Positions 1-64,000 of a DNA stretch of 64,000 nucleotides are shown piece by piece. How positions within the stretch are numbered: position 1 is the first letter of the stretch; each line of letters begins with the position of its first letter. The notes under the pieces were generated by a model that saw only the letters and a program-made list of their open reading frames with translations, was not told the DNA's origin and did not search any database. This stretch comes from an uncultured Bacteroidales bacterium. GTDB taxonomy: Bacteria > Bacteroidota > Bacteroidia > Bacteroidales > JAUNSR01. A program made the position numbers and the translations under genes. Location of the stretch: the NCBI GenBank assembly GCA_947074145.1, contig CAMTOJ010000005.1, positions 1 through 64,000 on the forward strand, in the 5' to 3' direction.

Positions 1-915
1 AAAGACAGATATGTTCATGCTTTAAATTTTAGCCTTTTCGTTGGAGGACCCGATGTTATAGGAGCCCAGAATTTAGGAGCATTGTGTATTTGGGCAGGTA
101 CATTGCCATCCGAGAGATTGTTGTTTGTGCTTAAAGAGTTTCAACCAACCATAATCTGGACTACTCCTTCGTATGCATGGTATTTGGGTGATACAGCTAA
201 AAAGCATGGAATTGATCCTGCAAAAGATCTTTCAATAAAAAAGATTATCGTAGCGGGAGAGGCCGGAGGTTCTATTCCGGCAACAAGAAAAGCTATTGAG
301 GAGCTTTGGGGAGCTGATGTCTATGACTTTTTTGGACTGTCGGATATATTCGGGGCATGTGCCGGAATGTGTAATGAGAAAAACGGACTGCACCTTGCCG
401 AAGATAATATTCTTGTTGAGGTTATTAATCCTGAAACACTTGAGCCGGTGGCTGATGGTGAGCAAGGTGAATTGGTATTCACAACATTGAAAAAAGAGGC
501 TCGTCCTTTGATTCGTTTCAGAACAAATGATATCGGAACTGTCACAAGGGAAAAATGTAATTGTGGAAGAACTCACGCTCGTATTAATATCACCGGCCGA
601 AGGGATGATCTTTTGATTGTATCAGGAGTGAATGTATTCCCGAGTGATATAGAATTTGTGATAAGAAATATTCCTGAGTTATCTGGTGAATACAGAATAA
701 CTGCTTATACTGAGAAGTTTAGTACAAAATTTAGTGTTGAGGTTGAAAGAGCCATTTACGATAGTACACCGGCGGAACAACTTATCGGAATAGTTTCAAC
801 AAATATTAAAGCTCGTGTGGGTGTAAAACCTTCGGAAGTAAAAATTCTTGATTACTTACAATTGCCAAGAGCAACACATAAAGCAGTACGTCTAATTGAT
901 AAAAGAGAAAAATAA
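1..915 (+). CDS. Phenylacetate-CoA ligase (PaaK) family AMP-forming acyl-CoA ligase, 5' end missing
   Basis: The reading frame is open from base 1, so about 304 C-terminal residues are present and the N-terminal adenylation part lies outside the window. The family activates phenylacetate and related aryl or short acids to CoA thioesters using ATP. Visible PaaK-type motifs are FFGLSD (acyl/ATP pocket), a TTLKKEARPLIRFRTND-like hinge strand, a cysteine pair in EKCNCGRTH, and the C-terminal lid signature TGRRDDLLIVSGVNVFPSD. The stop overlaps the next ATG (TAATG at 913-917), so it is translationally coupled to the aminotransferase. With a 2-oxoacid:ferredoxin oxidoreductase behind it, a role in interconverting aryl or branched-chain acids and their CoA esters during amino-acid fermentation is inferred; the actual substrate cannot be read from the sequence. 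Confidence 0.88.
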   Translation, partial: KDRYVHALNFSLFVGGPDVIGAQNLGALCIWAGTLPSERLLFVLKEFQPTIIWTTPSYAWYLGDTAKKHGIDPAKDLSIKKIIVAGEAGGSIPATRKAIEELWGADVYDFFGLSDIFGACAGMCNEKNGLHLAEDNILVEVINPETLEPVADGEQGELVFTTLKKEARPLIRFRTNDIGTVTREKCNCGRTHARINITGRRDDLLIVSGVNVFPSDIEFVIRNIPELSGEYRITAYTEKFSTKFSVEVERAIYDSTPAEQLIGIVSTNIKARVGVKPSEVKILDYLQLPRATHKAVRLIDKREK

Positions 916-2138
916 TGCCTGAATTAAGTAAAAGAACAGAGAATTTCACAGATTCTGTCATAAGAAGAATGACAAGAATTGCCAATAAATATGGAGCTGT
1001 TAATCTCTCTCAGGGTTTTCCGGATTTTGATCCTCCACAAGAGTTGAAAGATTCATTGGCAAAAGTTGCTAATGGGAGTATTCATCAATATGCCGTGACA
1101 TGGGGAGCTAAGAATTTCAGAGATAGTCTTGCCAAAAAGCATCAACTTTTTACGGGAAATGAAATTGATCCTGAAACTCAAATTGTGGTGACTTGCGGAA
1201 GTACAGAGGCTATGATGGCATCGATGCTTGCCGTTACCAATCCGGGCGATAAGGTGATTGTGTTTTCTCCTTTTTATGAGAATTACGGAGCAGATGCTAT
1301 TCTTTCGGGAGCAGAGCCTATCTATGTGCCGCTTCGCCCGCCTCATTTTGGTTTTGATGTTGAGGAGCTTGAAAATGCTTTTCGTCAGAATCCTAAAGCT
1401 CTTATTCTTTGTAATCCTTCAAATCCGTGCGGAAAGGTTTTTACACTTGATGAGCTTGAAATAATAGCAAAACTTGCTTTAAAATATGATGTTTTTGTGA
1501 TAACAGATGAGGTGTACGAACATATTGTTTATGAGCCTTATAAGCATATAAGTTTCGCTTCATTACCTGGTGTTGCCAATCATACTATTACATGTAGTTC
1601 TTTATCTAAAACATATTCCATTACGGGATGGCGACTTGGTTATGTTATTGCTCCGCCTCATGTGACTGAGGTTATAAGAAAAGTACACGATTTTCTTACA
1701 GTCGGTGCATCCGCTCCTTTACAAGAGGCAGCTGTTACGGCTCTGAATTTTAGTAAGTCTTATTACAAAGAGTTAAAACAGCATTACACTGAGAAGAAAG
1801 ATTTCTTTATTAACGGATTGAAACGAATAGGTCTTAAATATACTGAGCCGCAGGGTGCTTATTATGTAATGGTCGATGTTTCTGAGTTTGGTGTCAAAGA
1901 TGATGTTGCCTTTTGTGAGTGGCTTGCAAAGGAGGTTGGAGTAGCTGCTGTACCGGGTTCGAGTTTCTTTAAGCATAAAGAGAATAACTATATCAGATTT
2001 CACTTTGCAAAAAACATATCTACGCTCGATGATGCATTAAAACGTCTTGAAAGTTTGAAAACTAAAGTAATTAAAGGAAAAAATGAAGGAAATACGGTGG
2101 CATGGGAGAGGCGGCCAGGGCGCGTTTACAGCCTCTAA
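915..2138 (+). CDS. PLP-dependent class I/II aminotransferase (aspartate/aromatic type)
   Basis: A 407-residue fold-type I aminotransferase that converts an amino acid to its 2-oxoacid. Diagnostic stretches are LSQGFPDFDPP near the N-terminus, CNPSNPCGK, DEVYEHIVY, and the PLP-lysine region SSLSKTYSITGWRLGY with the arginine that binds the substrate carboxylate in RFHFAK. The body is of normal family length, but the last 18 or so residues are an extension read in another frame across the start of the next gene (56-bp same-strand overlap), as if the original stop was lost. Its place between an acyl-CoA ligase and a ferredoxin-linked oxidoreductase indicates a catabolic role, supplying the 2-oxoacid; aromatic or branched-chain amino acids are the best guess. 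Confidence 0.9.
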   Translation: MPELSKRTENFTDSVIRRMTRIANKYGAVNLSQGFPDFDPPQELKDSLAKVANGSIHQYAVTWGAKNFRDSLAKKHQLFTGNEIDPETQIVVTCGSTEAMMASMLAVTNPGDKVIVFSPFYENYGADAILSGAEPIYVPLRPPHFGFDVEELENAFRQNPKALILCNPSNPCGKVFTLDELEIIAKLALKYDVFVITDEVYEHIVYEPYKHISFASLPGVANHTITCSSLSKTYSITGWRLGYVIAPPHVTEVIRKVHDFLTVGASAPLQEAAVTALNFSKSYYKELKQHYTEKKDFFINGLKRIGLKYTEPQGAYYVMVDVSEFGVKDDVAFCEWLAKEVGVAAVPGSSFFKHKENNYIRFHFAKNISTLDDALKRLESLKTKVIKGKNEGNTVAWERRPGRVYSL

Positions 2139-2622
2139 GTTATTTGGCGAGGCTTTAGCTCTTTACGGCGGAGTTCATGCTTTGGCTTTTCCCTCTTTTG
2201 GCCCAGAAAGACGAGGGGCTCCGGTTCTTGCATTTACAAAAATAGATGATCATAAAATAGATGATCGTAGTGATATAAAACTTTGTGATTATATCGTAAT
2301 TCTTGATGATACATTATATAATGAAAGTTTTTTGAATGATCTGAAAGAGGGTGGTAAGATAATTATCAATACTAATACAAGTCACGAAAACAAGAATGAA
2401 AGCATAATTAAAATAGATGCCACAGGAATTGCTAATTCAGTATTAGGTAAACCTATTGCAAATACTGCAATGACAGCAGTTCTTGCTTCGGTGTCAGGCT
2501 TTGCAAATCCTGAAATTCTGTATAAGTCCTTATCTCATTATTTTAAAGGAGAATTGCTCCAAAAAAATATGGAAGTTATTAACAAGGCTTTTGAAATAAG
2601 TCGGAATATAATACAACAATGA
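2083..2622 (+). CDS. 2-oxoacid:ferredoxin oxidoreductase, gamma subunit
   Basis: A 179-residue protein beginning with the canonical gamma-subunit signature IRWHGRGGQGAFTASKL, a glycine-rich loop of the POR/VOR/KOR family, followed by FPSFGPERRGAPV. This subunit contributes the CoA-binding part of the cytoplasmic complex that oxidatively decarboxylates 2-oxoacids to acyl-CoA while reducing ferredoxin. The start at 2083 lies inside the 3' end of the aminotransferase gene, and the stop overlaps the delta-subunit start by 4 bp (ATGA), so expression is tightly coupled. Gamma, delta, alpha and beta as separate genes in this order match the archaeal-type four-subunit pyruvate/2-ketoisovalerate oxidoreductases. 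Specificity between pyruvate, branched-chain and aromatic oxoacids cannot be told from sequence alone. Confidence 0.93.
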   Translation: MKEIRWHGRGGQGAFTASKLFGEALALYGGVHALAFPSFGPERRGAPVLAFTKIDDHKIDDRSDIKLCDYIVILDDTLYNESFLNDLKEGGKIIINTNTSHENKNESIIKIDATGIANSVLGKPIANTAMTAVLASVSGFANPEILYKSLSHYFKGELLQKNMEVINKAFEISRNIIQQ

Positions 2623-2918
2623 ATAGACCTCCGGTAACAAAGTATATTAAACCAAAACATATTAAAGATTATCCTGTCGGACCCTCTTTTCGTGCAGGGT
2701 ATCTAACCTCCGATAACTCGGGTTGGCGAACTGTCAGACCGATAATAGATCAGGATTTATGTATCGGTTGCCAACAGTGTTATTTATGTTGTCCCGAAGG
2801 TGTGATCTATCCAAAAGAGGGGAAAGTCGATATTGATTATGATTTCTGTAAAGGGTGCGGTATTTGTGGAAAGATATGTAATCATAAAGCAATACAGTTT
2901 ATTAAAGAAAATAAATGA
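2619..2918 (+). CDS. 2-oxoacid:ferredoxin oxidoreductase, delta subunit (2[4Fe-4S] ferredoxin)
   Basis: A 99-residue ferredoxin-like subunit with two [4Fe-4S] motifs, CIGCQQCYLCCPEG and CKGCGICGKICNHKA, each with four cysteines. It carries electrons from the TPP-containing catalytic site to free ferredoxin. The N-terminal half (TSDNSGWRTVRPIID) is typical of Por/Vor delta subunits. It starts 4 bp inside the gamma gene. Its own stop lies in the first copy of a duplicated junction (GAAAATAAATGAC), and the alpha gene begins about 106 bp further on instead of overlapping directly. Confidence 0.93.
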   Translation: MNRPPVTKYIKPKHIKDYPVGPSFRAGYLTSDNSGWRTVRPIIDQDLCIGCQQCYLCCPEGVIYPKEGKVDIDYDFCKGCGICGKICNHKAIQFIKENK

Positions 2919-3029
2919 CGAGATAATTCGAAAAGTAATCTCAATGCCATTAATAAAATAAAAGAGAATAAATGACGAAGGCTTTCGATTGGAGCCCATT
3001 AATTCAATTTAAAAAAGAAAATAAATGAC
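2899..3029 (+). repeat. Degenerate tandem repeat of the delta/alpha gene junction (3 copies)
   Basis: The motif AAAGAAAATAAATGAC, or a one- or two-base variant, occurs ending at 2919, 2976 and 3029, spaced 57 and 53 bp. The first copy is the end of the delta gene, the last contains the start of the alpha gene, and in each copy a TGA overlaps an ATG. The middle ATG (2972) opens an 18-codon frame whose TGA (3026-3028) overlaps the alpha ATG (3025). This looks like tandem duplication of an ATGA stop/start junction. Confidence 0.7.
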
Positions 3030-4278
3030 AGCATTAAAAAAGTTTATATCAGGTGATGATGCCGTGGCAGAGGCTGTCAGACTTGTTTCACCAGATGTTA
3101 TTGCAGCTTATCCTATTACACCTCAGACAGTTGTTGTGGAAAGATTGTCGGAAATGGTTGAAGATGGATCTTTAAAGTCTGAGTTTATGCATGTTGAATC
3201 GGAACACTCCGCTCTCTCTGCCTGTATCGGAGCAAGCGCAATTGGAGCGAGAACTTTTACTGCAACATCTTCTCAAGGACTTTTATATATGGCAGAGTGT
3301 CTGCCTTATGCTTCTGGTGGACGTTTTCCTATCGTTATGATGAATGGAAACAGATCGGTGGCTCTTCCTTGGAGCATATATGGCGATCATCGTGATTCTC
3401 TTTCACAACTCGATAGCGGATGGATACAAATATATGTTGAAGATGCTCAGGAGAGTCTTGATATGACAATACAATCTTTTGCAATAGCTGAACATCAGGA
3501 TATATTAACTCCTGTGATGATCAATCTTGACGGTTTTCTTCTTACTCATACTTATGAACTTGTCACAATTCCCGAAAAAGATATTGTGGATTCATGGTTA
3601 AAGCCTTTGGAAAACAAACTTGCAATGGATTTTGATAATCCTAAAAATATGGCTTTCAGTTCTCAGCCATCCGATAATACGGAGTTTAAATATCAGCAAC
3701 ATATAGCTGTTGAAAACTCAAGAGAGAAAATTATCGAAATAGAAAAATCTTTCGCCAAGGTTTTCGGTCGCTCTTATGGCGGGCTCGCAGAGGGATATTT
3801 GTACGAAGATGCAGATTTTATAATAATAACTCTTGGAAGTGTTACCGGAACTTGTCGCTCTGTAATAAGGGATTTAAGGAGTGAAGGTGTTAAGGCGGGA
3901 TTAATAAAAATAAGGTTTATGCGTCCTTTTCCGGTTAAGGAGATTATCGAATATACTAAAAATGCAAAGGCAATTGCAGTGCTCGACCGAGATATATCTT
4001 TCGGATACGAGGGAGCGGTATTTACTAATGTGAATTCAGCATTGTCGAGAAATAACAATATTTCTCTTAAAATGAATTATATAGCCGGGCTTGGCGGAAG
4101 AGATATTTCAAAAGATAGTATCAGAGAAATATTCAAAGAGCTAAAAGAGGGACTAATAAAGAAGCCTTCTAAAACAGTGAAGTTTTTAAATCTAAATGTA
4201 GAAACTGATGACAACATTAACGAAGAAAAAGATAACATCCCGCAACATAAATCCGAAGGAGTTCTTTTATGGTCATAA
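3025..4278 (+). CDS. 2-oxoacid:ferredoxin oxidoreductase, alpha subunit
   Basis: A 417-residue alpha subunit with the pyrimidine-binding TPP domain. The motif AAYPITPQT near residue 30 and the glutamate-containing HVESEHSAL (TPP activation) followed by TATSSQGLLYM are characteristic; GDHRDSL and SGWIQIY follow as in Por/Vor alpha chains. Residues from about 255 (FGRSYGGLAEGY) form the second, domain II-like part. The start is the last of three duplicated ATGAC sites. The C-terminal tail after about residue 395 is read in a different frame across the first 71 bp of the beta gene, so the tail may not be conserved. It pairs with the beta subunit to form the catalytic core. Confidence 0.92.
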   Translation: MTALKKFISGDDAVAEAVRLVSPDVIAAYPITPQTVVVERLSEMVEDGSLKSEFMHVESEHSALSACIGASAIGARTFTATSSQGLLYMAECLPYASGGRFPIVMMNGNRSVALPWSIYGDHRDSLSQLDSGWIQIYVEDAQESLDMTIQSFAIAEHQDILTPVMINLDGFLLTHTYELVTIPEKDIVDSWLKPLENKLAMDFDNPKNMAFSSQPSDNTEFKYQQHIAVENSREKIIEIEKSFAKVFGRSYGGLAEGYLYEDADFIIITLGSVTGTCRSVIRDLRSEGVKAGLIKIRFMRPFPVKEIIEYTKNAKAIAVLDRDISFGYEGAVFTNVNSALSRNNNISLKMNYIAGLGGRDISKDSIREIFKELKEGLIKKPSKTVKFLNLNVETDDNINEEKDNIPQHKSEGVLLWS

Positions 4279-5119
4279 GGCATGTGCCGGTTGTGGAGGT
4301 AGTGTAGTGGTGAGATTGGCTCTTAAAGTTTTAGGTGAGAGAACCATTACCGTTGTTCCGGCAGGTTGTATGTCGGCTGTAGGGTTTATTTATCCGCAAC
4401 TATGTTTTTCAAATAATGCCATTATATCAACATTTCCAGGAACAGCGTCAATGCTCTCCGGTATAGCTGCCGCAGTGAAGGCAAAAGGACATAAAGATGT
4501 TCATGTCTTAGGAATAGCCGGTGATGGAGGAACTGCGGATATCGGTCTTCAAGCATTATCCGGAGCAATTGACAGAGGGGATAAGATCATATATATATGT
4601 TATGATAATGAGGCTTATATGAATACCGGTATTCAAAAAAGTAGTCTTACTCCTTTCGGAGCTAAAACAACAACAACACCGGCAGGTGAAAATATAAGAG
4701 GAACTCTGACATCGAAAAAGAATATGTTTGAAATTGTTGCGGCTCATGATATCGCTTATGCCGCAACAGCGAGCATCGGATATGTTCAGGATTTTATTAA
4801 TAAGGTATATAAAGCTTCTCTTGTAGAGGGACCATCATATATTCATGTCTTTGCTCCTTGTCCGACAGGATGGGGAATAAAAACAGATGAAACGTTTGAG
4901 ATTGCCAAAGAGGTTGTTGATTCGGGATTATGGTACTTGGCAGAATATGAAAACGGGGAGTTTTTTCTTAATAAAAACCCTAAAGAGTTTACTCCGGTTG
5001 AAAATTATCTCAGAAAGCAGAATCGCTTTAAACATCTTCATGATGAGGATATAGAACAAATTATTAATGCGCGCGATAGCAAATGGGAACGAATGCGCAG
5101 ACAATGGAATAACAAATAA
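4208..5119 (+). CDS. 2-oxoacid:ferredoxin oxidoreductase, beta subunit (TPP-binding)
   Basis: A 303-residue beta subunit binding TPP diphosphate and Mg2+ through GIAGDGGTADIG plus the downstream asparagine in YDNEAYMNTG, a GDG-to-N arrangement typical of the family. Cysteines in HKACAGCGG and in AGCMS match the ligands of the proximal [4Fe-4S] cluster in PorB. FAPCPTGWG near residue 220 is also characteristic. The start at 4208 is required because the conserved FYGHKACAGCGG begins soon after. It overlaps the alpha gene by 71 bp, the longest same-strand overlap in this operon. It completes the four-subunit enzyme. Confidence 0.93.
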   Translation: MTTLTKKKITSRNINPKEFFYGHKACAGCGGSVVVRLALKVLGERTITVVPAGCMSAVGFIYPQLCFSNNAIISTFPGTASMLSGIAAAVKAKGHKDVHVLGIAGDGGTADIGLQALSGAIDRGDKIIYICYDNEAYMNTGIQKSSLTPFGAKTTTTPAGENIRGTLTSKKNMFEIVAAHDIAYAATASIGYVQDFINKVYKASLVEGPSYIHVFAPCPTGWGIKTDETFEIAKEVVDSGLWYLAEYENGEFFLNKNPKEFTPVENYLRKQNRFKHLHDEDIEQIINARDSKWERMRRQWNNK

Positions 5120-5193
5120 TAGTTCAGATATATAGTTGTTGCAAAGGGAGATAGATATTTTTTAATAAACATATATCTGCAACTTAATAAAAA

Positions 5194-6216
5194 ATGAAAA
5201 ATATGGTTGCCCAAAATATACTTGAAACAATAGGAAATACGCCGATTGTAAAACTATCAAATATGGATAGTGGAATATGCTCTTTGTTCCTAAAACTTGA
5301 GAATCAAAATCCCGGAGGTTCTATAAAAGACAGAGTAGGACTCTCGATGATCAATAGTGCAGAAAAAGATGGTTTAATAAGTCCCGGCGATACTATCATT
5401 GAAGCTACTGCCGGAAACACAGGTATTGGACTTGCTCTTGCGGCAAGAATGAAGGGTTATAATCTTATTCTGGTAATTCCTGATAAGATGAGTGATGAAA
5501 AGATCAGTCATCTTAAAGCTTTGGGAACTGAAATAATAATGACGCGCTCGGATGTTGTAAAAGGTGATCCCGAATATTATCAGGATTATGCAAAAAGAAT
5601 TTCCATTGAAAGAGGAGCTTATTTTATTAATCAATTTGAGAATAAAGCTAATCCGCTCGCTCATGAAACCGGAACTGCTCCTGAAATATGGGAGCAGATG
5701 GAACATAAAGTGGATGCCATTGTAGTAGGTGTCGGTTCTTCTGGAACTATAACAGGGATAACAAGATTTTTCAAAAAAGTATCACCTTCTACCGAGATAA
5801 TACTTGCTGATCCAAGAGGCTCGATACTGTCTGATTATATCAATAAAGGTGTTATGAATAAAGAGGTCGGATCGTGGCTTATTGAGGGAATAGGAGAGGA
5901 CTTTATTCCTTCTATTGCAGATTTCTCATTAACAAAAAAAGCATATTCTGTTAATGATACCGAAAGTATTCAGTGTGTATATGATCTGATAAGAAATGAA
6001 GGGATTCTTGCCGGTTCTTCAACAGGAACATTGCTTGGAGCAGCTTTAAAATATTGTAAAGAACAGACTAAACCCAAAAGAGTTGTAACAATCGCTTGTG
6101 ACAGTGGTAATAAATATCTTTCAAAAATGTATGATAATAAATGGCTTGAAGAGAAAGGCATAAAAATATCACAAGTTTCAAAAATCAATAATAAAGTAAA
6201 AGAATATGAATTATAA
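5194..6216 (+). CDS. Cystathionine beta-synthase-like PLP enzyme (no regulatory CBS domains)
   Basis: A 340-residue fold-type II PLP enzyme of the cysteine synthase/CBS family. The PLP lysine is in NPGGSIKDR (Lys45), the substrate loop is EATAGNTG, and the phosphate loop is GVGSSGTITG. The stretches ADPRGSIL and EGIGEDFIP resemble cystathionine beta-synthase (serine plus homocysteine to cystathionine) more than O-acetylserine sulfhydrylase. The C-terminal tandem CBS domains that bind SAM in mammalian CBS are absent. Its last 11 bp overlap the methyltransferase gene, and a cystathionine gamma-lyase follows, so a reverse transsulfuration pathway is the best reading. It starts 74 bp after the oxidoreductase beta gene on the same strand. 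A cysteine synthase role is the main alternative. Confidence 0.85.
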   Translation: MKNMVAQNILETIGNTPIVKLSNMDSGICSLFLKLENQNPGGSIKDRVGLSMINSAEKDGLISPGDTIIEATAGNTGIGLALAARMKGYNLILVIPDKMSDEKISHLKALGTEIIMTRSDVVKGDPEYYQDYAKRISIERGAYFINQFENKANPLAHETGTAPEIWEQMEHKVDAIVVGVGSSGTITGITRFFKKVSPSTEIILADPRGSILSDYINKGVMNKEVGSWLIEGIGEDFIPSIADFSLTKKAYSVNDTESIQCVYDLIRNEGILAGSSTGTLLGAALKYCKEQTKPKRVVTIACDSGNKYLSKMYDNKWLEEKGIKISQVSKINNKVKEYEL

Positions 6217-6991
6217 TATATCCCCCGAACTAAAAAGCGTGTCAGCAACCCTTTTAGTTCCTCTTTTTTACAGAGCAAAAGAGACTCTTGAGAATGGTAT
6301 TATCAGAGATGATGCTGCAATAGATATTGTAAGATCTATAAATTATGATTTTCATAAGATCTCCGATGATATGATTACACAACGTCTTATCGCAATAAGG
6401 ACTAAATTTATTGATGATATCGTGTGTGAATATATTCAGGATAATCCTAATCCTGTTATTGTGAATCTCGGGGCGGGACTTGATACAAGACATCTGAAAT
6501 TTGATAAAAGCGTAACCTGGTATCATCTTGATCTTGATAAAGCAATTTTGCTTAGAAAACACTTTTTTACTAATCAGAATAATAATATAACAAAGAGTAT
6601 TCTTGATTTTTCATGGATCGACGACATTAAGGAAAGAAGTAATGTGTTATTTATTATAGAAGGAGTGTTTATGTATCTTGAAAAAAGTCAGGTACAATCA
6701 ATATTTAAATCTATTGGAAGCAAATTTGTTGATAGTATGGTGATTTTTGATACAATTCCCGAATCACTCGTTGATAATCACGTTTTAAAAAGTATAGATA
6801 AAAAGACTGCTCCCTTTAAATGGAGTAATGAAGACTCAAAAGAGATAGAGAGATGGAATTTCGGATTCCAAAAACTAAACGATTATCCATATATATCGGA
6901 AGAGAGCAGTTACAGAATATATAACGATTATACATATCTCAATGAAAAAGGGTATAAAGTGAGTGTAATGAAGATCAATCAAAACAATTAA
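6206..6991 (+). CDS. Class I SAM-dependent methyltransferase, leucine carboxyl methyltransferase/TcmP-like family
   Basis: A 261-residue protein with the family's motif I, VIVNLGAGLDTRH, at about residue 86, an acidic motif II in WYHLDLDKA, and IEGVFMYLEKSQV, which marks the LCM/PPM1/TcmP group of O-methyltransferases. The acceptor substrate is unknown. It overlaps cystathionine beta-synthase by 11 bp and sits 11 bp before cystathionine gamma-lyase. The SAM by-product S-adenosylhomocysteine gives homocysteine, which those two enzymes would consume, so the methyltransferase may act as a homocysteine source; that coupling is inferred. No signal peptide or membrane segment is visible. Confidence 0.8.
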   Translation: MNYNISPELKSVSATLLVPLFYRAKETLENGIIRDDAAIDIVRSINYDFHKISDDMITQRLIAIRTKFIDDIVCEYIQDNPNPVIVNLGAGLDTRHLKFDKSVTWYHLDLDKAILLRKHFFTNQNNNITKSILDFSWIDDIKERSNVLFIIEGVFMYLEKSQVQSIFKSIGSKFVDSMVIFDTIPESLVDNHVLKSIDKKTAPFKWSNEDSKEIERWNFGFQKLNDYPYISEESSYRIYNDYTYLNEKGYKVSVMKINQNN

Positions 6992-7002
6992 AAAGAAAGA
7001 AA

Positions 7003-8169
7003 ATGGGAAATTATAAATACGGATTCTCTACAAAAGCAATTCACACAGGAGAAACTCCGGACTTCAGAGAAGGTGCCACAGGTGATGTTGTTTCACCAAT
7101 ACATTTATCTACAACATTCGCTCGCAAAAAAGTGGAGCAACCAACTTCAGGGTATGAATATACAAGATCATCAAATCCCACAAGAAAAGCATTAGAAGAG
7201 AAACTTGCTTCTCTCGAAAATGCTAAACACGGATTTACTTTCAGTTCAGGGCTTGCAGCCGAAACAACCCTTTTACTCTCCCTTCTTAACCCCGGAGATC
7301 ATATTGCTGCATTCGATGATCTATACGGAGGAACAAAAAGATTATTCAATAAAGTATTTTCTAAATATAATTTCGGTGTAACATATGTCGATGCGACAAT
7401 CTCTGAAAATGTAAGAAAAGGGATTAATAAAAGCACAAAACTTATTTGGCTTGAAACTCCCTCTAATCCACTTCTTAAGATTTGTGATATAAGAGAGATT
7501 GCTTCAATTGCACATGAAAACAATATTCTTTTGGTTGTAGATAACACTTTTCTTTCACCCTACTTTCAAAGGCCACTCGACTTAGGTGCAGATGTTGTGA
7601 TTCATAGTTCCACAAAATATATCGGAGGTCACAGCGATACGCTCGGAGGCGCAATTATTGTAAATGATGAAGAGATTGCCGAAAAGGTTGCTTATCATCA
7701 AAATGCAACCGGTGCCGTTTTATCTCCTTTTGACTCATATCTTACAATGAGAGGACTTAAAACATTATCTGTAAGATTGGAACAACATCAGAAGAATGCA
7801 TTTGCAGTAGCCGATTATCTTTCTTCTCATCCCAAAGTGAAAAAAGTGATATATCCCGGACTGGAATCCCATCCGCAACATAAACTTGCCACTTCTCAAA
7901 CCGATGGTTTTGGTGGAGTATTATCTTTTGAAATTGATGGTGATATAAATGATGCAAAACTTTTTCTTGAAAAACTTCAAATATTCGCTCTTGCAGAGAG
8001 TCTTGGTGGTGTGGAATCACTAATTGAACTACCCTCACTTATGACGCACGCTTCTGTCGATAAAGAGATACGCGAAAAAGCGGGAATAACCGATACTCTT
8101 ATTCGTGTTTCGGTAGGAATAGAAGATATTAATGATTTGATTGATGATCTGAAACAAGCTCTTGCTTAG
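7003..8169 (+). CDS. Cystathionine gamma-lyase/gamma-synthase family enzyme (Cys/Met metabolism PLP family)
   Basis: A 388-residue fold-type I PLP enzyme. Signatures are SPIHLSTTF, YEYTRSSNPTR (phosphate contacts), LYGGTKRLF, and the PLP lysine in HSSTKYIGGHSD (Lys205). Near the C-terminus, FALAESLGGVESLIELPSLM matches cystathionine gamma-lyases better than methionine gamma-lyases. Gamma-lyase would cleave cystathionine to cysteine, 2-oxobutyrate and ammonia; the 2-oxobutyrate is a possible substrate for the upstream oxidoreductase. Gamma-synthase or O-acetylhomoserine sulfhydrylase activity remains possible because the family is promiscuous. It is the last gene of the block and is followed by a symmetric terminator hairpin. 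Confidence 0.86.
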   Translation: MGNYKYGFSTKAIHTGETPDFREGATGDVVSPIHLSTTFARKKVEQPTSGYEYTRSSNPTRKALEEKLASLENAKHGFTFSSGLAAETTLLLSLLNPGDHIAAFDDLYGGTKRLFNKVFSKYNFGVTYVDATISENVRKGINKSTKLIWLETPSNPLLKICDIREIASIAHENNILLVVDNTFLSPYFQRPLDLGADVVIHSSTKYIGGHSDTLGGAIIVNDEEIAEKVAYHQNATGAVLSPFDSYLTMRGLKTLSVRLEQHQKNAFAVADYLSSHPKVKKVIYPGLESHPQHKLATSQTDGFGGVLSFEIDGDINDAKLFLEKLQIFALAESLGGVESLIELPSLMTHASVDKEIREKAGITDTLIRVSVGIEDINDLIDDLKQALA

Positions 8170-8212
8170 CCTAAAATTAAAAAGAAAAAAAATAGTTCGA
8201 AAGAAAAAGATA

Positions 8213-8247
8213 TCCCTATTATCCTTAAAAAGAGAGGATAATAGGGA
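8213..8247. terminator. Bidirectional terminator hairpin between convergent genes
   Basis: Perfect 12-bp stem TCCCTATTATCC / GGATAATAGGGA with an 11-nt loop, between the convergent gamma-lyase and ABC ATPase genes. On the minus strand it is followed by several T-rich tracts; on the plus strand a T-run comes about seven bases later. The 173 bp between the two stop codons hold nothing else recognisable. Confidence 0.75.
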
Positions 8248-8342
8248 AATTATATTTTTAATGGAATATAAAGTGATATTAAAGTTTATTCTTCAGACAT
8301 CTCTTTTTCTTACCCATAATAACAAACTAATATACTCGGATA

Positions 8343-9017
8343 TTAAAGTTTCATCTCTGTCACCACTTCTCCGTCAAAAAGATTAATAACTCTGTTTGCA
8401 TAACCCGCATCATGTTGCGAATGGGTAACCATCACAATAGTCGTACCCTCTTTATTTAATTCGCTAAGAAGATTCATCACCTCTTTACCATTTTTTGAAT
8501 CAAGATTACCTGTCGGCTCATCGGCAAGTATAAGTTTCGGATTAGCAACAACTGCTCTTGCTATTGCAACCCTCTGTTGCTGTCCTCCCGAAAGCTGTTG
8601 AGGAAAATGTTTACTTCTATGAGCAATTGCCATCCTTTCCATCGCCTCGTTTACCCGTTTTTTTCTCTCAGAAGAGGGAAGTCCCATATAAAGAAGAGGT
8701 AGTTCGATATTCTCCATCACATTTAGTTCATCAATCAAATTGAAACTCTGGAAGACGAAGCCGATAACTCCTTTACGAAGTTTTGTTCTTTCGCTTTCTG
8801 TGAATTTAGATACTTCGGTACCTGAAAGACTATATTCTCCTGATGATGGATTATCAAGTAATCCGAGAATATTTAAAAGTGTTGATTTCCCACAACCAGA
8901 AGGCCCCATTATAGCAACGAATTCACCCTCTTTGACATCAATACTGACATTATTCAAAGCCCAGGTTTCAATCTCTTCGGTCCTGAATATTTTTTGAAGT
9001 TTTTCTGTTTTAATCAT
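8343..9017 (-). CDS. ABC transporter ATP-binding protein, MacB/LolD type
   Basis: A 224-residue ATPase with Walker A GPSGCGKST (about residues 39-47), Q-loop GFVFQSFNL, ABC signature LSGGQQQR, Walker B LILADEPTGNLDS and H-loop VMVTHSQ. This combination is typical of ATPases serving FtsX-like permeases (MacB, LolCDE). It is the third gene of an operon after TolC and HlyD-type genes, 20 bp downstream of the adaptor. No permease follows: the next gene is convergent. The ATPase must therefore pair with a permease encoded elsewhere, or the permease gene was lost. Confidence 0.92.
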   Translation of the reverse strand: MIKTEKLQKIFRTEEIETWALNNVSIDVKEGEFVAIMGPSGCGKSTLLNILGLLDNPSSGEYSLSGTEVSKFTESERTKLRKGVIGFVFQSFNLIDELNVMENIELPLLYMGLPSSERKKRVNEAMERMAIAHRSKHFPQQLSGGQQQRVAIARAVVANPKLILADEPTGNLDSKNGKEVMNLLSELNKEGTTIVMVTHSQHDAGYANRVINLFDGEVVTEMKL

Positions 9018-9037
9018 AATGTATATATGTTTAAATG

Positions 9038-10288
9038 TTAATCAATAATAAGCTCTTCTATATCGCCAAATTTATCATATCCCGAGACAATCACTTTATC
9101 GCCGGGTTTTAATCCCGATAATATTTCATACTGTTTCGGGTTCTGTCTACCAATAGTGACAGGTGTCTTTATTGCCCTTTTCCCATCTTGGCTAAGACGA
9201 TAGACCCATTGACCGGCTGTTGACTGATAAAAATTACCACGACTTATAATCAATGTTTCTTCAGGCTGATCAAGTTCGATTCTTACCCTGAAACTTTTAC
9301 CTACTCTTGCATTTTCGGGAACAGAGTCAGTAAAAATCATCTCTATATCGAAACTTCTGTTTTTAACCTCTGCTACCACTTTACATACTTTAATCGGGAA
9401 ATTACGGTTTTGATAGCTTATTCCCCCTATCATCGAGGGTACAAATCTATCAACATAAAATTCATTAACAGATGATTTTATTTTAAACTTATCCATAATT
9501 TTAACTTCAGCCACCGATTCACCATCTCCAATCCGCTGTCCAATGGAAGCAGGTAAAAAACTAATTTGTCCATCAACTGGTGATAGCACAACAAGATCGG
9601 AATAGCTTTCAAGAATCCTGTTGTATTTGAGTTTTTCTTTTTCAAGCTCCTGTGCAAGAAGTTGCTTTCTTATATGAGTCATCACAGAATCATGATAAAT
9701 GTTCTCCTTTTGAAGTATCATAGTCTCAATTTTAAAATCAAACTCATCCTGAGCCATTTCAAGTTGAGCCTTACTTTTAATCCCCATTTTGAACTCCTCT
9801 AAATCGAGTTCATAACTTTTCTTAAGTCGTTTTAATTCATAATTTGTTTGAAGAGCCTGTTGTCTGAGATTTAGAGATTTCTGTTCCATAGAAATAGATT
9901 GTTCCCTGAACTTTATCACTGTTTTTTCCCACTCTGATTTCTGATCTGAAATTTCACGTAAAAGACGAGGATTATCTAATGTGAATATTGTATCACCCTT
10001 TTTTACCGTCATCCCCTCTTCAACATAAATCTTATCAACATTCCCACCTATACGGCTATTCACCTTAATTGAATTTATAGGATGAGTTATCCCCTCAACC
10101 TCTACATATTCGATAAATTTATCAAACGATGTTTCTGAAACAACCATATCTTGACTATTTACTTTTAATCTTTTCGGAGCACTGCCCAATATGATTATAT
10201 AAGTCAACAGAGAGATAAAGATTATCACAAAGCCGATATGAAATTTATATTTTATAACAGGGTTTTTCGGTGGCAATTTCTTATCCAT
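9038..10288 (-). CDS. HlyD/MacA-type periplasmic adaptor (membrane fusion protein)
   Basis: A 416-residue adaptor with one N-terminal membrane anchor (about residues 13-32), a short lipoyl-like half (VDKIYVEEGMTVKKGD), a long coiled-coil hairpin around residues 110-210 rich in Glu, Lys and Gln, the second lipoyl half (SPVDGQISFLPASIGQ), and C-terminal beta-barrel and membrane-proximal domains ending in LSGLKPGDKVIVSGYDKF. It bridges an inner-membrane transporter and a TolC channel. It starts 7 bp after the TolC gene and precedes the ATPase gene. Confidence 0.9.
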   Translation of the reverse strand: MDKKLPPKNPVIKYKFHIGFVIIFISLLTYIIILGSAPKRLKVNSQDMVVSETSFDKFIEYVEVEGITHPINSIKVNSRIGGNVDKIYVEEGMTVKKGDTIFTLDNPRLLREISDQKSEWEKTVIKFREQSISMEQKSLNLRQQALQTNYELKRLKKSYELDLEEFKMGIKSKAQLEMAQDEFDFKIETMILQKENIYHDSVMTHIRKQLLAQELEKEKLKYNRILESYSDLVVLSPVDGQISFLPASIGQRIGDGESVAEVKIMDKFKIKSSVNEFYVDRFVPSMIGGISYQNRNFPIKVCKVVAEVKNRSFDIEMIFTDSVPENARVGKSFRVRIELDQPEETLIISRGNFYQSTAGQWVYRLSQDGKRAIKTPVTIGRQNPKQYEILSGLKPGDKVIVSGYDKFGDIEELIID

Positions 10289-10295
10289 TATATTC

Positions 10296-11768
10296 TTATT
10301 TTAATAATTCATTAAGATCTTCACTTAAAGCTATGTTTCTTTCAAAATCATATAAAGTCATACTTCTTATTGCAAAGTATAGATTCCAGTATTTATATAA
10401 TGCTGATATATAATTACGTTTTGCATTATCCTTTTCTGTTACTGCGGCGTTAAGATCAAGTATGCCTGATTTTCCAAGTATATATAGTCTTGTGGCTACA
10501 TCATGACGTTTCATTGCGGTTGCTTCCGTCTTGGCAGCTATTTTTACCCTTTGAAGTTGAAGATTAAACTGATTGACCGTTTTTCTGACATCCACTTCAA
10601 AATCATTACGTCTTTGTTCAAGATCCTGATTTACGAGATCACTTCTTGATTTTGCTAATTTTATATCTCCACGACCCTTGCCCCAATCAAGCACAGGCAA
10701 ACTTATCCCTATGCTTACATATTGTTGATTAAGCGGATCCCGATAAGCGTTTCTGAATTTTTCGCCTGTCTGAGTTAGTCCGAAACTCATATAAAGATCA
10801 GCTTTTAATCCAGCATTCGCTCTTGCATAGGCAACGTTGCTTTCGCTCTGAATCTTTTGATATGTTATATTATTAATATCAGGACTATTTTCTATAGCAA
10901 GAGTAATTGCGTCATCTTCATTTACAGAAAATACGGGAAGAGAAAGATCAACATCCACTCTAACAGGGATATCATCCTTTATGCACAAATATGATTTAAG
11001 TGATTGCATATTATCTTGCAAGTCAAGAAGAGCATTCATCTTATTAGTCTCCTCTGTCAACATATTTATCTCAAGTTGTAGCATCTCATTCTCTGTTATT
11101 GTTCCGATGTTATATCGTCCTTTGGCAAAATCATAAAGCCGAGTGGCATTCTCATGATTTGTCACGGCAGAAGAATAATTGTTTTGTGCCGCTGCCAGAT
11201 TAAAAAATCGTGACACTGTTTTTGCCGCAATAAGTTCTAGTGTTTCTACGTACTCTCTGCAAGCGGCTTCATATCTTATAGGCATCAATCTTCGATTCCA
11301 TTTAAGATGATTATATCCGAAAAGCGACTGTGAATAACCTATTGTTACAGGCACTGTTTGCCACGACACATTTTCATTATCCAGTATGTCAAGACGTTCA
11401 ATAGAACTCTTTATGAACAGATTACCCCCTGTCAATCTGATATTCTGACTTAGAGTCAGATTTGCATTGGTTCGTAAAAGATTTTGTTCAACAAATTTTA
11501 CACTCCCGTCCGACTGTGTTATTGCATTTATTGCTCTGTCATAATATGGCGAAGAGTTAAGTGTCAGCCATGGAAGATAATTTGCCTTATACGATCTCCA
11601 GTTCCAATATTCAGACCTGAAACTATGACGAGCGCTATTTGCATCGGGTGAGATTTCGCGAGCTAAAGAGATCGCTTCCTTAAGAGTAAAAACTATTGTA
11701 TCCTTTTGGGATTCAACCGGCATCACCCTAAGAATAATAATCATCAATATCATAACAGTTAATCTCAT
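10296..11768 (-). CDS. TolC-family outer-membrane efflux protein
   Basis: A 490-residue protein with an N-terminal signal peptide (hydrophobic residues 2-16, cleavage near VES-Q), two related halves of long helices (for example EAISLAREISPDANSARHS and AITLAIENSPDINN) and periplasmic coiled-coil segments, as in TolC. It forms the outer-membrane channel of a tripartite exporter with the two downstream genes. It is the first gene of the operon; a sigma-54-type promoter lies 27 bp upstream of the ATG, giving a predicted leader of about 15 nt. Confidence 0.9.
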   Translation of the reverse strand: MRLTVMILMIIILRVMPVESQKDTIVFTLKEAISLAREISPDANSARHSFRSEYWNWRSYKANYLPWLTLNSSPYYDRAINAITQSDGSVKFVEQNLLRTNANLTLSQNIRLTGGNLFIKSSIERLDILDNENVSWQTVPVTIGYSQSLFGYNHLKWNRRLMPIRYEAACREYVETLELIAAKTVSRFFNLAAAQNNYSSAVTNHENATRLYDFAKGRYNIGTITENEMLQLEINMLTEETNKMNALLDLQDNMQSLKSYLCIKDDIPVRVDVDLSLPVFSVNEDDAITLAIENSPDINNITYQKIQSESNVAYARANAGLKADLYMSFGLTQTGEKFRNAYRDPLNQQYVSIGISLPVLDWGKGRGDIKLAKSRSDLVNQDLEQRRNDFEVDVRKTVNQFNLQLQRVKIAAKTEATAMKRHDVATRLYILGKSGILDLNAAVTEKDNAKRNYISALYKYWNLYFAIRSMTLYDFERNIALSEDLNELLK

Positions 11769-11794
11769 TCAATATTTCTTTTTAGAAAATATAT

Positions 11795-11810
11795 GCAAAT
11801 AGAGTGCCGA
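11795..11810 (-). promoter_or_regulatory. Sigma-54-type promoter of the tolC operon
   Basis: Minus-strand sequence TCGGCACTCTATTTGC matches the sigma-54 consensus (TGGCAC, five bases, TTGC) with the invariant GG and GC exactly 10 bases apart. Predicted transcription starts about 15 nt upstream of the tolC ATG. A sigma-54 activator gene is present in this window at 29994-31358. Confidence 0.78.
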
Positions 11811-11885
11811 AGATGCAAATGGTTAATATTCAGCAATATGATGAAATTAAATATTATATTACATGTTCATAATCACACACAGTAA

Positions 11886-11899
11886 GTGCATTATCGCAC
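11886..11899 (-). promoter_or_regulatory. Candidate activator box (GTGC...GCAC) upstream of the tolC promoter
   Basis: GTGCATTATCGCAC, a partial dyad about 77 bp upstream of the -24 element, at the distance expected for an enhancer-type site. It matches GTGCATAAACGAAC at 31515-31528, upstream of the sigma-54 activator gene, at 11 of 14 positions and in the same orientation relative to the gene. The rest of the 343-bp gap to the next gene is A+T-rich. Confidence 0.5.
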
Positions 11900-12010
11900 A
11901 AAAAAAGATTATTCTCCGATTAATAAAGAAATTTAGGAATATTGTAAAATCAGAATCTTAAACAATTTATATTCAACATTTACCTATTTTCATTAATACT
12001 ATTTCACTTC

Positions 12011-12038
12011 TTGTTACGGCATTTAATAAGTATTTTTG
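12011..12038 (+). promoter_or_regulatory. Bacteroidota-type promoter for the AbgT transporter gene
   Basis: TTG at 12011-12013, 17 bp, then TATTTTTG at 12031-12038 fits the Bacteroidota -33/-7 pattern. The predicted start is near 12045, giving a leader of about 65 nt before the ATG at 12112. Confidence 0.5.
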
Positions 12039-12111
12039 TACAAATGACATTAATTATTAATAACTCTTATTTTAACCTGCTAACGCTTAATGCCGACGCC
12101 ATTTTTGACGT

Positions 12112-13635
12112 ATGACAAAAAAATCATTTATTGACCGTTTCCTTCTGACTATCGAAAAAGTCGGAAATGCTTTGCCTCACCCGGCTACTTTGTTTGCTTT
12201 GTTTGCATTTTCTGTGATTATCCTTTCATGGATTGTTTCACTAATCAATCCCGAAGTAATAAACCCTGCAACCGGTGACCCGATACGAGCTGTGAATCTA
12301 CTCTCAAAAGAGGGGCTTCACATGATATTGACGCAGACAGTAACCAACTTTACTCAGTTCGTACCTTTAGGAACGGTTTTGGTAGCGATGCTCGGTGTTG
12401 GTATTGCGGAAAGATCGGGACTTATATCCACTGTACTTAGAAAAATAGTACTTATGGCACCTCCAAAGATGTTAAGCTTTGTGGTAGTATTTGCCGGGGT
12501 ACTTTCAAATACCGCATCAGAGATAGGTTATGTTCTACTTGTACCTTTGGCAGCTGTTATCTTTCTTGCTGCCGGACGAAACCCTCTTGCCGGACTTGCA
12601 GCCGCTTTTGCCGGTGTATCGGGAGGATATAGTGCTAATCTTTTATTAGGAACAATCGATCCTCTTCTTGCCGGACTTTCACAGGAAGCTGCAAGAATTA
12701 TTAATCCCGAATATATTGTCAACCCTGCATGTAACTATTATTTCATGTTTATCTCCACTTTCCTTATAGCAGGACTTGGAACATGGGTAACAGAAAAGAT
12801 TATTGAACCTCGTTTGGGTAAATATACCGGCGAAGATGTTGAAGCAATAGACTTGAAACCTCTTAATAATGATGAGAGGAAAGGTATGAGATATGCCTTT
12901 GTTACTGTCATGATTCTTTTCGGTCTTGTGGCCTGGGGAGTAATTCCGGAAAACGGATTCCTTAGAAATGCTACCACTGGGAGCTTTCTTGACTCACCAT
13001 TTATGAAAGGTATCGTAACATTCATATTTCTTCTTTTTGCACTGCCTGGAATTGCATACGGAATAGGAGCGAGAACATTGAAAAATGATGCAGATGTAAT
13101 GAAAGGGATGGCAAAATCGATGGAAACGATGGGATCATATATTGTTCTTGTATTTTTTGCTGCTCAGTTTGTTGCATATTTCAAATGGTCGAACCTTGGA
13201 TTGCTTGTTGCCGTTGAGGGTGCAAATTTCCTACAATCAATAAATCTTGGGACCATCCCTTTAATGTTTCTTTTCATAATACTTGCTGCTTTTATCAATC
13301 TTGTGATGGGATCGGCATCGGCTAAATGGGCAATCATGGCTCCTGTATTTATTCCGATGTTTATGATGCTTGGATATTCGCCTGAACTAACACAACTTGC
13401 ATACAGAATTGGTGATTCGGTTACAAATATAATCTCACCGATGATGTCATATTTTGCATTGATAGTAGCTTTTATTCAGCTATATGATAAAAAAGCGGGA
13501 ATTGGAACTATTGTAGCCCTAATGCTTCCTTATACAATAGTATTTTTCATAGGTTGGATGATTTTGTTTTTTGCATGGATATTATTAGGTTTTCCTATTG
13601 GTCCGGCATCACCGATATTCTACAATATGGGATAA
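12112..13635 (+). CDS. AbgT-family transporter (p-aminobenzoyl-glutamate family)
   Basis: A 507-residue integral membrane protein with a dozen or so hydrophobic segments. [17 protein letters not shown] at the N-terminus and the re-entrant hairpin motifs [21 protein letters not shown] and [17 protein letters not shown] are hallmarks of AbgT. Characterised members import p-aminobenzoyl-glutamate or export sulfonamides and p-aminobenzoate with ion coupling; which of these applies here is unknown. It is a single-gene unit with its own promoter and a strong terminator immediately after. Confidence 0.9.
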
Positions 13636-13658
13636 TAGAACTAAATATATAGATAAGA

Positions 13659-13706
13659 AAGAGCTGTTGATTAAGATATATAAATCTCAATCAACAGCTC
13701 TTTTTT
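13659..13706 (+). terminator. Intrinsic terminator after the AbgT transporter gene
   Basis: A 14-bp stem (AAGAGCTGTTGATT pairing with AATCAACAGCTCTT, 13659-13672 and 13689-13702) followed by a run of T. The stem begins 23 bp after the stop codon. Confidence 0.9.
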
Positions 13707-13837
13707 CATTCTCAATCTAATATATCAATAAGTTATACCGTGTTAGATTAAAAAAAGGTGTGAACCATAAATAATTGATAATGTTAGTATGATAATGCAT
13801 TGACTAAAATTTAATTACTATGTAAAATCAGTTTATT

Positions 13838-14950
13838 ATGGAAAATGGCTCCTCATTGAAATTTATGCTTGCTCTTGGAATGATAAAAGGTATCGGACCT
13901 CGTTATGCCAATCAGCTTCTAAATGAGTATGGTACGGCAGAGGCTATTTTCGAAGAGAGAAAAGAGATAATTTCCCGCATCCCTTATGTCGGGAATGCTT
14001 TAAATCATGGTATATCGTCAGGTGATGCCCTGAGGAAAGCAGAAAAAGAGATAGAATTTTGTATTAAAAATGATATTCAGATTATAGACAGGGAGAATGA
14101 AAAGTATCCATACCGAATGGCTGAATGCAACGATGCACCTCTTTGTATTTATGTAAAGGGTAATGTAAACTTTAATTCTCAAAAAATAATTTCAGTAGTA
14201 GGTACCCGTCACTCAACTCAATATGGAACGGAGATCACAAGAAGCATTATATCAACTCTTGCAAAATCTTTTCCTGATCTTATCATTGTAAGCGGGTTAG
14301 CTTACGGAATAGATATTTGCGCTCACAGAAGTGCACTCGATTCGGGTCTTGAAACAGTGGCTGTATTAGCCCACGGACTTGACAGAATATATCCTGCAGA
14401 TCACTTGAGAGATGCACAACGAATAATAAGACAGGGTGCTTTAATCTCGGAATACGGTTCGGAAATTGAGCCTGAAAAGGGCAATTTCCTTGCCCGAAAC
14501 AGAATAATTGCAGCTATTTCATCTGGCACAATCGTTGTGGAATCTGACAAACGTGGAGGGGCAATGGCTACCGCAAGAGTAGCCTTGTCGTACGATCGAG
14601 ATGTTATGTGTGTACCGGGACGTACATTAGACAGATATTCGAGAGGTTGTAATTATCTTATTAAAAATAATATTGCTTCTTTGATAACTTCTGCCGAAGA
14701 TGTTGCGGAAGTTCTTGGTTGGCAGGCTGAATTGAATCAGGATACGCAACAGGTGATAGATTTCGAACTGTCGCAGGAGGAGAAACTGATAATCTCCATT
14801 CTTGATTCAGGAGAATCGGTTCATCTTAATAATCTTGCAGAAAAAAGTGGATTTAATATTCCTGTATTAGCAGGGATTTTGATAGATCTTGAAATGAGAA
14901 AATTGATAAGACAACTTCCCGGTTCGATGTATAGAATCAAAAATCAATGA
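13838..14950 (+). CDS. dprA: DNA-processing protein DprA (Smf)
   Basis: A 370-residue protein with an N-terminal helical region (residues 1-70; MIKGIGPRYANQLL is helix-hairpin-helix-like), a Rossmann-like core with SVVGTRHSTQYG, VSGLAYGIDICAHRSAL, AVLAHGLDRIYP, LISEYG, RNRIIAAIS and ATARVALSYDRDVMCVPG, and a C-terminal winged-helix domain (about 305-370). DprA loads RecA onto incoming single-stranded DNA during transformation. Its last 7 bp overlap the convergent znuC-like gene. It is preceded by about 130 bp with no other gene. Confidence 0.95.
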   Translation: MENGSSLKFMLALGMIKGIGPRYANQLLNEYGTAEAIFEERKEIISRIPYVGNALNHGISSGDALRKAEKEIEFCIKNDIQIIDRENEKYPYRMAECNDAPLCIYVKGNVNFNSQKIISVVGTRHSTQYGTEITRSIISTLAKSFPDLIIVSGLAYGIDICAHRSALDSGLETVAVLAHGLDRIYPADHLRDAQRIIRQGALISEYGSEIEPEKGNFLARNRIIAAISSGTIVVESDKRGGAMATARVALSYDRDVMCVPGRTLDRYSRGCNYLIKNNIASLITSAEDVAEVLGWQAELNQDTQQVIDFELSQEEKLIISILDSGESVHLNNLAEKSGFNIPVLAGILIDLEMRKLIRQLPGSMYRIKNQ

Positions 14951-15678
14951 TGATGATGATAAGGACATGTCAGATCAACATCTTTAAGTGTTCCGTCGAT
15001 ATTTATTGTTCGGTTGACCATATCTACAAGTGAGGTGACCTCGTGTGAAACGATTAGAATCGTTGTTGTCTTATTTAAATTTCGCAATATGTCATAAAGA
15101 CGCTCCTCAAAACGCTTATCAATATAGGAGTTCGGTTCATCAAGGATTAGAACCTCCGGACGGTTGATAATTGCTCTTCCTAAAAGGACACGTTGCATCT
15201 GTCCGCCTGATAATGCTTCAATATGATTTTTACTAATATCTTCAAGTCCTATCAAATTAAGAATCTCTTGTACACGCTCCTTATCACCCTTCGAGATTTT
15301 TCTAAGATGAGTGTTTTTATAGAAAAGTCCCGATAAGATTACGTCGAAAACTGTGATTGGGAACTTATTATCAATAGAGTTTCTTTGGGGCAGATAACCT
15401 ATTTTAAGATGATCAACCAACTTATTGTCGCGGTAAAAATTGATTTTCCCATCATAGATAGGGACTAAGCCCAACAATGTTTTCACAAAAGTACTTTTAC
15501 CCCCACCATTAGGACCGATAATGCCCATGAAATCAAGTTTGTTAATATCAAGATTAATGTCATATATCACCTTTCTGTCAGAGTAACCGGCAGAAAGATT
15601 TTCAACTTTAATAATCGTCTCATTAGTGGATGATTTTTTATGATCATAAATCATATCTTCCGCTTTTATCAGTACCAT
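14944..15678 (-). CDS. Zinc/manganese-type ABC transporter ATPase (ZnuC-like) with a His4 tail
   Basis: A 244-residue ATPase with Walker A GPNGGGKST, Q-loop IGYLPQRNSID, signature LSGGQMQR, Walker B VLILDEPNSYID and H-loop VSHEV. The sequence is closest in style to ZnuC/MntB/TroB ATPases. The protein ends CPYHHHH; the His codons are a (CAT)4 repeat. The gene lies 18 bp downstream of the znuA-like gene, supporting zinc uptake. No ZnuB-like permease is adjacent, since the next gene is the convergent dprA. The last 7 bp overlap dprA. Confidence 0.88.
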   Translation of the reverse strand: MVLIKAEDMIYDHKKSSTNETIIKVENLSAGYSDRKVIYDINLDINKLDFMGIIGPNGGGKSTFVKTLLGLVPIYDGKINFYRDNKLVDHLKIGYLPQRNSIDNKFPITVFDVILSGLFYKNTHLRKISKGDKERVQEILNLIGLEDISKNHIEALSGGQMQRVLLGRAIINRPEVLILDEPNSYIDKRFEERLYDILRNLNKTTTILIVSHEVTSLVDMVNRTINIDGTLKDVDLTCPYHHHH

Positions 15679-15696
15679 GATCTCTAATCTTTTTTG

Positions 15697-16623
15697 CTAT
15701 TGATTGTTGTTTTCTGCAATTGCATGAGCCACCTTTATTAATTCATTAGCCCAATCGTCGCTTAGAGGATTGATTTGAACAACTTTAAGATTCAATTCGT
15801 CTGCAATTATCTGTGCGTTTTTCTTGTCAAATTCCTGTTGGATAAACACCACTTTGGCATTGGTTTTACGTACCTCGTCTATAAGTTTTTTCAGAGTAGC
15901 TGCCGAAGGTTCTTTCCCATTGTCCTCAATGGCAAATTGTTTTAGCCCGAACTCTTGTGCGAAATATGTTAGTGAGGGGTGATAGATGACAAATGTCGCT
16001 CCCTTAGAGTTAGCCAGAATTGAAGATATAGAGTCTTTTGTTCCGGTTATCTCATCTTTTAGAAGTTCATAATTGGTAGTATAATATTCCGAATTATCAG
16101 GATCTATTGTCAGAAAAGATTCATACATATTCTGAGCTATCTTCAAGGCATTTGAAGGGGAACTCCAGATATGAGGATCTCCGTCGTGATGGCATGAGTG
16201 ATGACCGTTACAATCCTCACCATGCGAGTGATCGGTATCTTCTGTCATATCGAAAATCTCTTCATCTTCAATAATTCCTATGTTTTTTGAATTGTCGAAT
16301 ATCTTCAATTCCGGATGATTCTGCCGAAGTTTCTCTATCCAATTTATTTCAAAACCAATATTTCCGATCCTGAAATATCCTTTGCTCTTATCAAGAGAGA
16401 CCATAGATGAAGCCGACGGTTCATAAGTTTCCGGACTACTGCCGGCTGGAACCATTGTATTTATTTTAAACTTATCACCGGCAATCTTTTCGGCAAAGAA
16501 TTTCTGTGGAACTATAGTAACGGAAATAATATTTTCCTTTTCAGAATTTGTATTGCATGAAAGCAACAATAAAATAAAGGAAAACAGACAAAAAAGCTTC
16601 AGTGAATTTCTCATATTATACAA
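15697..16623 (-). CDS. ZnuA-like zinc-binding lipoprotein (cluster A-I solute-binding protein)
   Basis: A 308-residue lipoprotein (lipobox LLLSC, acylated Cys23) of the metal-binding cluster A-I family. It has EPSASSMVSL at about 70, a His-rich loop with at least seven histidines (DHSHGEDCNGHHSCHHDGDPH), and metal-ligand regions DPHIW, IYHPSLTYFAQEFG and IQQEFDKKNAQIIADE. The His-rich insert is typical of ZnuA proteins and captures Zn2+ for the transporter. It is second of three genes, 31 bp after a GNAT gene and 18 bp before the ATPase gene. Confidence 0.9.
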   Translation of the reverse strand: MYNMRNSLKLFCLFSFILLLLSCNTNSEKENIISVTIVPQKFFAEKIAGDKFKINTMVPAGSSPETYEPSASSMVSLDKSKGYFRIGNIGFEINWIEKLRQNHPELKIFDNSKNIGIIEDEEIFDMTEDTDHSHGEDCNGHHSCHHDGDPHIWSSPSNALKIAQNMYESFLTIDPDNSEYYTTNYELLKDEITGTKDSISSILANSKGATFVIYHPSLTYFAQEFGLKQFAIEDNGKEPSAATLKKLIDEVRKTNAKVVFIQQEFDKKNAQIIADELNLKVVQINPLSDDWANELIKVAHAIAENNNQ

Positions 16624-16654
16624 AAATATCCAATTTATGCATTAAAGATATTAA

Positions 16655-17200
16655 TTAATTATGTTTTCCATAGACATTTCTATGAAGTGATTTGATATGA
16701 GAGTCATCTATCTTTATATCTCCATGGCTCATAAGTTTCAATTCCAACGGCATTTCTCCTTCACGGTAAGGTGGCTGAAAATATTCGATTTCATTGTTTA
16801 GAGTGAATCCGCAACGCTTGTAAAAATTGATTCGTCTTGCCGTGATTTCGTCATTTTCGGGCTCCACTTCAAGGATAAACGGCTTCTTTACTTTGTCAAG
16901 CAACAGAACAATTGATTTTTGTCCGATACCGCCACCTCTTTGATCGGGATCCATTGCAAAATGTTCGACGTAAGCAAACTCTCCAAGGTCCCATACGGTG
17001 ATGAATCCCACATGAGCTTCATCTTTAATAATGGCATAAACAGTAAACATCTCATTATGATACATCAGTTCAAGGAACTTGTCAAAATCTCTTCGTTCTT
17101 CCACCGGAAAGGAGTGATGATAGATTCTGTTGACATTTTCAATGAATGATACATCATTTTCTTTGATCTCAATAAGTTTGATTACAGAATTTGAATTCAT
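16655..17200 (-). CDS. GNAT-family N-acetyltransferase
   Basis: A 181-residue acetyltransferase; acetyl-CoA-binding motif A is FAMDPDQRGGGIGQ at about residues 80-93, followed by LEVEPENDEITARRINFYKRCGF, the usual motif B region. The acceptor is unknown. It is the first gene of a presumed operon with the ZnuA/ZnuC-like genes, so a link to metal homeostasis is possible but not shown. A 15-bp A+T-rich palindrome lies 35 bp upstream. Confidence 0.85.
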   Translation of the reverse strand: MNSNSVIKLIEIKENDVSFIENVNRIYHHSFPVEERRDFDKFLELMYHNEMFTVYAIIKDEAHVGFITVWDLGEFAYVEHFAMDPDQRGGGIGQKSIVLLLDKVKKPFILEVEPENDEITARRINFYKRCGFTLNNEIEYFQPPYREGEMPLELKLMSHGDIKIDDSHIKSLHRNVYGKHN

Positions 17201-17234
17201 AAAATATTAAATATTTTAGTTAGAAAATGTATAT

Positions 17235-17249
17235 ATATAGCAACTATAT
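17235..17249 (-). promoter_or_regulatory. Candidate operator upstream of the GNAT-znuA-znuC operon
   Basis: ATATAG-CAA-CTATAT, a 15-bp pseudo-palindrome, flanked by a wider pair of arms (ATGTATA at 17228 and TATACAT near 17258-17264). The position fits a repressor site such as Zur, but no Bacteroidota Zur consensus was compared. Nothing else is evident in the roughly 300 bp between the divergent genes apart from the Lrp promoter. Confidence 0.3.
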
Positions 17250-17449
17250 GCAATAAGTATACATAGATAATAAAAATTACTTTCAATCTGAAAGCTGTTA
17301 ATGATATTTAGTTGAGTTACACTATTAACAATTTATCGGTCTCTTTGTTATATGTAAATAGATATATTATAGTTTAGTTAAAAAATAGTATAAATAATAA
17401 TAAAACATTAACTTGGCTATCTCCCTTGTTACAATTTATAATAAGAGTC

Positions 17450-17480
17450 TTGTTATAAATATAGATTATATATACATTTG
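17450..17480 (+). promoter_or_regulatory. Bacteroidota-type promoter of the Lrp/AsnC gene
   Basis: TTG (17450-17452), 20 bp, TACATTTG (17473-17480). The predicted start near 17487 excludes translation from upstream in-frame codons and supports the ATG at 17503. Confidence 0.6.
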
Positions 17481-17502
17481 CCTGGTAAAAAAATATAAAA
17501 AA

Positions 17503-17988
17503 ATGGCACAACACCAACTTGATACGTTAGATTATAAAATATTGCAATTGATTGCTGATAACGCGCGTATTCCCTTTCTTGAAGTGGCCAGAGAGTGTAA
17601 TGTCTCGGGAGCTGCTATTCATCAGAGGGTTCAGAAGTTAACTAATCTTGGCATTATAAAGGGTTCTAAATATTGTCTTGATTCAAATAAAATCGGTTTT
17701 GAAACATGTGCATACATGGGATTGTTTCTTCAGAATCCTAATAGCTTCAATGAAGTGATAGAAAAATTGAAGAAGATTCCTGAAGTGATAGAATGTCATT
17801 ATACAACCGGTCAATATGATATGTTTGTAAAGATTTATGCAAAAAATAACAGACATCTTTTATCAATCATTCACAATAAGCTACAACCTTTAGGACTCTC
17901 AAGAAGCGAGTCAATCATCTCTTTTAAAGAGGCTTTCAATCGTCAAATCCCTATTGAAGTAATGCTCGAAACAGAAGAGGATTATTAA
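17503..17988 (+). CDS. Lrp/AsnC-family transcriptional regulator
   Basis: A 161-residue regulator with an N-terminal winged helix (LDTLDYKILQLIADNARIPF then VSGAAIHQRVQKLTNLGII) and a C-terminal RAM/AsnC ligand-binding domain (EVIECHYTTGQYDMFVKIYAK; SRSESIISF). These proteins form octamers and respond to amino acids. The frame is open upstream to 17413, but a -7 element at 17473-17480 and the family's usual length support the ATG at 17503. It is a single-gene unit with its own terminator; targets are unknown, the amino-acid genes at the left of the window being one possibility. Confidence 0.92.
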   Translation: MAQHQLDTLDYKILQLIADNARIPFLEVARECNVSGAAIHQRVQKLTNLGIIKGSKYCLDSNKIGFETCAYMGLFLQNPNSFNEVIEKLKKIPEVIECHYTTGQYDMFVKIYAKNNRHLLSIIHNKLQPLGLSRSESIISFKEAFNRQIPIEVMLETEEDY

Positions 17989-18011
17989 TAAATAACGATA
18001 TAAAAAATTTT

Positions 18012-18057
18012 AACGCATCTGATTATATTAAAAAATATATCAGATGCGTTTTTTTAT
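18012..18057 (+). terminator. Intrinsic terminator after the Lrp/AsnC gene
   Basis: A 12-bp perfect stem (AACGCATCTGAT / ATCAGATGCGTT, 18012-18023 and 18039-18050) followed by a T-run. Confidence 0.9.
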
Positions 18058-18079
18058 AAAAATCCAATTCGTTTTCTTT

Positions 18080-18165
18080 AAACTTTGCAAAGTTTTTAAT
18101 TACACCTTGCAAGGTGTTTAATCTAACCTTGCTCGGTTTTCAATTACACCTTGCAAGGTGTAATT
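18080..18165. repeat. Cluster of TTGCAA-centred palindromes
   Basis: Four dyads within 86 bp: AAACTTTGCAAAGTTT (18080-18095, perfect), ACACCTTGCAAGGTGT (18102-18117, perfect), a decayed AACC-TTGCTC-GGTT (18125-18138), and a perfect 24-bp palindrome with the same ACACCTTGCAAGGTGT core flanked by AATT (18142-18165). Related palindromes occur at 42329-42340. This is a dispersed intergenic repeat of unknown role, between an Lrp gene and an inositol-phosphatase-family gene. Confidence 0.75.
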
Positions 18166-18264
18166 AAAATAGTGTAATCATTTAGGAAAATGAGTTATCT
18201 AAACTTTTTGAAATATCAATAATCAATTCATGTAATTAATAGTTTACTTGATCTAATAATTTGA

Positions 18265-18272
18265 TAGATTTG
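18265..18272 (+). promoter_or_regulatory. -7 promoter element of the inositol-monophosphatase-family gene
   Basis: TAGATTTG fits TAnnTTTG; a TTTA about 19 bp upstream may serve as -33. The predicted start near 18279 supports the ATG at 18294 rather than the in-frame TTG at 18261. Confidence 0.4.
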
Positions 18273-18293
18273 TTCTCTCAATATAAATGGAAT

Positions 18294-19076
18294 ATGGAAA
18301 TAATAAACGATATTTTTAATGATGCAGTTGAGTGGGCTAAAGTAGCCGGTTCTATACAGCTTAAATATTTCAGAAGTAACGATCTGGGAATAGAGACTAA
18401 AACAAGTGTTCATGATGTGGTAACGAAAGTTGACAAGGAGTGTGAGGAATATCTTATTGGAAAGATTAATGAGAAATATCCCGATCATGGAATTCTTGGA
18501 GAGGAGAGTGGCGAGCATATAAATAGTTCTGATTTTCAGTGGGTGATTGATCCGCTTGACGGAACAAATAATTATAGTCAGGGGTTACCTTTGTTTTGTG
18601 TTTCAATAGGGATTAAATATAAAGATGAGGCGGTAGTTGGTGTTGTATATACTCCTTATGTTAATGAAATGTTTACGGCAATAAAAGGAAAAGGAGCTTA
18701 TCTAAATGGTGCACCTATTAAGATCGGCAATAAAAGTAAACTAAATGAATCTGTTCTTGCTACCGGTTTCCCATATGATAAAGATGTGAATCCGGATAAT
18801 AATGTTGACAATGTTGCTTCACTTATACCTCTTATAAGAGGGCTGAGAAGAATGGGTGCGGCTGCCTATGATCTTTGTTGTGTAGCTGCCGGTTTTCTTG
18901 ATGCTTATTGGGAGTTTAATCTTCAACCATGGGATGTGTGTGCAGGTGAACTGATTGTCAAAGAAGCAGGTGGTGAAATAATTCCATTTAGAAATGACAG
19001 AAATATAGGGATTGTTGCAGGTAATAATAATTTGTGCAGACAGATTTATATGAGACTTCATAATAAGAATATGTAA
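18294..19076 (+). CDS. Inositol monophosphatase family protein (SuhB-like)
   Basis: A 260-residue Mg2+-dependent phosphatase. Metal-binding motifs are GEESG (about residue 67), WVIDPLDGTNNY (about 82) and QPWDVCAGELIVKEAGG (about 210), in the order and spacing of the family. Substrates in this family include inositol-1-phosphate, fructose-1,6-bisphosphate, 3'-phosphoadenosine-5'-phosphate and histidinol phosphate; the sequence does not decide. It appears to be a single-gene unit with a promoter element upstream and a terminator downstream. Confidence 0.88.
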   Translation: MEIINDIFNDAVEWAKVAGSIQLKYFRSNDLGIETKTSVHDVVTKVDKECEEYLIGKINEKYPDHGILGEESGEHINSSDFQWVIDPLDGTNNYSQGLPLFCVSIGIKYKDEAVVGVVYTPYVNEMFTAIKGKGAYLNGAPIKIGNKSKLNESVLATGFPYDKDVNPDNNVDNVASLIPLIRGLRRMGAAAYDLCCVAAGFLDAYWEFNLQPWDVCAGELIVKEAGGEIIPFRNDRNIGIVAGNNNLCRQIYMRLHNKNM

Positions 19077-19160
19077 TGAATTTTACAATAAGGTAAAGAC
19101 GTTATGTAGGTATATCTAAATATATATTTTACTATATATTTATTAGAATACGAAATCAAA

Positions 19161-19212
19161 AAAATAGGGATAATGATTGTTTTAAGTAATGCAGTCATTA
19201 TCCCTTTTTTTG
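19161..19212 (+). terminator. Intrinsic terminator downstream of the inositol-monophosphatase-family gene
   Basis: An 11-bp stem (AGGGATAATGA, 19166-19176, with TCATTATCCCT, 19195-19205) followed by a long T-rich tract and preceded by A7. Confidence 0.85.
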
Positions 19213-19707
19213 TTTTTTTTTCAAGCGCTGATTGGAATATATATAAACAAGCGCGCTTATTTGTTTGATTAAAGTTTAAAAATGTAAATAGTTTCACTTT
19301 TGTTATTTGTTTTTGATAAAATATAAACAATAAAATCTTACTACATTTATTATACAATAATCTGATTTATAATCAAATATTAAGTAATATGTGTGGTTTC
19401 AACATTTAAATTATTTATTTTTAACTGAATAAGGTTTAAGGATATAAAAAACAGTATTATTTTTGTCAAGTCTAAAGAAGAGAAGGGGCGATTTTTTAGA
19501 TTATAAATAGACACGATTAAGTTAATTAATTAATAAATCGAAATTATTAAACATTAAATATGTAATGAATTTTTAAGGAGGGATTATTGTTTGGTCAGTT
19601 ATGATTAAGATAATTATTAATCAGTTCGAATGTAACGGAAATTGTAAAAAAATAAATTTGTCTTGAAATCTAAACAGTTAAATATCATATTAATAAATTG
19701 TCTTAGG
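19213..19707 (+). promoter_or_regulatory. Promoter region of the fimbrial operon (about 500 bp, no gene seen)
   Basis: Very A+T-rich. Two -7-like elements are visible: TATTTTTG at 19458-19465 with TTTA 19 bp upstream (19435-19438), and TAAATTTG at 19653-19660 without a clear partner. Use of the first would give a leader over 200 nt long; use of the second would start transcription just before the ATG at 19708. No inverted repeats suggesting an invertible promoter were found. Confidence 0.4.
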
Positions 19708-20952
19708 ATGAGATTTTTTCTCTTAATTTTTATGCTGTCAGCGATCACTAATGACGCGTTTTCGCAGGATAAATATTTGGTGAGAGATACTGTATCTAAG
19801 GATGTTATCTTTTTTAGATTTGATAAGTCAAATGTGGATAACGAATATTTGTCTAATCAGGCAACAATAAATAAGCTTGACAGTCTGCTATTGGATGACA
19901 ATTTTATATCAAGTATGGATTCCATCGTAATTGTTGCGACAAGTTCGCCCGAAGGTCCTGTAAGATATAATAGAGAATTATCCAAAAAACGTGCGGAATC
20001 TGTTAGGCAATATCTGCTTACAAGATATATTAAACTAAAAGGTGAAACAATTTTTACATACTCTATAGATGAAAACTGGACAGGTTTAAAAGAATTGATA
20101 GAAAATGACCCTAAGGCACCCTACAAGGAACGCCTGATAAAGATTGTAAGTACAGACGTTAATCCTGCTACCAAAGAGTGGAGATTAAAACAGGTTGGTG
20201 GTGGTGAAGCCTGGAAATATATCAAGATAAATTATTTGAAATATCTGCGTGTGGGAGCTACCAGCGTAATATTTTATAAAAAGACATTAATACCGGAACC
20301 GGAACCAATTGTTGAGCCGGAGCCTGTGGTTGAAGAAGTTGTTGAGGTTGTGGAAGAACCGGTAGTAGTTGAGCCGGAGGAGGTTTATATTCCTTTAGCA
20401 GCATTAAAAACAAATGTGCTGTTTGATTTAGCGACAGTTTTGAATATTGAAGCAGAGGTCCCTATTGGAGACCGTTACTCAATCTCCGGAGAGTGGATGT
20501 TCCCTTGGTGGCAAAAAGAAAAGAGTGATTGGACACTTCAGATGCTCTCAGCTCACGGAGCTGCGAAGTATTGGTTTGGCGACAGAACAGATATGGAACT
20601 GTTGACAGGATGGAGTGCCGGTCTTTATGGAGGTTGGGGAAAATATGACCTTCAGTTCTTTGAAAAAGATGGTGTTCAGGGAGATTTCTTTAATATTGGT
20701 GTTCAGGGAGCTTATGCTCAGAGAATTACACGTAATATTCGAATTGAATATCTTTTAGGTATCGGTTTTTTGAGATCTGATTATCAGAAATATGAAAAAA
20801 TCAGAAAAACTGAGTTTGGAGATATTAAGGTTGTGAATTATCCTTGGGAGGAACGTCGTCGTTCTCTTTTCGGTCCTACAAATGCGAAGATCTCTTTTGT
20901 TTGGCTTTTCGATTATAAATCAAAGCGTAAGAAAGGGGGTGAAAAATGGTAA
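19708..20952 (+). CDS. OmpA-like/DUF3575 outer-membrane protein of the fimbrial locus
   Basis: About 414 residues. A signal peptide (MRFFLLIFMLSAITNDAFSQ) is followed by an OmpA-like module (about residues 30-165 here, with the typical ATSSPEG and LSKKRAESVRQYL stretch), a Pro/Glu/Val linker rich in EPEP and VEE, and a C-terminal DUF3575 beta-barrel-like domain (LAALKTNVLFDLATVLNIEAE). Such proteins commonly open Bacteroidales fimbrial operons and probably anchor the assembly to outer membrane and peptidoglycan. The frame is open back to a TTG at 19663; the ATG at 19708 is preferred because a -7 element at 19653-19660 would leave the TTG at or before the transcript start and because the signal peptide is then canonical. 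Confidence 0.85.
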   Translation: MRFFLLIFMLSAITNDAFSQDKYLVRDTVSKDVIFFRFDKSNVDNEYLSNQATINKLDSLLLDDNFISSMDSIVIVATSSPEGPVRYNRELSKKRAESVRQYLLTRYIKLKGETIFTYSIDENWTGLKELIENDPKAPYKERLIKIVSTDVNPATKEWRLKQVGGGEAWKYIKINYLKYLRVGATSVIFYKKTLIPEPEPIVEPEPVVEEVVEVVEEPVVVEPEEVYIPLAALKTNVLFDLATVLNIEAEVPIGDRYSISGEWMFPWWQKEKSDWTLQMLSAHGAAKYWFGDRTDMELLTGWSAGLYGGWGKYDLQFFEKDGVQGDFFNIGVQGAYAQRITRNIRIEYLLGIGFLRSDYQKYEKIRKTEFGDIKVVNYPWEERRRSLFGPTNAKISFVWLFDYKSKRKKGGEKW

Positions 20953-21974
20953 AGAAAAATATCTCGAGGATTTTAATCTCTCTTCTTGCCTTTATAGCCG
21001 TTGCCTGTGAGATGGATCATCTCTATTATGCGACAGAGAATAAAGCCATAATCAGATTTATTGTTGACTGGACTACCTCTAAGTTAAAGCCAAATGGCGT
21101 ATCGGCATATTCTTTTGATATGATTGCCGATAAACGTGTTGATAATGTTCATATCAGTAGTAAAGCAGATAGTATAGATGTTTCATTTTTTATCGGGACA
21201 TATAATGTAATACTTCACAATGATACTGAATATGAGATTAATAATATCACTTTTGATGATACTGATAAATTTTCAACTTTCAGAGCAAGTATCTATGCAA
21301 CAACTGAGTCGAAATATAAGACTCTTCAATCAAAGGCTACTAATAGTTCTGAAACAAGATTTACAACAGAAACTGATACTCTTGCCGTGGCGATTGTAAC
21401 AGAGCAACACATTTTAGAGAGTGAGATCAAATATTATGACCATAAACCCGGTCTTGGGGAATATGATATCTCGAAAAAAGCACAGACTGAAGCAAAACGT
21501 ATTACCGAGATAATTGATATTGAGGTTTATGTGGAGAATCTTTCTTCTGTAGCTGGAGCTCCGAGAACACATCTTACTAATATGACTGGAGGATATATCA
21601 TTGCGAGTGATCAGAAAACTGATGATCTCGTTACTCACGAGTTTATTTTGAATAGTAGGACGATGGATCCTAATAATTCGAAAAACGGAACTATAAGAAA
21701 GAAACTAGTGTGTCTTGGTCCTGTGGAAGATGGAAACGGATTTAAGTATAATCATTCTCTAAATATGAATTTCATTCTGAATGATAATAATGAATATTAC
21801 ATTGAAGTTCCTCTAAATGATATTATTGAAACTTATCATGATGGCGTTCAGACAGTCAGAAGGATAAGATTGAATGTAAAAGTTCCGGAAACTGAGAATC
21901 AGGGAGGAACGGGTGGAGCATTTAACCCGGAAATTGAAGACTGGGAGAATGTATTTGTTGATTTACCGATTTAA
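20946..21974 (+). CDS. Mfa2/FimB-like fimbrial anchor lipoprotein (DUF5119-like)
   Basis: A 342-residue lipoprotein; the hydrophobic signal ends in the lipobox AVAC (Cys near residue 21). The core is predicted beta-rich (FIVDWTTSKLKPNGVSAYSFD; YNVILHNDTEYEINNITFD), consistent with the two-domain fimbrillin-superfamily fold used by anchors such as Mfa2 and FimB, which tether the fimbrial shaft to the outer membrane and limit its length. It overlaps the preceding gene by 7 bp and precedes the first fimbrillin by 42 bp. The family call rests on context plus the N-terminal pattern and is less certain than the neighbouring fimbrillins. Confidence 0.72.
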   Translation: MVKKNISRILISLLAFIAVACEMDHLYYATENKAIIRFIVDWTTSKLKPNGVSAYSFDMIADKRVDNVHISSKADSIDVSFFIGTYNVILHNDTEYEINNITFDDTDKFSTFRASIYATTESKYKTLQSKATNSSETRFTTETDTLAVAIVTEQHILESEIKYYDHKPGLGEYDISKKAQTEAKRITEIIDIEVYVENLSSVAGAPRTHLTNMTGGYIIASDQKTDDLVTHEFILNSRTMDPNNSKNGTIRKKLVCLGPVEDGNGFKYNHSLNMNFILNDNNEYYIEVPLNDIIETYHDGVQTVRRIRLNVKVPETENQGGTGGAFNPEIEDWENVFVDLPI

Positions 21975-22016
21975 ATAATTAAACTATAATATTTACTCTA
22001 TTAAATTTTAAAAACA

Positions 22017-23084
22017 ATGAAAAAAAATCTTTTATTCCTAATGGCAACTGCTGCGATAGCAACAGGTTGTTCTGAAGATTCAGTTCTTGAATCTGGATTG
22101 ACAAGCGAAAGCAATCAAATCGCTTTTGGTACTTATAAGACTATTACTAAGGGGACGCCGATTGCTAATAATGAGGCTTTTATGTCTTCTGGAAATAGCT
22201 TTGGGGTTGTTGCATTTGTTGGTGCTAATAGTGACGCTTATATGGGTTCCACATCTAATGGTGTCCAGATTAAGTTTGATGGTACAATTTGGGACTATGC
22301 AGCAGGAGAAACACCAGCTTTATGGCCGGGAACTCAGCTTTTGAAATTTTATGGCTATACACCATTTGTAAATAGTTCAATGTCTAATCTTGCTTTTGCG
22401 AATGCCGGAATGACATTTGATTATGCAGTTTCTACTGATCTTACAGAACAAACAGATTTAATGGTTGCTACAACTAATGCTTCAAAATCTCCAAATAAAG
22501 TTAATATGCCATTTAAGCATGCACTTACTCAGGTTAAGTTTGAAGCTACAACATCTGTTTCTAATCTTAGAGTAGAAATCGCAGCAAATGGTATTACACT
22601 TAATAAAATAAAATCTACAGGAACTTTAGCTCTTATAGGTGCTGATGCTACTAACGCTCCGACATGGACAGATCTATCAGATCCAATAAGCTATAATTTT
22701 ATTTCCAACTCGGTAAAAGGTGATTTAACAGCCGGAGCAGGGAAAGTTACAAATACAGACGGTCATGTTTTAATGCTTTTGCCTCAAACATTTGTTGGAA
22801 CTGATGTTGATGCCGAAAATGGATCATCTCTAACTATTACCTATAGATTATTATCTTTAAATGGAGATGCTGAAACTCCTGTAGTAGATGATAACACAGA
22901 TTCTAATGGTTATATAACTCAAACCATTGCAATATCTTCAAACGTTGAAGGAACAGAGGTGTGGGGAAATAGTAAAATTGTAACATACACTCTTAATTTT
23001 GGTTCTTCTGATTTTATTATGTTTGATACTTCTGTTACAGATTGGACTGATGCAGCAAAAAATCCAACTGTAGGAATCGAATAA
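22017..23084 (+). CDS. Fimbrillin-family lipoprotein, probable major shaft subunit
   Basis: A 355-residue lipoprotein (signal MKKNLLFLMATAAIATGC) of the Mfa-like fimbrillin family. Family features are the early basic segment TITKGTP, where a donor-strand-exposing cleavage may occur, the KFDGTIWDYAAGETPALWPG block and the MPFKHALTQVKFE strand. Related pilins are exported as lipoproteins, trimmed and polymerised through strand exchange. A strong hairpin directly after the gene could protect its mRNA or reduce readthrough, as expected for the most abundant subunit. Its low Cys and high Thr/Ser/Ala content also suits a shaft protein. Confidence 0.86.
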   Translation: MKKNLLFLMATAAIATGCSEDSVLESGLTSESNQIAFGTYKTITKGTPIANNEAFMSSGNSFGVVAFVGANSDAYMGSTSNGVQIKFDGTIWDYAAGETPALWPGTQLLKFYGYTPFVNSSMSNLAFANAGMTFDYAVSTDLTEQTDLMVATTNASKSPNKVNMPFKHALTQVKFEATTSVSNLRVEIAANGITLNKIKSTGTLALIGADATNAPTWTDLSDPISYNFISNSVKGDLTAGAGKVTNTDGHVLMLLPQTFVGTDVDAENGSSLTITYRLLSLNGDAETPVVDDNTDSNGYITQTIAISSNVEGTEVWGNSKIVTYTLNFGSSDFIMFDTSVTDWTDAAKNPTVGIE

Positions 23085-23107
23085 ATTTATAATCTTATAT
23101 TAAGATT

Positions 23108-23139
23108 TAAGTCTGCGGATCTAAATGTCCGCAGACTTA
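23108..23139 (+). other. Strong RNA hairpin between the two fimbrillin genes
   Basis: A 12-bp perfect stem (TAAGTCTGCGGA / TCCGCAGACTTA) with an 8-nt loop, 23 bp after the first fimbrillin stop. It is followed by ATTAAAAAAC rather than a T-run, so it looks like an mRNA-stabilising or processing hairpin or a weak attenuator, not a full terminator. Confidence 0.65.
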
Positions 23140-23157
23140 TTAAAAAACAAAATAAAG

Positions 23158-24321
23158 ATGAATAGAAAATATCTTATAATATTAACTTCTTTAATTCTGC
23201 TTGCTTCCTGTGTAGAAACAAGTATGGATTTTGACATGCCTGAAGAAAGCTATGAAGTTAGTTTTAGCCCCGATATTTCTACTGATGATAGTTTCACGGA
23301 TTATGTCTCCAAAACAACAAGAGCAACCGTGACAACCAATAGCTCAATGAAAACATTTGGGGTATATACTTATGAAACTTTAAGAAATTTTGATCAGTCC
23401 ACTTCTACACCTGAATTTATGTGTAATCAGAAAGTGGAAAAACAAAGTAGTTTATGGGTATATGATCCGATTAAAATGTGGCCAGGCAAAGTGGGTGATA
23501 TATATATTGCCAGATTAAGCTTCTTTGCTTATTCTCCTTATGCAGCTACGGGAGATGTAAATTCTCCTATAAAACTTACAACAACAACTCAAACCAAAGG
23601 ATGTCCGAAAATATCTTATATAGTTCCGGATAAAATTAAAGATCAAATAGATTTTCTTGTTGCAGATCCATTGTACAATAAAACAATGGCAGACAGAGAT
23701 CCAAAGACAAAGAATTTGCTTGTTAATTTTAAACATGCATTATCATCTATCTCTTTTACTGGTACACTAAATGCGAATTTAGATTCGGCAAAGGTTACCA
23801 AAATAATACAAAAAAATTTCCTTAATACAGGAGAAATAAATTATACAAATACATCGTTCACTTGTGATGCGATAGGGACTACTAAATCTGATTATGAATT
23901 GGAATATAATTCAGGTTTAAAGAATTTGGCATTGACCCAAAAAAATGTTACAGAAAATATTATGGAAACCGGACAGAAATTGATGGTTATTCCTCAAAAT
24001 ACATATAGTGTTGTTACAACTACAACAGAAACCCCAGGAAAATGGCCTTGGTCTAAACCAACAATTACTACAACTACAGAAACCATATACACATCTATAT
24101 ATTTAGAAATAGACTATTATTTACCATTCTCAGACGGAGGTCCTGTGAAAATAATAAGAGAATTTAATCTTAATACATTAATCTCCGGGAGTTTAGAGAT
24201 GGGAAAACACTATACAATCAATCTTACTATGGGTGATATTGATAATTTGACAGACTTAACAGTAAGTTGCTCAATAGTAGATTGGAATAAAGTAACAGTT
24301 GATGTACCTACATTTGATTAA
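23158..24321 (+). CDS. Fimbrillin-family lipoprotein, probable accessory subunit
   Basis: About 387 residues; signal peptide MNRKYLIILTSLILLASC with the lipobox cysteine at residue 18. It has the same landmarks as the preceding gene: a basic site in KTTRATVTT, VYDPIKMWPG, and LVNFKHALSSISFTG. A Thr-rich insertion (VVTTTTETPGKWPWSKPTI) is unusual. The frame is open to 23125, but that point lies inside the loop and stem of the intergenic hairpin, so the ATG at 23158 is chosen. Probably a minor shaft or adaptor subunit between the shaft and the tip protein. Confidence 0.82.
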   Translation: MNRKYLIILTSLILLASCVETSMDFDMPEESYEVSFSPDISTDDSFTDYVSKTTRATVTTNSSMKTFGVYTYETLRNFDQSTSTPEFMCNQKVEKQSSLWVYDPIKMWPGKVGDIYIARLSFFAYSPYAATGDVNSPIKLTTTTQTKGCPKISYIVPDKIKDQIDFLVADPLYNKTMADRDPKTKNLLVNFKHALSSISFTGTLNANLDSAKVTKIIQKNFLNTGEINYTNTSFTCDAIGTTKSDYELEYNSGLKNLALTQKNVTENIMETGQKLMVIPQNTYSVVTTTTETPGKWPWSKPTITTTTETIYTSIYLEIDYYLPFSDGGPVKIIREFNLNTLISGSLEMGKHYTINLTMGDIDNLTDLTVSCSIVDWNKVTVDVPTFD

Positions 24322-24327
24322 TAACTT

Positions 24328-27168
24328 ATGAAGAAATTTATTTACATATTATTATTAACTATTGTTGCAATAAGTTGCAATGATGAAGATTATAATATCA
24401 AAGAAGGTTTTTCAACAATAAGCCTTAAGATCAATTCTCTTGAAAATGAGGAAGTAACGAGAGCTGTTTCCACTGATGAGCAGGAACGAGTTATAAAAAA
24501 CCTATATATTTTTATTGTAAATCAGGATTCAAGAATTGCATTTCGTCAATATTTCGACGGCTCAAATTCAAATTCAATGACTGTCAAAATGACTAATGTT
24601 CCGACAGGAGTGAAAACTATCTATGCCATTGCTAATTTTGATAATAATGTTGTTGATATAACTAAGGAATATTTAGATGGAATTTCAACATTGAATGAGA
24701 TTAAAAATACAATATCTTCTTTAAAAGGAAATTATCTTGAAAGATCGGACAATTTTATAATGTCCGGTATAACAGAGGGCGTTTCAATTGAACCTAAACT
24801 TGGAAACACTGCGTCTTTATCTCTTGTAAGATTAGATTCCAGAGTTAAATTTATTGTAAAAGGTATTGACGGATTGGTATTTACTCCTTTTCAATGGAGA
24901 ATGATGTCTGTTTCAAAAAAAGTTCCATTATTTCCAAGAACGAGCTTCTACGAAGCCGGAGATCTTGAGAATGATTATTTTAATACTGATTGGACAAACT
25001 TTGAAGATATAAATGATGGAGTAAGTTCTTTTGAAATATATGTTCCTGAGAACAATATTGCTCCAAAATTAGCAATACCTACAAGTATAAATGATAAGGA
25101 TTTATCATATAATCAAAGATATGCACTTAGAGAAGAGAGAGAAAAAATAGAATCTAATGATTATTGGGGAGATTTTAAATATGCTTCCATGAAATCTACT
25201 TATGTTCAATTAAAAGGAAATGTAAGTTATGAGATTGAAAATGAACAAAAAGTATCAGCCGAGGTTGCTTATACTATCCATTTAGGGGGAGTTGCCGGAG
25301 TCGACGATTATAAAACAAATAGAAATACTAAATATACATATAATGTAGAAATTAAATCTATAAACAGTATTATTACTGAAGTTTCTACAGGTGAGGTAAT
25401 ACGTCCCGGTGCAGTAGGGTCAATAGTCGTATCAAAAGAGACACAGAATATTGATGCCCATAATGAAACGTTTCACTTCTCTTTTAGTAAGCAAAATATA
25501 GGTGATAATCTTACTTGGTCAGTTGAAACACCTTTCTCTAAAGGTGAGGCAAAAGATAATCCTCTTGATTATAAATGGATATATTTCAGAGTAAATAATA
25601 GGAGGAATAATAAATATATTTCTGATTTCAGAACCTATCCCGGAGATTCCAAAATATACCCTGAAAATGATAATGTTGATCCAAGCTCTTTTCTTGATTC
25701 TTATATTAAAGATATTAAAGCAGGAAATGATAAACTATTGAATATAAAACAGCTTGTCATTATCTTAAAAGAAAATAAAAGAAGGTTTTTAATTAATCAG
25801 GAGATTTCGGATCCCAAAAAACATTTAACTCATCTTTTTTATGAAGAAGATGCCATACATTTTACTGCATTTGCAAATGAGTATTATTATGAAAAAGATC
25901 CAACAAATGAAAGCCTGCCGTTTAATCCAAGCTTATGGAAAAAATTCGTTAATACAGAGCCTCGTATAATTAATTTAGCGCTTGAAGATAATAGTGTTTT
26001 CACGGGTGCTAATAATTCATATTCTTCTGTTATTTTCTCTATACGTCAAAACTCGATTCAAACCATGTTTAATAAATATAAAGATGAAGATTTTACAGCA
26101 TGGGGATCTCAGGTAATTCAGGATGAAACGCCTTTGGTATTTGAGAAACAAACATCAAAGAACGCATATTATACTGATTGGAATAATGGTAGAAAGAATA
26201 GTATTAATATGTGGAAAGAATCAGCTTCATCAGTTGATAACTGGTCCGACTATATAAATACCGCGACATGGAAGATGAAGAATGATTATGAAGCAGCTAA
26301 ATATAAATGTCTTCGTTTAAACAGAGATACAGATGGTGATGGTAAAATTGATCCCGAAGAGATTAATTGGTATTTAACGAGTATAAATCAGTTGACTGAT
26401 ATTTGGTTGGGCGAACCTGCTTATATTCAGGATATTAAATTGTATAAAAGAACTACTTGGTATAAGGATGATAGAGAAAATCAATGGTTTGTAAGTAGTA
26501 CAACCGGAACTTCGAAAATTGAAAATAAAGATAGACCCTATATTTTATGGTCCTCCGAGGGGTCATCTACAGGATTTATCAATGATTATACTAACGGCAT
26601 AGACACTAAGGTTTATTACCGATGTGGTAGAAATTTAGGAATACCGCAAGACGCATCTATCGATATTTATCCTGAAGATTTCGCCGAATTTAAAACAGAA
26701 ACAATTAATGGTGAAATTGTGAGAACTATATCTGTAAGCCGCTTAGACCCAGGTGCTGTAAGACAGATTAAAGAGACAGAAGAACTTTCTGATCATAATG
26801 AGCGAGGGGTAGACGGATATAATCGTCCATATTGGAAATTTCAGATTAATAATTCTGTATCAGTTGAAGGAAGCGGCCAAACCTGGCAAGATGCGCGAAC
26901 TCAAGCAAAACGTACAGATGGTAAAAGGTTATGTCCTAAAGGTTGGAGAGTTCCAAATCAACGAGAATTGGCCTTGATGTATTCTCGTATCAAATCAGCG
27001 CAATGGTCGAATATTTGGGAGGGAAATCATAACTATTTCTCAAGTACAGGTTTTAGTTTTGTTAATTATGATGCAAAAAGGGTTGGTTTTGCAGTAAGAA
27101 CGAATCTGTTTCTTATAAACAATACAGGTGAAATTGGTGGTGCTCGTTGCGTAAAAGATGTTGATTAA
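24328..27168 (+). CDS. Large fimbrial tip-like lipoprotein (DUF4906-type with C-terminal FISUMP-like domain)
   Basis: A 946-residue lipoprotein (signal ending AISC, Cys17). The N-terminal third is fimbrillin-like (NLYIFIVNQDSRIAFRQYF; VPTGVKTIYAIANFD), the middle is beta-rich, and a DTDGDGKIDPEE stretch at about residues 667-678 is an EF-hand-like Ca2+ loop. The C-terminal module (KRLCPKGWRVPNQRELALMYS and GGARCVKD) resembles the FISUMP/lectin-like domain of Bacteroidota surface proteins. Size, order in the operon and domain make-up fit a tip adhesin. It starts 6 bp after the second fimbrillin gene. The ligand is unknown. Confidence 0.8.
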   Translation: MKKFIYILLLTIVAISCNDEDYNIKEGFSTISLKINSLENEEVTRAVSTDEQERVIKNLYIFIVNQDSRIAFRQYFDGSNSNSMTVKMTNVPTGVKTIYAIANFDNNVVDITKEYLDGISTLNEIKNTISSLKGNYLERSDNFIMSGITEGVSIEPKLGNTASLSLVRLDSRVKFIVKGIDGLVFTPFQWRMMSVSKKVPLFPRTSFYEAGDLENDYFNTDWTNFEDINDGVSSFEIYVPENNIAPKLAIPTSINDKDLSYNQRYALREEREKIESNDYWGDFKYASMKSTYVQLKGNVSYEIENEQKVSAEVAYTIHLGGVAGVDDYKTNRNTKYTYNVEIKSINSIITEVSTGEVIRPGAVGSIVVSKETQNIDAHNETFHFSFSKQNIGDNLTWSVETPFSKGEAKDNPLDYKWIYFRVNNRRNNKYISDFRTYPGDSKIYPENDNVDPSSFLDSYIKDIKAGNDKLLNIKQLVIILKENKRRFLINQEISDPKKHLTHLFYEEDAIHFTAFANEYYYEKDPTNESLPFNPSLWKKFVNTEPRIINLALEDNSVFTGANNSYSSVIFSIRQNSIQTMFNKYKDEDFTAWGSQVIQDETPLVFEKQTSKNAYYTDWNNGRKNSINMWKESASSVDNWSDYINTATWKMKNDYEAAKYKCLRLNRDTDGDGKIDPEEINWYLTSINQLTDIWLGEPAYIQDIKLYKRTTWYKDDRENQWFVSSTTGTSKIENKDRPYILWSSEGSSTGFINDYTNGIDTKVYYRCGRNLGIPQDASIDIYPEDFAEFKTETINGEIVRTISVSRLDPGAVRQIKETEELSDHNERGVDGYNRPYWKFQINNSVSVEGSGQTWQDARTQAKRTDGKRLCPKGWRVPNQRELALMYSRIKSAQWSNIWEGNHNYFSSTGFSFVNYDAKRVGFAVRTNLFLINNTGEIGGARCVKDVD

Positions 27169-27212
27169 TATTTCTAATTATAGAAATAGCTGTAGCAATT
27201 AATAACTGTGTG

Positions 27213-27220
27213 TATATTTG
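27213..27220 (+). promoter_or_regulatory. -7-like promoter element before the thioredoxin-fold lipoprotein gene
   Basis: TATATTTG fits TAnnTTTG and lies about 77 bp upstream of the ATG at 27297. No clear -33 partner is visible, so separate transcription from the fimbrial operon is only suggested. Confidence 0.35.
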
Positions 27221-27296
27221 CACTACGCTATAGAGGGCAATAAATATCTATATGCAAACTATTAATTAACCGGACTTTATTAATCAATTACCAATT

Positions 27297-28205
27297 ATGC
27301 TTTTCATTAAGCTTTTAATCATAAATTCATTATTATTACTGGCAGGATGTGTCAGTAATAATAATGATAATCAAAATAAAATTTCTTCTTCTAAGCCTTT
27401 GTTTACTTGGCCCGATATTCCAGAGTTTCTAAATTCCGAAGAGGACAGAATCAATTATGTCACTACTCATTATTGGGATAAATTTGATTTTACAGATACC
27501 ATATATTATGGCAAGATAGAGCAAACAGAACAGATCTTTGCCGATTATATTACAATGCTTTTGAATACTGAAGAAAAGCAACGCCGATTGTCACTTAGTC
27601 GAAAGTTTTCTAAACTTGGAAAAGCTGACGATAAGGGATTTTATATTTTTACCAATTTGTATGAAAAATATCTCTATAATCCCAATTCTCCCGCACGCAA
27701 TGAAGATGTTTATATTGATGTTTTAGAAGCTTTGCTTTCCACGGAAGGAATAAAAGATGAAAACAAAATAAGATACCAAAAACATCTTACTTCATCTTTG
27801 AGAAATCGCCCTGGAACTATTGCTTCTGATTTTGTTATGGAAACTTCTCAAGGGAAGAAAATGCGTTTAAGTGAGTTTAAGAAAAACTATACTCTTCTTT
27901 TTTTTAATAATCCGGGATGTGATGAGTGTGAAGCTATAAAAAAGGTGATAGAGATTAATAATCTTTCCACTTATAAGAACTTTAAAATAATTGCGGTATA
28001 TCCTGATGAAGATATTTCTTTATGGCAAAAAACGGAATATCCTAAAAACTGGATAAATACTCATTGCAGGGATATTGATAATTTATATGATCTGAGAGCT
28101 ATTCCTACACTTTACTTATTAGGCCCGGATAATAATATTATTTTAAAAGATGCTGAAATAGAAGATGTTCTGATTGAGATATATGAGAAGTTGGAGAAGC
28201 TCTAA
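27297..28205 (+). CDS. Thioredoxin-fold lipoprotein (DUF5106/TlpA-like)
   Basis: A 302-residue lipoprotein (lipobox LLAGC, Cys18). Residues about 38-165 form an all-helical region typical of DUF5106-type proteins (DYITMLLNTEEKQRRLSLSR), followed by a thioredoxin-like domain: PGTIASDFVMETSQGKKMRLSEFK, LLFFNNPGCDECEAIKK with a CDEC active site, and a cis-proline-like AIPTLYLLG. Such proteins act as periplasmic thiol-disulfide reductases. It follows the fimbrial operon by 128 bp and may be separately transcribed. Confidence 0.82.
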   Translation: MLFIKLLIINSLLLLAGCVSNNNDNQNKISSSKPLFTWPDIPEFLNSEEDRINYVTTHYWDKFDFTDTIYYGKIEQTEQIFADYITMLLNTEEKQRRLSLSRKFSKLGKADDKGFYIFTNLYEKYLYNPNSPARNEDVYIDVLEALLSTEGIKDENKIRYQKHLTSSLRNRPGTIASDFVMETSQGKKMRLSEFKKNYTLLFFNNPGCDECEAIKKVIEINNLSTYKNFKIIAVYPDEDISLWQKTEYPKNWINTHCRDIDNLYDLRAIPTLYLLGPDNNIILKDAEIEDVLIEIYEKLEKL

Positions 28206-28229
28206 TTTTAGGGAAATCAAGAATGATAT

Positions 28230-28274
28230 TATTATAAGAACTTATAAATCTTAGATATTTTGATTCTTATAATA
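28230..28274. terminator. Possible terminator hairpin between convergent genes
   Basis: An 11-bp stem (TATTATAAGAA with TTCTTATAATA) and long loop between the convergent thioredoxin-fold gene and the histidine-kinase gene. No T-run follows on either strand, so the call is weak. Confidence 0.35.
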
Positions 28275-28292
28275 GAGAAGTTAACAATACTC

Positions 28293-28384
28293 TTTTTAAG
28301 GTAAATAAGAAACAGAAGACGATCTTCACGCCTTTTACGTCGGCATATCGAAACTCATTTTTAAGGTAAATAAGAAACAGAAGA
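28293..28384. repeat. 27-bp direct repeat duplicating the 3' end of the histidine-kinase gene
   Basis: The same 27 bp (TTTTTAAGGTAAATAAGAAA plus CAGAAGA) occur at 28293-28319 and 28358-28384, 65 bp apart. The second copy holds the last codons (SVSYLP) and stop of the histidine-kinase gene; the first lies downstream as a non-coding copy. Confidence 0.85.
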
Positions 28385-29848
28385 TGTTCTGAAAGAGATG
28401 ATAAAATCAGTTCCCATATCGTCTCTATTTACGAAACTTATTTTGGCGCCATGCATAGTTAATATTTGCTTACAAAGGCTCAGCCCTATACCGCTACCCG
28501 TAGGTTTTGTTGTGAAAAAAGGAAGAAAAATCTTATCTCGTGCCTCCTCCGAAACTCCTTTTCCGTTATCACTTACTATAATACATAAAGAGGTGCTGCT
28601 TTCTTTTTCAACTTTATTTTTATCTAAAAAAGCACTGACTTTATTATTTTTTTCCTCAATACATAAAGAGGAATAGTTTTCCATATCCGCTTTATTTTTA
28701 TCTAAGAAAACATTCACTTTAATATTGTTATTTCTAACTTTTTCATTAGTCTCTAATCTTAGGTCCTCCAGATATGAATGATATGGAATATTTACAATCT
28801 CTTCATTTGCTTCTCTTGCATTTTTTATCAGATTTATCATTACTTGTTCAATCTGCGATCTATCTATATTTACTATTGTATTTTTAGGAATATCCAGATT
28901 AAGTGTTACATCATTGTGTAAAGAACATATATCATAAAGCATATCGGTTAGATTAACCTGTGCAAAAGTTGGTTTGGGAATTCTTGATAGCTTTCTGTAA
29001 TTCTCTACAAAAGAAAGCAAACCTTTACTTCTTCTATGAATTACAGCCAAAGCACTTCTCATATTATCAAAATCCTTATCATTTGTTTCCGCATCTTCAG
29101 TTCTTTCTGTAAGAGTTTCCGAAAGAGATATTACGGGAGTAATAGAATTCATAATCTCATGTGTAAGTACTCTGATTAACTTTTGCCATGCTACCATCTC
29201 CTCTTTTTCAAGTAGAGAATGAATATTCTTAAGCGATAAAAGCAGGAATGTTTCGTTTTCAGATTTGAAATCTACGCAGGATAATGCTAACTCTTTAGGC
29301 GTACCATCAATATGATATTTATAAAGAAAAACATCTCCGCAGATAAGATCCTTTATTATCTGAGGGAGTTCAGATGACACAATAGTCAAATCTTCAAGAG
29401 TTTTGATTTTCAAAAGATTTAATTCTCTTCTTGCACTTTCGTTAATCCATACCACATTATTATTTGAATCAAAAACTATTATTCCGAAATCTATAACCGA
29501 AAGCAATGTGGAATATAAATTCTGAGATGATTGATTCTTTTTGCTAATCTTTCTGAAATTCTCAGTCGCAGCATTCAGTTTCTCAGCCATATTAGCATAA
29601 TGTTTCCCTTTTCCTTTAGATCCGAAATAAACGGTAAAATCATCGAATCGAATAGAATCGGTAAGTTTTATAACCTCATTTATCACCTTTTTATAGTCAT
29701 AAATCAGAATATAAATAATACAAATAATAACCAGTAGTATGAAACCGGCGGAGAATATAAATCCACTTTGATAAAGCAATAAAAGAGCCGCTCCCGATAA
29801 TGTGAGCAAGATGGAAAGGCCGGCTATCTTTAGATAATCTTTTCCCAT
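28361..29848 (-). CDS. Membrane sensor histidine kinase, partner of a sigma-54 response regulator
   Basis: A 495-residue kinase: two N-terminal membrane segments (about 7-27 and 30-50), a linker helix, a PAS-like sensor domain (about 105-215), a HisKA domain with phospho-acceptor His230 in VLTHEIMNSITP, and a HATPase domain with N-box INLIKNAREAN, G1 SDNGKGV, F-box FLPFFTTKPTGSGIGL. This matches the NtrY-like kinases paired with NtrC-type regulators. It lies 145 bp downstream of the regulator gene on the same strand. The ATPase domain contains a 26-residue tandem duplication (about residues 372-423) between N-box and G1 box; whether the kinase tolerates it is unknown. Confidence 0.9.
   Translation of the reverse strand: MGKDYLKIAGLSILLTLSGAALLLLYQSGFIFSAGFILLVIICIIYILIYDYKKVINEVIKLTDSIRFDDFTVYFGSKGKGKHYANMAEKLNAATENFRKISKKNQSSQNLYSTLLSVIDFGIIVFDSNNNVVWINESARRELNLLKIKTLEDLTIVSSELPQIIKDLICGDVFLYKYHIDGTPKELALSCVDFKSENETFLLLSLKNIHSLLEKEEMVAWQKLIRVLTHEIMNSITPVISLSETLTERTEDAETNDKDFDNMRSALAVIHRRSKGLLSFVENYRKLSRIPKPTFAQVNLTDMLYDICSLHNDVTLNLDIPKNTIVNIDRSQIEQVMINLIKNAREANEEIVNIPYHSYLEDLRLETNEKVRNNNIKVNVFLDKNKADMENYSSLCIEEKNNKVSAFLDKNKVEKESSTSLCIIVSDNGKGVSEEARDKIFLPFFTTKPTGSGIGLSLCKQILTMHGAKISFVNRDDMGTDFIISFRTSSVSYLP
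28581..28736 (-). repeat. 78-bp in-frame tandem duplication inside the histidine-kinase ATPase domain
   Basis: Units 28581-28658 and 28659-28736 share ATACATAAAGAGG, a CTTTATTTTTATCTAA block and related flanks, giving peptide copies KVNVFLDKNKADMENYSSLC and KVSAFLDKNKVEKESSTSLC. The second copy feeds into the normal strand before the G1 box, so the first is probably the extra one. Confidence 0.8.
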
Positions 29849-29898
29849 AATTCATTATATTTCATATACCATATTCTATATCCCATAAAACATTACAA

Positions 29899-30001
29899 AT
29901 CATCATATTTCCTATCCAATAAATGTTATAATTAATCATATTTTATATACCATTAATCATTATAATCCATCATATTTTATATTCAATAAATTGTTATAAT
30001 T
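29899..30001. repeat. Degenerate A+T-rich tandem repeat between the regulator and kinase genes
   Basis: Three units of 34-36 bp begin near 29899, 29934 and 29968 and share the pattern AATCATCATATTTTATAT...AATAAATGTTATAATT with substitutions; more decayed copies may fill 29849-29898. The last unit reaches the end of the response-regulator gene. Confidence 0.6.
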
Positions 30002-31358
30002 CATATTTCTCAAGTTTTCTATACAATGCAAAACGAGAAATTCCGAGCATATCGGCTGCTTTAGAAACATTCCCTTCTGATCTTTTAATAGCTTTAGAAA
30101 TAGCAATTTTTTCAAGTTCCTCAAGATTATAAACTTCGCTTTCTGCTTTTGAACCACGATTATTCTTATTGAGTCTGAAAAGCTCACAAGAAATAGTTTT
30201 ATCATCAGACATAATCACTGCTCTTTCAATGGTATGTCGAAGTTCCCTTACATTTCCGGGCCATTTATATTTTAGAAGAGTTTGCTTGGCATCTCTATTA
30301 AACGAAACAATATTCTTTCTATATTTTTTTGAATATATCTCTCGGAAATGATCGGCAAGCAGTAAAATATCATTACCTCTGTCACGTAAAGGGGGAATAT
30401 TTAGTTCTATAGTATTAATCCTATAAAATAGATCCTCTCTAAAACGACCATCTTCCACCATCTCATGAATATCGGCATTAGTAGCAGCAACAATCCTTAC
30501 ATCAACATTTAAAGTTAAATTACCACCCAAACGATTAAACATTTTCTTCTCTATTGCCGTAAGAAGTTTAGTTTGCATAGCAGGAGTCAAATTCCCAATC
30601 TCATCAAGAAACAATGTCCCACCATTTGCAATCTCAATTCGTCCCGCCTTTGACTTTTTAGCATCTGTAAAAGCCCCCTTTTCATATCCGAAAAGTTCAC
30701 TTTCAAAGAGATTTTCAGGAATTGCACCAAGATCAATCGTGACAAAAGGTTTATCTCTGCGAGGAGAATTGTGATGTATCATTCTTGCAAGAACATCTTT
30801 TCCCGTTCCGTTTTCTCCAAATATTACAACATTAGCATCTGTTTCCGAAAGCTTATTCACTGTCTCAAAAACAGAATTCATCACCTCAGATTCACCAATT
30901 ACATCTTCCGGTTTAATAATTGTAGAAGACAATGATTCTACCTGTTCCTTTAAAGAATTAACTTGTTGTTGCGACTCTCTAAGCTTCATAGCAGAAGTTA
31001 GAGTGGCAAGTAATTTATCCTTTTCCCAAGGCTTTGAAATAAAATCTGTTGCACCTGCTTTTATTGCTCTTACTGCTTTTTCGGTATCAGCATAAGCAGT
31101 CATAAAGATAACAATTGCTGAAGGATCAATTGAAAGTATCTCTTTTAAAGCATCAAAACCCTCTTCACCGCATATTGCATCACGACTGAAATTCATATCC
31201 AGAAGTATGATGTCAGGTGAGAAAGTTTTCATAAAATGAGTGATCTTATCGGGAGTAACAGCCACTTTTATCTTTTCTACATATGGTTCGAGCAAAAGAT
31301 TAAGTGCAAACAACACATCTTGATTATCATCGACAATTAGAATTTTTGCTTTATTCAT
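29994..31358 (-). CDS. Sigma-54-dependent response regulator (NtrC family)
   Basis: A 454-residue activator with an N-terminal receiver domain (acidic Asp10/11, phospho-acceptor Asp54 in IILLDMNF, Thr in FMTAYADTEKAV, Lys in ISKPW), an AAA+ domain with Walker A GENGTGKD, the sigma-54 contact loop GYEKGAFTDAKKS, Walker B GTLFLDEIGNL and arginine-finger region DGRFREDLFYRI, and a C-terminal Fis-type helix-turn-helix (NVSKAADMLGISRFALYRKL). Phosphorylated by the downstream kinase, it would drive sigma-54 promoters. A sigma-54-type promoter is present before tolC at 11795-11810, with a shared box, making that operon the best candidate target. Confidence 0.94.
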   Translation of the reverse strand: MNKAKILIVDDNQDVLFALNLLLEPYVEKIKVAVTPDKITHFMKTFSPDIILLDMNFSRDAICGEEGFDALKEILSIDPSAIVIFMTAYADTEKAVRAIKAGATDFISKPWEKDKLLATLTSAMKLRESQQQVNSLKEQVESLSSTIIKPEDVIGESEVMNSVFETVNKLSETDANVVIFGENGTGKDVLARMIHHNSPRRDKPFVTIDLGAIPENLFESELFGYEKGAFTDAKKSKAGRIEIANGGTLFLDEIGNLTPAMQTKLLTAIEKKMFNRLGGNLTLNVDVRIVAATNADIHEMVEDGRFREDLFYRINTIELNIPPLRDRGNDILLLADHFREIYSKKYRKNIVSFNRDAKQTLLKYKWPGNVRELRHTIERAVIMSDDKTISCELFRLNKNNRGSKAESEVYNLEELEKIAISKAIKRSEGNVSKAADMLGISRFALYRKLEKYEL

Positions 31359-31382
31359 GGATTATTGTGTTAATTTATAATC

Positions 31383-31390
31383 CAAATATA
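31383..31390 (-). promoter_or_regulatory. -7 promoter element of the response-regulator gene
   Basis: Minus-strand TATATTTG fits TAnnTTTG and predicts a start about 18 nt before the ATG. The upstream -33 is a poorly defined T-rich tract. No sigma-54-type GG-N10-GC match was seen here, so the regulator gene appears to use the primary sigma factor. Confidence 0.45.
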
Positions 31391-31492
31391 CATTAATATC
31401 ACCAAAAAAACATGTATTAAATTATCCCTAACAACTCTATTTGTTTAAAAGTGTAAATTTATTTTTTGCACTCTATTTTTAGTTTGAAAAAG

Positions 31493-31528
31493 TGTGCTAA
31501 AACGAACTTTAAATGTGCATAAACGAAC
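31493..31528 (-). promoter_or_regulatory. Paired 15-bp direct repeats upstream of the sigma-54 regulator gene
   Basis: TGTGCTAAAACGAAC (31493-31507) and TGTGCATAAACGAAC (31514-31528) differ at two positions and are offset 21 bp, two turns of the helix. They resemble the box at 11886-11899 upstream of tolC. The rest of the 305-bp gap (31359-31663) shows only the -7 element described above. Confidence 0.55.
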
Positions 31529-31663
31529 AGTTTGATTATTCTACATTTGTGTTAAATTGCTTATTTTTAATAATAAAAACCTATGGTATAGTGTTTGTTA
31601 ATACTAAAACTTATAGAAACATATTATAAACATTATTTAATATTCTCAAATCCAAAAAAACAC

Positions 31664-32164
31664 TTAAACTCTATTTTGATACTGATAATAATAAATAATC
31701 CCCAGCCATATAATCCCGGATAATACCATCATTCCCAATATTATAAATAAATATGAAACATTAAGCATGGAGATCTGATCTGTTGCAATCCACAAAGATG
31801 AAAGATTAAGATAACCAAAAAGTCCGATTATAAAGAACTTTAACCATCTCACGCCACGTTCACCAATCTTATTAATCTTTTCTGTTTTTACCACCTCCAT
31901 AAAAGGATAATTGAACTCCGAACTCCTTTTCTCCAACAAAGTAAAACCTCCATACATTAGTAGCGACATTATTGGTAAAAACCACATATTCAACCTGGTT
32001 CCCCAACTATTAACATCGCCGTTCAAATTATAATGAACCGGCCATTTTATATCGCTAAAATCAATATAAAAGAATAAAGGATAGATTACGCATGTAAGAG
32101 CTATTGCACAAAGCAACTCTATACCCCAATCATAAAGAGACCTATTTGGTATGAAAAGTTTCAT
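31664..32164 (-). CDS. DUF1648-type integral membrane protein
   Basis: About 166 residues with four predicted membrane segments (roughly 14-33, 58-76, 103-122, 129-152). The loop WPVHYNLNGDVNSWGTR matches the P-HYN-G-WG pattern of DUF1648 proteins, found with SdpI-like immunity proteins and regulators of unknown role. The frame is open to a TTG at 32194, but the ATG at 32164 (MKLFIPNRSLYDWG) starts the conserved part. It appears to be a single-gene unit; no partner toxin gene was seen nearby. Confidence 0.75.
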   Translation of the reverse strand: MKLFIPNRSLYDWGIELLCAIALTCVIYPLFFYIDFSDIKWPVHYNLNGDVNSWGTRLNMWFLPIMSLLMYGGFTLLEKRSSEFNYPFMEVVKTEKINKIGERGVRWLKFFIIGLFGYLNLSSLWIATDQISMLNVSYLFIILGMMVLSGIIWLGIIYYYQYQNRV

Positions 32165-32257
32165 ATATATTAATTTTAATTTAATTAATAACAATCATCA
32201 ATACCAAAATGATCTTGAATATTGTCAAAATATTATATAATACACATATTTATAGAA

Positions 32258-32305
32258 CAATAAAAACATGAATATGAGCGAAATAATATCGACATATTCA
32301 TGTTT
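32258..32305 (-). terminator. Intrinsic terminator of the TonB receptor-phosphodiesterase operon
   Basis: A 13-bp perfect stem (AAACATGAATATG / CATATTCATGTTT, 32264-32276 and 32293-32305) followed on the minus strand by a T-run, downstream of the phosphodiesterase stop at 32398. Confidence 0.8.
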
Positions 32306-32397
32306 AGTGTAATAATAAAATACAAACCGGTAAAAATAAGAGGAGATAACTATAAATGAACGTTTAATTTAATTGTATATTATTCTGTCTAAAATTT

Positions 32398-33525
32398 TTA
32401 CATTTTTACTGGAATATCTATTATAAGATTTTTCTTCGGAGCGACAAAAGCATTCAGAACCTTTATTTTAATATTCTGTAATGAAGCATCTTTAATATTA
32501 TTATTTCCTTCAAGAGCTGCAACTTCGAGAGCAGGAGCCACAATAGGAACATCATTTCTGAATCTTAAGTCATTTGGAACTTCTAAAACCTCAAACTTAA
32601 ATGGGAGTCCGCTCATATTTTCAATTTCAAACAATCCCTGATCTCCGTTGTTCCTTTTAAATCTTATATCCAAAGCATTAATAATAATTGGTTTAAGAAC
32701 ATTTTCCCGCCCCATAATCTTATCATCCCACACTGCAGCAGTTCTTTTTTCAAAAAGTGCCTCCATAATAGCATCTTCCGAACGATCTTTTGCCAAAACG
32801 AGGGTCATAACTTTTGAATGATCATGAGCTCTTTTCTGAGCCATCGTTGAATGAACATCGGTATTTGCGATAATTGCAAGGTCATAATCAATACACCACT
32901 GAAAGGCAGGAGCTTCATATCTTTCGCCGTTTACTATTTCAATTGCATTTATAAGACCAGCGTTTTTTAGCTCTTCATGTTTTGGATGCCAAGTGCTTTT
33001 ATTGTCTTTTGTAGGATATGCCGGATGATTCCAGATAATAAAACCTCCCTGTTTCTTGGCTTCACTCAACGCTGCAGATATATTAGTCGAGTCATTCCTA
33101 AGTTTTTTATTTACAAACTTCTCAAAAGCATTTGCATCCTTTATTCCGATAACGTTAAGGTGACCCGGAGGCATTCCTCTTGTTATCTCTGCTGATTTTA
33201 TAAGAATCACATCATATGTTTTAGCTGCATCTTTAGCCAATTCCCAAGATCTGTTATGATCTCTTGAGGAAATATCATCTAAAAATCTTCTATATTCTAT
33301 ATGTTCAGAAAGAGCTATTGCATCCAAATCTTCATCCCAGGCTTCCAAAACTCTTGTTCGTGGCCATACCTGACCATCTGAGAAAATTGTATGTTGATGA
33401 AAATCACATTTCAGCACTTTATATTCCCCTGCATCAGGGAATGGATATCTTTTTTTGTGCATTTGAGAAAACAAGCATGGCATATAAACTAAATATGCAA
33501 TTAAAAGAATTAATAACTTATTCAT
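32398..33525 (-). CDS. Secreted PHP-domain phosphodiesterase (Sb-PDE-like)
   Basis: A 375-residue protein with an N-terminal signal peptide (MNKLLILLIAYLVYMPCLFS) and a PHP metal-dependent phosphoesterase domain: KCDFHQHTIFSDG (HxH), ALSEHIEYR, SAEITRG, GHLNVIGI, IIWNHPAYP and ANTDVHS supply the metal ligands. It most resembles Sb-PDE-type phosphodiesterases. About 100 C-terminal residues form a separate, beta-rich region. The gene follows the Oar-like receptor gene by 20 bp, so the two probably work in uptake and cleavage of a phosphodiester compound; the substrate is unknown. Confidence 0.85.
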   Translation of the reverse strand: MNKLLILLIAYLVYMPCLFSQMHKKRYPFPDAGEYKVLKCDFHQHTIFSDGQVWPRTRVLEAWDEDLDAIALSEHIEYRRFLDDISSRDHNRSWELAKDAAKTYDVILIKSAEITRGMPPGHLNVIGIKDANAFEKFVNKKLRNDSTNISAALSEAKKQGGFIIWNHPAYPTKDNKSTWHPKHEELKNAGLINAIEIVNGERYEAPAFQWCIDYDLAIIANTDVHSTMAQKRAHDHSKVMTLVLAKDRSEDAIMEALFEKRTAAVWDDKIMGRENVLKPIIINALDIRFKRNNGDQGLFEIENMSGLPFKFEVLEVPNDLRFRNDVPIVAPALEVAALEGNNNIKDASLQNIKIKVLNAFVAPKKNLIIDIPVKM

Positions 33526-33545
33526 ATTATGATATTGATAAAATT

Positions 33546-36500
33546 TTAAAATATATACTTACCTCCAATTTGAATCTGCCAAACATTACCCTTAAATGTG
33601 CTTTTTCCTGCATTTGGATTTACAGAGTAAACAAATTCTTTTTTAACCTGATCAAATCCTGTAACATTGAAGATTGATTGTTTTGACAAGTTTTTATTCA
33701 AACCACGTTCTTTATTCAACATATTGGCTACATTAAACAGATCAACTGATAACTGTAATTTTTGAGATTTTACGATCTTAATATCCTTTGTTATTCTGAT
33801 ATCAAAAGTTCCGGAGAATGGATTTATCCCACCATTGCGCTCTGCTACCTTACCATAACTATCTTTAATATACTCTTTGAAACCTTGTTCTATATCAGGA
33901 TTATTTAATAATCCGATAATCCCCTCTCTAATATTATCAGGAGTTTTACTATCATTCGGATCAAACACATAAGCAAGATCATTCCCGGATACATAATCTC
34001 CATTGATATTACCGTTAACAACCATAGAATATCGTGTGCCACCCATACCGGAATAACGAACACCTATATTAATTCCCCAGAAAGATGGTGTATTACCATA
34101 AATCACAAGTTTGTGTCTGAACTGAGTATTTGAATAACTCATATTGCTTAAATCTCTCGGATCATCCACTACCATTTGATAAAGTGTTGCGCTATTTGCT
34201 ACATTTCCATTATATGATGTGTTATCTTTCGAATCATTCCAAGTATAACTTGCCGATATCTGCCCATCTTTAAAGTATCTATAACTCATATCGGCTACAA
34301 AAGAGTAGGAGTTAACTTTTCCCTCGCTCACCAATTCCAAAACTCGAGCTATTTTATTACTTTTTTTACCTTTTGTCCAATCTGTATTACCTTTTGCACT
34401 GACAGATGATGCAGGAACAAAAACTCCTCTTCCAGCTTCATTATCAAGAGTAAAGAATGGAACATCAACCATATTTCTATCAATATACATATAGTTGTTT
34501 ATTGTATTAGAGCCATAAAAACTCACACCTGCTCTCATTCTATCGTTGAAGAATTTATTATAAGAAAGACTATATTTATAAATAACCGGCATCTTAATAT
34601 CTGCTGAATTGATATTATATGTTGCTACTTTGTCAATTCCCAATTGATCAAATATCTCAATACCCGGAGCCGAAGATGGATCCTTTCTGAATCTTTCAAA
34701 ATCTGCATTAGGAAGATCTGCTCTAATATCCAGTGAATAAACCTTATTACCATCAAAAAGAAGGTTATTTATCATAGCATAATTATTCATATTGGAACCC
34801 ATTATACCTCCACCTATTTTTATAATATCTGTATTATTATTACCGATATCCCATGTGAATTGAGCTCTCGGCTGAAACTGAAAAGCTTTGAGTTTATTGG
34901 TTGTAGAAAGACTCAATTCCTTTTCCAAAAGATCATTTTTCTGAGGATTAGTAAGATAATAAGTATAATCTCCTCTAATACCCAGCGTCAAATCAGCTCC
35001 GTTGAACAATGAAATTTGTGCTTGTGCATATAATGCTGCATTAATTACACCTTGTTTTATTGCAGGATCGCCAACTGCTACTTCCCTAGCATACCTATAC
35101 GGTGTATTATTTTTAAAGTTATCCATACCGTTATAATAGAAACGACCATTCATTTCACTTGTTGCCAGAGAATATAAATTAGTATACATGATATCCCCGC
35201 CTAAAGTATAATTCACTTTATCGCTATTATAATAGAAATTATCAACAACCTGAACCACATTATTTTTAAACTTTTCCGGCTCATATCTCTGACCTCCGAA
35301 TTGAATACTTGATAGAGTATAATCCTTTCCATCTATCTCCGAAGTGATATTTTGTATTATTGCTCTTGGAATGTTGTCGTATGGGAGCTGATCTCCAGGT
35401 GTCCCGTCGTCAAGAGTATATAAATACTGAACCTTTAATTCATTGGTTTTCTCAGGACTAATAACAGAACGCAATGTTGCAAGAAGAGAATTATCTGTAG
35501 AAAGATGATTCCCGTAAACTTCAAAAAGATTTATACTACTATTGTCAGATATGCCCAGATTATTCATATCTCTATTGTAATTATTTCTTATTGTCAATAA
35601 ATTTCTGGAATCAAGCTGCCAATCAATCCTTGCAAATAATGTAGTAGATGGCCTTTTTTTAGTGAATGAACCTACTTGTTGAGAGTTTGCTACGCCATAA
35701 TCACGTCTTGCAATATCGACAAATTCATCAAGATTTTCTTTTGAAATGCCATAGCTTTTCTCATCCTCTTTATTCTGAATATCAGCAATAAGAAGAGGCC
35801 TACTATCCAATTGTTGATCAAGAGCAACAAAATAATGAGCTCTGTTTTTTACAATAGGTCCGCCTAATGATAACCCGAACTGAGTAACCGAATATTCATC
35901 TTTATTTTTATTTCCAGCAGCAGTATAATTACTTGATAAAAAATCAGCCCTATGATAAACAAAAGCACTACCATGTATTTGATTTGTTCCCGACTTAGTC
36001 ACCGAACTAATGTTACCGCCTCCGGATCTTCCCTGAGTAACATCATAACTATTTGTAATTACTTCAAATTCACGAATAGCTTCCATAGAAACAAGATATG
36101 GACCTCTGTTTGTCGTTCCGCTTGACGTTGGACTTTTTGCAGTCATACCATCAATAGTATAGGAGGTGGCTGAAGCAAGCTGACCTGAAAGATTCGATCC
36201 TGAAGACAAAGGCGACAAATCGGTTAGAGAGGTAAAGTTTCTACCATTTACTGGTAATGTCGCAATATCCTTTTGTGAAATACTTGTTGCTGAACCAAGT
36301 ACGGATGCTTTATTTTTTAAACTATTTGCAACCACTTCAACTTCCGACATCTTTATCTCAGAAACAGAAAGTTTGAAATTCACTTTTAGTACATCACCCT
36401 GATTAAGAGAATAACCTGTTTTACTCTGTTGTCCATAACCTATATAAGATACAATTATCGTATAAGGTGAACCCAAAGGCAACTGTTTTATTAGATATTC

Positions 36501-36698
36501 ACCTTTATCGTTTGTAATGCTTCCGGTCTGAAATCCTGTTGACTCATTCTTAACAATAATCGATGCTCCGATTACGGTTTCCGAATTCTCGTCTGTCACT
36601 TTACCAGTGATCGTTGCTTGTAAACCTTGAGATACAGAAAGCTGACATATCCCCATGACAAATAATATCAGAAGGAATAACCTTTTAATAATAACCAT
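33546..36698 (-). CDS. TonB-dependent receptor, Oar-like, with N-terminal carboxypeptidase-regulatory domain
   Basis: A 1050-residue outer-membrane receptor: signal peptide, a CarboxypepD_reg-like domain (about 27-110; TGKVTDENSETVIGASIIV), a plug domain (VLGSATSISQKDIATLPVNGRNF; YTIDGMTAKSP; GGGNISSVTKSGTN) and a beta-barrel of repeated aromatic strands ending in IQIGGKYIF. The plug pattern is that of Oar-type rather than SusC-type receptors, and no SusD gene is adjacent. Upstream is a 210-residue secreted protein gene (46 bp gap), downstream a PHP-type phosphodiesterase gene. The combination suggests TonB-dependent uptake or protein export of a specific compound. Confidence 0.88.
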   Translation of the reverse strand: MVIIKRLFLLILFVMGICQLSVSQGLQATITGKVTDENSETVIGASIIVKNESTGFQTGSITNDKGEYLIKQLPLGSPYTIIVSYIGYGQQSKTGYSLNQGDVLKVNFKLSVSEIKMSEVEVVANSLKNKASVLGSATSISQKDIATLPVNGRNFTSLTDLSPLSSGSNLSGQLASATSYTIDGMTAKSPTSSGTTNRGPYLVSMEAIREFEVITNSYDVTQGRSGGGNISSVTKSGTNQIHGSAFVYHRADFLSSNYTAAGNKNKDEYSVTQFGLSLGGPIVKNRAHYFVALDQQLDSRPLLIADIQNKEDEKSYGISKENLDEFVDIARRDYGVANSQQVGSFTKKRPSTTLFARIDWQLDSRNLLTIRNNYNRDMNNLGISDNSSINLFEVYGNHLSTDNSLLATLRSVISPEKTNELKVQYLYTLDDGTPGDQLPYDNIPRAIIQNITSEIDGKDYTLSSIQFGGQRYEPEKFKNNVVQVVDNFYYNSDKVNYTLGGDIMYTNLYSLATSEMNGRFYYNGMDNFKNNTPYRYAREVAVGDPAIKQGVINAALYAQAQISLFNGADLTLGIRGDYTYYLTNPQKNDLLEKELSLSTTNKLKAFQFQPRAQFTWDIGNNNTDIIKIGGGIMGSNMNNYAMINNLLFDGNKVYSLDIRADLPNADFERFRKDPSSAPGIEIFDQLGIDKVATYNINSADIKMPVIYKYSLSYNKFFNDRMRAGVSFYGSNTINNYMYIDRNMVDVPFFTLDNEAGRGVFVPASSVSAKGNTDWTKGKKSNKIARVLELVSEGKVNSYSFVADMSYRYFKDGQISASYTWNDSKDNTSYNGNVANSATLYQMVVDDPRDLSNMSYSNTQFRHKLVIYGNTPSFWGINIGVRYSGMGGTRYSMVVNGNINGDYVSGNDLAYVFDPNDSKTPDNIREGIIGLLNNPDIEQGFKEYIKDSYGKVAERNGGINPFSGTFDIRITKDIKIVKSQKLQLSVDLFNVANMLNKERGLNKNLSKQSIFNVTGFDQVKKEFVYSVNPNAGKSTFKGNVWQIQIGGKYIF

Positions 36699-36743
36699 AA
36701 TGTTTAAGAAAATTAGTTAGATTTTTTTCGTATAATGAAATAT

Positions 36744-37376
36744 TCAATCCGCCAAACTTGCCGTGATAGCATCACTTACATTTGAAGCAATTTTACCGGT
36801 AGTTTTTTTGCATTTTTTCTTTAGTTGTTGCTCATCAAGAAGATCCATACTTGTGAAGAATTGCGAACCTCTTGAAATTTCAGTTTTAGAACTGTCAAAT
36901 ACGGAATAAGAAATAATATGAAAAAGAGTTCTTAAAGGAGTATCCTGCCATTTTAAATAATGTCTGTTTATTATTATTACATAATCGGCATTATAAGAAC
37001 TCATAAAAGATTTGTATCTCTCGATACTTATTTTGTTAAGGTTAGAAAACACATTTTCATCCTCTCCTGTAATCTCTATTTCATTCACCAAAGAGTCAAT
37101 TAAAGAGCTGTTGTCAGTCCTTATAATATTACTTGAAAACTGATTGGAGATCATATTAATTATAATATTATTATAAATAGAATCAATCTCTTGGGCAGGA
37201 ATACCTGACTCCTCTTCAATAGTAGCTTTTCCGAAGTAATTAGACTTCACATTGTCATTCAACGGTAGTATTACCGTATTATATAATCCTTTTATTTCGG
37301 CCAGATTTTTTGCCGATATCGAACTTTCGTAACAATAAAAAAAGATTAGGAAAATGATTAACATGTTTCGTTTCAT
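36744..37376 (-). CDS. Secreted protein of unknown function
   Basis: A 210-residue protein with a signal peptide (hydrophobic residues 5-21, cleavage near ISA-K). I do not recognise the family. It looks like an alternating alpha/beta protein (NTVILPLNDNVKSNYFG; YNADYVIIINRHYLKW), with an overall pattern similar to small periplasmic lipoproteins of the CsgG/GNA1162 sort, but without a lipobox. It is the first gene of the receptor-phosphodiesterase operon. A TAGATTTG element lies upstream at 37398-37405. Confidence 0.6.
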   Translation of the reverse strand: MKRNMLIIFLIFFYCYESSISAKNLAEIKGLYNTVILPLNDNVKSNYFGKATIEEESGIPAQEIDSIYNNIIINMISNQFSSNIIRTDNSSLIDSLVNEIEITGEDENVFSNLNKISIERYKSFMSSYNADYVIIINRHYLKWQDTPLRTLFHIISYSVFDSSKTEISRGSQFFTSMDLLDEQQLKKKCKKTTGKIASNVSDAITASLAD

Positions 37377-37397
37377 AGCTTATATATTTTTACAATA

Positions 37398-37405
37398 CAA
37401 ATCTA
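37398..37405 (-). promoter_or_regulatory. -7-like promoter element of the TonB receptor operon
   Basis: Minus-strand TAGATTTG fits TAnnTTTG and lies about 22 bp upstream of the ATG at 37376. The -33 partner is unclear. The 95-bp gap also separates this operon from the upstream lyase gene. Confidence 0.35.
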
Positions 37406-37471
37406 TATTCCACATGTTACAATCATATTCCCAATCAATTACATTTATATTTGAATATTATTAAATCTATA

Positions 37472-40400
37472 TTAATAAATAAGCTCATCCATAGGAATAA
37501 CCTCCATCAGATAAATAGCATCAAGACTCCATAAAGCGGCATCATTAGTACTGATAGTGGCACATTCATCCTTAGGCGCAGGAACATGAGGAGGAAGAAC
37601 TTTCTCTATCTTAAACGGCGGAGCAGGAGTGTGCTCAAGAGTTGTCATCAGATCAATCCAAGCCTCCTTTTTCTTGGCTTCATTCATCGTCTTATAAGCC
37701 GCATAACCGGCAAGACGAGAAACTCGGAAACGGTTTCTGCCAATTGTCAGAGCTTTTTGTTTATAATTTATGGCATGATCAAGCCAAAGTTTTTCCCACT
37801 CCGGCATATCTACCATACACATCACCTCATTCATAACCTCAAAACCACCCATTATGGCAAGTAGGTGATTAGTATTTTGCATCTCAGGATCACCCTCATA
37901 ACTTATTTGGCAAGTTGCCGGATCAAATCCTAAAGCCTGCGGACCGGTAAACAATCCGTTAGGCATTGCCTGAATACTCTTCATCCCTGATGTTATCTTA
38001 TCGCGATATTCAGTGTTTTTCGTTCTTTCCCATTCTGTCATCCAGTTTCCTACATAAGATACCCAATCCGGTCCGATACGAAGACGGGCAGGAGCAGTAC
38101 AGGGAAATTTACTTCTTGGCTGAGCCAAACGCATAGGGTCGAGAGTGTAAAGTTTCTGTTCGGCATCCTTAACCTCACTCATCAGATCGCCGCACCTCTC
38201 ATCAGTTGTCAGATAGTAGTAAAACCTGTTCCATGCAGCCTGACTGATACGAGCCTCTTTTGCCCCACATCCCCAATGACTAACGTTATGACGACTTCCA
38301 AGCCCTGCATTCGGTCCGATATGATAAACATCAACCTCTGCCGTATGGCGAGTCATTGCCTCTGCCATTTTCCATGCTTTAGGATCTCCGGAACGAAGGA
38401 AATTATACCAAAACCACATATTTGAAGCAAGTTCCGTATTATCCCAGGCATAACCACCCACGTCATATCTCCATTCATGGCGCACAGGATCGTAAGCATG
38501 CATTACATCACCATAATTCCAAAATCCGTACCACTTATTTTGCTCAATCGCATTATGATAAAAATCAAGATAAGTATCAATTCTATCCTCTACCTTCTCT
38601 CTGAATGCGGTTGATCTGTCCGGCAAACTCCACACACCGAAAGCTCTCTTTGAATAAAGATATTCAGGAGTTGGCATAAGTCGCGAATTAGCAGAAACAG
38701 TAGCAGCATCACGAGCAAAAATCTCTTTTCCTTTATATCCCTGTTTCACATCAATTGTAAAAGAGTGAGTCTTTGCTATCCCAAAAGGAGTGCTCAATCC
38801 CTCCTGCACATCCTCGTAACTTGCATTCAGATCATGAGCTACATTATCATAATGACGAAGATCCATTGGCTCCGAATCGGAGCTCCACATCCATGCTGTA
38901 AGGGTTGCCGTTTCTGTTCTTGCCCCATCTATTTGCATAGATGAAGGATAAGACTCCCAAAAATCGTGAAGACAAACAGCCAAACCTCCCGTTACGTCGC
39001 CTGCAAAAGCATATCCGTCAGCTCGGTTTCCGCTGAAAGTTCCTATCCACGGATTATTATCATTTGCTCGTTTTCTGACTGTAAAAGCATCAGGCGTAAG
39101 TTGTGATAACCTATAAGAATCCCACGATGCCCAATTGTCTATAAGTTTTTTGTTATAATCGTCAAATTCATCATAAGCAGGAATTCTCTTACCCTCCATC
39201 TGTTGTTTTTGCCAAGTCTTATCGCCGTTAAGAGTAAGTATTCTACGACCAATAAGAGGTTTTACAGGCTCGCTCCATACACCACCGCCCAAACACGAGA
39301 ATGCCACATGGCGATTGTAATGCTCGTCGCGCATAGGGATCTCAAAACGAAGGCCTAACGAACGTATGAAATCTTCAGTCTGTTCCCCGTCATAAATGAA
39401 ATTATGTACTATTCCTATCTGCGAACTTCCCGCATAGAAATAAAGACGCATATCGAAAGGTAGCCATTCACGACCATCTTCAAGATTGGTGTGAGTACCC
39501 TTTATTCTTAAAGTTGCTTTTTGCTTACCAACTCTTTCTAAAGAAACTTCAGAAACCTTACTCTTATAATTTTTAAAAGAAACCGATTCGGTATTTTCAA
39601 GAGAAGGCGTGTTTTGTGTTGAGGCAACAAGAGATGCTGCGCCACCAACTTTTATATTGTTATAAATAAGACTATCGATAATAGCATTTCCCGATTTGGA
39701 AATATAAGCAGACACATCACCTGTTGAAATACAAAAACCGTTATCCGATTCTTTTATTTCTAATGATTTATCTCCCTCTTTTCTCTTTTTATCCGATTTT
39801 ACACCCTTTTCACCTGCACCGAATGTTGTGTAGAACCCTGATTTAGAGACTTTCTCCTTCTCAAACTTCAGGCCCTCGCTACCTGCAGGAATAACACCCG
39901 ATACGGCACCCCATTTTACCGATCCGTCAGGCCAATATGCCATCGGGTAACAATCAATCTCAACTCTCTCACCTTTATCGGTTGAAAGAGCAACAATATC
40001 ATTTGTCTTAATCTCTCCTTTGTCAAAAGGAATACCGAAACTAACCGGTTTATTTGTCTTCGGTACATCGCCAACCCAGTGAAGAGGAACTATTGAATTA
40101 TCTTCAGCTTTTATCTCATATCTGAAATTTGTTATTCTTGTACGCGATTGAGTAGTGCGAAATCCAAACCATCCCTCTGTAAGGGGTGTAGGGTCACGCA
40201 GATCCACAAGGCGTTTTCCATCAATATAATAACTCACCTTATTATCATGATTCACTATTTTTATTTTATACCAACGATTTGCCTCAAGCAGATTTTCTTT
40301 ATCGGTATATTCTCTTAGTATTGACGGACGAGCCGTTTCATCGGTAATACCTGCTTCATTCCCGTCATATCGACGAAAACGGGTGGTGGAATTACTATTG

Positions 40401-40807
40401 CCTCCATAACCCATATAATACATTTGCAAAGAGTAACAATTGACGAAAACACCTTTTCTCCAAGACTCTCTTTTCCATAAATTTTCGGGATATTTCCTAT
40501 CGCTTGCCATCCAGAAACAATTCAGATCACTTAGTCGATCAGAAGGATTACCATCTTCCACAACTACGCAGGCATCATACTCTACGGTTACTTTGCCCCT
40601 CATCTTCTCTTTTCGCCAAAGAGTAAAACCTTTAGGAGCTACAATTTCAGCAGTATCACACTTGAAACTTATTTTGTAATCAGGAGATTCTGATTCCGCC
40701 CTCCAAAACTTATCGAATTGTTTTTCGTTTAGGCCTGATATTTCAGTTGTCTGTGCGCTTAACGGCAAGGCAGTGGCCATGCATAATATTGATAAAATCT
40801 TCTTCAT
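37472..40807 (-). CDS. Secreted exo-rhamnogalacturonan lyase-like protein (PL26/YetA-like) with N-terminal DUF6250-type domain
   Basis: An 1111-residue secreted protein (signal peptide MKKILSILCMATALPLSAQ). An N-terminal beta-sandwich (about 25-235; FWRAESESPDYKISF, NRWYKIKIVNHDNKVSYYID) resembles the DUF6250 module. It is followed by the three PcRGLX/YetA-like parts: a RIFT barrel (VSFGIPFDKGEIKTND, YWPDGSVKWGAVSG), a central beta-sandwich, and an alpha/alpha toroid (YDVGGYAWDNTELASNMWFW; IGPDWVSYVGNWMTEW). The family includes rhamnogalacturonan exo-lyases of PL26, which attack pectin backbone chains. The fusion with the N-terminal module and the lack of a complete polysaccharide-utilisation locus around it are notable. 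It appears to be a single-gene unit. Confidence 0.8.
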   Translation of the reverse strand: MKKILSILCMATALPLSAQTTEISGLNEKQFDKFWRAESESPDYKISFKCDTAEIVAPKGFTLWRKEKMRGKVTVEYDACVVVEDGNPSDRLSDLNCFWMASDRKYPENLWKRESWRKGVFVNCYSLQMYYMGYGGNSNSTTRFRRYDGNEAGITDETARPSILREYTDKENLLEANRWYKIKIVNHDNKVSYYIDGKRLVDLRDPTPLTEGWFGFRTTQSRTRITNFRYEIKAEDNSIVPLHWVGDVPKTNKPVSFGIPFDKGEIKTNDIVALSTDKGERVEIDCYPMAYWPDGSVKWGAVSGVIPAGSEGLKFEKEKVSKSGFYTTFGAGEKGVKSDKKRKEGDKSLEIKESDNGFCISTGDVSAYISKSGNAIIDSLIYNNIKVGGAASLVASTQNTPSLENTESVSFKNYKSKVSEVSLERVGKQKATLRIKGTHTNLEDGREWLPFDMRLYFYAGSSQIGIVHNFIYDGEQTEDFIRSLGLRFEIPMRDEHYNRHVAFSCLGGGVWSEPVKPLIGRRILTLNGDKTWQKQQMEGKRIPAYDEFDDYNKKLIDNWASWDSYRLSQLTPDAFTVRKRANDNNPWIGTFSGNRADGYAFAGDVTGGLAVCLHDFWESYPSSMQIDGARTETATLTAWMWSSDSEPMDLRHYDNVAHDLNASYEDVQEGLSTPFGIAKTHSFTIDVKQGYKGKEIFARDAATVSANSRLMPTPEYLYSKRAFGVWSLPDRSTAFREKVEDRIDTYLDFYHNAIEQNKWYGFWNYGDVMHAYDPVRHEWRYDVGGYAWDNTELASNMWFWYNFLRSGDPKAWKMAEAMTRHTAEVDVYHIGPNAGLGSRHNVSHWGCGAKEARISQAAWNRFYYYLTTDERCGDLMSEVKDAEQKLYTLDPMRLAQPRSKFPCTAPARLRIGPDWVSYVGNWMTEWERTKNTEYRDKITSGMKSIQAMPNGLFTGPQALGFDPATCQISYEGDPEMQNTNHLLAIMGGFEVMNEVMCMVDMPEWEKLWLDHAINYKQKALTIGRNRFRVSRLAGYAAYKTMNEAKKKEAWIDLMTTLEHTPAPPFKIEKVLPPHVPAPKDECATISTNDAALWSLDAIYLMEVIPMDELIY

Positions 40808-40844
40808 TCTAATTAGATACGGTAGTTGAAAATGTGTAATAAAA

Positions 40845-40878
40845 AAATTGTTTGAAAGATATCCTTCTATCTTTCCAT
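40845..40878 (-). terminator. Terminator downstream of the HU-like gene
   Basis: An 8-bp stem (GAAAGATA / TATCTTTC, 40854-40861 and 40868-40875) with a 6-nt loop, extended by TG/CA pairs, followed on the minus strand by T7. It separates the HU-like gene from the lyase gene. Confidence 0.65.
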
Positions 40879-40943
40879 AGTGTAATATGCCCTAAAGTTA
40901 TCTTAAATAAACTAAAATTTCAAACAACTTGACACTCAATATG

Positions 40944-42026
40944 TCATGTTTTTATCTCTCTTTTTCTTTTTATTCGAAGAAGCATTTTAATAGGGAACGT
41001 ATTTTTATCAAGAAGGTCTAATACACGTGAATCATATATATCTTCGGCCCCTATATCTGATGCAATCTTTTTCATTGCACATTCACAAGCATATATTATT
41101 TTTTGTTCTTCATTAAAAATTTCATAATCTACATTATCAAAATGCGGTGATATTTTTTTACTATAATTGCCATCAAGCGCATTGTAGTATATTTCTACCG
41201 GATTATCAGGATCTGAAGGATCAATCCTTTTTATTCTTCTGGATATGGTTAAATCAGTTTTCAAAGATGACATATCCTTAGTTATAACAATATTATTATT
41301 TGCAATTTCAGAAGTATCAAATGATATTTTATCCGAAATCATAATATTATCTGTTGCCTGTTGTGCCAATTCATCTTCTTGATAAATATTCTCTTCGCTT
41401 TTTTTCTCTTGAAATTTTTCATTGCTTACAAAGTTTTCTCTGTTAAGCGAATAAATAAAAGTATGTCCAATTTTTTCTGCACTAAGAATTCCTGCTTTTT
41501 TCATCATCTTCAAGTCTCGATTTGCTGTTGTAGTTGTACAAGTATTTAGCTCTGCATAATCGCTCGATGTGATATAACTTTTCTTCCTTTCAAGGAAATC
41601 TATCGCCAGACTTATTCTCTCTTCAATGCCGTTTTTAGAATAATCAACCTCTCCACAATATTTATAGATATATCCTTTGGCTTCATTAATGAATGTGTCA
41701 TTATTGATAAGCATCACTTTAGAGAGTCTGACACTTTGTTTATTAACTTTTCCGTTCGAATCAAAATCAGCCTTAAAATATGGTTTAAGAGTTCCCAAGT
41801 TGAAAAGCTCCACACTATTACCTTCAGAAAACTGTATTTTCAGATTTGTCTCATATGCTTGAAGAACACTTACAATATCCGCTTCGGTTATACTACACTG
41901 ATCACTGATTATACGTGCCATCTTATATTTTTCGATACACTCGTCTTTTATTACTTTAAGATACTTGGATCCCGCCGCGGCACCCTCTTTAAAATTTGAT
42001 TTTACTACGATGTAATTTACTGCCAT
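40944..42026 (-). CDS. HU-like DNA-binding domain fused to a winged-helix domain
   Basis: A 360-residue protein. Residues about 1-118 resemble the HU/IHF-like domain of Bacteroidota proteins (VNYIVVKSNFKEGAAAGSKY; FNLGTLKPYFKADF), with two helices and a beta-arm. Residues about 130-197 look like a winged helix (IDFLERKKSYITSSDYAEL; TANRDLKMMKKAGILS; HTFIYSL). The C-terminal 160 residues are not recognised. No signal peptide is present, and a role as a sequence-specific, DNA-bending regulator or nucleoid protein is inferred. Its gene is preceded by an array of 10-bp repeats that could be its own binding region. Confidence 0.65.
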   Translation of the reverse strand: MAVNYIVVKSNFKEGAAAGSKYLKVIKDECIEKYKMARIISDQCSITEADIVSVLQAYETNLKIQFSEGNSVELFNLGTLKPYFKADFDSNGKVNKQSVRLSKVMLINNDTFINEAKGYIYKYCGEVDYSKNGIEERISLAIDFLERKKSYITSSDYAELNTCTTTTANRDLKMMKKAGILSAEKIGHTFIYSLNRENFVSNEKFQEKKSEENIYQEDELAQQATDNIMISDKISFDTSEIANNNIVITKDMSSLKTDLTISRRIKRIDPSDPDNPVEIYYNALDGNYSKKISPHFDNVDYEIFNEEQKIIYACECAMKKIASDIGAEDIYDSRVLDLLDKNTFPIKMLLRIKRKREIKT

Positions 42027-42100
42027 AATTTTATTGATCTAAGGTTTTTATTAATAAATATCATGGCGAATATCATATTAATATATTTGGCGAAGTACCC

Positions 42101-42220
42101 CAACTGTCGCCAACTGTCGCCAACTGTCGTTAACTGTCGTCAACTGCCTTAAATTGTCGTCAATTGCCTTCAACTGTCTGCAATTATTGCTTATTGTCGG
42201 TTACTATTATTAATTGCGCA
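42101..42220. repeat. Array of twelve 10-bp tandem repeats (CAACTGTCGC-type)
   Basis: Twelve consecutive 10-bp units between 42101 and 42220: two exact CAACTGTCGC copies, then CAACTGTCGT, TAACTGTCGT, CAACTGCCTT, AAATTGTCGT, CAATTGCCTT, CAACTGTCTG and four more decayed units. The array lies 75 bp upstream of the HU-like gene. The 10-bp period equals about one helical turn, so each unit presents the same face. The 380-bp intergenic gap (42027-42406) otherwise holds only the palindrome at 42329-42340 and A+T-rich sequence. Confidence 0.85.
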
Positions 42221-42328
42221 AAACTCTTCCATTTAAAAAAAAGTATTCTATAAATTTTTTATAGTTTGCAAAGTGTGAAAAATCACCTTGAAAGGATCGA
42301 TTTCAAAACAAATATGGTGTAATATTAA

Positions 42329-42340
42329 ACCTTGCAAGGT
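42329..42340. repeat. ACCTTGCAAGGT palindrome
   Basis: A perfect 12-bp palindrome with the same core as those at 18102-18117 and 18142-18165; here it is flanked by CTTGAAAGG-like and TTTGCAAAG-like partial copies (42263-42295). Confidence 0.65.
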
Positions 42341-42406
42341 GTCGATAAATCTATTTGGATAAACAAAAAAATAAGCCTACAAACCTCATTTTGATTAATT
42401 TTTAAA

Positions 42407-43441
42407 TTATATAGAAGTCTCCTTTAATTTTCGCAATTTATAAGAGGTCAAAAACAAGAATCCGATAATTATATAGATGTAATAAGTGACGATTCGCCAT
42501 TCACATGCAGCTTTAAGCAAATGAACAGATGGAATTCCGAAATCGGAATAATATTTTGAAAAAAGGAATTCGCTAACACCGCTTCCACCCGGAGTAGGAG
42601 CCACTATTTGCATTATCCAGATAGTGAATTGTCGTGCAAGTACAATACCTTGTGATTCAAATAAAATAAAAGGGGATAGTAGTATACACACAATCATATA
42701 GCGTGAAAGCCAGGCCACAGCAGTCAACAAAAAAGCTTTTATCCAAAACAATAATGATTTTTTTCTTAGTTCATAATTACATTCCGACATCTCTTTTGCA
42801 AACCTATCAGTCTTTTCAGAATATCTTTTAATATAGGGTATCTTCGCCACAAACTTAAAGAGGTGTCTCACCAGATCAGGTTTAAAAAATATGGAGATAA
42901 ATAGAAATATAGTGTAAAGTACCAAAAGAAGATATACAGCGAAAAAGGTGATTTTAAATAGATGAAACATACCTTTTGAATCTCCTAAAAGTTCGTTACC
43001 CGAGAAGAATAGAAAACACAATGGCGCACCGACAACAAAGAATAGTTCGTCGAGCATCAATGTTACAATCATTATTGCTGATGCTCTTCCCGAACTAATA
43101 CCCTCTTTTCCCAGATATAATACCGTCATTGCAGATCCCCCAACGGCAGAAGGAGTTATTGCCGATACGAACTCACACATATAATTGGTTCTAAGCGATC
43201 CGAAAATCGATAGTTTTTCCGGTTTACATAGTATTCGAAAACGATATGAAAAAGCAAGATCTCGCAGACATATCAATGCGAAAGCCAATAGAAGAATTAT
43301 TAGAGAACTAATATCGAAAGTTATTGAATCTATTGTTTTGAATTCGTGCCTAAACAGAAAAACTACAGTTCCAAGCCCTAAAATAGTAGCAAGTGCGATT
43401 TTAAGTATGGGAATAAGAACTTCTCTGAAAATTTTACTCAT
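42407..43441 (-). CDS. Flippase-like membrane protein (lysylphosphatidylglycerol synthase TM-type, UPF0104)
   Basis: A 344-residue integral membrane protein with about eight hydrophobic segments. The two family signatures are SAITPSAVGGSA (about 95) and VAPTPGGSGVSEF (about 290). Such proteins include the membrane part of MprF, and stand-alone members accompany glycosyltransferases, probably moving or presenting lipids. The gene overlaps the glycosyltransferase gene by 8 bp, so they are translationally coupled and likely act on one lipid substrate. Confidence 0.85.
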   Translation of the reverse strand: MSKIFREVLIPILKIALATILGLGTVVFLFRHEFKTIDSITFDISSLIILLLAFALICLRDLAFSYRFRILCKPEKLSIFGSLRTNYMCEFVSAITPSAVGGSAMTVLYLGKEGISSGRASAIMIVTLMLDELFFVVGAPLCFLFFSGNELLGDSKGMFHLFKITFFAVYLLLVLYTIFLFISIFFKPDLVRHLFKFVAKIPYIKRYSEKTDRFAKEMSECNYELRKKSLLFWIKAFLLTAVAWLSRYMIVCILLSPFILFESQGIVLARQFTIWIMQIVAPTPGGSGVSEFLFSKYYSDFGIPSVHLLKAACEWRIVTYYIYIIIGFLFLTSYKLRKLKETSI

Positions 43442-44621
43442 GTTTTTTTATTAATAACTTGTATCTATCTAAAACTTCATCTATTACATCACACCATGGT
43501 CGGGCAATACTATTTGATGCTTCAATCCCCACCTTCTCAAGATTGGCTTTGTTTTGTAATAAATATAATAATTTTTTAGCATATTCTGTTTTGTCGTCAA
43601 AAGAGAGATATCCGTTTTTACCATCTCTGATTATTTCTGCCGAAGTACTTCCTTCAAGTAGTAAGGAGGGGGTGTGCATAGCAGCCGCTTCACGTACCAC
43701 CAAAGGCGCATTATCGTACAGTGATGGGAAGAGAAATAGATCTGCGCAAGAATAATAATCTTTTAAAAGATCACGATCATTAATGACACCTAAAAAATTT
43801 ACTTTATTAGATATACCAAGGTTTTCACTCATTTTCTTTATCTCTTTAGTCGCATATCCTGTTCCTATGAATATCATACGATACTGTAAGTTGTGAAGAA
43901 GAGAAAGAGACTCAAGAAGAAAAGCAATATTCTTTTCCCAAATATGTTGCCCTACGAATAATAGAATTGTCTCATCATCATTGAAATTGAGCCTTTTTCT
44001 TGCATTACTTCTGAAATTGAGAGTATATGATTGTGAAGCATAATCATTTCCGTTTTCAACCACTTCTATTTTTCCTTTATAGCCATATTCACGCAAAACA
44101 TCACTTACTGCCATTTGAGGTACCCATACTTCATCACACATTTTATAAAAATTTACTATTTCACCGATTATTTTATCCACAATATAGCGGTTAGGAATTA
44201 TACGTTCGAAATCCATTCTATATTTAGAGTGAAATGTACCCACTATGGGAACATGTTGTTTTTTTGCAATTTGTAGCGCAAGATGTCCCGAGGAAAACGG
44301 ACAATGTGCATGAACAAGAGCAAATGGGATATTATTGAGTTGATTTTTGAATTGAAAATCGAGAGACGGTATACCAAATCTGTAAGGTTTTCTGAATGGT
44401 ATAGGAAGAGAAGTATATCGATAAATATCGTAAGTAGATTTCTCTGTTTTAATGGGGTTTTTGGGAGTTACAACACATGATTTGCCTGTCTTTTTCTGAA
44501 GCCAATAGGCATAGTTGTGAGCCGCAATTGCCACTCCATCCATAATAGGGGGAAAACACTCATTAAATATTCCGAAGTAATGATGTTTATGTATTCTGTC
44601 TTCTTCTGGTCGTAGTTTCAT
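43434..44621 (-). CDS. Glycosyltransferase family 4 (GT-B fold)
   Basis: A 395-residue GT-B enzyme: N-terminal domain begins FNECFPPIMDGVAIAAHNYA, with HCPFSSGHLALQIA and GTFHSKYRMDF; the C-terminal domain has VGQHIWEKN, GTGYATKEI and the nucleotide-sugar region DLFLFPSLYDNAPLVVREAAAM. The pattern is close to diacylglycerol or phosphatidylinositol glycosyltransferases. Paired with a flippase-like protein, it probably makes a glycolipid on the cytoplasmic face of the inner membrane. The sugar and acceptor are unknown. It is the first gene of the two-gene operon. Confidence 0.85.
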   Translation of the reverse strand: MKLRPEEDRIHKHHYFGIFNECFPPIMDGVAIAAHNYAYWLQKKTGKSCVVTPKNPIKTEKSTYDIYRYTSLPIPFRKPYRFGIPSLDFQFKNQLNNIPFALVHAHCPFSSGHLALQIAKKQHVPIVGTFHSKYRMDFERIIPNRYIVDKIIGEIVNFYKMCDEVWVPQMAVSDVLREYGYKGKIEVVENGNDYASQSYTLNFRSNARKRLNFNDDETILLFVGQHIWEKNIAFLLESLSLLHNLQYRMIFIGTGYATKEIKKMSENLGISNKVNFLGVINDRDLLKDYYSCADLFLFPSLYDNAPLVVREAAAMHTPSLLLEGSTSAEIIRDGKNGYLSFDDKTEYAKKLLYLLQNKANLEKVGIEASNSIARPWCDVIDEVLDRYKLLIKKHE

Positions 44622-44981
44622 TCATGAAGATTATATGAACTGAAAACAATCAATAAGGCTGAATAGTTGTTAATTATTTTTTTATCATAATGATTTTGGA
44701 AATTGTAAGTCTTTATTTGGTGTAATTCTGTAAAATTTATTAGTTTAATTTTTGTAATAACTCAATCCTGTGAGTTAATAATATAATACCCTATGAGTGT
44801 TAAAAACCACATAAATAATACAACTATAACACTGTCTGGAGGGCTGTGGAGCTAATCTTATTATTTAGCTTTAGAAGATTAGTCTATTTTTATTTATATT
44901 ATATAGCATATTATTGTGTTAATTATAAATATGTTATAGTTTTTTTATTTATCTTAGAGATATAAATCAAAAAATTAAATA
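44622..44981. promoter_or_regulatory. 360-bp divergent intergenic region with terminator-like hairpins
   Basis: Contains a 7-bp dyad (TAACTCA-ATCCTG-TGAGTTA, 44758-44777) and, 100 bp before the next gene, an 8-bp stem (CTAATCTT / AAGATTAG, 44852-44859 and 44875-44882) followed by a T-rich tract. The latter could terminate a short leader transcript upstream of the nine-gene operon or attenuate it. No convincing TAnnTTTG element was found. Confidence 0.35.
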
Positions 44982-45557
44982 ATGAAAACACAATTACTTT
45001 TATTTACGCTATTCTTATTATTTATTTTTTCTTCATGTGGATCATCAAAGAAAGGTGCAAAACCTAATTATCATTCGAAAGGTGATATTGAAATTGATGT
45101 CCCATGTACAGGTCCTGAATATCGTACAAACAAAGATTTTTTTAGAGCAAATGCTTCAGGAATTAGCAATAATATGGATGTTGCAAATCAGAAAGCGCAA
45201 ACTTCAGCCCGTGCCAAATTAGCTGCAAATATCGAAAGTAAGATAAAAGCGGTGTCGGATACATATGCTTCTTCATACGAACAGAATACAGCTGAGACGT
45301 ACAGAGGAAAATTCCAATCATTAATAAGAACAGTGGTAAATCAAACATTACAAAATTCAAGTATTATTTGTGAAAAAACCATGAAGGGAACAGATGGACA
45401 ATTTAAGAGCTATGTAGCTGTTGAAGTTTCCAAAGAATCTTTAAATAATAAAATTATTGAGCAGATAAATAACGACTCTAAATTAAGGACAGACTTTGAA
45501 TATGAAAGATTTAAAAAGATCTTCAAAGAGGAGATGTCCAAGCTTGAGAGCGAATAA
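44982..45557 (+). CDS. LPP20-like lipoprotein
   Basis: A 191-residue lipoprotein (signal peptide with lipobox FSSC, Cys19). The body matches the LPP20/FlgP-type pattern: FRANASGISNNMDVANQKAQTSARAKLAANI, a helix typical of the group, and a beta-strand block (SSIICEKTMKGTDGQFKSYVAVEVS). LPP20-family proteins sit in the outer membrane; FlgP is part of a flagellar ring in Vibrio and relatives, but no flagellar genes are in this window. It is the first gene of a nine-gene operon, 8 bp before the transglycosylase. Confidence 0.72.
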   Translation: MKTQLLLFTLFLLFIFSSCGSSKKGAKPNYHSKGDIEIDVPCTGPEYRTNKDFFRANASGISNNMDVANQKAQTSARAKLAANIESKIKAVSDTYASSYEQNTAETYRGKFQSLIRTVVNQTLQNSSIICEKTMKGTDGQFKSYVAVEVSKESLNNKIIEQINNDSKLRTDFEYERFKKIFKEEMSKLESE

Positions 45558-45565
45558 TATTTAAT

Positions 45566-46939
45566 ATGTCACAAAAACTAATTCTTTTATTTTCTCTTTT
45601 TACATCTACGAGTAATATACTTTATTCGCAGACCGGAAGTGTTTTGGATAAAATAGTTACCGAGTATGATCTGAAAATTGAAGGACTTGAAAAAGATTAT
45701 AAAGACTCAATCGATGCAATGACAGAGGATTATAATCGACAGCTTAAACTTTTGCAAGAGCGTCAAGAACTTTTCTTTAGTAATATGTCACAAGAGTGGG
45801 GGGATGCAGAAATAATAGAAGGTGACAACAAGACATGGATTGAGTATGGACAGGAGCAGAATTCACGAAGTGTTGTAAATTTTGAAACCGGAGAAGTAAC
45901 GTTAGAGATTCTTCTTGATGAAACGGAGATTAATTCGGACAACAATATAATAAACACTAAGTTACAGGGAGCTGTTGAAGATCTTTTATCAAGTAGAGGC
46001 AGACCCGAAGGTTCGGGGTTACCTGCCGATTATTATAAAAATGTAAGTACAGGTTTTATACTTGAAAATCAACTTGATTTGGGGAATTTGGGCATTGATC
46101 TTTCAACTGCTTTAGCGCCTGTTGTAAGAGTAAAAGAGCCACCAAAGCCTAAGGTTGGGCAGGGTGCGGTTTTGCCTGAACGGGAAAAACGAACTTCAAC
46201 TTCAACAACAACAAAAGTTGAAGAAAGAGCACTTTCTAAAGAATCATTGGAGGAGATGATAATTACAAATGTTTATTCCTCTCCTCAAATACCTATTATA
46301 GCAGAGTCTATAGTAAAGAAAGATAAACCTATAATATCGAAAGTAAAGAATAATAAAGGTGAAAAGAAAGTTGTAGCTAAAATAACAATTAAGTTAAATG
46401 AGGATCATATATCCAAGCGAGCAGCTGAGTATAGAGATTTGGTGACGTTTTTTTCTAAAAAGTTTGGTATCGCTGAGCCTGTTATTTTTGCCATTATGGA
46501 GCAAGAATCAGCTTTTAATCCTATTGCCAAGTCATGGGTTCCTGCTTACGGACTTATGCAGTTGGTACCAACATCAGGTGGGCGTGATGCTTACAGATTT
46601 GTTTATAAACAAGATAAAATAGTAAAGGGTGAGTATCTGTTTGAGCCTCGCAATAATATAGAACTTGGGACTGCATACCTTCAGGTATTAAAAAGTACAA
46701 GTTTCAAGAATGTGGAAAATTCAGAATGTCAACTTTTATGTATGGTGGCTGCCTATAATTGTGGTGCAGGAAATGTGAGTCGTGCTATGATTGGTAATAC
46801 CAATCTTCCTAAAGCTATACCTCACATCAATTCGATGAATTATAACGAGTTATTTAGTCATTTTAGTAGAAGACTTCCCGATGAGACTAAAAACTATATA
46901 CGAAAAGTAACAGCTAATATCAAAAAATATTCAAAATGA
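45566..46939 (+). CDS. MltC-like lytic transglycosylase
   Basis: A 457-residue secreted murein hydrolase (signal peptide about 1-22, no clear lipobox). The N-terminal part (about 60-180; WGDAEIIEGDNKTWIEYGQE, SRSVVNFETGEVTLE) matches the DUF3393 domain of MltC. The C-terminal SLT domain (about 290-455) has catalytic Glu314 in FAIMEQESAFNP, then AYGLMQLVPTSGG and AAYNCGAGNV. It cleaves glycan chains to 1,6-anhydromuropeptides and could open peptidoglycan for a trans-envelope assembly made of the co-encoded proteins. An Arg/Ser/Thr-rich linker (about 195-230) separates the domains. Confidence 0.9.
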   Translation: MSQKLILLFSLFTSTSNILYSQTGSVLDKIVTEYDLKIEGLEKDYKDSIDAMTEDYNRQLKLLQERQELFFSNMSQEWGDAEIIEGDNKTWIEYGQEQNSRSVVNFETGEVTLEILLDETEINSDNNIINTKLQGAVEDLLSSRGRPEGSGLPADYYKNVSTGFILENQLDLGNLGIDLSTALAPVVRVKEPPKPKVGQGAVLPEREKRTSTSTTTKVEERALSKESLEEMIITNVYSSPQIPIIAESIVKKDKPIISKVKNNKGEKKVVAKITIKLNEDHISKRAAEYRDLVTFFSKKFGIAEPVIFAIMEQESAFNPIAKSWVPAYGLMQLVPTSGGRDAYRFVYKQDKIVKGEYLFEPRNNIELGTAYLQVLKSTSFKNVENSECQLLCMVAAYNCGAGNVSRAMIGNTNLPKAIPHINSMNYNELFSHFSRRLPDETKNYIRKVTANIKKYSK

Positions 46940-46954
46940 TAAATAAATAAAAGC

Positions 46955-48760
46955 ATGAAGTTTTGTTACAACTGTGGATTCAAACTCTCTGATGAAGATT
47001 TGTTCTGTTGTGACTGTGGTGCTGATATGCGAGATGTTGATGTGGACAACAATAGTGACAATCGCGAAAATTTAGATTTAAACACTAATGAATGTGATCA
47101 ACCTATACACAAGGGATTGCTTTCATTAGAGGGTATTCGAGTCTTAAATAATAAAAAATCAATTAAAAAAGATAATGACTATTACAAAAAGGGTGTAATA
47201 GTCACCAATACTGTTTTGCTTTCTAAAAAGCTATCGGTAAATGAAAATGAATTATTAGAGTTAATAGAGCTCTATATAGAATTGCTTGAAACTTTAGGAC
47301 TGAAATATAGACTGGTAAATTTTAGAAATTTCACTCGTTCCAATAAGTGGTATGATTATCATAAGACTCTTCTCGATGTTCCTATGGGTGAACGAAAACG
47401 AGGAGAGCAAGAGAGTGAGTATCTATATATTATAGGTGGTAACGATATTATCCCTGTTCCTGTAATCAATAACTATATTGATAATGGAGATTCCGATATA
47501 GAAACAGATATATTATATGCTTATCCTTATGGTATAGATGTTCAAAGACTTTTAGAGAGCACTGAGATTTATAGATCGGAAATGCTGTTTATGGTCTCCC
47601 GTTTACCATTAGCCTCTGATGCTACTTTTGAAAATCTTTGCGATTTCATGCAACGTACTATTATTAATCACGCACAAGGAGGGGTGATAGTTGAGAGGAT
47701 GTATGGACAATCTGATCCTCACTGGAGTGGAGTATCCAAAAGAGTGGTTGAAGGATTAAATCTTAACGGGCTGGTGGCTCGTTATTCTTCACCCATACCG
47801 GAAGAGATATTTAATGGAAGATTATTCTTAACACCTCCTATAAGTGCCGAGAATATATCACAGGTTTTTGACAAAGATGCCTCCTTTTACTACTTCAATC
47901 TACATGGTGGAAATCAACCCGATTTAAGCTGCTATGTAGGTCAGGTTTATCCTAAGGGAAGTGAATATGTTCCGGGATTTTTTACAGATGCGATCCGCGC
48001 AGCTCAGAACGATAATATTTTCGTGGCAGAATGTTGCTATGGAGCAAAATATGTTGGTTACGACATTGAACATTCGATGCTCAATTCAGCCTTAATGAGT
48101 AGTACTCTTCTGTTTTTAGGTTCATCGAGGATAGCCTATGGATTAGTTGATGGTGAGATGAATCAGATTCGTAGACCTTTAATATCTGCCGATTTAATAT
48201 GTGCGGCTTTTATTGATGGACTACTTTCCGGTTTATCCTCGGGAGAATCATTGACCTATGCCCGATATCTTTTTTTTACAGGTGAAAATAATCCTTATGG
48301 AGGTGCTGAGAGTAATCTGTCGCCTCAGGATGCCCTTACCCTATGTGAGTTTAATTTATATGGCGATCCGATGTTGGGTATGTATGGGGATTATGATAAT
48401 CAGGGAAAGAACCTTGCTGAAGAGTTTAAAATATCTTCTGAAAATTATATAGCTCCTAAAAATATGGAACTTGGAATGACTCTTGAGAAAGTTGTGCCAG
48501 AAAAGGAATCTCTACTTAACAGAGTAAGAGGTGCCGTAGATGCAAATATTAATGCTTTATCAGAGAGAATAGGACGAGATTTGTATACTCAATTCGGATT
48601 AAGTCCGAGAGAGCCTAAGCAAATTATTAAAGTTAAATACAAAAATGGGGATAAAGAATATTGCTTTTTATATGAAGATGATAATAAAGCGGTAAAAACT
48701 CAATATTTCGCAGTTTCTGATCGAAATGGAGAATTAAAATCAGTCGTAACGTCAAAATAG
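46955..48760 (+). CDS. Zinc-ribbon protein with a C25 (gingipain-fold) cysteine-protease domain
   Basis: A 601-residue protein without a signal peptide. An N-terminal zinc ribbon (Cys4, Cys7, Cys18, Cys21) is followed by a domain with the C25 protease layout: YLYIIGGNDIIPVP (about 157), ETDILYAYPYG, MVSRLPLA, catalytic His317 in FNLHGG and catalytic Cys361 in AECCYG, ending with FNLYGDPMLGMYG (about 466). About 110 C-terminal residues are not recognised. Known C25 enzymes are secreted; a cytoplasmic, ribbon-bearing form is unusual and suggests a caspase-like processing role. Proteins encoded by two of the next three genes carry the same kind of zinc ribbon, a possible tethering module. Confidence 0.8.
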   Translation: MKFCYNCGFKLSDEDLFCCDCGADMRDVDVDNNSDNRENLDLNTNECDQPIHKGLLSLEGIRVLNNKKSIKKDNDYYKKGVIVTNTVLLSKKLSVNENELLELIELYIELLETLGLKYRLVNFRNFTRSNKWYDYHKTLLDVPMGERKRGEQESEYLYIIGGNDIIPVPVINNYIDNGDSDIETDILYAYPYGIDVQRLLESTEIYRSEMLFMVSRLPLASDATFENLCDFMQRTIINHAQGGVIVERMYGQSDPHWSGVSKRVVEGLNLNGLVARYSSPIPEEIFNGRLFLTPPISAENISQVFDKDASFYYFNLHGGNQPDLSCYVGQVYPKGSEYVPGFFTDAIRAAQNDNIFVAECCYGAKYVGYDIEHSMLNSALMSSTLLFLGSSRIAYGLVDGEMNQIRRPLISADLICAAFIDGLLSGLSSGESLTYARYLFFTGENNPYGGAESNLSPQDALTLCEFNLYGDPMLGMYGDYDNQGKNLAEEFKISSENYIAPKNMELGMTLEKVVPEKESLLNRVRGAVDANINALSERIGRDLYTQFGLSPREPKQIIKVKYKNGDKEYCFLYEDDNKAVKTQYFAVSDRNGELKSVVTSK

Positions 48761-48768
48761 CATAATTT

Positions 48769-50946
48769 ATGAATTGTACAAATTGTAATAGTCCACTTAA
48801 AGAGGGCGCTAAGTTTTGTACTTCCTGTGGTACTAAGGTGATGGGACAGATACCTATTAGTCATTGTGAAAATTGTAACAGTCCACTCAAGGAGGGTGTA
48901 AAATTTTGTACTAATTGTGGAACAAAAGTTTCAGAATCAACCGGCATAGAGAAGCCTCAAGAAGTGATAAAAATTCAAAATGATATTAAGTCCGAGTCAA
49001 TAAAAGAGGTTGATAATTTCTCTGTAGTAAAACACAAATTGGTGTGGAATATACAGAAAGGAGAGGTTGCAAGAGTGATATCGGAGGAGGAGTTTAGCAA
49101 CTACTCACAAGTTGTAGGTTTAATTGTTAATGAAGGAACTAAGGCTCTGATAAGATTAAACGGGGAGGTGGTTGCTGAAATTAGCAGCGGAGTATATGAT
49201 TTTGTGGATCAAAGTGAATTGGATAAAGAGCTTAAGAAAACAGATGTAATGACACCTATCAAGAGAGGATTCGGCATTATGGTAAATCTGTTTAAAAAGG
49301 CAAAACCAAAGGTTGAATCAGTACCCGGTTTAGATTCATTTATATCAAAACTTCAGAAGGGTAATGTTTTCTCTGTAGTATTGGTTTTAGATGTACCGAT
49401 AACGTTGCTTTTTGGAAAAGAACATTCCGATAATAATGAATTTACCGAATTTGTTCCATTAAAGGTTCAAGCCAAAAATTTAGATCTTGAATTAGGTATT
49501 AGGGCACAATTTAAGATAACTAAGGTTATAGAGTTTGCTAAACAATATTTGCTTTCAAACAATAGTGTAACCACTAATATGATAGTTGCTCAAAGTGCGC
49601 CGATAATTGGAGCAGCAGTACGCAGGATTATAGCGCAATATGATATTGAAGAGAGTATTGTCCCTCAGAACTGTATCGATAGAATCGATGAGCATTTAAA
49701 ATCTCAAAATAGTGAGATATTGGCAGGATTATCATTACTTAAAATAGTTGAAGTTACTGTTGTAAGTGATGATTTGGAGAGATTTAGAGCTCTTAATCAG
49801 GAGCTTTATCTGACTCAGCGAGAAATGGAGTATTTGCAGCGAACTAATGATTTTAAAAACAGGCTTACAGACATAGAGAATCAGCAAATTATATATCAGT
49901 CACGTAGTGATTTAGATCTGAACAAGAGTCTGCAAGAGATAAATAAAGATAAGATTCTAAGTGAAGATGAGCTGGATAAGTTTTATATGTTGCTATCTCG
50001 AGAACGAAAGATAAGAGATGCAAAAAACGAAGATGAGATTGAAGCCGCACTTCATGATATTGAAAAGACAGGTCTTATGCGTGATGAGGATTTGGAACGA
50101 TTAAAATATCAGATAGCAACAGATTCTCATAAAAGAGGTTTCACATTGGAAATGATGCGTTTGAAAGATAGTATCACTTATGAAACGACTTTGAAAAATG
50201 CCGAGATAGAGTTTCAGACCAACTATGTAAGAGCAGAAGTTGAGCAAGCTCGGTTGAGGGATGATTATGATGATGAACGTTATAGAAAACAGGTCGCTCT
50301 TGAAGTTGAAGCACAAAGAGCAGCTCTTGACATAAAACGACAGCAGCAACAACAAGATGAAGATATTGAAGATCGTCGCTCAAAACGTCAGATGGATGAT
50401 TTTATGCGAATGGCAGAGCTTAAGCAAAGTATGCAAAATCAGACAAATGAGCATGAAATCAATATAATGAAAGCAGAACAAGAGGCTAAATTAAAGATGA
50501 GAGAGGCTTCTCAAAATTTCACGGCAGAGCAGATGATGGCAATGGCAGCTAATGAGAATTTAGATGCGGAAGCTGCGAGAGAATTTGCGCGTTCTTTTTC
50601 AGCCGGAAAGGAAGCCGAGGTGCTAAAGGAGAGTGCTGAAAAGATGGATAAATTATCACAGGCAAGAGTTGATGATATGAAAGAGATGATGCGTGCTATG
50701 ATGGACCATAATCAGGCTGTAACAAGTAGTTTGGCTTACAGTAAGGAGGAGAGTAAAAATGAGTATAAGGAGCGTTTGAATATTGAACAACAGAGATTGG
50801 ACAGAACTCAGGATTCAGCCCTTAATTATACGACACGTAATAATATAGGAATGCAACAATCGGCAGGTGGACGTGTTTGCGGCAACTGTAACAATACTAA
50901 TCCTAAAGAAGCCCGTTTTTGCGAACATTGTGGTAATGAAATTTAA
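48769..50946 (+). CDS. SPFH/band 7-like coiled-coil protein with zinc ribbons at both ends
   Basis: A 725-residue protein. Two tandem N-terminal zinc ribbons (Cys3/6/17/20 and Cys33/36/47/50, with a 30-residue period) precede an SPFH-like domain (about 90-330; VVLVLDVPITLLFG, LDLELGIRAQFKI), a very long charged coiled coil (about 330-690; rich in Glu, Arg, Gln, Lys) and a C-terminal ribbon (CGNCNNTNPKEARFCEHCGNE). This resembles YdjI-type SPFH proteins with ribbons. SPFH proteins assemble as large rings at membranes. It probably scaffolds the other ribbon proteins. It lies 8 bp after the protease gene. Confidence 0.78.
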   Translation: MNCTNCNSPLKEGAKFCTSCGTKVMGQIPISHCENCNSPLKEGVKFCTNCGTKVSESTGIEKPQEVIKIQNDIKSESIKEVDNFSVVKHKLVWNIQKGEVARVISEEEFSNYSQVVGLIVNEGTKALIRLNGEVVAEISSGVYDFVDQSELDKELKKTDVMTPIKRGFGIMVNLFKKAKPKVESVPGLDSFISKLQKGNVFSVVLVLDVPITLLFGKEHSDNNEFTEFVPLKVQAKNLDLELGIRAQFKITKVIEFAKQYLLSNNSVTTNMIVAQSAPIIGAAVRRIIAQYDIEESIVPQNCIDRIDEHLKSQNSEILAGLSLLKIVEVTVVSDDLERFRALNQELYLTQREMEYLQRTNDFKNRLTDIENQQIIYQSRSDLDLNKSLQEINKDKILSEDELDKFYMLLSRERKIRDAKNEDEIEAALHDIEKTGLMRDEDLERLKYQIATDSHKRGFTLEMMRLKDSITYETTLKNAEIEFQTNYVRAEVEQARLRDDYDDERYRKQVALEVEAQRAALDIKRQQQQQDEDIEDRRSKRQMDDFMRMAELKQSMQNQTNEHEINIMKAEQEAKLKMREASQNFTAEQMMAMAANENLDAEAAREFARSFSAGKEAEVLKESAEKMDKLSQARVDDMKEMMRAMMDHNQAVTSSLAYSKEESKNEYKERLNIEQQRLDRTQDSALNYTTRNNIGMQQSAGGRVCGNCNNTNPKEARFCEHCGNEI

Positions 50947-50952
50947 TTGATT

Positions 50953-51207
50953 ATGGAAGAGTTTGCAGGTATTTTAAAATATGAGTTTAAGAATGAAAAT
51001 TCAAAGTCGGAAGGCTACTTCCCATACTTGGAATCAATACCAGATGCAATTATATATAAGCTTTATAGAAAGAATATAATGAGTATGAATGACTCTTATT
51101 TTGAGAAATATAATCAAAAAGAAGTGATTATTACCGGTCTGCTAAAGATGGATGAGTGGATTGAAGTATATGATATAAAAGAGATAGATAATAATATAGA
51201 ATTTTAA
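50953..51207 (+). CDS. Small cytoplasmic protein of unknown function
   Basis: 84 residues. The first in-frame codon after the previous stop is a TTG at 50947; the ATG at 50953 is preferred. No ribbon, signal or membrane segment is visible. The pattern ILKYEFKNE, EVIITGLLKM and DEWIEVYDIKEI suggests a small beta-rich fold. The gene lies 6 bp after the SPFH gene and 3 bp before the next one, so it is firmly within the operon; a role as adaptor or inhibitor is possible but unsupported. Confidence 0.6.
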   Translation: MEEFAGILKYEFKNENSKSEGYFPYLESIPDAIIYKLYRKNIMSMNDSYFEKYNQKEVIITGLLKMDEWIEVYDIKEIDNNIEF

Positions 51208-51210
51208 GAT

Positions 51211-53001
51211 ATGAGTAAAGTATTCTGCAAAAATTGCCAAATAGAGCTGTCGGATGATACAAGGTTTTGCCCTGAATGTGGCGGAGCACTTACTCCTATT
51301 TTGGATAACATTATAGCTACGCATTCCCCAGCCAAAGAGGATGACAAGGCGGAAATGATGAAGAATAATAATGTTATGGGTAACGTAGATGTTGCCGGTA
51401 CAAAAATAAATGCGGGAGCCTACAATGCAGATAATTCTGTTGATAATAGCAGTGTTATCACCGATAACAGCAGTGTTGTAAATAGTAGTCAAAATACTGT
51501 TTATAATCAAACAATCATAGATGATACGAAAAAGAGTGTGACCTGTGAGATTTCCGGACGTAAAGTATTAATTATTAATAGTTGCCAGTGTCCGATATGT
51601 CACAGAACTGTCTCTCTTCAATATTACAATGAGGATAAATTATGTTGTCAGTTTTGTGAAAAAGAGGCCGAGAAAAAGTATAGAGATTTTTATGAGTCTA
51701 TGATCTCAGACGGAGGAGTACTTGATTCCTCTGCCAGAGCAGTCTTAAATAATAAAGGAGCAGAGCTTAAAATAAGCAAAGAAAAGAGGGATGAGATAGA
51801 ATTTTTGGTAAAAAAAGAAACAAAAAAACAGCCAACTCAAAATCTTACAGGTTTAAGACGTAAAGAGTTTGACAGGTTGATTCAACTGGTAATCAAGAGT
51901 GAAATATCAGTTGTTGATGCTTCTGATAAATTAATGGCCTTACTTAAAACAACTCAGGATCCGGACGTACAGTATTGGGGCTATCTTTTGATTTCTATGA
52001 CATCTCCTGTTCAGTATATCAAAGATTTAAAAAGTTCTACTATAGATATATATTGGCAGGAATATTGGGCATTTTTGGCTGATTTTAATTCGGGCTCCGC
52101 AGACTCCGGAACAAGTACTTTGGAGAGCCTTAAGGAAAAATATATTGATAAAAGCAGTGATACCTCTTTGGCAGAGGTAGTATTGCTTTTGAAGTTATTC
52201 AATAAAACCGATGATAAAAGTTATTATAATGATGCAATAAACAGTTTGAAACTGATTATAGAGGTGGAAACGCCTCAGTTAGTCTCGCTTTACAAATCAT
52301 TATGTATTGAATTAGGTTTAAGCTCTGATGCAAACGTACCAAATGAATTAAATTTCTATGTGGATAAACTTGTTGAGCTGAAGAGAATAAAAGTATCAAA
52401 TAAAAATAATTCTCAAATAATATCAGCTCCTTTATCTAACCAACAGGTTTCGTCAACCGTTAATCAGAATAAAGTAATTGAAAAAGGTTTTGTATTGAAT
52501 GATACTGCCGGAGCTCCGCTTAAGGTGACTCAGCCAAAAAAATCATCTTCAAAAGTTATCACTTTTGGATTGTGTGGCGTGGCAATTCTGGCTATTGTAG
52601 TTTTTCTGTTTGTCGGTTCGGGAAAAGATGAGAAAACGACGGTTCCGGATGAGGCGAAAGAGATGATAGTTGAAAAAATTGAAGAAAAACCGAAAGTAAA
52701 ACAAGAGGCTAAAGCAGTTGCCGCTGCAACAACTGCTTCGAAACCAACAATGGCGTCAAAGTCCATGACGCCGAAAGAGAATCCGAATGCTGAAAAAGCG
52801 AACGCTTTATTAAAAGACGCAGAAGCAGAATATAAGGCTGAAAACTATACAAAAGCTATTGATCTGTTTAAGAAAGCAGCGAATTTAAAATCAAAAGAAG
52901 CATGCTTAAGGCTATCTGAGATATATACTACGGGTGTAGGTTCTATATCCGCAAATTCTCTTCAAGCTAAATCATGGAAAGACAAAGCTGATAAATTGTA
53001 A
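51211..53001 (+). CDS. Zinc-ribbon protein with one membrane segment and C-terminal TPR/Sel1-like repeat
   Basis: A 596-residue protein. It has an N-terminal ribbon (Cys6, Cys9, Cys20, Cys23), an Asn/Ser/Asp/Val-rich stretch (about 70-100) reminiscent of solvent-exposed repeats, a second cysteine cluster (CQCPIC and CCQFC, about 125-150), a largely helical middle, one membrane segment (about 449-470), an Ala/Lys-rich linker, and a TPR/Sel1-like C-terminus (YKAENYTKAIDLFKKAANL) with a YTTGVG motif. The orientation would put the ribbons in the cytoplasm and the TPR in the periplasm. It may join the cytoplasmic SPFH/protease complex to the envelope components. Confidence 0.75.
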   Translation: MSKVFCKNCQIELSDDTRFCPECGGALTPILDNIIATHSPAKEDDKAEMMKNNNVMGNVDVAGTKINAGAYNADNSVDNSSVITDNSSVVNSSQNTVYNQTIIDDTKKSVTCEISGRKVLIINSCQCPICHRTVSLQYYNEDKLCCQFCEKEAEKKYRDFYESMISDGGVLDSSARAVLNNKGAELKISKEKRDEIEFLVKKETKKQPTQNLTGLRRKEFDRLIQLVIKSEISVVDASDKLMALLKTTQDPDVQYWGYLLISMTSPVQYIKDLKSSTIDIYWQEYWAFLADFNSGSADSGTSTLESLKEKYIDKSSDTSLAEVVLLLKLFNKTDDKSYYNDAINSLKLIIEVETPQLVSLYKSLCIELGLSSDANVPNELNFYVDKLVELKRIKVSNKNNSQIISAPLSNQQVSSTVNQNKVIEKGFVLNDTAGAPLKVTQPKKSSSKVITFGLCGVAILAIVVFLFVGSGKDEKTTVPDEAKEMIVEKIEEKPKVKQEAKAVAAATTASKPTMASKSMTPKENPNAEKANALLKDAEAEYKAENYTKAIDLFKKAANLKSKEACLRLSEIYTTGVGSISANSLQAKSWKDKADKL

Positions 53002-53051
53002 AATGAATTTAAATTATGAAATATATGTTTTAAGAATTAATTAAAAAAATC

Positions 53052-53912
53052 ATGAAAAAATATCTGTTATTAATTATTGCTGTAATAACCTTTTTTACCT
53101 CTTATGGACAAGGTAAGCAAAGAATGCTTGTTGAATATTTTACTTCATCAAGTTCAAAAGATCGAGCCTATATTGATCTGGTTAGAAATCAGATAATTTC
53201 GGGAACGAATAAAATTAATCGACATATTTTAATCGATGTCGATAGCGAGTCTTCATTAAAAATAGAAGAAAATAGACGCGCTAAGGAGTCCGCAATGGGA
53301 GATAAAGAAATGCGTCTCGGTGCAATAAAAACGTTAGGAGCAAACAGTATTATGACTGGTAATATTGATGGCTTTACATTAGAAAAAGTTACTCCAAAAG
53401 AGGGTGATCCATATTACAAAACTGTTCTTACGGTTACTGTTAAGTTTTTAAAAGTAGAGGATGGAAGTCTTCATGCATCAGAAACAATTACTACTTATGG
53501 AGGAGGTTCACTTACCGGAAAAACAAAAGAAGCTGCATATACAAGTGCTATAAATGTAATAGCCGATAAGATGGATGATATTATAAACATATATTTCCCG
53601 ATAAAAGGGAAAATTGTTGAGCTAAAAGAACAAAAGAAGAATAAGTTGATTAGTTGTTATGCCGACTTTGGATCTGATCATGGTGTTTCCAAAGGTCAGT
53701 ATATTAAAGTATTTCAAATCAAGCATATTGCAGGAAGAGAAACCAAGCAAGAGATAGGTCGTATGAAAATTGAAGCGGTGGTAGCAGGTGATCTTTCAGA
53801 ATGTAAGGTAACGAAGGGAGGGGATAAGATTTTAAAAGGATTTAATGATGGACAAGAGTTCATTTTAGAAACAGATAAGGATAGAAGTTTTATAGGAGCC
53901 TTAGGCTTATAA
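53052..53912 (+). CDS. Secreted CsgG/FlgT-like protein
   Basis: A 286-residue protein with a signal peptide (MKKYLLLIIAVITFFTSYGQ). Residues about 22-170 look CsgG-like (GAIKTLGANSIMTGNID, TVTVKFLKVEDGSL), and about 180-286 resembles the FlgT C-terminal domain (KGKIVELKEQKKNKLISCYADFG; VSKGQYIKVFQ). Such proteins form outer-membrane-associated rings or secretion channels. No flagellar genes are in the window. It lies 50 bp after the ribbon/TPR gene. Confidence 0.65.
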   Translation: MKKYLLLIIAVITFFTSYGQGKQRMLVEYFTSSSSKDRAYIDLVRNQIISGTNKINRHILIDVDSESSLKIEENRRAKESAMGDKEMRLGAIKTLGANSIMTGNIDGFTLEKVTPKEGDPYYKTVLTVTVKFLKVEDGSLHASETITTYGGGSLTGKTKEAAYTSAINVIADKMDDIINIYFPIKGKIVELKEQKKNKLISCYADFGSDHGVSKGQYIKVFQIKHIAGRETKQEIGRMKIEAVVAGDLSECKVTKGGDKILKGFNDGQEFILETDKDRSFIGALGL

Positions 53913-53927
53913 TATTTAATATTTAAT

Positions 53928-55196
53928 ATGAATAAATTATATAGATATATATTTCTTTTTATTGTAGTTGTTTTTTGTGCAGATATTTCAGCACAAGAAT
54001 ATGCTAATATTGTCCAATTAGAGGATGCTAATGATAAGACTGCAACATTTATAACTATTGGAACCGGAAATAAAAAGACAGATGCCGAGATTAATGCACT
54101 CGGATCGTTATTTAACACTCTTTTTTTTATAGGTGTTGAAGGAATTAATGATGGTAATCCAATGGTTACGAACAATAAACCGGACTATATTAAAAGTTTT
54201 ATGGCCAATAAAACAACAATTTATGGTTCGAACAGATCAGTCATTGGTAAAATAGAAAAGAATATACAAAAGAAGTATGAGGCTAAACTAAGAGTAACGG
54301 TACCTATGTCTTCTTTATCAAAGGAATTGGCACAAAATGGATTATCAGAGTCGTTAAAGAAAGGTGAAATTGAAAATGTTGATGATATGAACAGTATTGT
54401 ACTCCCATCTATTATGGTGGTTCCTTATAAGAAAGATGGAGAAAGTTATGATGCTATTCTTCAAAATGACTATGATCGACGAGTAGCGGTGGGTAAGTTA
54501 CAAGCCGGCTTTGAAGGACGTAATATCACAACAGTTGATATTTCTGCTAAAATTGCAGCAATCAAGCGAAGATCTGAGTATGAAGCATCAACAGCTGATT
54601 CTAATGATAAACAACTTCTTTTGACATCAGGTGCCGATGTGTATGTCGTGGTAGATTTGAAAAAGGATATTCAACCTTCAGGTTCAAGAGTATCACTTAT
54701 AATGAAGGCTTATGAGACCTCCTCCGGGTCTATACTGGCAAGTCAGGATGGATTTACAAGGAAGTTTAATACCTCTGCAGTCGATATGCTTTGTTCGTAT
54801 GCTGTAGAAGATAATGTTGGTCCTTTTCTTGATGAAATAGTTAAGAATCTTAATAAACAAGTTACAGATTCTAAGAGAATTGTACTTCAAATATCTATTG
54901 CCGGGTCATCGATGATGAGTATGAGTAGTCAGGTAGGTCCTAATAACTATCGCCTTTCAGATGTAATCAGACAATGGGTTCGCAGTAACTCTGATAAAGG
55001 AAAATATCATCTGCAAGGAGTCGTTGAGGAGAGTATGATATTTGATTATGTTATGATACCTCTGAAAGACTCAGATGGTCTTATGATGGATGCTGCTCAG
55101 TATGGGTTCTTACTACAGTATTTTTTAAGTGAGAAGCAGAATGTATCGTGTAGCAACAAGATAGACGGGAATACTGTTTATATAACTATTGAATAA
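53928..55196 (+). CDS. Secreted protein, DUF6175-like
   Basis: A 422-residue protein with a signal peptide (cleavage near ISA-Q). I assign it tentatively to DUF6175-type Bacteroidota proteins. The first half has a helix-strand pattern (KKTDAEINALGSLFNTLFF; EAKLRVTVPMSSLSKEL) similar to LPP20/FlgO-like repeats; the second half has YDAILQNDYDRRVAVGKLQ and VYVVVDLKKDIQPSGSRVS, a CsgG-like curvature. It lies 15 bp after the CsgG/FlgT-like gene, strongly suggesting a shared envelope structure. Confidence 0.6.
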   Translation: MNKLYRYIFLFIVVVFCADISAQEYANIVQLEDANDKTATFITIGTGNKKTDAEINALGSLFNTLFFIGVEGINDGNPMVTNNKPDYIKSFMANKTTIYGSNRSVIGKIEKNIQKKYEAKLRVTVPMSSLSKELAQNGLSESLKKGEIENVDDMNSIVLPSIMVVPYKKDGESYDAILQNDYDRRVAVGKLQAGFEGRNITTVDISAKIAAIKRRSEYEASTADSNDKQLLLTSGADVYVVVDLKKDIQPSGSRVSLIMKAYETSSGSILASQDGFTRKFNTSAVDMLCSYAVEDNVGPFLDEIVKNLNKQVTDSKRIVLQISIAGSSMMSMSSQVGPNNYRLSDVIRQWVRSNSDKGKYHLQGVVEESMIFDYVMIPLKDSDGLMMDAAQYGFLLQYFLSEKQNVSCSNKIDGNTVYITIE

Positions 55197-55270
55197 TAAA
55201 AATCAATTCTGATTTGAGAGAAATTGATACGTTAATCTATCTCATAATTAGAGTTATAAATTGTAGAGAT

Positions 55271-56608
55271 ATGAAGAGATTATTATTTTTCGTTTTAAGC
55301 TGCTTGTGTATTATTTCTACATTATCAGCTCAAGTTATTCCTTTATGGTTAAAGGAAAGACCTATGTCTATAAGTCAATATATAGGTATTGGAAGTGTGC
55401 CTTTAACGGTCTCGAATTTTCGTGAAGCGGCAAGGTTGGCAGCAACCAATGAAATTGCATCTCAGATAAGTGTGACAGTTGAGTCTAATTCATTTCTTAA
55501 GACAGTAGATCTTGATGGTGATGCAAAGCAGGTATATGAACAAAAAATAAAAGAATCTCTTTCCGGTTTTCTTGCAGAATGTGAGATAGTGGATACTTAT
55601 CAATCGGCGGATGAGTTTTTTGTCTTTTGTAAATTAGACAAAGATGCTTACCAGGCGTATATATCAGAAAAGAGAAAGAAGGCAGTACAGCAAGGACTGG
55701 ATTTTTTTGTCAAAGGGAAAGATGCGGAGGCTAATGGTGAAATATCTGTGGCTTTATCACTATATGGTAAAGGGATGGAGAGTGTAGAGCCTTATCTTAG
55801 TCTTAATCTTGACGGAATGTATAGTGGCAGATATGTGAATGTTGCATCGGAACTATTCACCGCTGCGACAAGTTTATTTTCAGGAATGGCGATAACATCA
55901 AATGTTTCAAATCTATCTGTTCAGGGATTGAAAACTGTGCGTGAGCCTTTAGCTGTATGTTTAAGTAAAAACGGGGTAGTTCTTCCAAATGTATTGATGT
56001 GTGCGGATTTTTCATCGGGAGCAGGAGATGTTACACCTTCGGTAAAGACAGATCACACGGGAACTGCTACTTTTTATGTTACTAATGTTACGGCTAAAGA
56101 TGATATTCAAACTATAAATGTTAGTATCGATAAATCTTTTATTAATCAATTTCCGGCGATATACAGATCTTTAGTATCAACATCTCAATTACCATGTTTA
56201 AATATCACTTTAGCAGTAACTAATGCTATTACTACTGCATATTTTGATATTGGAACTAATGATATACCTGAATGTGAACGCTTGGTCAGAGGAATATTTG
56301 TCAATAATTATTTTGAAGTAGTAGAAGATTCTAATGCCGATCTGTATATAGCTTATTCAACCGAACTAAAGGTTGGTAATGAGATTGATGGAGAAATGTA
56401 TAAACTTAACGAGTGTTTTTGTACTCTCAATATTAAGATATATAACAATAAAACTCAAGGTCTTTTATCCGAATATTCAGTTCCTAATTTAAGAATATTG
56501 GTTCCGGTAAATAAGTCTTCAGAACAGGTTTCTTCAATGTGTGCAAGAGAATTAATGAAGCAATTTAATAATCGATTACCTTTAGTTTTGAAGAACTTGA
56601 AGTTGTAA
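55271..56608 (+). CDS. Secreted LPP20-like protein, last gene of the operon
   Basis: A 445-residue protein with a signal peptide (MKRLLFFVLSCLCIISTLSA). The N-terminal part matches LPP20-type proteins: YIGIGSVPLTVSNFREAARLAATNEIASQISVTVE, then ESLSGFLAECEIVDTYQS. The C-terminal region is beta-rich with a TGTATFYVTNVTAKDDIQ strand pair. The frame is open to 55214, but the ATG at 55271 directly starts the signal peptide and is chosen. It is the second LPP20-like protein in the operon and the ninth gene. A strong terminator follows. Confidence 0.68.
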   Translation: MKRLLFFVLSCLCIISTLSAQVIPLWLKERPMSISQYIGIGSVPLTVSNFREAARLAATNEIASQISVTVESNSFLKTVDLDGDAKQVYEQKIKESLSGFLAECEIVDTYQSADEFFVFCKLDKDAYQAYISEKRKKAVQQGLDFFVKGKDAEANGEISVALSLYGKGMESVEPYLSLNLDGMYSGRYVNVASELFTAATSLFSGMAITSNVSNLSVQGLKTVREPLAVCLSKNGVVLPNVLMCADFSSGAGDVTPSVKTDHTGTATFYVTNVTAKDDIQTINVSIDKSFINQFPAIYRSLVSTSQLPCLNITLAVTNAITTAYFDIGTNDIPECERLVRGIFVNNYFEVVEDSNADLYIAYSTELKVGNEIDGEMYKLNECFCTLNIKIYNNKTQGLLSEYSVPNLRILVPVNKSSEQVSSMCARELMKQFNNRLPLVLKNLKL

Positions 56609-56674
56609 TTTATATGATCCATAATTTTAATATAACGGGATATTTATATGTTGTGTTATATTAAAAAGGAGGAA

Positions 56675-56722
56675 AAACGGGATGCAATAAACTTAATGTT
56701 TAATGCATCCCGTTTCAATTTC
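56675..56722. terminator. Strong bidirectional terminator after the nine-gene operon
   Basis: A 12-bp perfect stem (AAACGGGATGCA / TGCATCCCGTTT, 56675-56686 and 56704-56715), continued after an A-A mismatch by five more pairs (TAAAC/GTTTA). On the minus strand it is followed by TTTTTCC, so it can also end the convergent regulator transcript. Confidence 0.85.
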
Positions 56723-56798
56723 ATAAATGTAATGAATATATTGAAAAGGAATCTTAAGGAAATAATGTATTTAGTGTAAATATTATATAGATATAATG

Positions 56799-59702
56799 TT
56801 ATTCTCGGAAACTGTTTTCAATATTTTGCAGGAATTCAGTAAGACATTCATTACGTGAGAGCATCATCTTTTTTCTTAAACGATAACGGCTAATTTCAAC
56901 ACCGCGATCCGAAATATTTAAAAGTGGAGCAATCTCTTTAGTAGTCAGTCCCATTTTTAGAAAAACGCAAAGTTTCTTCTCTTGTATGCTAAGACTTGTA
57001 AATTTTGATGTAAGATGTTTCAGATAGTCTGAGTTTGCCATATCAAAATTCTTTTCAAATTTTTCCCAGTCATTATCATAACTTATATTACTTGCTATAA
57101 TATTTTGTAATTCAAGAAGTTTTCTACTAACCATTGAATTTTCTTTCTGAGAATTAAGAGTATAAATAGAAGCTACACTTTCTTTTATTTTTATTAGAAT
57201 TTCATTCTTTCGTATAACATTCATAATAGAGTTAGAGAGTTCCTGGTTTTTCATCATTAATTCATTTGCAAGTTGTTCCTCTTTTAATGCAACAATTTTT
57301 CTGTCTCGCTTTGCAATTTCATGTTTACTCTTTTCCTCTATCCTGTGAGTATTTTTCTTTATAATGTTTTTAATCTTTAATATCATCATGATTATACTTA
57401 ATATGGTCAGGAGATAATAAAATAAAATAGCAATTTTCGATAAATACCAAGGGGGTAGAATTCTTATTTTTAATGTTTTCTCTTTGAAATTATCAAGAAA
57501 AGCATTCCTTGTCAAAATTCTGAAAGTATAATCACCGTTAGGCAGATTTGTAAGATCTATTTCACTTTTATTACTCCATTTACTCCAATCATGGTGAATG
57601 GATCCTTCAAGAATGTAAGAGTATTCAATCTGATTAAATGGTTCATATATAGGAGTGCACCATTCAATTTTAAATGAATTAAATTTATAAGGTAAAATTA
57701 ATTCGGCTTCGGATATTCCGGAGTTATTCCAGTATAGAATAGAATCAACATTAAAGATTGTTTTTACCTTTTTGATAGTTGTTTCTACAACTCTTTTGTC
57801 AGAAGATATTTTATTAATATTAATATATGAAAAACCGTCTTCCGTTGAAAATATAGATATTCCGTTATCAATAATTTGTGTATGTTGAAAACCTCCGATT
57901 AATTTATTCCTAAAAAAACCAAACATATTTTTCTCCATATCACCTCTTTTGCTATGATATCCGGCTGCGAAATCAGCTGTGTACCAATATCCATTATCAT
58001 CTTCTGAGGCTAAAAGATTGAACTTTTGATTAATATCACCCATATTAACAGGTCTATACTGTACCATTCGGTTATTACTTCTGTTATATCGGTATATTCC
58101 ATCTTGAGTATTAAATGCCACCTGATTATCAATTCGGCATAAAGAATTGTTTATGTTTGACGGAAATCCCTCTTTAGTGCTGTAAAATTGTTGATTTATA
58201 ATAGATTCATAAGACGGATTAAAGTAGAATCTGTAAATGCCTATGTTTCCATGAGCCATCCATAATGAGCCGTCTATATCCCATTCCATAACTCGGCATG
58301 ATTCTTCAAATCCTTTTATTTTTGAAACAACTTTCCATTCCTTATTTTCTCGGGATAATAAGTATAAACCGAAATATGTTCCTGCTATTAATTTATCAGG
58401 ATCAACTTGAATAACCTTCCATACTCCTTGTATATCTCCTATACGTTTAATAGAGTTTTCTTTAACAATAAATAGGCCATCTTGATGAGAACAAAAAAGT
58501 TCATTATCTATTTGCTGAAGGTTCCAAACTTGTCCGCTTAATTTTTCAACATGGGTAATTTTTCTATTTCGGTTAAAATCTATAGGGCATTTTTCATAAT
58601 ATAACCCCTGGTTAGTACCTAAATATAGAATATCATCAAATATTATACTGCAATAACCGGCACCGATAAAATTATCACCGACATAAAGATCGGTAATAGG
58701 AGAAGTCGTGTAGGCCAAATCTATGCCTTTGTCTAAGCCTAACCATAAAGATTGGTCGCGATCAAAGAAGGCAGAGAGAACGGTATTGTTTTGTAATCCT
58801 GATTTACGGTCAATTTTATAAATAGTTTCCCCTTTCTTGTTCATGAGAACAACACCACTTTTAATAGTTCCTATAGCAATATAATTATCTGATGAAGCAA
58901 TACAGTATATTATATTATCTGAAAAGAATTTGTCGTTGTCTGTTTTCCATTTTTCAAGTTTATCATCCTGATAGGTGTAGAATCCTTTAGAATCGGTGGC
59001 TATTAGTAATCTGTCTTGATCTAATTTTATTATACCACTTATACGAGAATTTGTTATTGCGGCAGTATTTCGAAGTAAAACGAATTTATTATCCCGATAA
59101 ATATATATACCGCAGGATGTAGCCACATATAGATATTTATTGATCACCTGAGAATATATAATATCTTCGTGTAGAGTGAGAATATTAATTTCTCCATCTA
59201 TATACATATATATATCCTGTTTACCGGAAACAAAACAGATTATGTCTCCAATTTGATAAATATTCCAAATTATACCGATTTTATCTACTGATTGAGGAAC
59301 TTTAGGAATTAGCGAATGGTATTTAAGGTTTCCATCTTCTTCATATTCGAAATATCCGAACTCTTTTGAGGCTCCTGCATAAATGCGATTATCATTTGAG
59401 GCATAAACTGATCGAATTACAGATTCGTTTGCCACAGAAAAAGTTCTCCATCTGCTACCGTCATATTCTAATAAGCCATTGTTGTTGGCAATATATATCC
59501 ATCCGTTTTTATTCTGGGTAATATCCCAACTTTGATTACCTCCACCATATGTTTCTCTTGAAAAGTTGGTAGTGGGATAATATAAAAAATCTGCATTTTG
59601 AGAATCTGCTTTTTGTAAAATAACAATATTAAAAAGCATAAACAAAATCATCCTTTTGCAATAGATGCGAAAGAATTTAAAAATAAGGTGTGTGTTCTTC
59701 AT
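56799..59702 (-). CDS. Membrane-bound sensor/transcription regulator: beta-propeller, Y_Y_Y domain and LuxR-type HTH, no kinase
   Basis: About 967 residues. An N-terminal membrane/signal segment precedes propeller repeats (NKNGWIYIANNNGLLEYDG, DRDQSLWLGLDKGIDL), then a Y_Y_Y domain (about 700-770; IEYSYILEGSIHHDWSKWS, LPNGDYTFRI), one membrane segment (about 785-805), a coiled coil, and a LuxR/GerE-like HTH (LTTKEIAPLLNISDRGVEISRYRLRKK). There is no histidine kinase or receiver. It probably binds an oligosaccharide in the periplasm and regulates the adjacent divergent SusC/SusD genes. The ATG at 59702 lies only 4 nt after a -7 element, so translation from the ATG at 59651 is a real alternative. 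Confidence 0.85.
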   Translation of the reverse strand: MKNTHLIFKFFRIYCKRMILFMLFNIVILQKADSQNADFLYYPTTNFSRETYGGGNQSWDITQNKNGWIYIANNNGLLEYDGSRWRTFSVANESVIRSVYASNDNRIYAGASKEFGYFEYEEDGNLKYHSLIPKVPQSVDKIGIIWNIYQIGDIICFVSGKQDIYMYIDGEINILTLHEDIIYSQVINKYLYVATSCGIYIYRDNKFVLLRNTAAITNSRISGIIKLDQDRLLIATDSKGFYTYQDDKLEKWKTDNDKFFSDNIIYCIASSDNYIAIGTIKSGVVLMNKKGETIYKIDRKSGLQNNTVLSAFFDRDQSLWLGLDKGIDLAYTTSPITDLYVGDNFIGAGYCSIIFDDILYLGTNQGLYYEKCPIDFNRNRKITHVEKLSGQVWNLQQIDNELFCSHQDGLFIVKENSIKRIGDIQGVWKVIQVDPDKLIAGTYFGLYLLSRENKEWKVVSKIKGFEESCRVMEWDIDGSLWMAHGNIGIYRFYFNPSYESIINQQFYSTKEGFPSNINNSLCRIDNQVAFNTQDGIYRYNRSNNRMVQYRPVNMGDINQKFNLLASEDDNGYWYTADFAAGYHSKRGDMEKNMFGFFRNKLIGGFQHTQIIDNGISIFSTEDGFSYININKISSDKRVVETTIKKVKTIFNVDSILYWNNSGISEAELILPYKFNSFKIEWCTPIYEPFNQIEYSYILEGSIHHDWSKWSNKSEIDLTNLPNGDYTFRILTRNAFLDNFKEKTLKIRILPPWYLSKIAILFYYLLTILSIIMMILKIKNIIKKNTHRIEEKSKHEIAKRDRKIVALKEEQLANELMMKNQELSNSIMNVIRKNEILIKIKESVASIYTLNSQKENSMVSRKLLELQNIIASNISYDNDWEKFEKNFDMANSDYLKHLTSKFTSLSIQEKKLCVFLKMGLTTKEIAPLLNISDRGVEISRYRLRKKMMLSRNECLTEFLQNIENSFRE

Positions 59703-59706
59703 TTTA

Positions 59707-59736
59707 CAAATGTAGAAAAAAAATAATCCAAACAAA
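59707..59736 (-). promoter_or_regulatory. Bacteroidota-type promoter of the sensor/regulator gene
   Basis: Minus-strand TTTG (59733-59736), 18 bp, TACATTTG (59707-59714). The predicted start is at or just after the ATG at 59702, implying either a leaderless message or translation from the ATG at 59651. Confidence 0.55.
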
Positions 59737-59943
59737 AAAACAGACACTTAATAATGAGCTTGTTAAGAGATAGGTTGTGTAAGGCTGATGTATTATTGAT
59801 GTATATGAAAAATGATGTATGTGTGTTTTTGTGAAATAAAATACTTAGGTAAAGCATGATTTAATCTATTCTTTTGTGATGTCGAATATCGATTCTATTT
59901 GCTGAATTTCTAAAAACACACACAATCTAAAAAATTTCTTACC

Positions 59944-62900
59944 ATGAGAATTGTATATCTAATATTCAGTTTATTATTAACGGCACAGATCGCTTTTTCA
60001 CAAACACTTATTGTGAAAGGTACTGTAATTTCCCTGGAAGATGACTATTCATTACCCGGTGTTAATGTTACAGTAAAAGGTGAGCCGGATCAAGGAACAG
60101 TTACGGATATAGATGGTTATTTTTCTATTAATGTACAAAAAGGTAAAACCCTTATTTTTTCTTATATCGGATATAAACCGGTAGAGAAATTAGTGAAAAA
60201 TGAAGCTCCACTTAACATCTTATTAGAATCAGATGCTATTGCTCTTAACGAAGTTGTAGCAATTGGATATGGAGTTATGAAAAAAAGTGATTTGACAGGA
60301 GCTGTTTCATCAGTTAAAGCCGAACAATTGCAAAAAACGCCGGCTGCAGGACTTGATCAGGCTTTACAGGGTAGAGCTGCAGGTGTAACAGTAAATGCTA
60401 ATTCTGGACAACCCGGAATGGCCGCCGAAGTACGTATTCGTGGGATTGGAACTGTAAATAATAGTGCTCCTATATATGTTGTAGATGGAATTATCGTAAG
60501 TGATATAAATTATTTAAACCCTTCCGATATCGTATCAACTGAGATTTTAAAAGATGCATCTTCTACAGCAATATATGGTTCAAGAGGTGCAAATGGAGTT
60601 ATATTGGTGACTACAAGAAAGGGTAGTGATAGTGGAAAAACAAATATTACATTTAATGGTTACGCCGGAGTACAGAATAGATGGCGGAAACTGGATTTAA
60701 TGGGGAGAGATGAATTTGTAAATACTCTTATCTCATTGGAAAACAGAGAGTCACAAAGTAATTATTATAAGAAAAATGGTTTCAATAAGTGGTTATATGC
60801 TTATAGACTCGGAAGTTCTAACTACTATCCCGTTACTCAGGCTCAATCAGCAGATGGCTTTGATTATAGTTCTGTTGATACAGATTGGCAAGATGAAGTT
60901 TTCAAATCAAATGCATTTATACAAAATTACAGTTTATCGTTTGATGGAGGTAATGATAAAGTAAGTTACTCGTTAAGCGGTAGTTATTTCAAACAAGAAG
61001 GAACCATTATTGGATCTGATTATACTCGCTTTACTTTAAGAGCAAACAGTAGCTATAAAGTTCGTTCATGGCTTAAGATTGGAGAAAATATCTCTTTTGT
61101 AACATCAGAAGGACGTAATGCAATGAATAATAACGCAAGTCCGGGCGCTTCAATACTTTCTGCTGCTATAGCTATGGCTCCATGGGATCCTACTCATTAT
61201 CCTGAGGGTACATTTAATTCAGAAGGAAAGGATTTAAGCGGACAAATTAGTGCTTCTTCAAATTTTAGAAATGTAATTAATCCTTTTTCAATGGTTGAAC
61301 ATTCTCACCCATCAAACAAAACAGAACGTTGGGTTGGTGATCTTAATATGGAGATCACTCCAATATCAGGTCTTGTATTACGTTCTTCTGTAAGCTTGGA
61401 TTTATCAAATATTCGAAACACTTTGTTTAAAGATTCTTATGAATATTCCTCTTTTGATAAGGCATCTCAGAATTTTTTCTCAAGCAGTATGGAAAGATAT
61501 TCAACTTGTATAATAGAAAACACTCTATCATATGCTAAAGATTTTAATAATCATTCTCTTTCATTAATGCTTGGTCAAACAGCAGAAGAAAATAATTATT
61601 ATTCATTAAGCGCTTCCGGAGCCTCTATACTTAATCCTAATAAAAACAATTGGCTTCTTTCTCAAACAACAACAGATCGAAGTTATGGCAATGATGCAAT
61701 ATATCGTACAAGGATGACATCTTTTTTAGGACGCATGCACTATACATATAAAAATAAATATATGGCTACTGTAAACTTCAGAGCAGACGGGTCAAATAAG
61801 TTCCCTGAAAATGTATGGGGTTATTTCCCTTCAACAGCATTAGCATGGAGAGTTTCAGAAGAGGGATTTATGCAAGATTTAAGCACTTTAGATTATTTAA
61901 AAATCAGAGCAGGTTGGGGACAAATAGGAAATGATAAAATCAGTAATGACAGTTTTATTTTGAAGATGTTTAACAGCGGACCATCATTTGTAGATTATGT
62001 ATTGGGCGAGAATCAGCAATTAGCAAACGGAGCTGCAATTCTTACCTATATAAATAAGGGTGGTAAGTGGGAGACAACAGAGCAAAAGAATGTCGGAGTA
62101 GATTTCTCAATATTAAATGGAGTAATATCAGGTACAGTTGACGGTTTTATTCGTGATACAAGAGATATGTTACTTCCTGTCAAAGCTCCTGCTCATGTAG
62201 GTAATCGTTACGATGCATTGGCAAATGTTGGTGTAGTAAGAAATCAAGGTATTGAAGTTTCTCTTACTCATCAATCTAAAATCGGAGATTTTGGTTATTC
62301 AGTGATGGCAAATGCATCATTTATAGAGAATAAACTAACAACGCTTAATGGAGGAGAACGAATTTACGGAGATTATACTCTATGTGATGAGGGATTATCA
62401 TTATTTACATTTTGGGGATATCAATATGAAGGTATTTACAAAAGTAATGATGAGGCAAAGCAACATTTGTATGCCTATAGCGATAGTGAAATGCCATATG
62501 CGATGGGAGATGCAAAATATAAAGATTTAAATAATGACGGAATAATTGATGATAACGATAAGACAGATTTAGGTTCACCTTTCCCTTGGCTTACTTATGG
62601 GTTGAATATAGATCTTAGCTGGAAAAATTTTGACATGCAAATTTTCTTCCAGGGAGTATATGGAAATCAGATATATAATGCGTTGAGACATCGTACAGAA
62701 TGGGATGGTACAGAGTCAACATTAAGCACGGCTATGAGAGATGTTTGGACTGTAAATAATCCAAACGGGTCTATTCCTAATCCTTACGGAAGTACTAATA
62801 ATAAATTGGCTTCAAGCAGATTTGTTGAGAGTGGAGCTTATCTAAGACTAAAGAATCTTCAATTAGGATATAATATCACTTCGAAAACTCTTAAAGATAT

Positions 62901-63054
62901 GGGAGTTGGAAAGTGTAGATTATATGTAACGGCTAATAATCTTTTGACACTAACGAAATATACAGGATACGATCCTGAAGTTGGAGGAGGTGTGGATTAT
63001 GGAAATTATCCTCAAGCCAGAACCTATATGTTCGGAACAACAATAAACTTTTAA
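59944..63054 (+). CDS. SusC/RagA-family TonB-dependent outer-membrane receptor
   Basis: A 1036-residue SusC-like receptor: signal peptide MRIVYLIFSLLLTAQIAFSQ, a CarboxypepD_reg-like domain (about 24-105; LPGVNVTVKGEPDQGTVTDIDG), the TonB-box/plug start VAIGYGVMKKSDLTGAVSSV, plug motifs PIYVVDGIIV and SSTAIYGSRGANGVILVTT, and a large barrel ending with ARTYMFGTTINF. With the SusD-like lipoprotein it imports glycans or peptides. Its gene is divergent from a membrane-bound regulator gene and precedes susD-like by 10 bp. The substrate cannot be inferred, since no hydrolase is visible in the window after it. Confidence 0.95.
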   Translation: MRIVYLIFSLLLTAQIAFSQTLIVKGTVISLEDDYSLPGVNVTVKGEPDQGTVTDIDGYFSINVQKGKTLIFSYIGYKPVEKLVKNEAPLNILLESDAIALNEVVAIGYGVMKKSDLTGAVSSVKAEQLQKTPAAGLDQALQGRAAGVTVNANSGQPGMAAEVRIRGIGTVNNSAPIYVVDGIIVSDINYLNPSDIVSTEILKDASSTAIYGSRGANGVILVTTRKGSDSGKTNITFNGYAGVQNRWRKLDLMGRDEFVNTLISLENRESQSNYYKKNGFNKWLYAYRLGSSNYYPVTQAQSADGFDYSSVDTDWQDEVFKSNAFIQNYSLSFDGGNDKVSYSLSGSYFKQEGTIIGSDYTRFTLRANSSYKVRSWLKIGENISFVTSEGRNAMNNNASPGASILSAAIAMAPWDPTHYPEGTFNSEGKDLSGQISASSNFRNVINPFSMVEHSHPSNKTERWVGDLNMEITPISGLVLRSSVSLDLSNIRNTLFKDSYEYSSFDKASQNFFSSSMERYSTCIIENTLSYAKDFNNHSLSLMLGQTAEENNYYSLSASGASILNPNKNNWLLSQTTTDRSYGNDAIYRTRMTSFLGRMHYTYKNKYMATVNFRADGSNKFPENVWGYFPSTALAWRVSEEGFMQDLSTLDYLKIRAGWGQIGNDKISNDSFILKMFNSGPSFVDYVLGENQQLANGAAILTYINKGGKWETTEQKNVGVDFSILNGVISGTVDGFIRDTRDMLLPVKAPAHVGNRYDALANVGVVRNQGIEVSLTHQSKIGDFGYSVMANASFIENKLTTLNGGERIYGDYTLCDEGLSLFTFWGYQYEGIYKSNDEAKQHLYAYSDSEMPYAMGDAKYKDLNNDGIIDDNDKTDLGSPFPWLTYGLNIDLSWKNFDMQIFFQGVYGNQIYNALRHRTEWDGTESTLSTAMRDVWTVNNPNGSIPNPYGSTNNKLASSRFVESGAYLRLKNLQLGYNITSKTLKDMGVGKCRLYVTANNLLTLTKYTGYDPEVGGGVDYGNYPQARTYMFGTTINF

Positions 63055-63064
63055 TTCTTAAGCC

Positions 63065-64000
63065 ATGAAAAAAAATAAAATCAAACATATATTTCTTGTA
63101 TTAATTGTAGCATTTACAACTTCTTGTAATGACTGGTTACTCGAGCCTTCGCCCGGAGTTACAAATCTTGATGATTTTTTTACAGGTGGAAATACTGCAA
63201 TTCAAACAGTTAATGCAGCTTATACACCTTTAATGTGGGAATTTAACTCTACTTATTATCCAGAATGGTTTATCGGAGATGTTGTTTCGGATGATGCTTT
63301 AAAAGGGGGTCAAAGTATCAGTGATATGGCTGATGTCTATGATATGGAGAATTTTAAAACAGGTTCTAACAATCAGTTTTTATTAGAATATTATAGGGCA
63401 CAATATCAGGGTATTTCAAGATGTAATGTAGGTATAAATAATATACCGCAAATAGCGGAAGATACTATAATGTCGACAAAAGTAAAGGCACGACTTTTGG
63501 GAGAGGTGCATTTTTTAAGGGCACTCTATTATTTCCGATTAGTAAGAATATTTGGTGGTGTTCCTTTGGTTGATTATGTTATTGATAGTAGTAATAAATG
63601 GAAACAGCCAAGAGCTTCAATTGAAGAGATTTATGATTTTATCGTTTCCGACTTAAAAATTGCCGAAAAACAATTATGGTATAAAAGTGAATATACAAAA
63701 GATAATTTGGGCAGAGCAACAAAAGGTGCGGCTCAGGCTATGCTTATGAAAGTAAATCTTTATCGTCATAATTATGAAGAAGCTCTTAAATGGGGAAATA
63801 GTTTTTTTGAAAAAGAAGATGAATACAGTTTGTGTGAGAATTATGCAGATAACTTTTCATTAGATGGAGAAAACGGACCTGAATCTGTTTTCGAAATTCA
63901 ATATATGCAGGATCCGACAAGTGACTATGGTGAAGGTAACGGTTTTACTCGCGGAACATTTACTGTTATAATGACACGTTCCCGTTCTGCAGCCCTGGGT
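63065..64000 (+). CDS. SusD/RagB-family substrate-binding lipoprotein, 3' end missing
   Basis: Open from the ATG at 63065 to the window edge (312 codons, no stop). A lipoprotein signal peptide ends at VAFTTSC, with NDWLLEPSPG following as in SusD proteins. ISRCNVGINNIPQI and LGEVHFLRALYYFRLVRIFGGVPL are SusD-family helices. It forms the lid of the SusC transporter on the cell surface. Roughly the first 310 residues, about half the usual length, are present. Confidence 0.92.
   Translation, partial: MKKNKIKHIFLVLIVAFTTSCNDWLLEPSPGVTNLDDFFTGGNTAIQTVNAAYTPLMWEFNSTYYPEWFIGDVVSDDALKGGQSISDMADVYDMENFKTGSNNQFLLEYYRAQYQGISRCNVGINNIPQIAEDTIMSTKVKARLLGEVHFLRALYYFRLVRIFGGVPLVDYVIDSSNKWKQPRASIEEIYDFIVSDLKIAEKQLWYKSEYTKDNLGRATKGAAQAMLMKVNLYRHNYEEALKWGNSFFEKEDEYSLCENYADNFSLDGENGPESVFEIQYMQDPTSDYGEGNGFTRGTFTVIMTRSRSAALG

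What the first reader, a model, noticed from the sequence alone, without database searches (positions are those of the whole stretch)
44982..56608. Nine-gene operon joining a cytoplasmic zinc-ribbon/SPFH/C25-protease module to an LPP20/CsgG/FlgT-like envelope module
Seen: nine co-directional genes with gaps of 3-74 bp. Three proteins carry N-terminal zinc ribbons (a C25-type protease, an SPFH protein with ribbons at both ends, a one-TM protein with a TPR-like tail). Five are exported, including two LPP20-like, one CsgG/FlgT-like, one DUF6175-like protein and a MltC-like transglycosylase. Known: LPP20 (FlgP) and FlgT proteins form outer-membrane rings in some flagella; SPFH proteins form membrane-attached rings; lytic transglycosylases open murein for large machines. 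Inferred: a trans-envelope apparatus in which the ribbon proteins dock on the SPFH scaffold, the TM protein links across the inner membrane, and the protease acts as processing or effector enzyme. The particular combination is not one I recognise.
Basis: partly seen in the sequence, partly recalled or inferred. Interest (0 to 1): 0.88.

Follow-up and report, generated by a model that had tools for sequence, protein, structure and literature searches.

The report
Rare conserved SPFH-protease-envelope gene cassette
A rare block of eight or nine genes, kept together in distantly related gut bacteria, pairs an inner-membrane scaffold protein and a caspase-like protease with outer-membrane ring-type proteins and a wall-cutting enzyme, and looks like an undescribed machine that lets the cell envelope control a protease inside the cell.

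Summary
The cassette is a real evolving unit: its order B-C-D-(E)-F-G-H-I is kept in other Bacteroidales at 25-50% protein identity, with the complete nine-gene set in the isolate Mediterranea massiliensis. It is rare: one other carrier among 246 Bacteroidales genomes, and absent from four congeners. Structure prediction confirms D as SPFH, although no sequence profile sees it. It also shows that H (DUF6175), not mainly G, is the FlgT-like protein, with FlgT/PelC/GNA1162/CsgG ring proteins as its best matches. C keeps the C25 His-Cys dyad in all nine homologues. F is the only likely inner-membrane link.

The two halves are separable: each occurs elsewhere without the other. My best explanation is an SPFH-scaffolded, protease-controlling envelope-sensing complex, working like B. 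subtilis YdjG/YdjI but with a caspase-fold protease and an outer-membrane/peptidoglycan module attached. It is not a member of the PspA-YdjGHI, STOPP, flagellar or curli families. No physical interaction, protease activity, substrate or phenotype is shown. I found no published description in the library available.

The parts
44982..45557 (+). A: small outer-membrane-type lipoprotein (lipobox SSC), weakly LPP20-like; at the 3' end of the operon in three other loci
45566..46939 (+). B: MltC-like lytic transglycosylase with signal peptide, Mltc_N and SLT domains; EQES catalytic motif (Glu314) invariant
46955..48760 (+). C: N-terminal zinc ribbon plus C25 (gingipain/caspase-clan) cysteine protease, no signal peptide; His317 and Cys361 invariant in 9/9 homologues
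48769..50946 (+). D: two zinc ribbons - SPFH domain - long coiled coil - zinc ribbon; no TM segment
50953..51207 (+). E: 84-aa conserved small protein, possibly a small beta-barrel; present in 6 of 7 joined cassettes, absent from L047
51211..53001 (+). F: zinc ribbon - Asn/Ser-rich segment - single TM (about 449-468, N-in/C-out by flanking charge in most homologues) - disordered linker - Sel1/TPR tail; candidate inner-membrane link
53052..53912 (+). G: exported LpoB/CsgG-like protein
53928..55196 (+). H: exported long-form DUF6175; modelled fold matches FlgT (H-ring), PelC, GNA1162 and CsgG
55271..56608 (+). I: exported LPP20 domain, Ig-like middle and conserved C-terminal domain; an H-I type pair also occurs outside the cassette

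Best explanation
The operon most likely encodes an envelope-sensing complex that controls a cytoplasmic caspase-fold protease. Inferred steps: (1) A, G, H and I form a periplasmic/outer-membrane scaffold, probably ring-like, and the transglycosylase B opens or trims peptidoglycan so that the scaffold or the tail of F can pass or be anchored. (2) F, the only predicted inner-membrane protein, has its zinc ribbon in the cytoplasm and its long disordered linker and Sel1 tail in the periplasm, so it can read the state of that scaffold. (3) On the cytoplasmic face F anchors the soluble SPFH cage D, as YdjG/YdjH anchor YdjI in Bacillus subtilis. (4) The ribbon-bearing C25 protease C sits on or in the cage, and damage or remodelling sensed outside relays through F to free or activate it. 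Shown: gene content, conserved order, folds (by sequence or by model), catalytic dyad, predicted topology, separability of the halves. Not shown: any contact, ring formation, protease activity, substrate, stimulus or phenotype.
For: Conserved order in distantly related Bacteroidales. All compartments are covered, with exactly one predicted inner-membrane protein, whose TM segment and C-terminal tail are kept in 7/7 cassettes. D is SPFH by fold and has no TM segment, so needs an anchor; in the B. subtilis precedent YdjI and PspA lose membrane localisation without YdjG/YdjH and peptidoglycan synthesis delocalises under alkaline stress (PMC8581546), and the zinc ribbons of YdjG and of the band-7 protein are described in PMC11237479. 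SPFH-protease operons have a precedent in STOPP/stomatin (PMC3795559). The dyad of C is invariant. H resembles ring-forming FlgT, PelC and CsgG; B is MltC-like; G is LpoB-like. C, D and F distances co-vary at r 0.76-0.94. The cytoplasmic cluster SPFH + F-like + C25 recurs without B/G/H/I.
Against: No interaction or activity data. The envelope half also exists without the cytoplasmic half and the reverse, so the coupling may be loose. The H model has low confidence (mean pLDDT 60) and whole-chain TM-scores are low; the D model has mean pLDDT 68. Homologues L050 and L051 carry altered ribbons (C of L050 has none), so ribbon docking is not universal. No regulator or stress link has been identified.
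Confidence: 0.42

Rival explanations
1. Two neighbouring but functionally separate modules share one promoter: a cytoplasmic SPFH/zinc-ribbon/C25 membrane-maintenance module and a DUF6175/LpoB/LPP20 outer-membrane-peptidoglycan maintenance module.
For: Each module is found alone: L050/L051 without B/G/H/I, and DUF6175 with CsgG-like, small lipoprotein or LPP20 genes but no SPFH/C25. Distances of C/D/F correlate less with G/H/I than among themselves.
Against: The two halves are joined in the same order in the window and several other loci (two more are cut by contig ends) at roughly 25-50% identity, and F spans the membrane with a conserved periplasmic tail.
Confidence: 0.25
2. Anti-phage or suicide system: the SPFH/F complex senses envelope damage and the caspase-fold protease kills the cell or cleaves phage or host factors.
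For: Rare, patchy accessory distribution. Caspase-like peptidases are effectors in predicted bacterial conflict systems, some of which also use zinc ribbons (PMC7159879).
Against: No PADLOC hit in any cassette protein or in the flanking genes tested. Flanks are mostly ordinary metabolic, transport or regulatory genes. Not found on viral contigs or, as a cassette, on plasmids. The transglycosylase and outer-membrane-type proteins are unusual for such systems.
Confidence: 0.13
3. A secretion or surface-assembly apparatus: G/H/I form an outer-membrane export ring (CsgG/PelC-like), B clears peptidoglycan, and C processes the exported substrate.
For: H matches PelC and CsgG, which are exopolysaccharide and curli export components.
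Against: No predicted inner-membrane transporter, ATPase, outer-membrane beta-barrel or obvious substrate in the operon; C and D are cytoplasmic.
Confidence: 0.13

Closest known systems
Bacillus subtilis pspA-ydjGHI (zinc-ribbon YdjG, SPFH YdjI with C-terminal ribbon)
   Same: Soluble SPFH protein with a ribbon plus a ribbon-bearing membrane protein in one operon; link to peptidoglycan synthesis
   Different: No PspA or YdjH among the nine genes; D fails the Band_7_1 profile; C25 protease, transglycosylase and outer-membrane-type proteins added
Stomatin-STOPP (PH1511/PH1510) pairs
   Same: SPFH protein and protease gene in one operon
   Different: STOPP is a membrane-bound Ser-Lys protease; C is a soluble C25 Cys protease with a zinc ribbon
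Vibrio FlgO/FlgP/FlgT and Campylobacter FlgP flagellar rings
   Same: LPP20 domain in I; fold of H best matches FlgT in the LPHT ring
   Different: No flagellar gene in the cassette; sequence similarity negligible
GNA1162/PelC/CsgG/LpoB outer-membrane lipoprotein folds
   Same: H and G belong to this fold neighbourhood
   Different: G and H have ordinary signal peptides, not lipoboxes; no curli or Pel genes in the operon
E. coli MltC
   Same: Mltc_N + SLT architecture of B
   Different: B has an ordinary signal peptide instead of a lipid anchor and scores below the MltC equivalog cut-off

Membership tests
SPFH/Band-7 proteins (D) | SPFH fold followed by coiled coil | tested here: met
   top PDB matches HflK/C, flotillin, prohibitin, stomatin, vault
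SPFH/Band-7 proteins (D) | Recognised by a Pfam SPFH profile | tested here: not met
PspA-YdjGHI system | PspA and TPM-domain YdjH in the operon | tested here: not met
   none of the nine genes is either; a PspA elsewhere in the genome was not searched for
Peptidase C25 | Profile match above cut-off and conserved His/Cys dyad | tested here: met
   27.1 bits against cut-off 23; His317, Cys361 invariant
Peptidase C25 | Cysteine protease activity | not testable with these tools
   needs an enzyme assay
MltC lytic transglycosylase | NCBIfam MltC equivalog cut-off | tested here: not met
   174.9 bits against 375; SLT and Mltc_N Pfam cut-offs are met
LPP20 (I) | Pfam gathering score | tested here: met
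   39.6 bits against 25.9
LPP20 (A) | Pfam gathering score | tested here: not met
   one member at E=0.09; profile comparison A against I only weak
FlgT (H) | FlgT multi-domain fold | tested here: inconclusive
   Foldseek E=5e-7 and 2e-6, but TM-score below 0.3 and model pLDDT 60
CsgG/LpoB (G) | Pfam gathering score | tested here: inconclusive
   window protein below cut-off; a family member matches LpoB at E=9e-8
Known anti-phage defence systems | PADLOC model hit | tested here: not met
STOPP/NfeD | Ser-Lys membrane-bound protease | tested here: not met
   C is a C25 Cys/His enzyme without TM segments

The most novel reading that the evidence does not exclude
A trans-envelope signalling machine: an outer-membrane/peptidoglycan ring module, built from the FlgT/LPP20/LpoB fold families, is wired through a single-pass linker to an SPFH cage that holds a caspase-fold protease, giving bacteria envelope-triggered intracellular proteolysis.
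Probability: 0.33. Interest if true: 0.9.

Novelty: new variant of a known kind. Interest (0 to 1): 0.7.

Why it matters
If the parts work together, this would be a new way for a Gram-negative cell to couple the state of its outer membrane and wall to a caspase-fold protease inside, and a new partner class for SPFH scaffolds. It also proposes a fold for the unknown family DUF6175 (FlgT/PelC/GNA1162-like) and identifies a divergent SPFH family that sequence profiles miss. A cultured carrier (Mediterranea massiliensis) exists, so it can be tested.

Tried and rejected
A correlation I first drew (F has a TM segment only where the envelope module is present) was rejected after checking: the F-like protein of L050 has a shorter but likely TM segment. 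Horizontal acquisition by composition: GC of the cassette (0.348) equals the rest of the window (0.342), so no support. Phage or plasmid carriage: none found for the cassette; plasmid C25 hits in Rhizobium and Novosphingobium are core-domain relatives, and where annotated they lie in unrelated contexts. Defence-system membership: no hits. YdjI-family membership of D: no PF13421 match in the genome. Sigma-70 consensus scan: no excess over shuffles. No AlphaFold jobs remained for E, F, G or I.

Full report
Observation. Nine co-directional ORFs lie at 44982-56608. E most likely starts at ATG 50953 and I at ATG 55271, because the homologues begin there. C, D and F carry zinc ribbons, and D carries them at both ends. 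A has a lipobox and B, G, H and I have signal peptides. The left flank is a divergent glycosyltransferase/LPG-synthase-like pair and the right flank a Y_Y_Y-domain protein on the opposite strand.

Identity of each protein. B is an MltC-like transglycosylase: SLT E=2.4e-22 and Mltc_N E=2.9e-8, and its family profile matches MltC structures at E down to 2.6e-57. C is a C25 peptidase above the Pfam cut-off, with His317 and Cys361 invariant in nine homologues. D has no Pfam SPFH match in any of nine family members and the genome has no PF13421 match. An AlphaFold2 model (pLDDT 68) retrieves only SPFH-family or vault proteins in its first 13 PDB matches, led by HflK/C (E=7.5e-5), with the stomatin SPFH domain at TM 0.65-0.67 by target length. 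F has an N-terminal ribbon, an Asn/Ser-rich segment, one TM segment and a Sel1/TPR-like tail in all seven cassettes. G is LpoB-like in five of six members. H is DUF6175 (E=7e-57); its model (pLDDT 60) best matches the LPHT ring entry (E=5e-7) and FlgT (E=2e-6), then PelC, GNA1162 and CsgG. FlgT, PelC and CsgG are outer-membrane-associated ring formers (general knowledge; for FlgT see PMC12222027). I carries LPP20. A is only weakly LPP20-like. E is a conserved 84-aa protein without a family.

Conservation. A same-order genome (G506 = L006/L047) holds B-C-D-F-G-H-I-A with every protein homologous. A scan of 84,980 species genomes gave eight named loci: Mediterranea massiliensis with the complete nine-gene set (B-C-D-E-F-G-H-I-A), an uncultured Mediterranea, a Bacteroidaceae MAG cut by the contig end after F, L047, a Paludibacteraceae MAG cut by the contig end inside H, RUG454, and two loci with a cytoplasmic variant only (L050 Muribaculaceae, L051 Paludibacteraceae). 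In RUG454 G lies at 15208-16029; no B gene is recognised next to C in L049 or RUG454, and no A gene in L048. The window differs by carrying A at the 5' end instead of the 3' end, and is the most divergent copy for most genes.

Rarity. The C profile finds one other carrier among 246 Bacteroidales genomes. The four congeners lack C, though two are only 71-77% complete. In congener G003 the left-flank genes are 77-78% identical but sit next to unrelated genes. The cassette is therefore an accessory locus. Whether it is gained or lost is not resolved; composition gives no signal.

Separable halves. DUF6175 occurs in 19 of 395 phylum genomes. Some are a short form beside CsgG-like and small-lipoprotein genes (for example L035, L037), and some a long form beside an LPP20 protein like I (L040, L043). 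None of the thirteen neighbourhoods examined carries C or D. Conversely L050 and L051 hold SPFH, F-like and C25 genes without B/G/H/I; the L051 contig ends shortly after the cluster. In L050 the C25 protein has no ribbon but a separate ribbon protein is encoded just upstream. Distances of C, D and F co-vary strongly (r 0.76-0.94) and less with G, H and I (few taxa, not corrected for shared ancestry).

Mechanism. The closest tested analogy for the cytoplasmic half is B. subtilis PspA-YdjGHI. There the soluble SPFH protein YdjI needs YdjG and YdjH for membrane localisation, and loss of YdjG/YdjH delocalises peptidoglycan synthesis under stress (PMC8581546). The zinc ribbons in that system are described in PMC11237479. 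For SPFH-protease pairing the precedent is stomatin-STOPP (PMC3795559). From this I infer that F anchors D, that C is held by D, and that F's periplasmic tail reads an envelope scaffold made of A, G, H and I, with B acting on peptidoglycan. Only gene order, folds, dyad and topology are shown; the rest is inference, at about 0.42 confidence.

Membership. It is not a PspA-YdjGHI system (no PspA or YdjH among the genes), not STOPP (different protease class), not flagellar, curli or Pel (no such genes in the operon), and not a known defence system. No paper found in the searches describes DUF6175 or the combination; the library lacks most subscription journals.

Noticed in passing
L035, L037, L040, L043 (and L032, L033, L036, L038, L039, L041, L042, L044): DUF6175 proteins form their own small envelope gene clusters across Bacteroidota: short form with CsgG/LpoB-like and small lipoprotein genes, long form paired with an LPP20/Ig protein. 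DUF6175 is a candidate FlgT/PelC/GNA1162-type fold.
   Followed up: partly
L050:3560-11389 and L051:6900-15608: Cytoplasmic-only relatives of the cassette (SPFH + F-like + C25 with different N-terminal domains); L050 has a free-standing zinc-ribbon protein next to a ribbon-less C25 protein.
   Followed up: partly
window:51211-53001, about residues 50-115: F and its homologues carry a conserved Asn/Ser/His-rich segment (DNSxxVNNT...NNTTxxI) between ribbon and TM segment; function unknown.
   Followed up: no
L047 (upstream of the cassette) and L048:3987-7739: In two different genomes the cassette lies next to a purL-like gene (named from sequence resemblance, not tested), in opposite relative orientations; possibly a shared location or chance.
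   Followed up: no
L046:2714-3928: A DDE transposase gene lies just upstream of the Mediterranea massiliensis cassette.
   Followed up: no
window:44982-45557: The lipoprotein gene A is at the 5' end here but at the 3' end in L046, L047 and L052; its distances do not follow those of C, D and F, so it may have been re-acquired or moved.
   Followed up: partly
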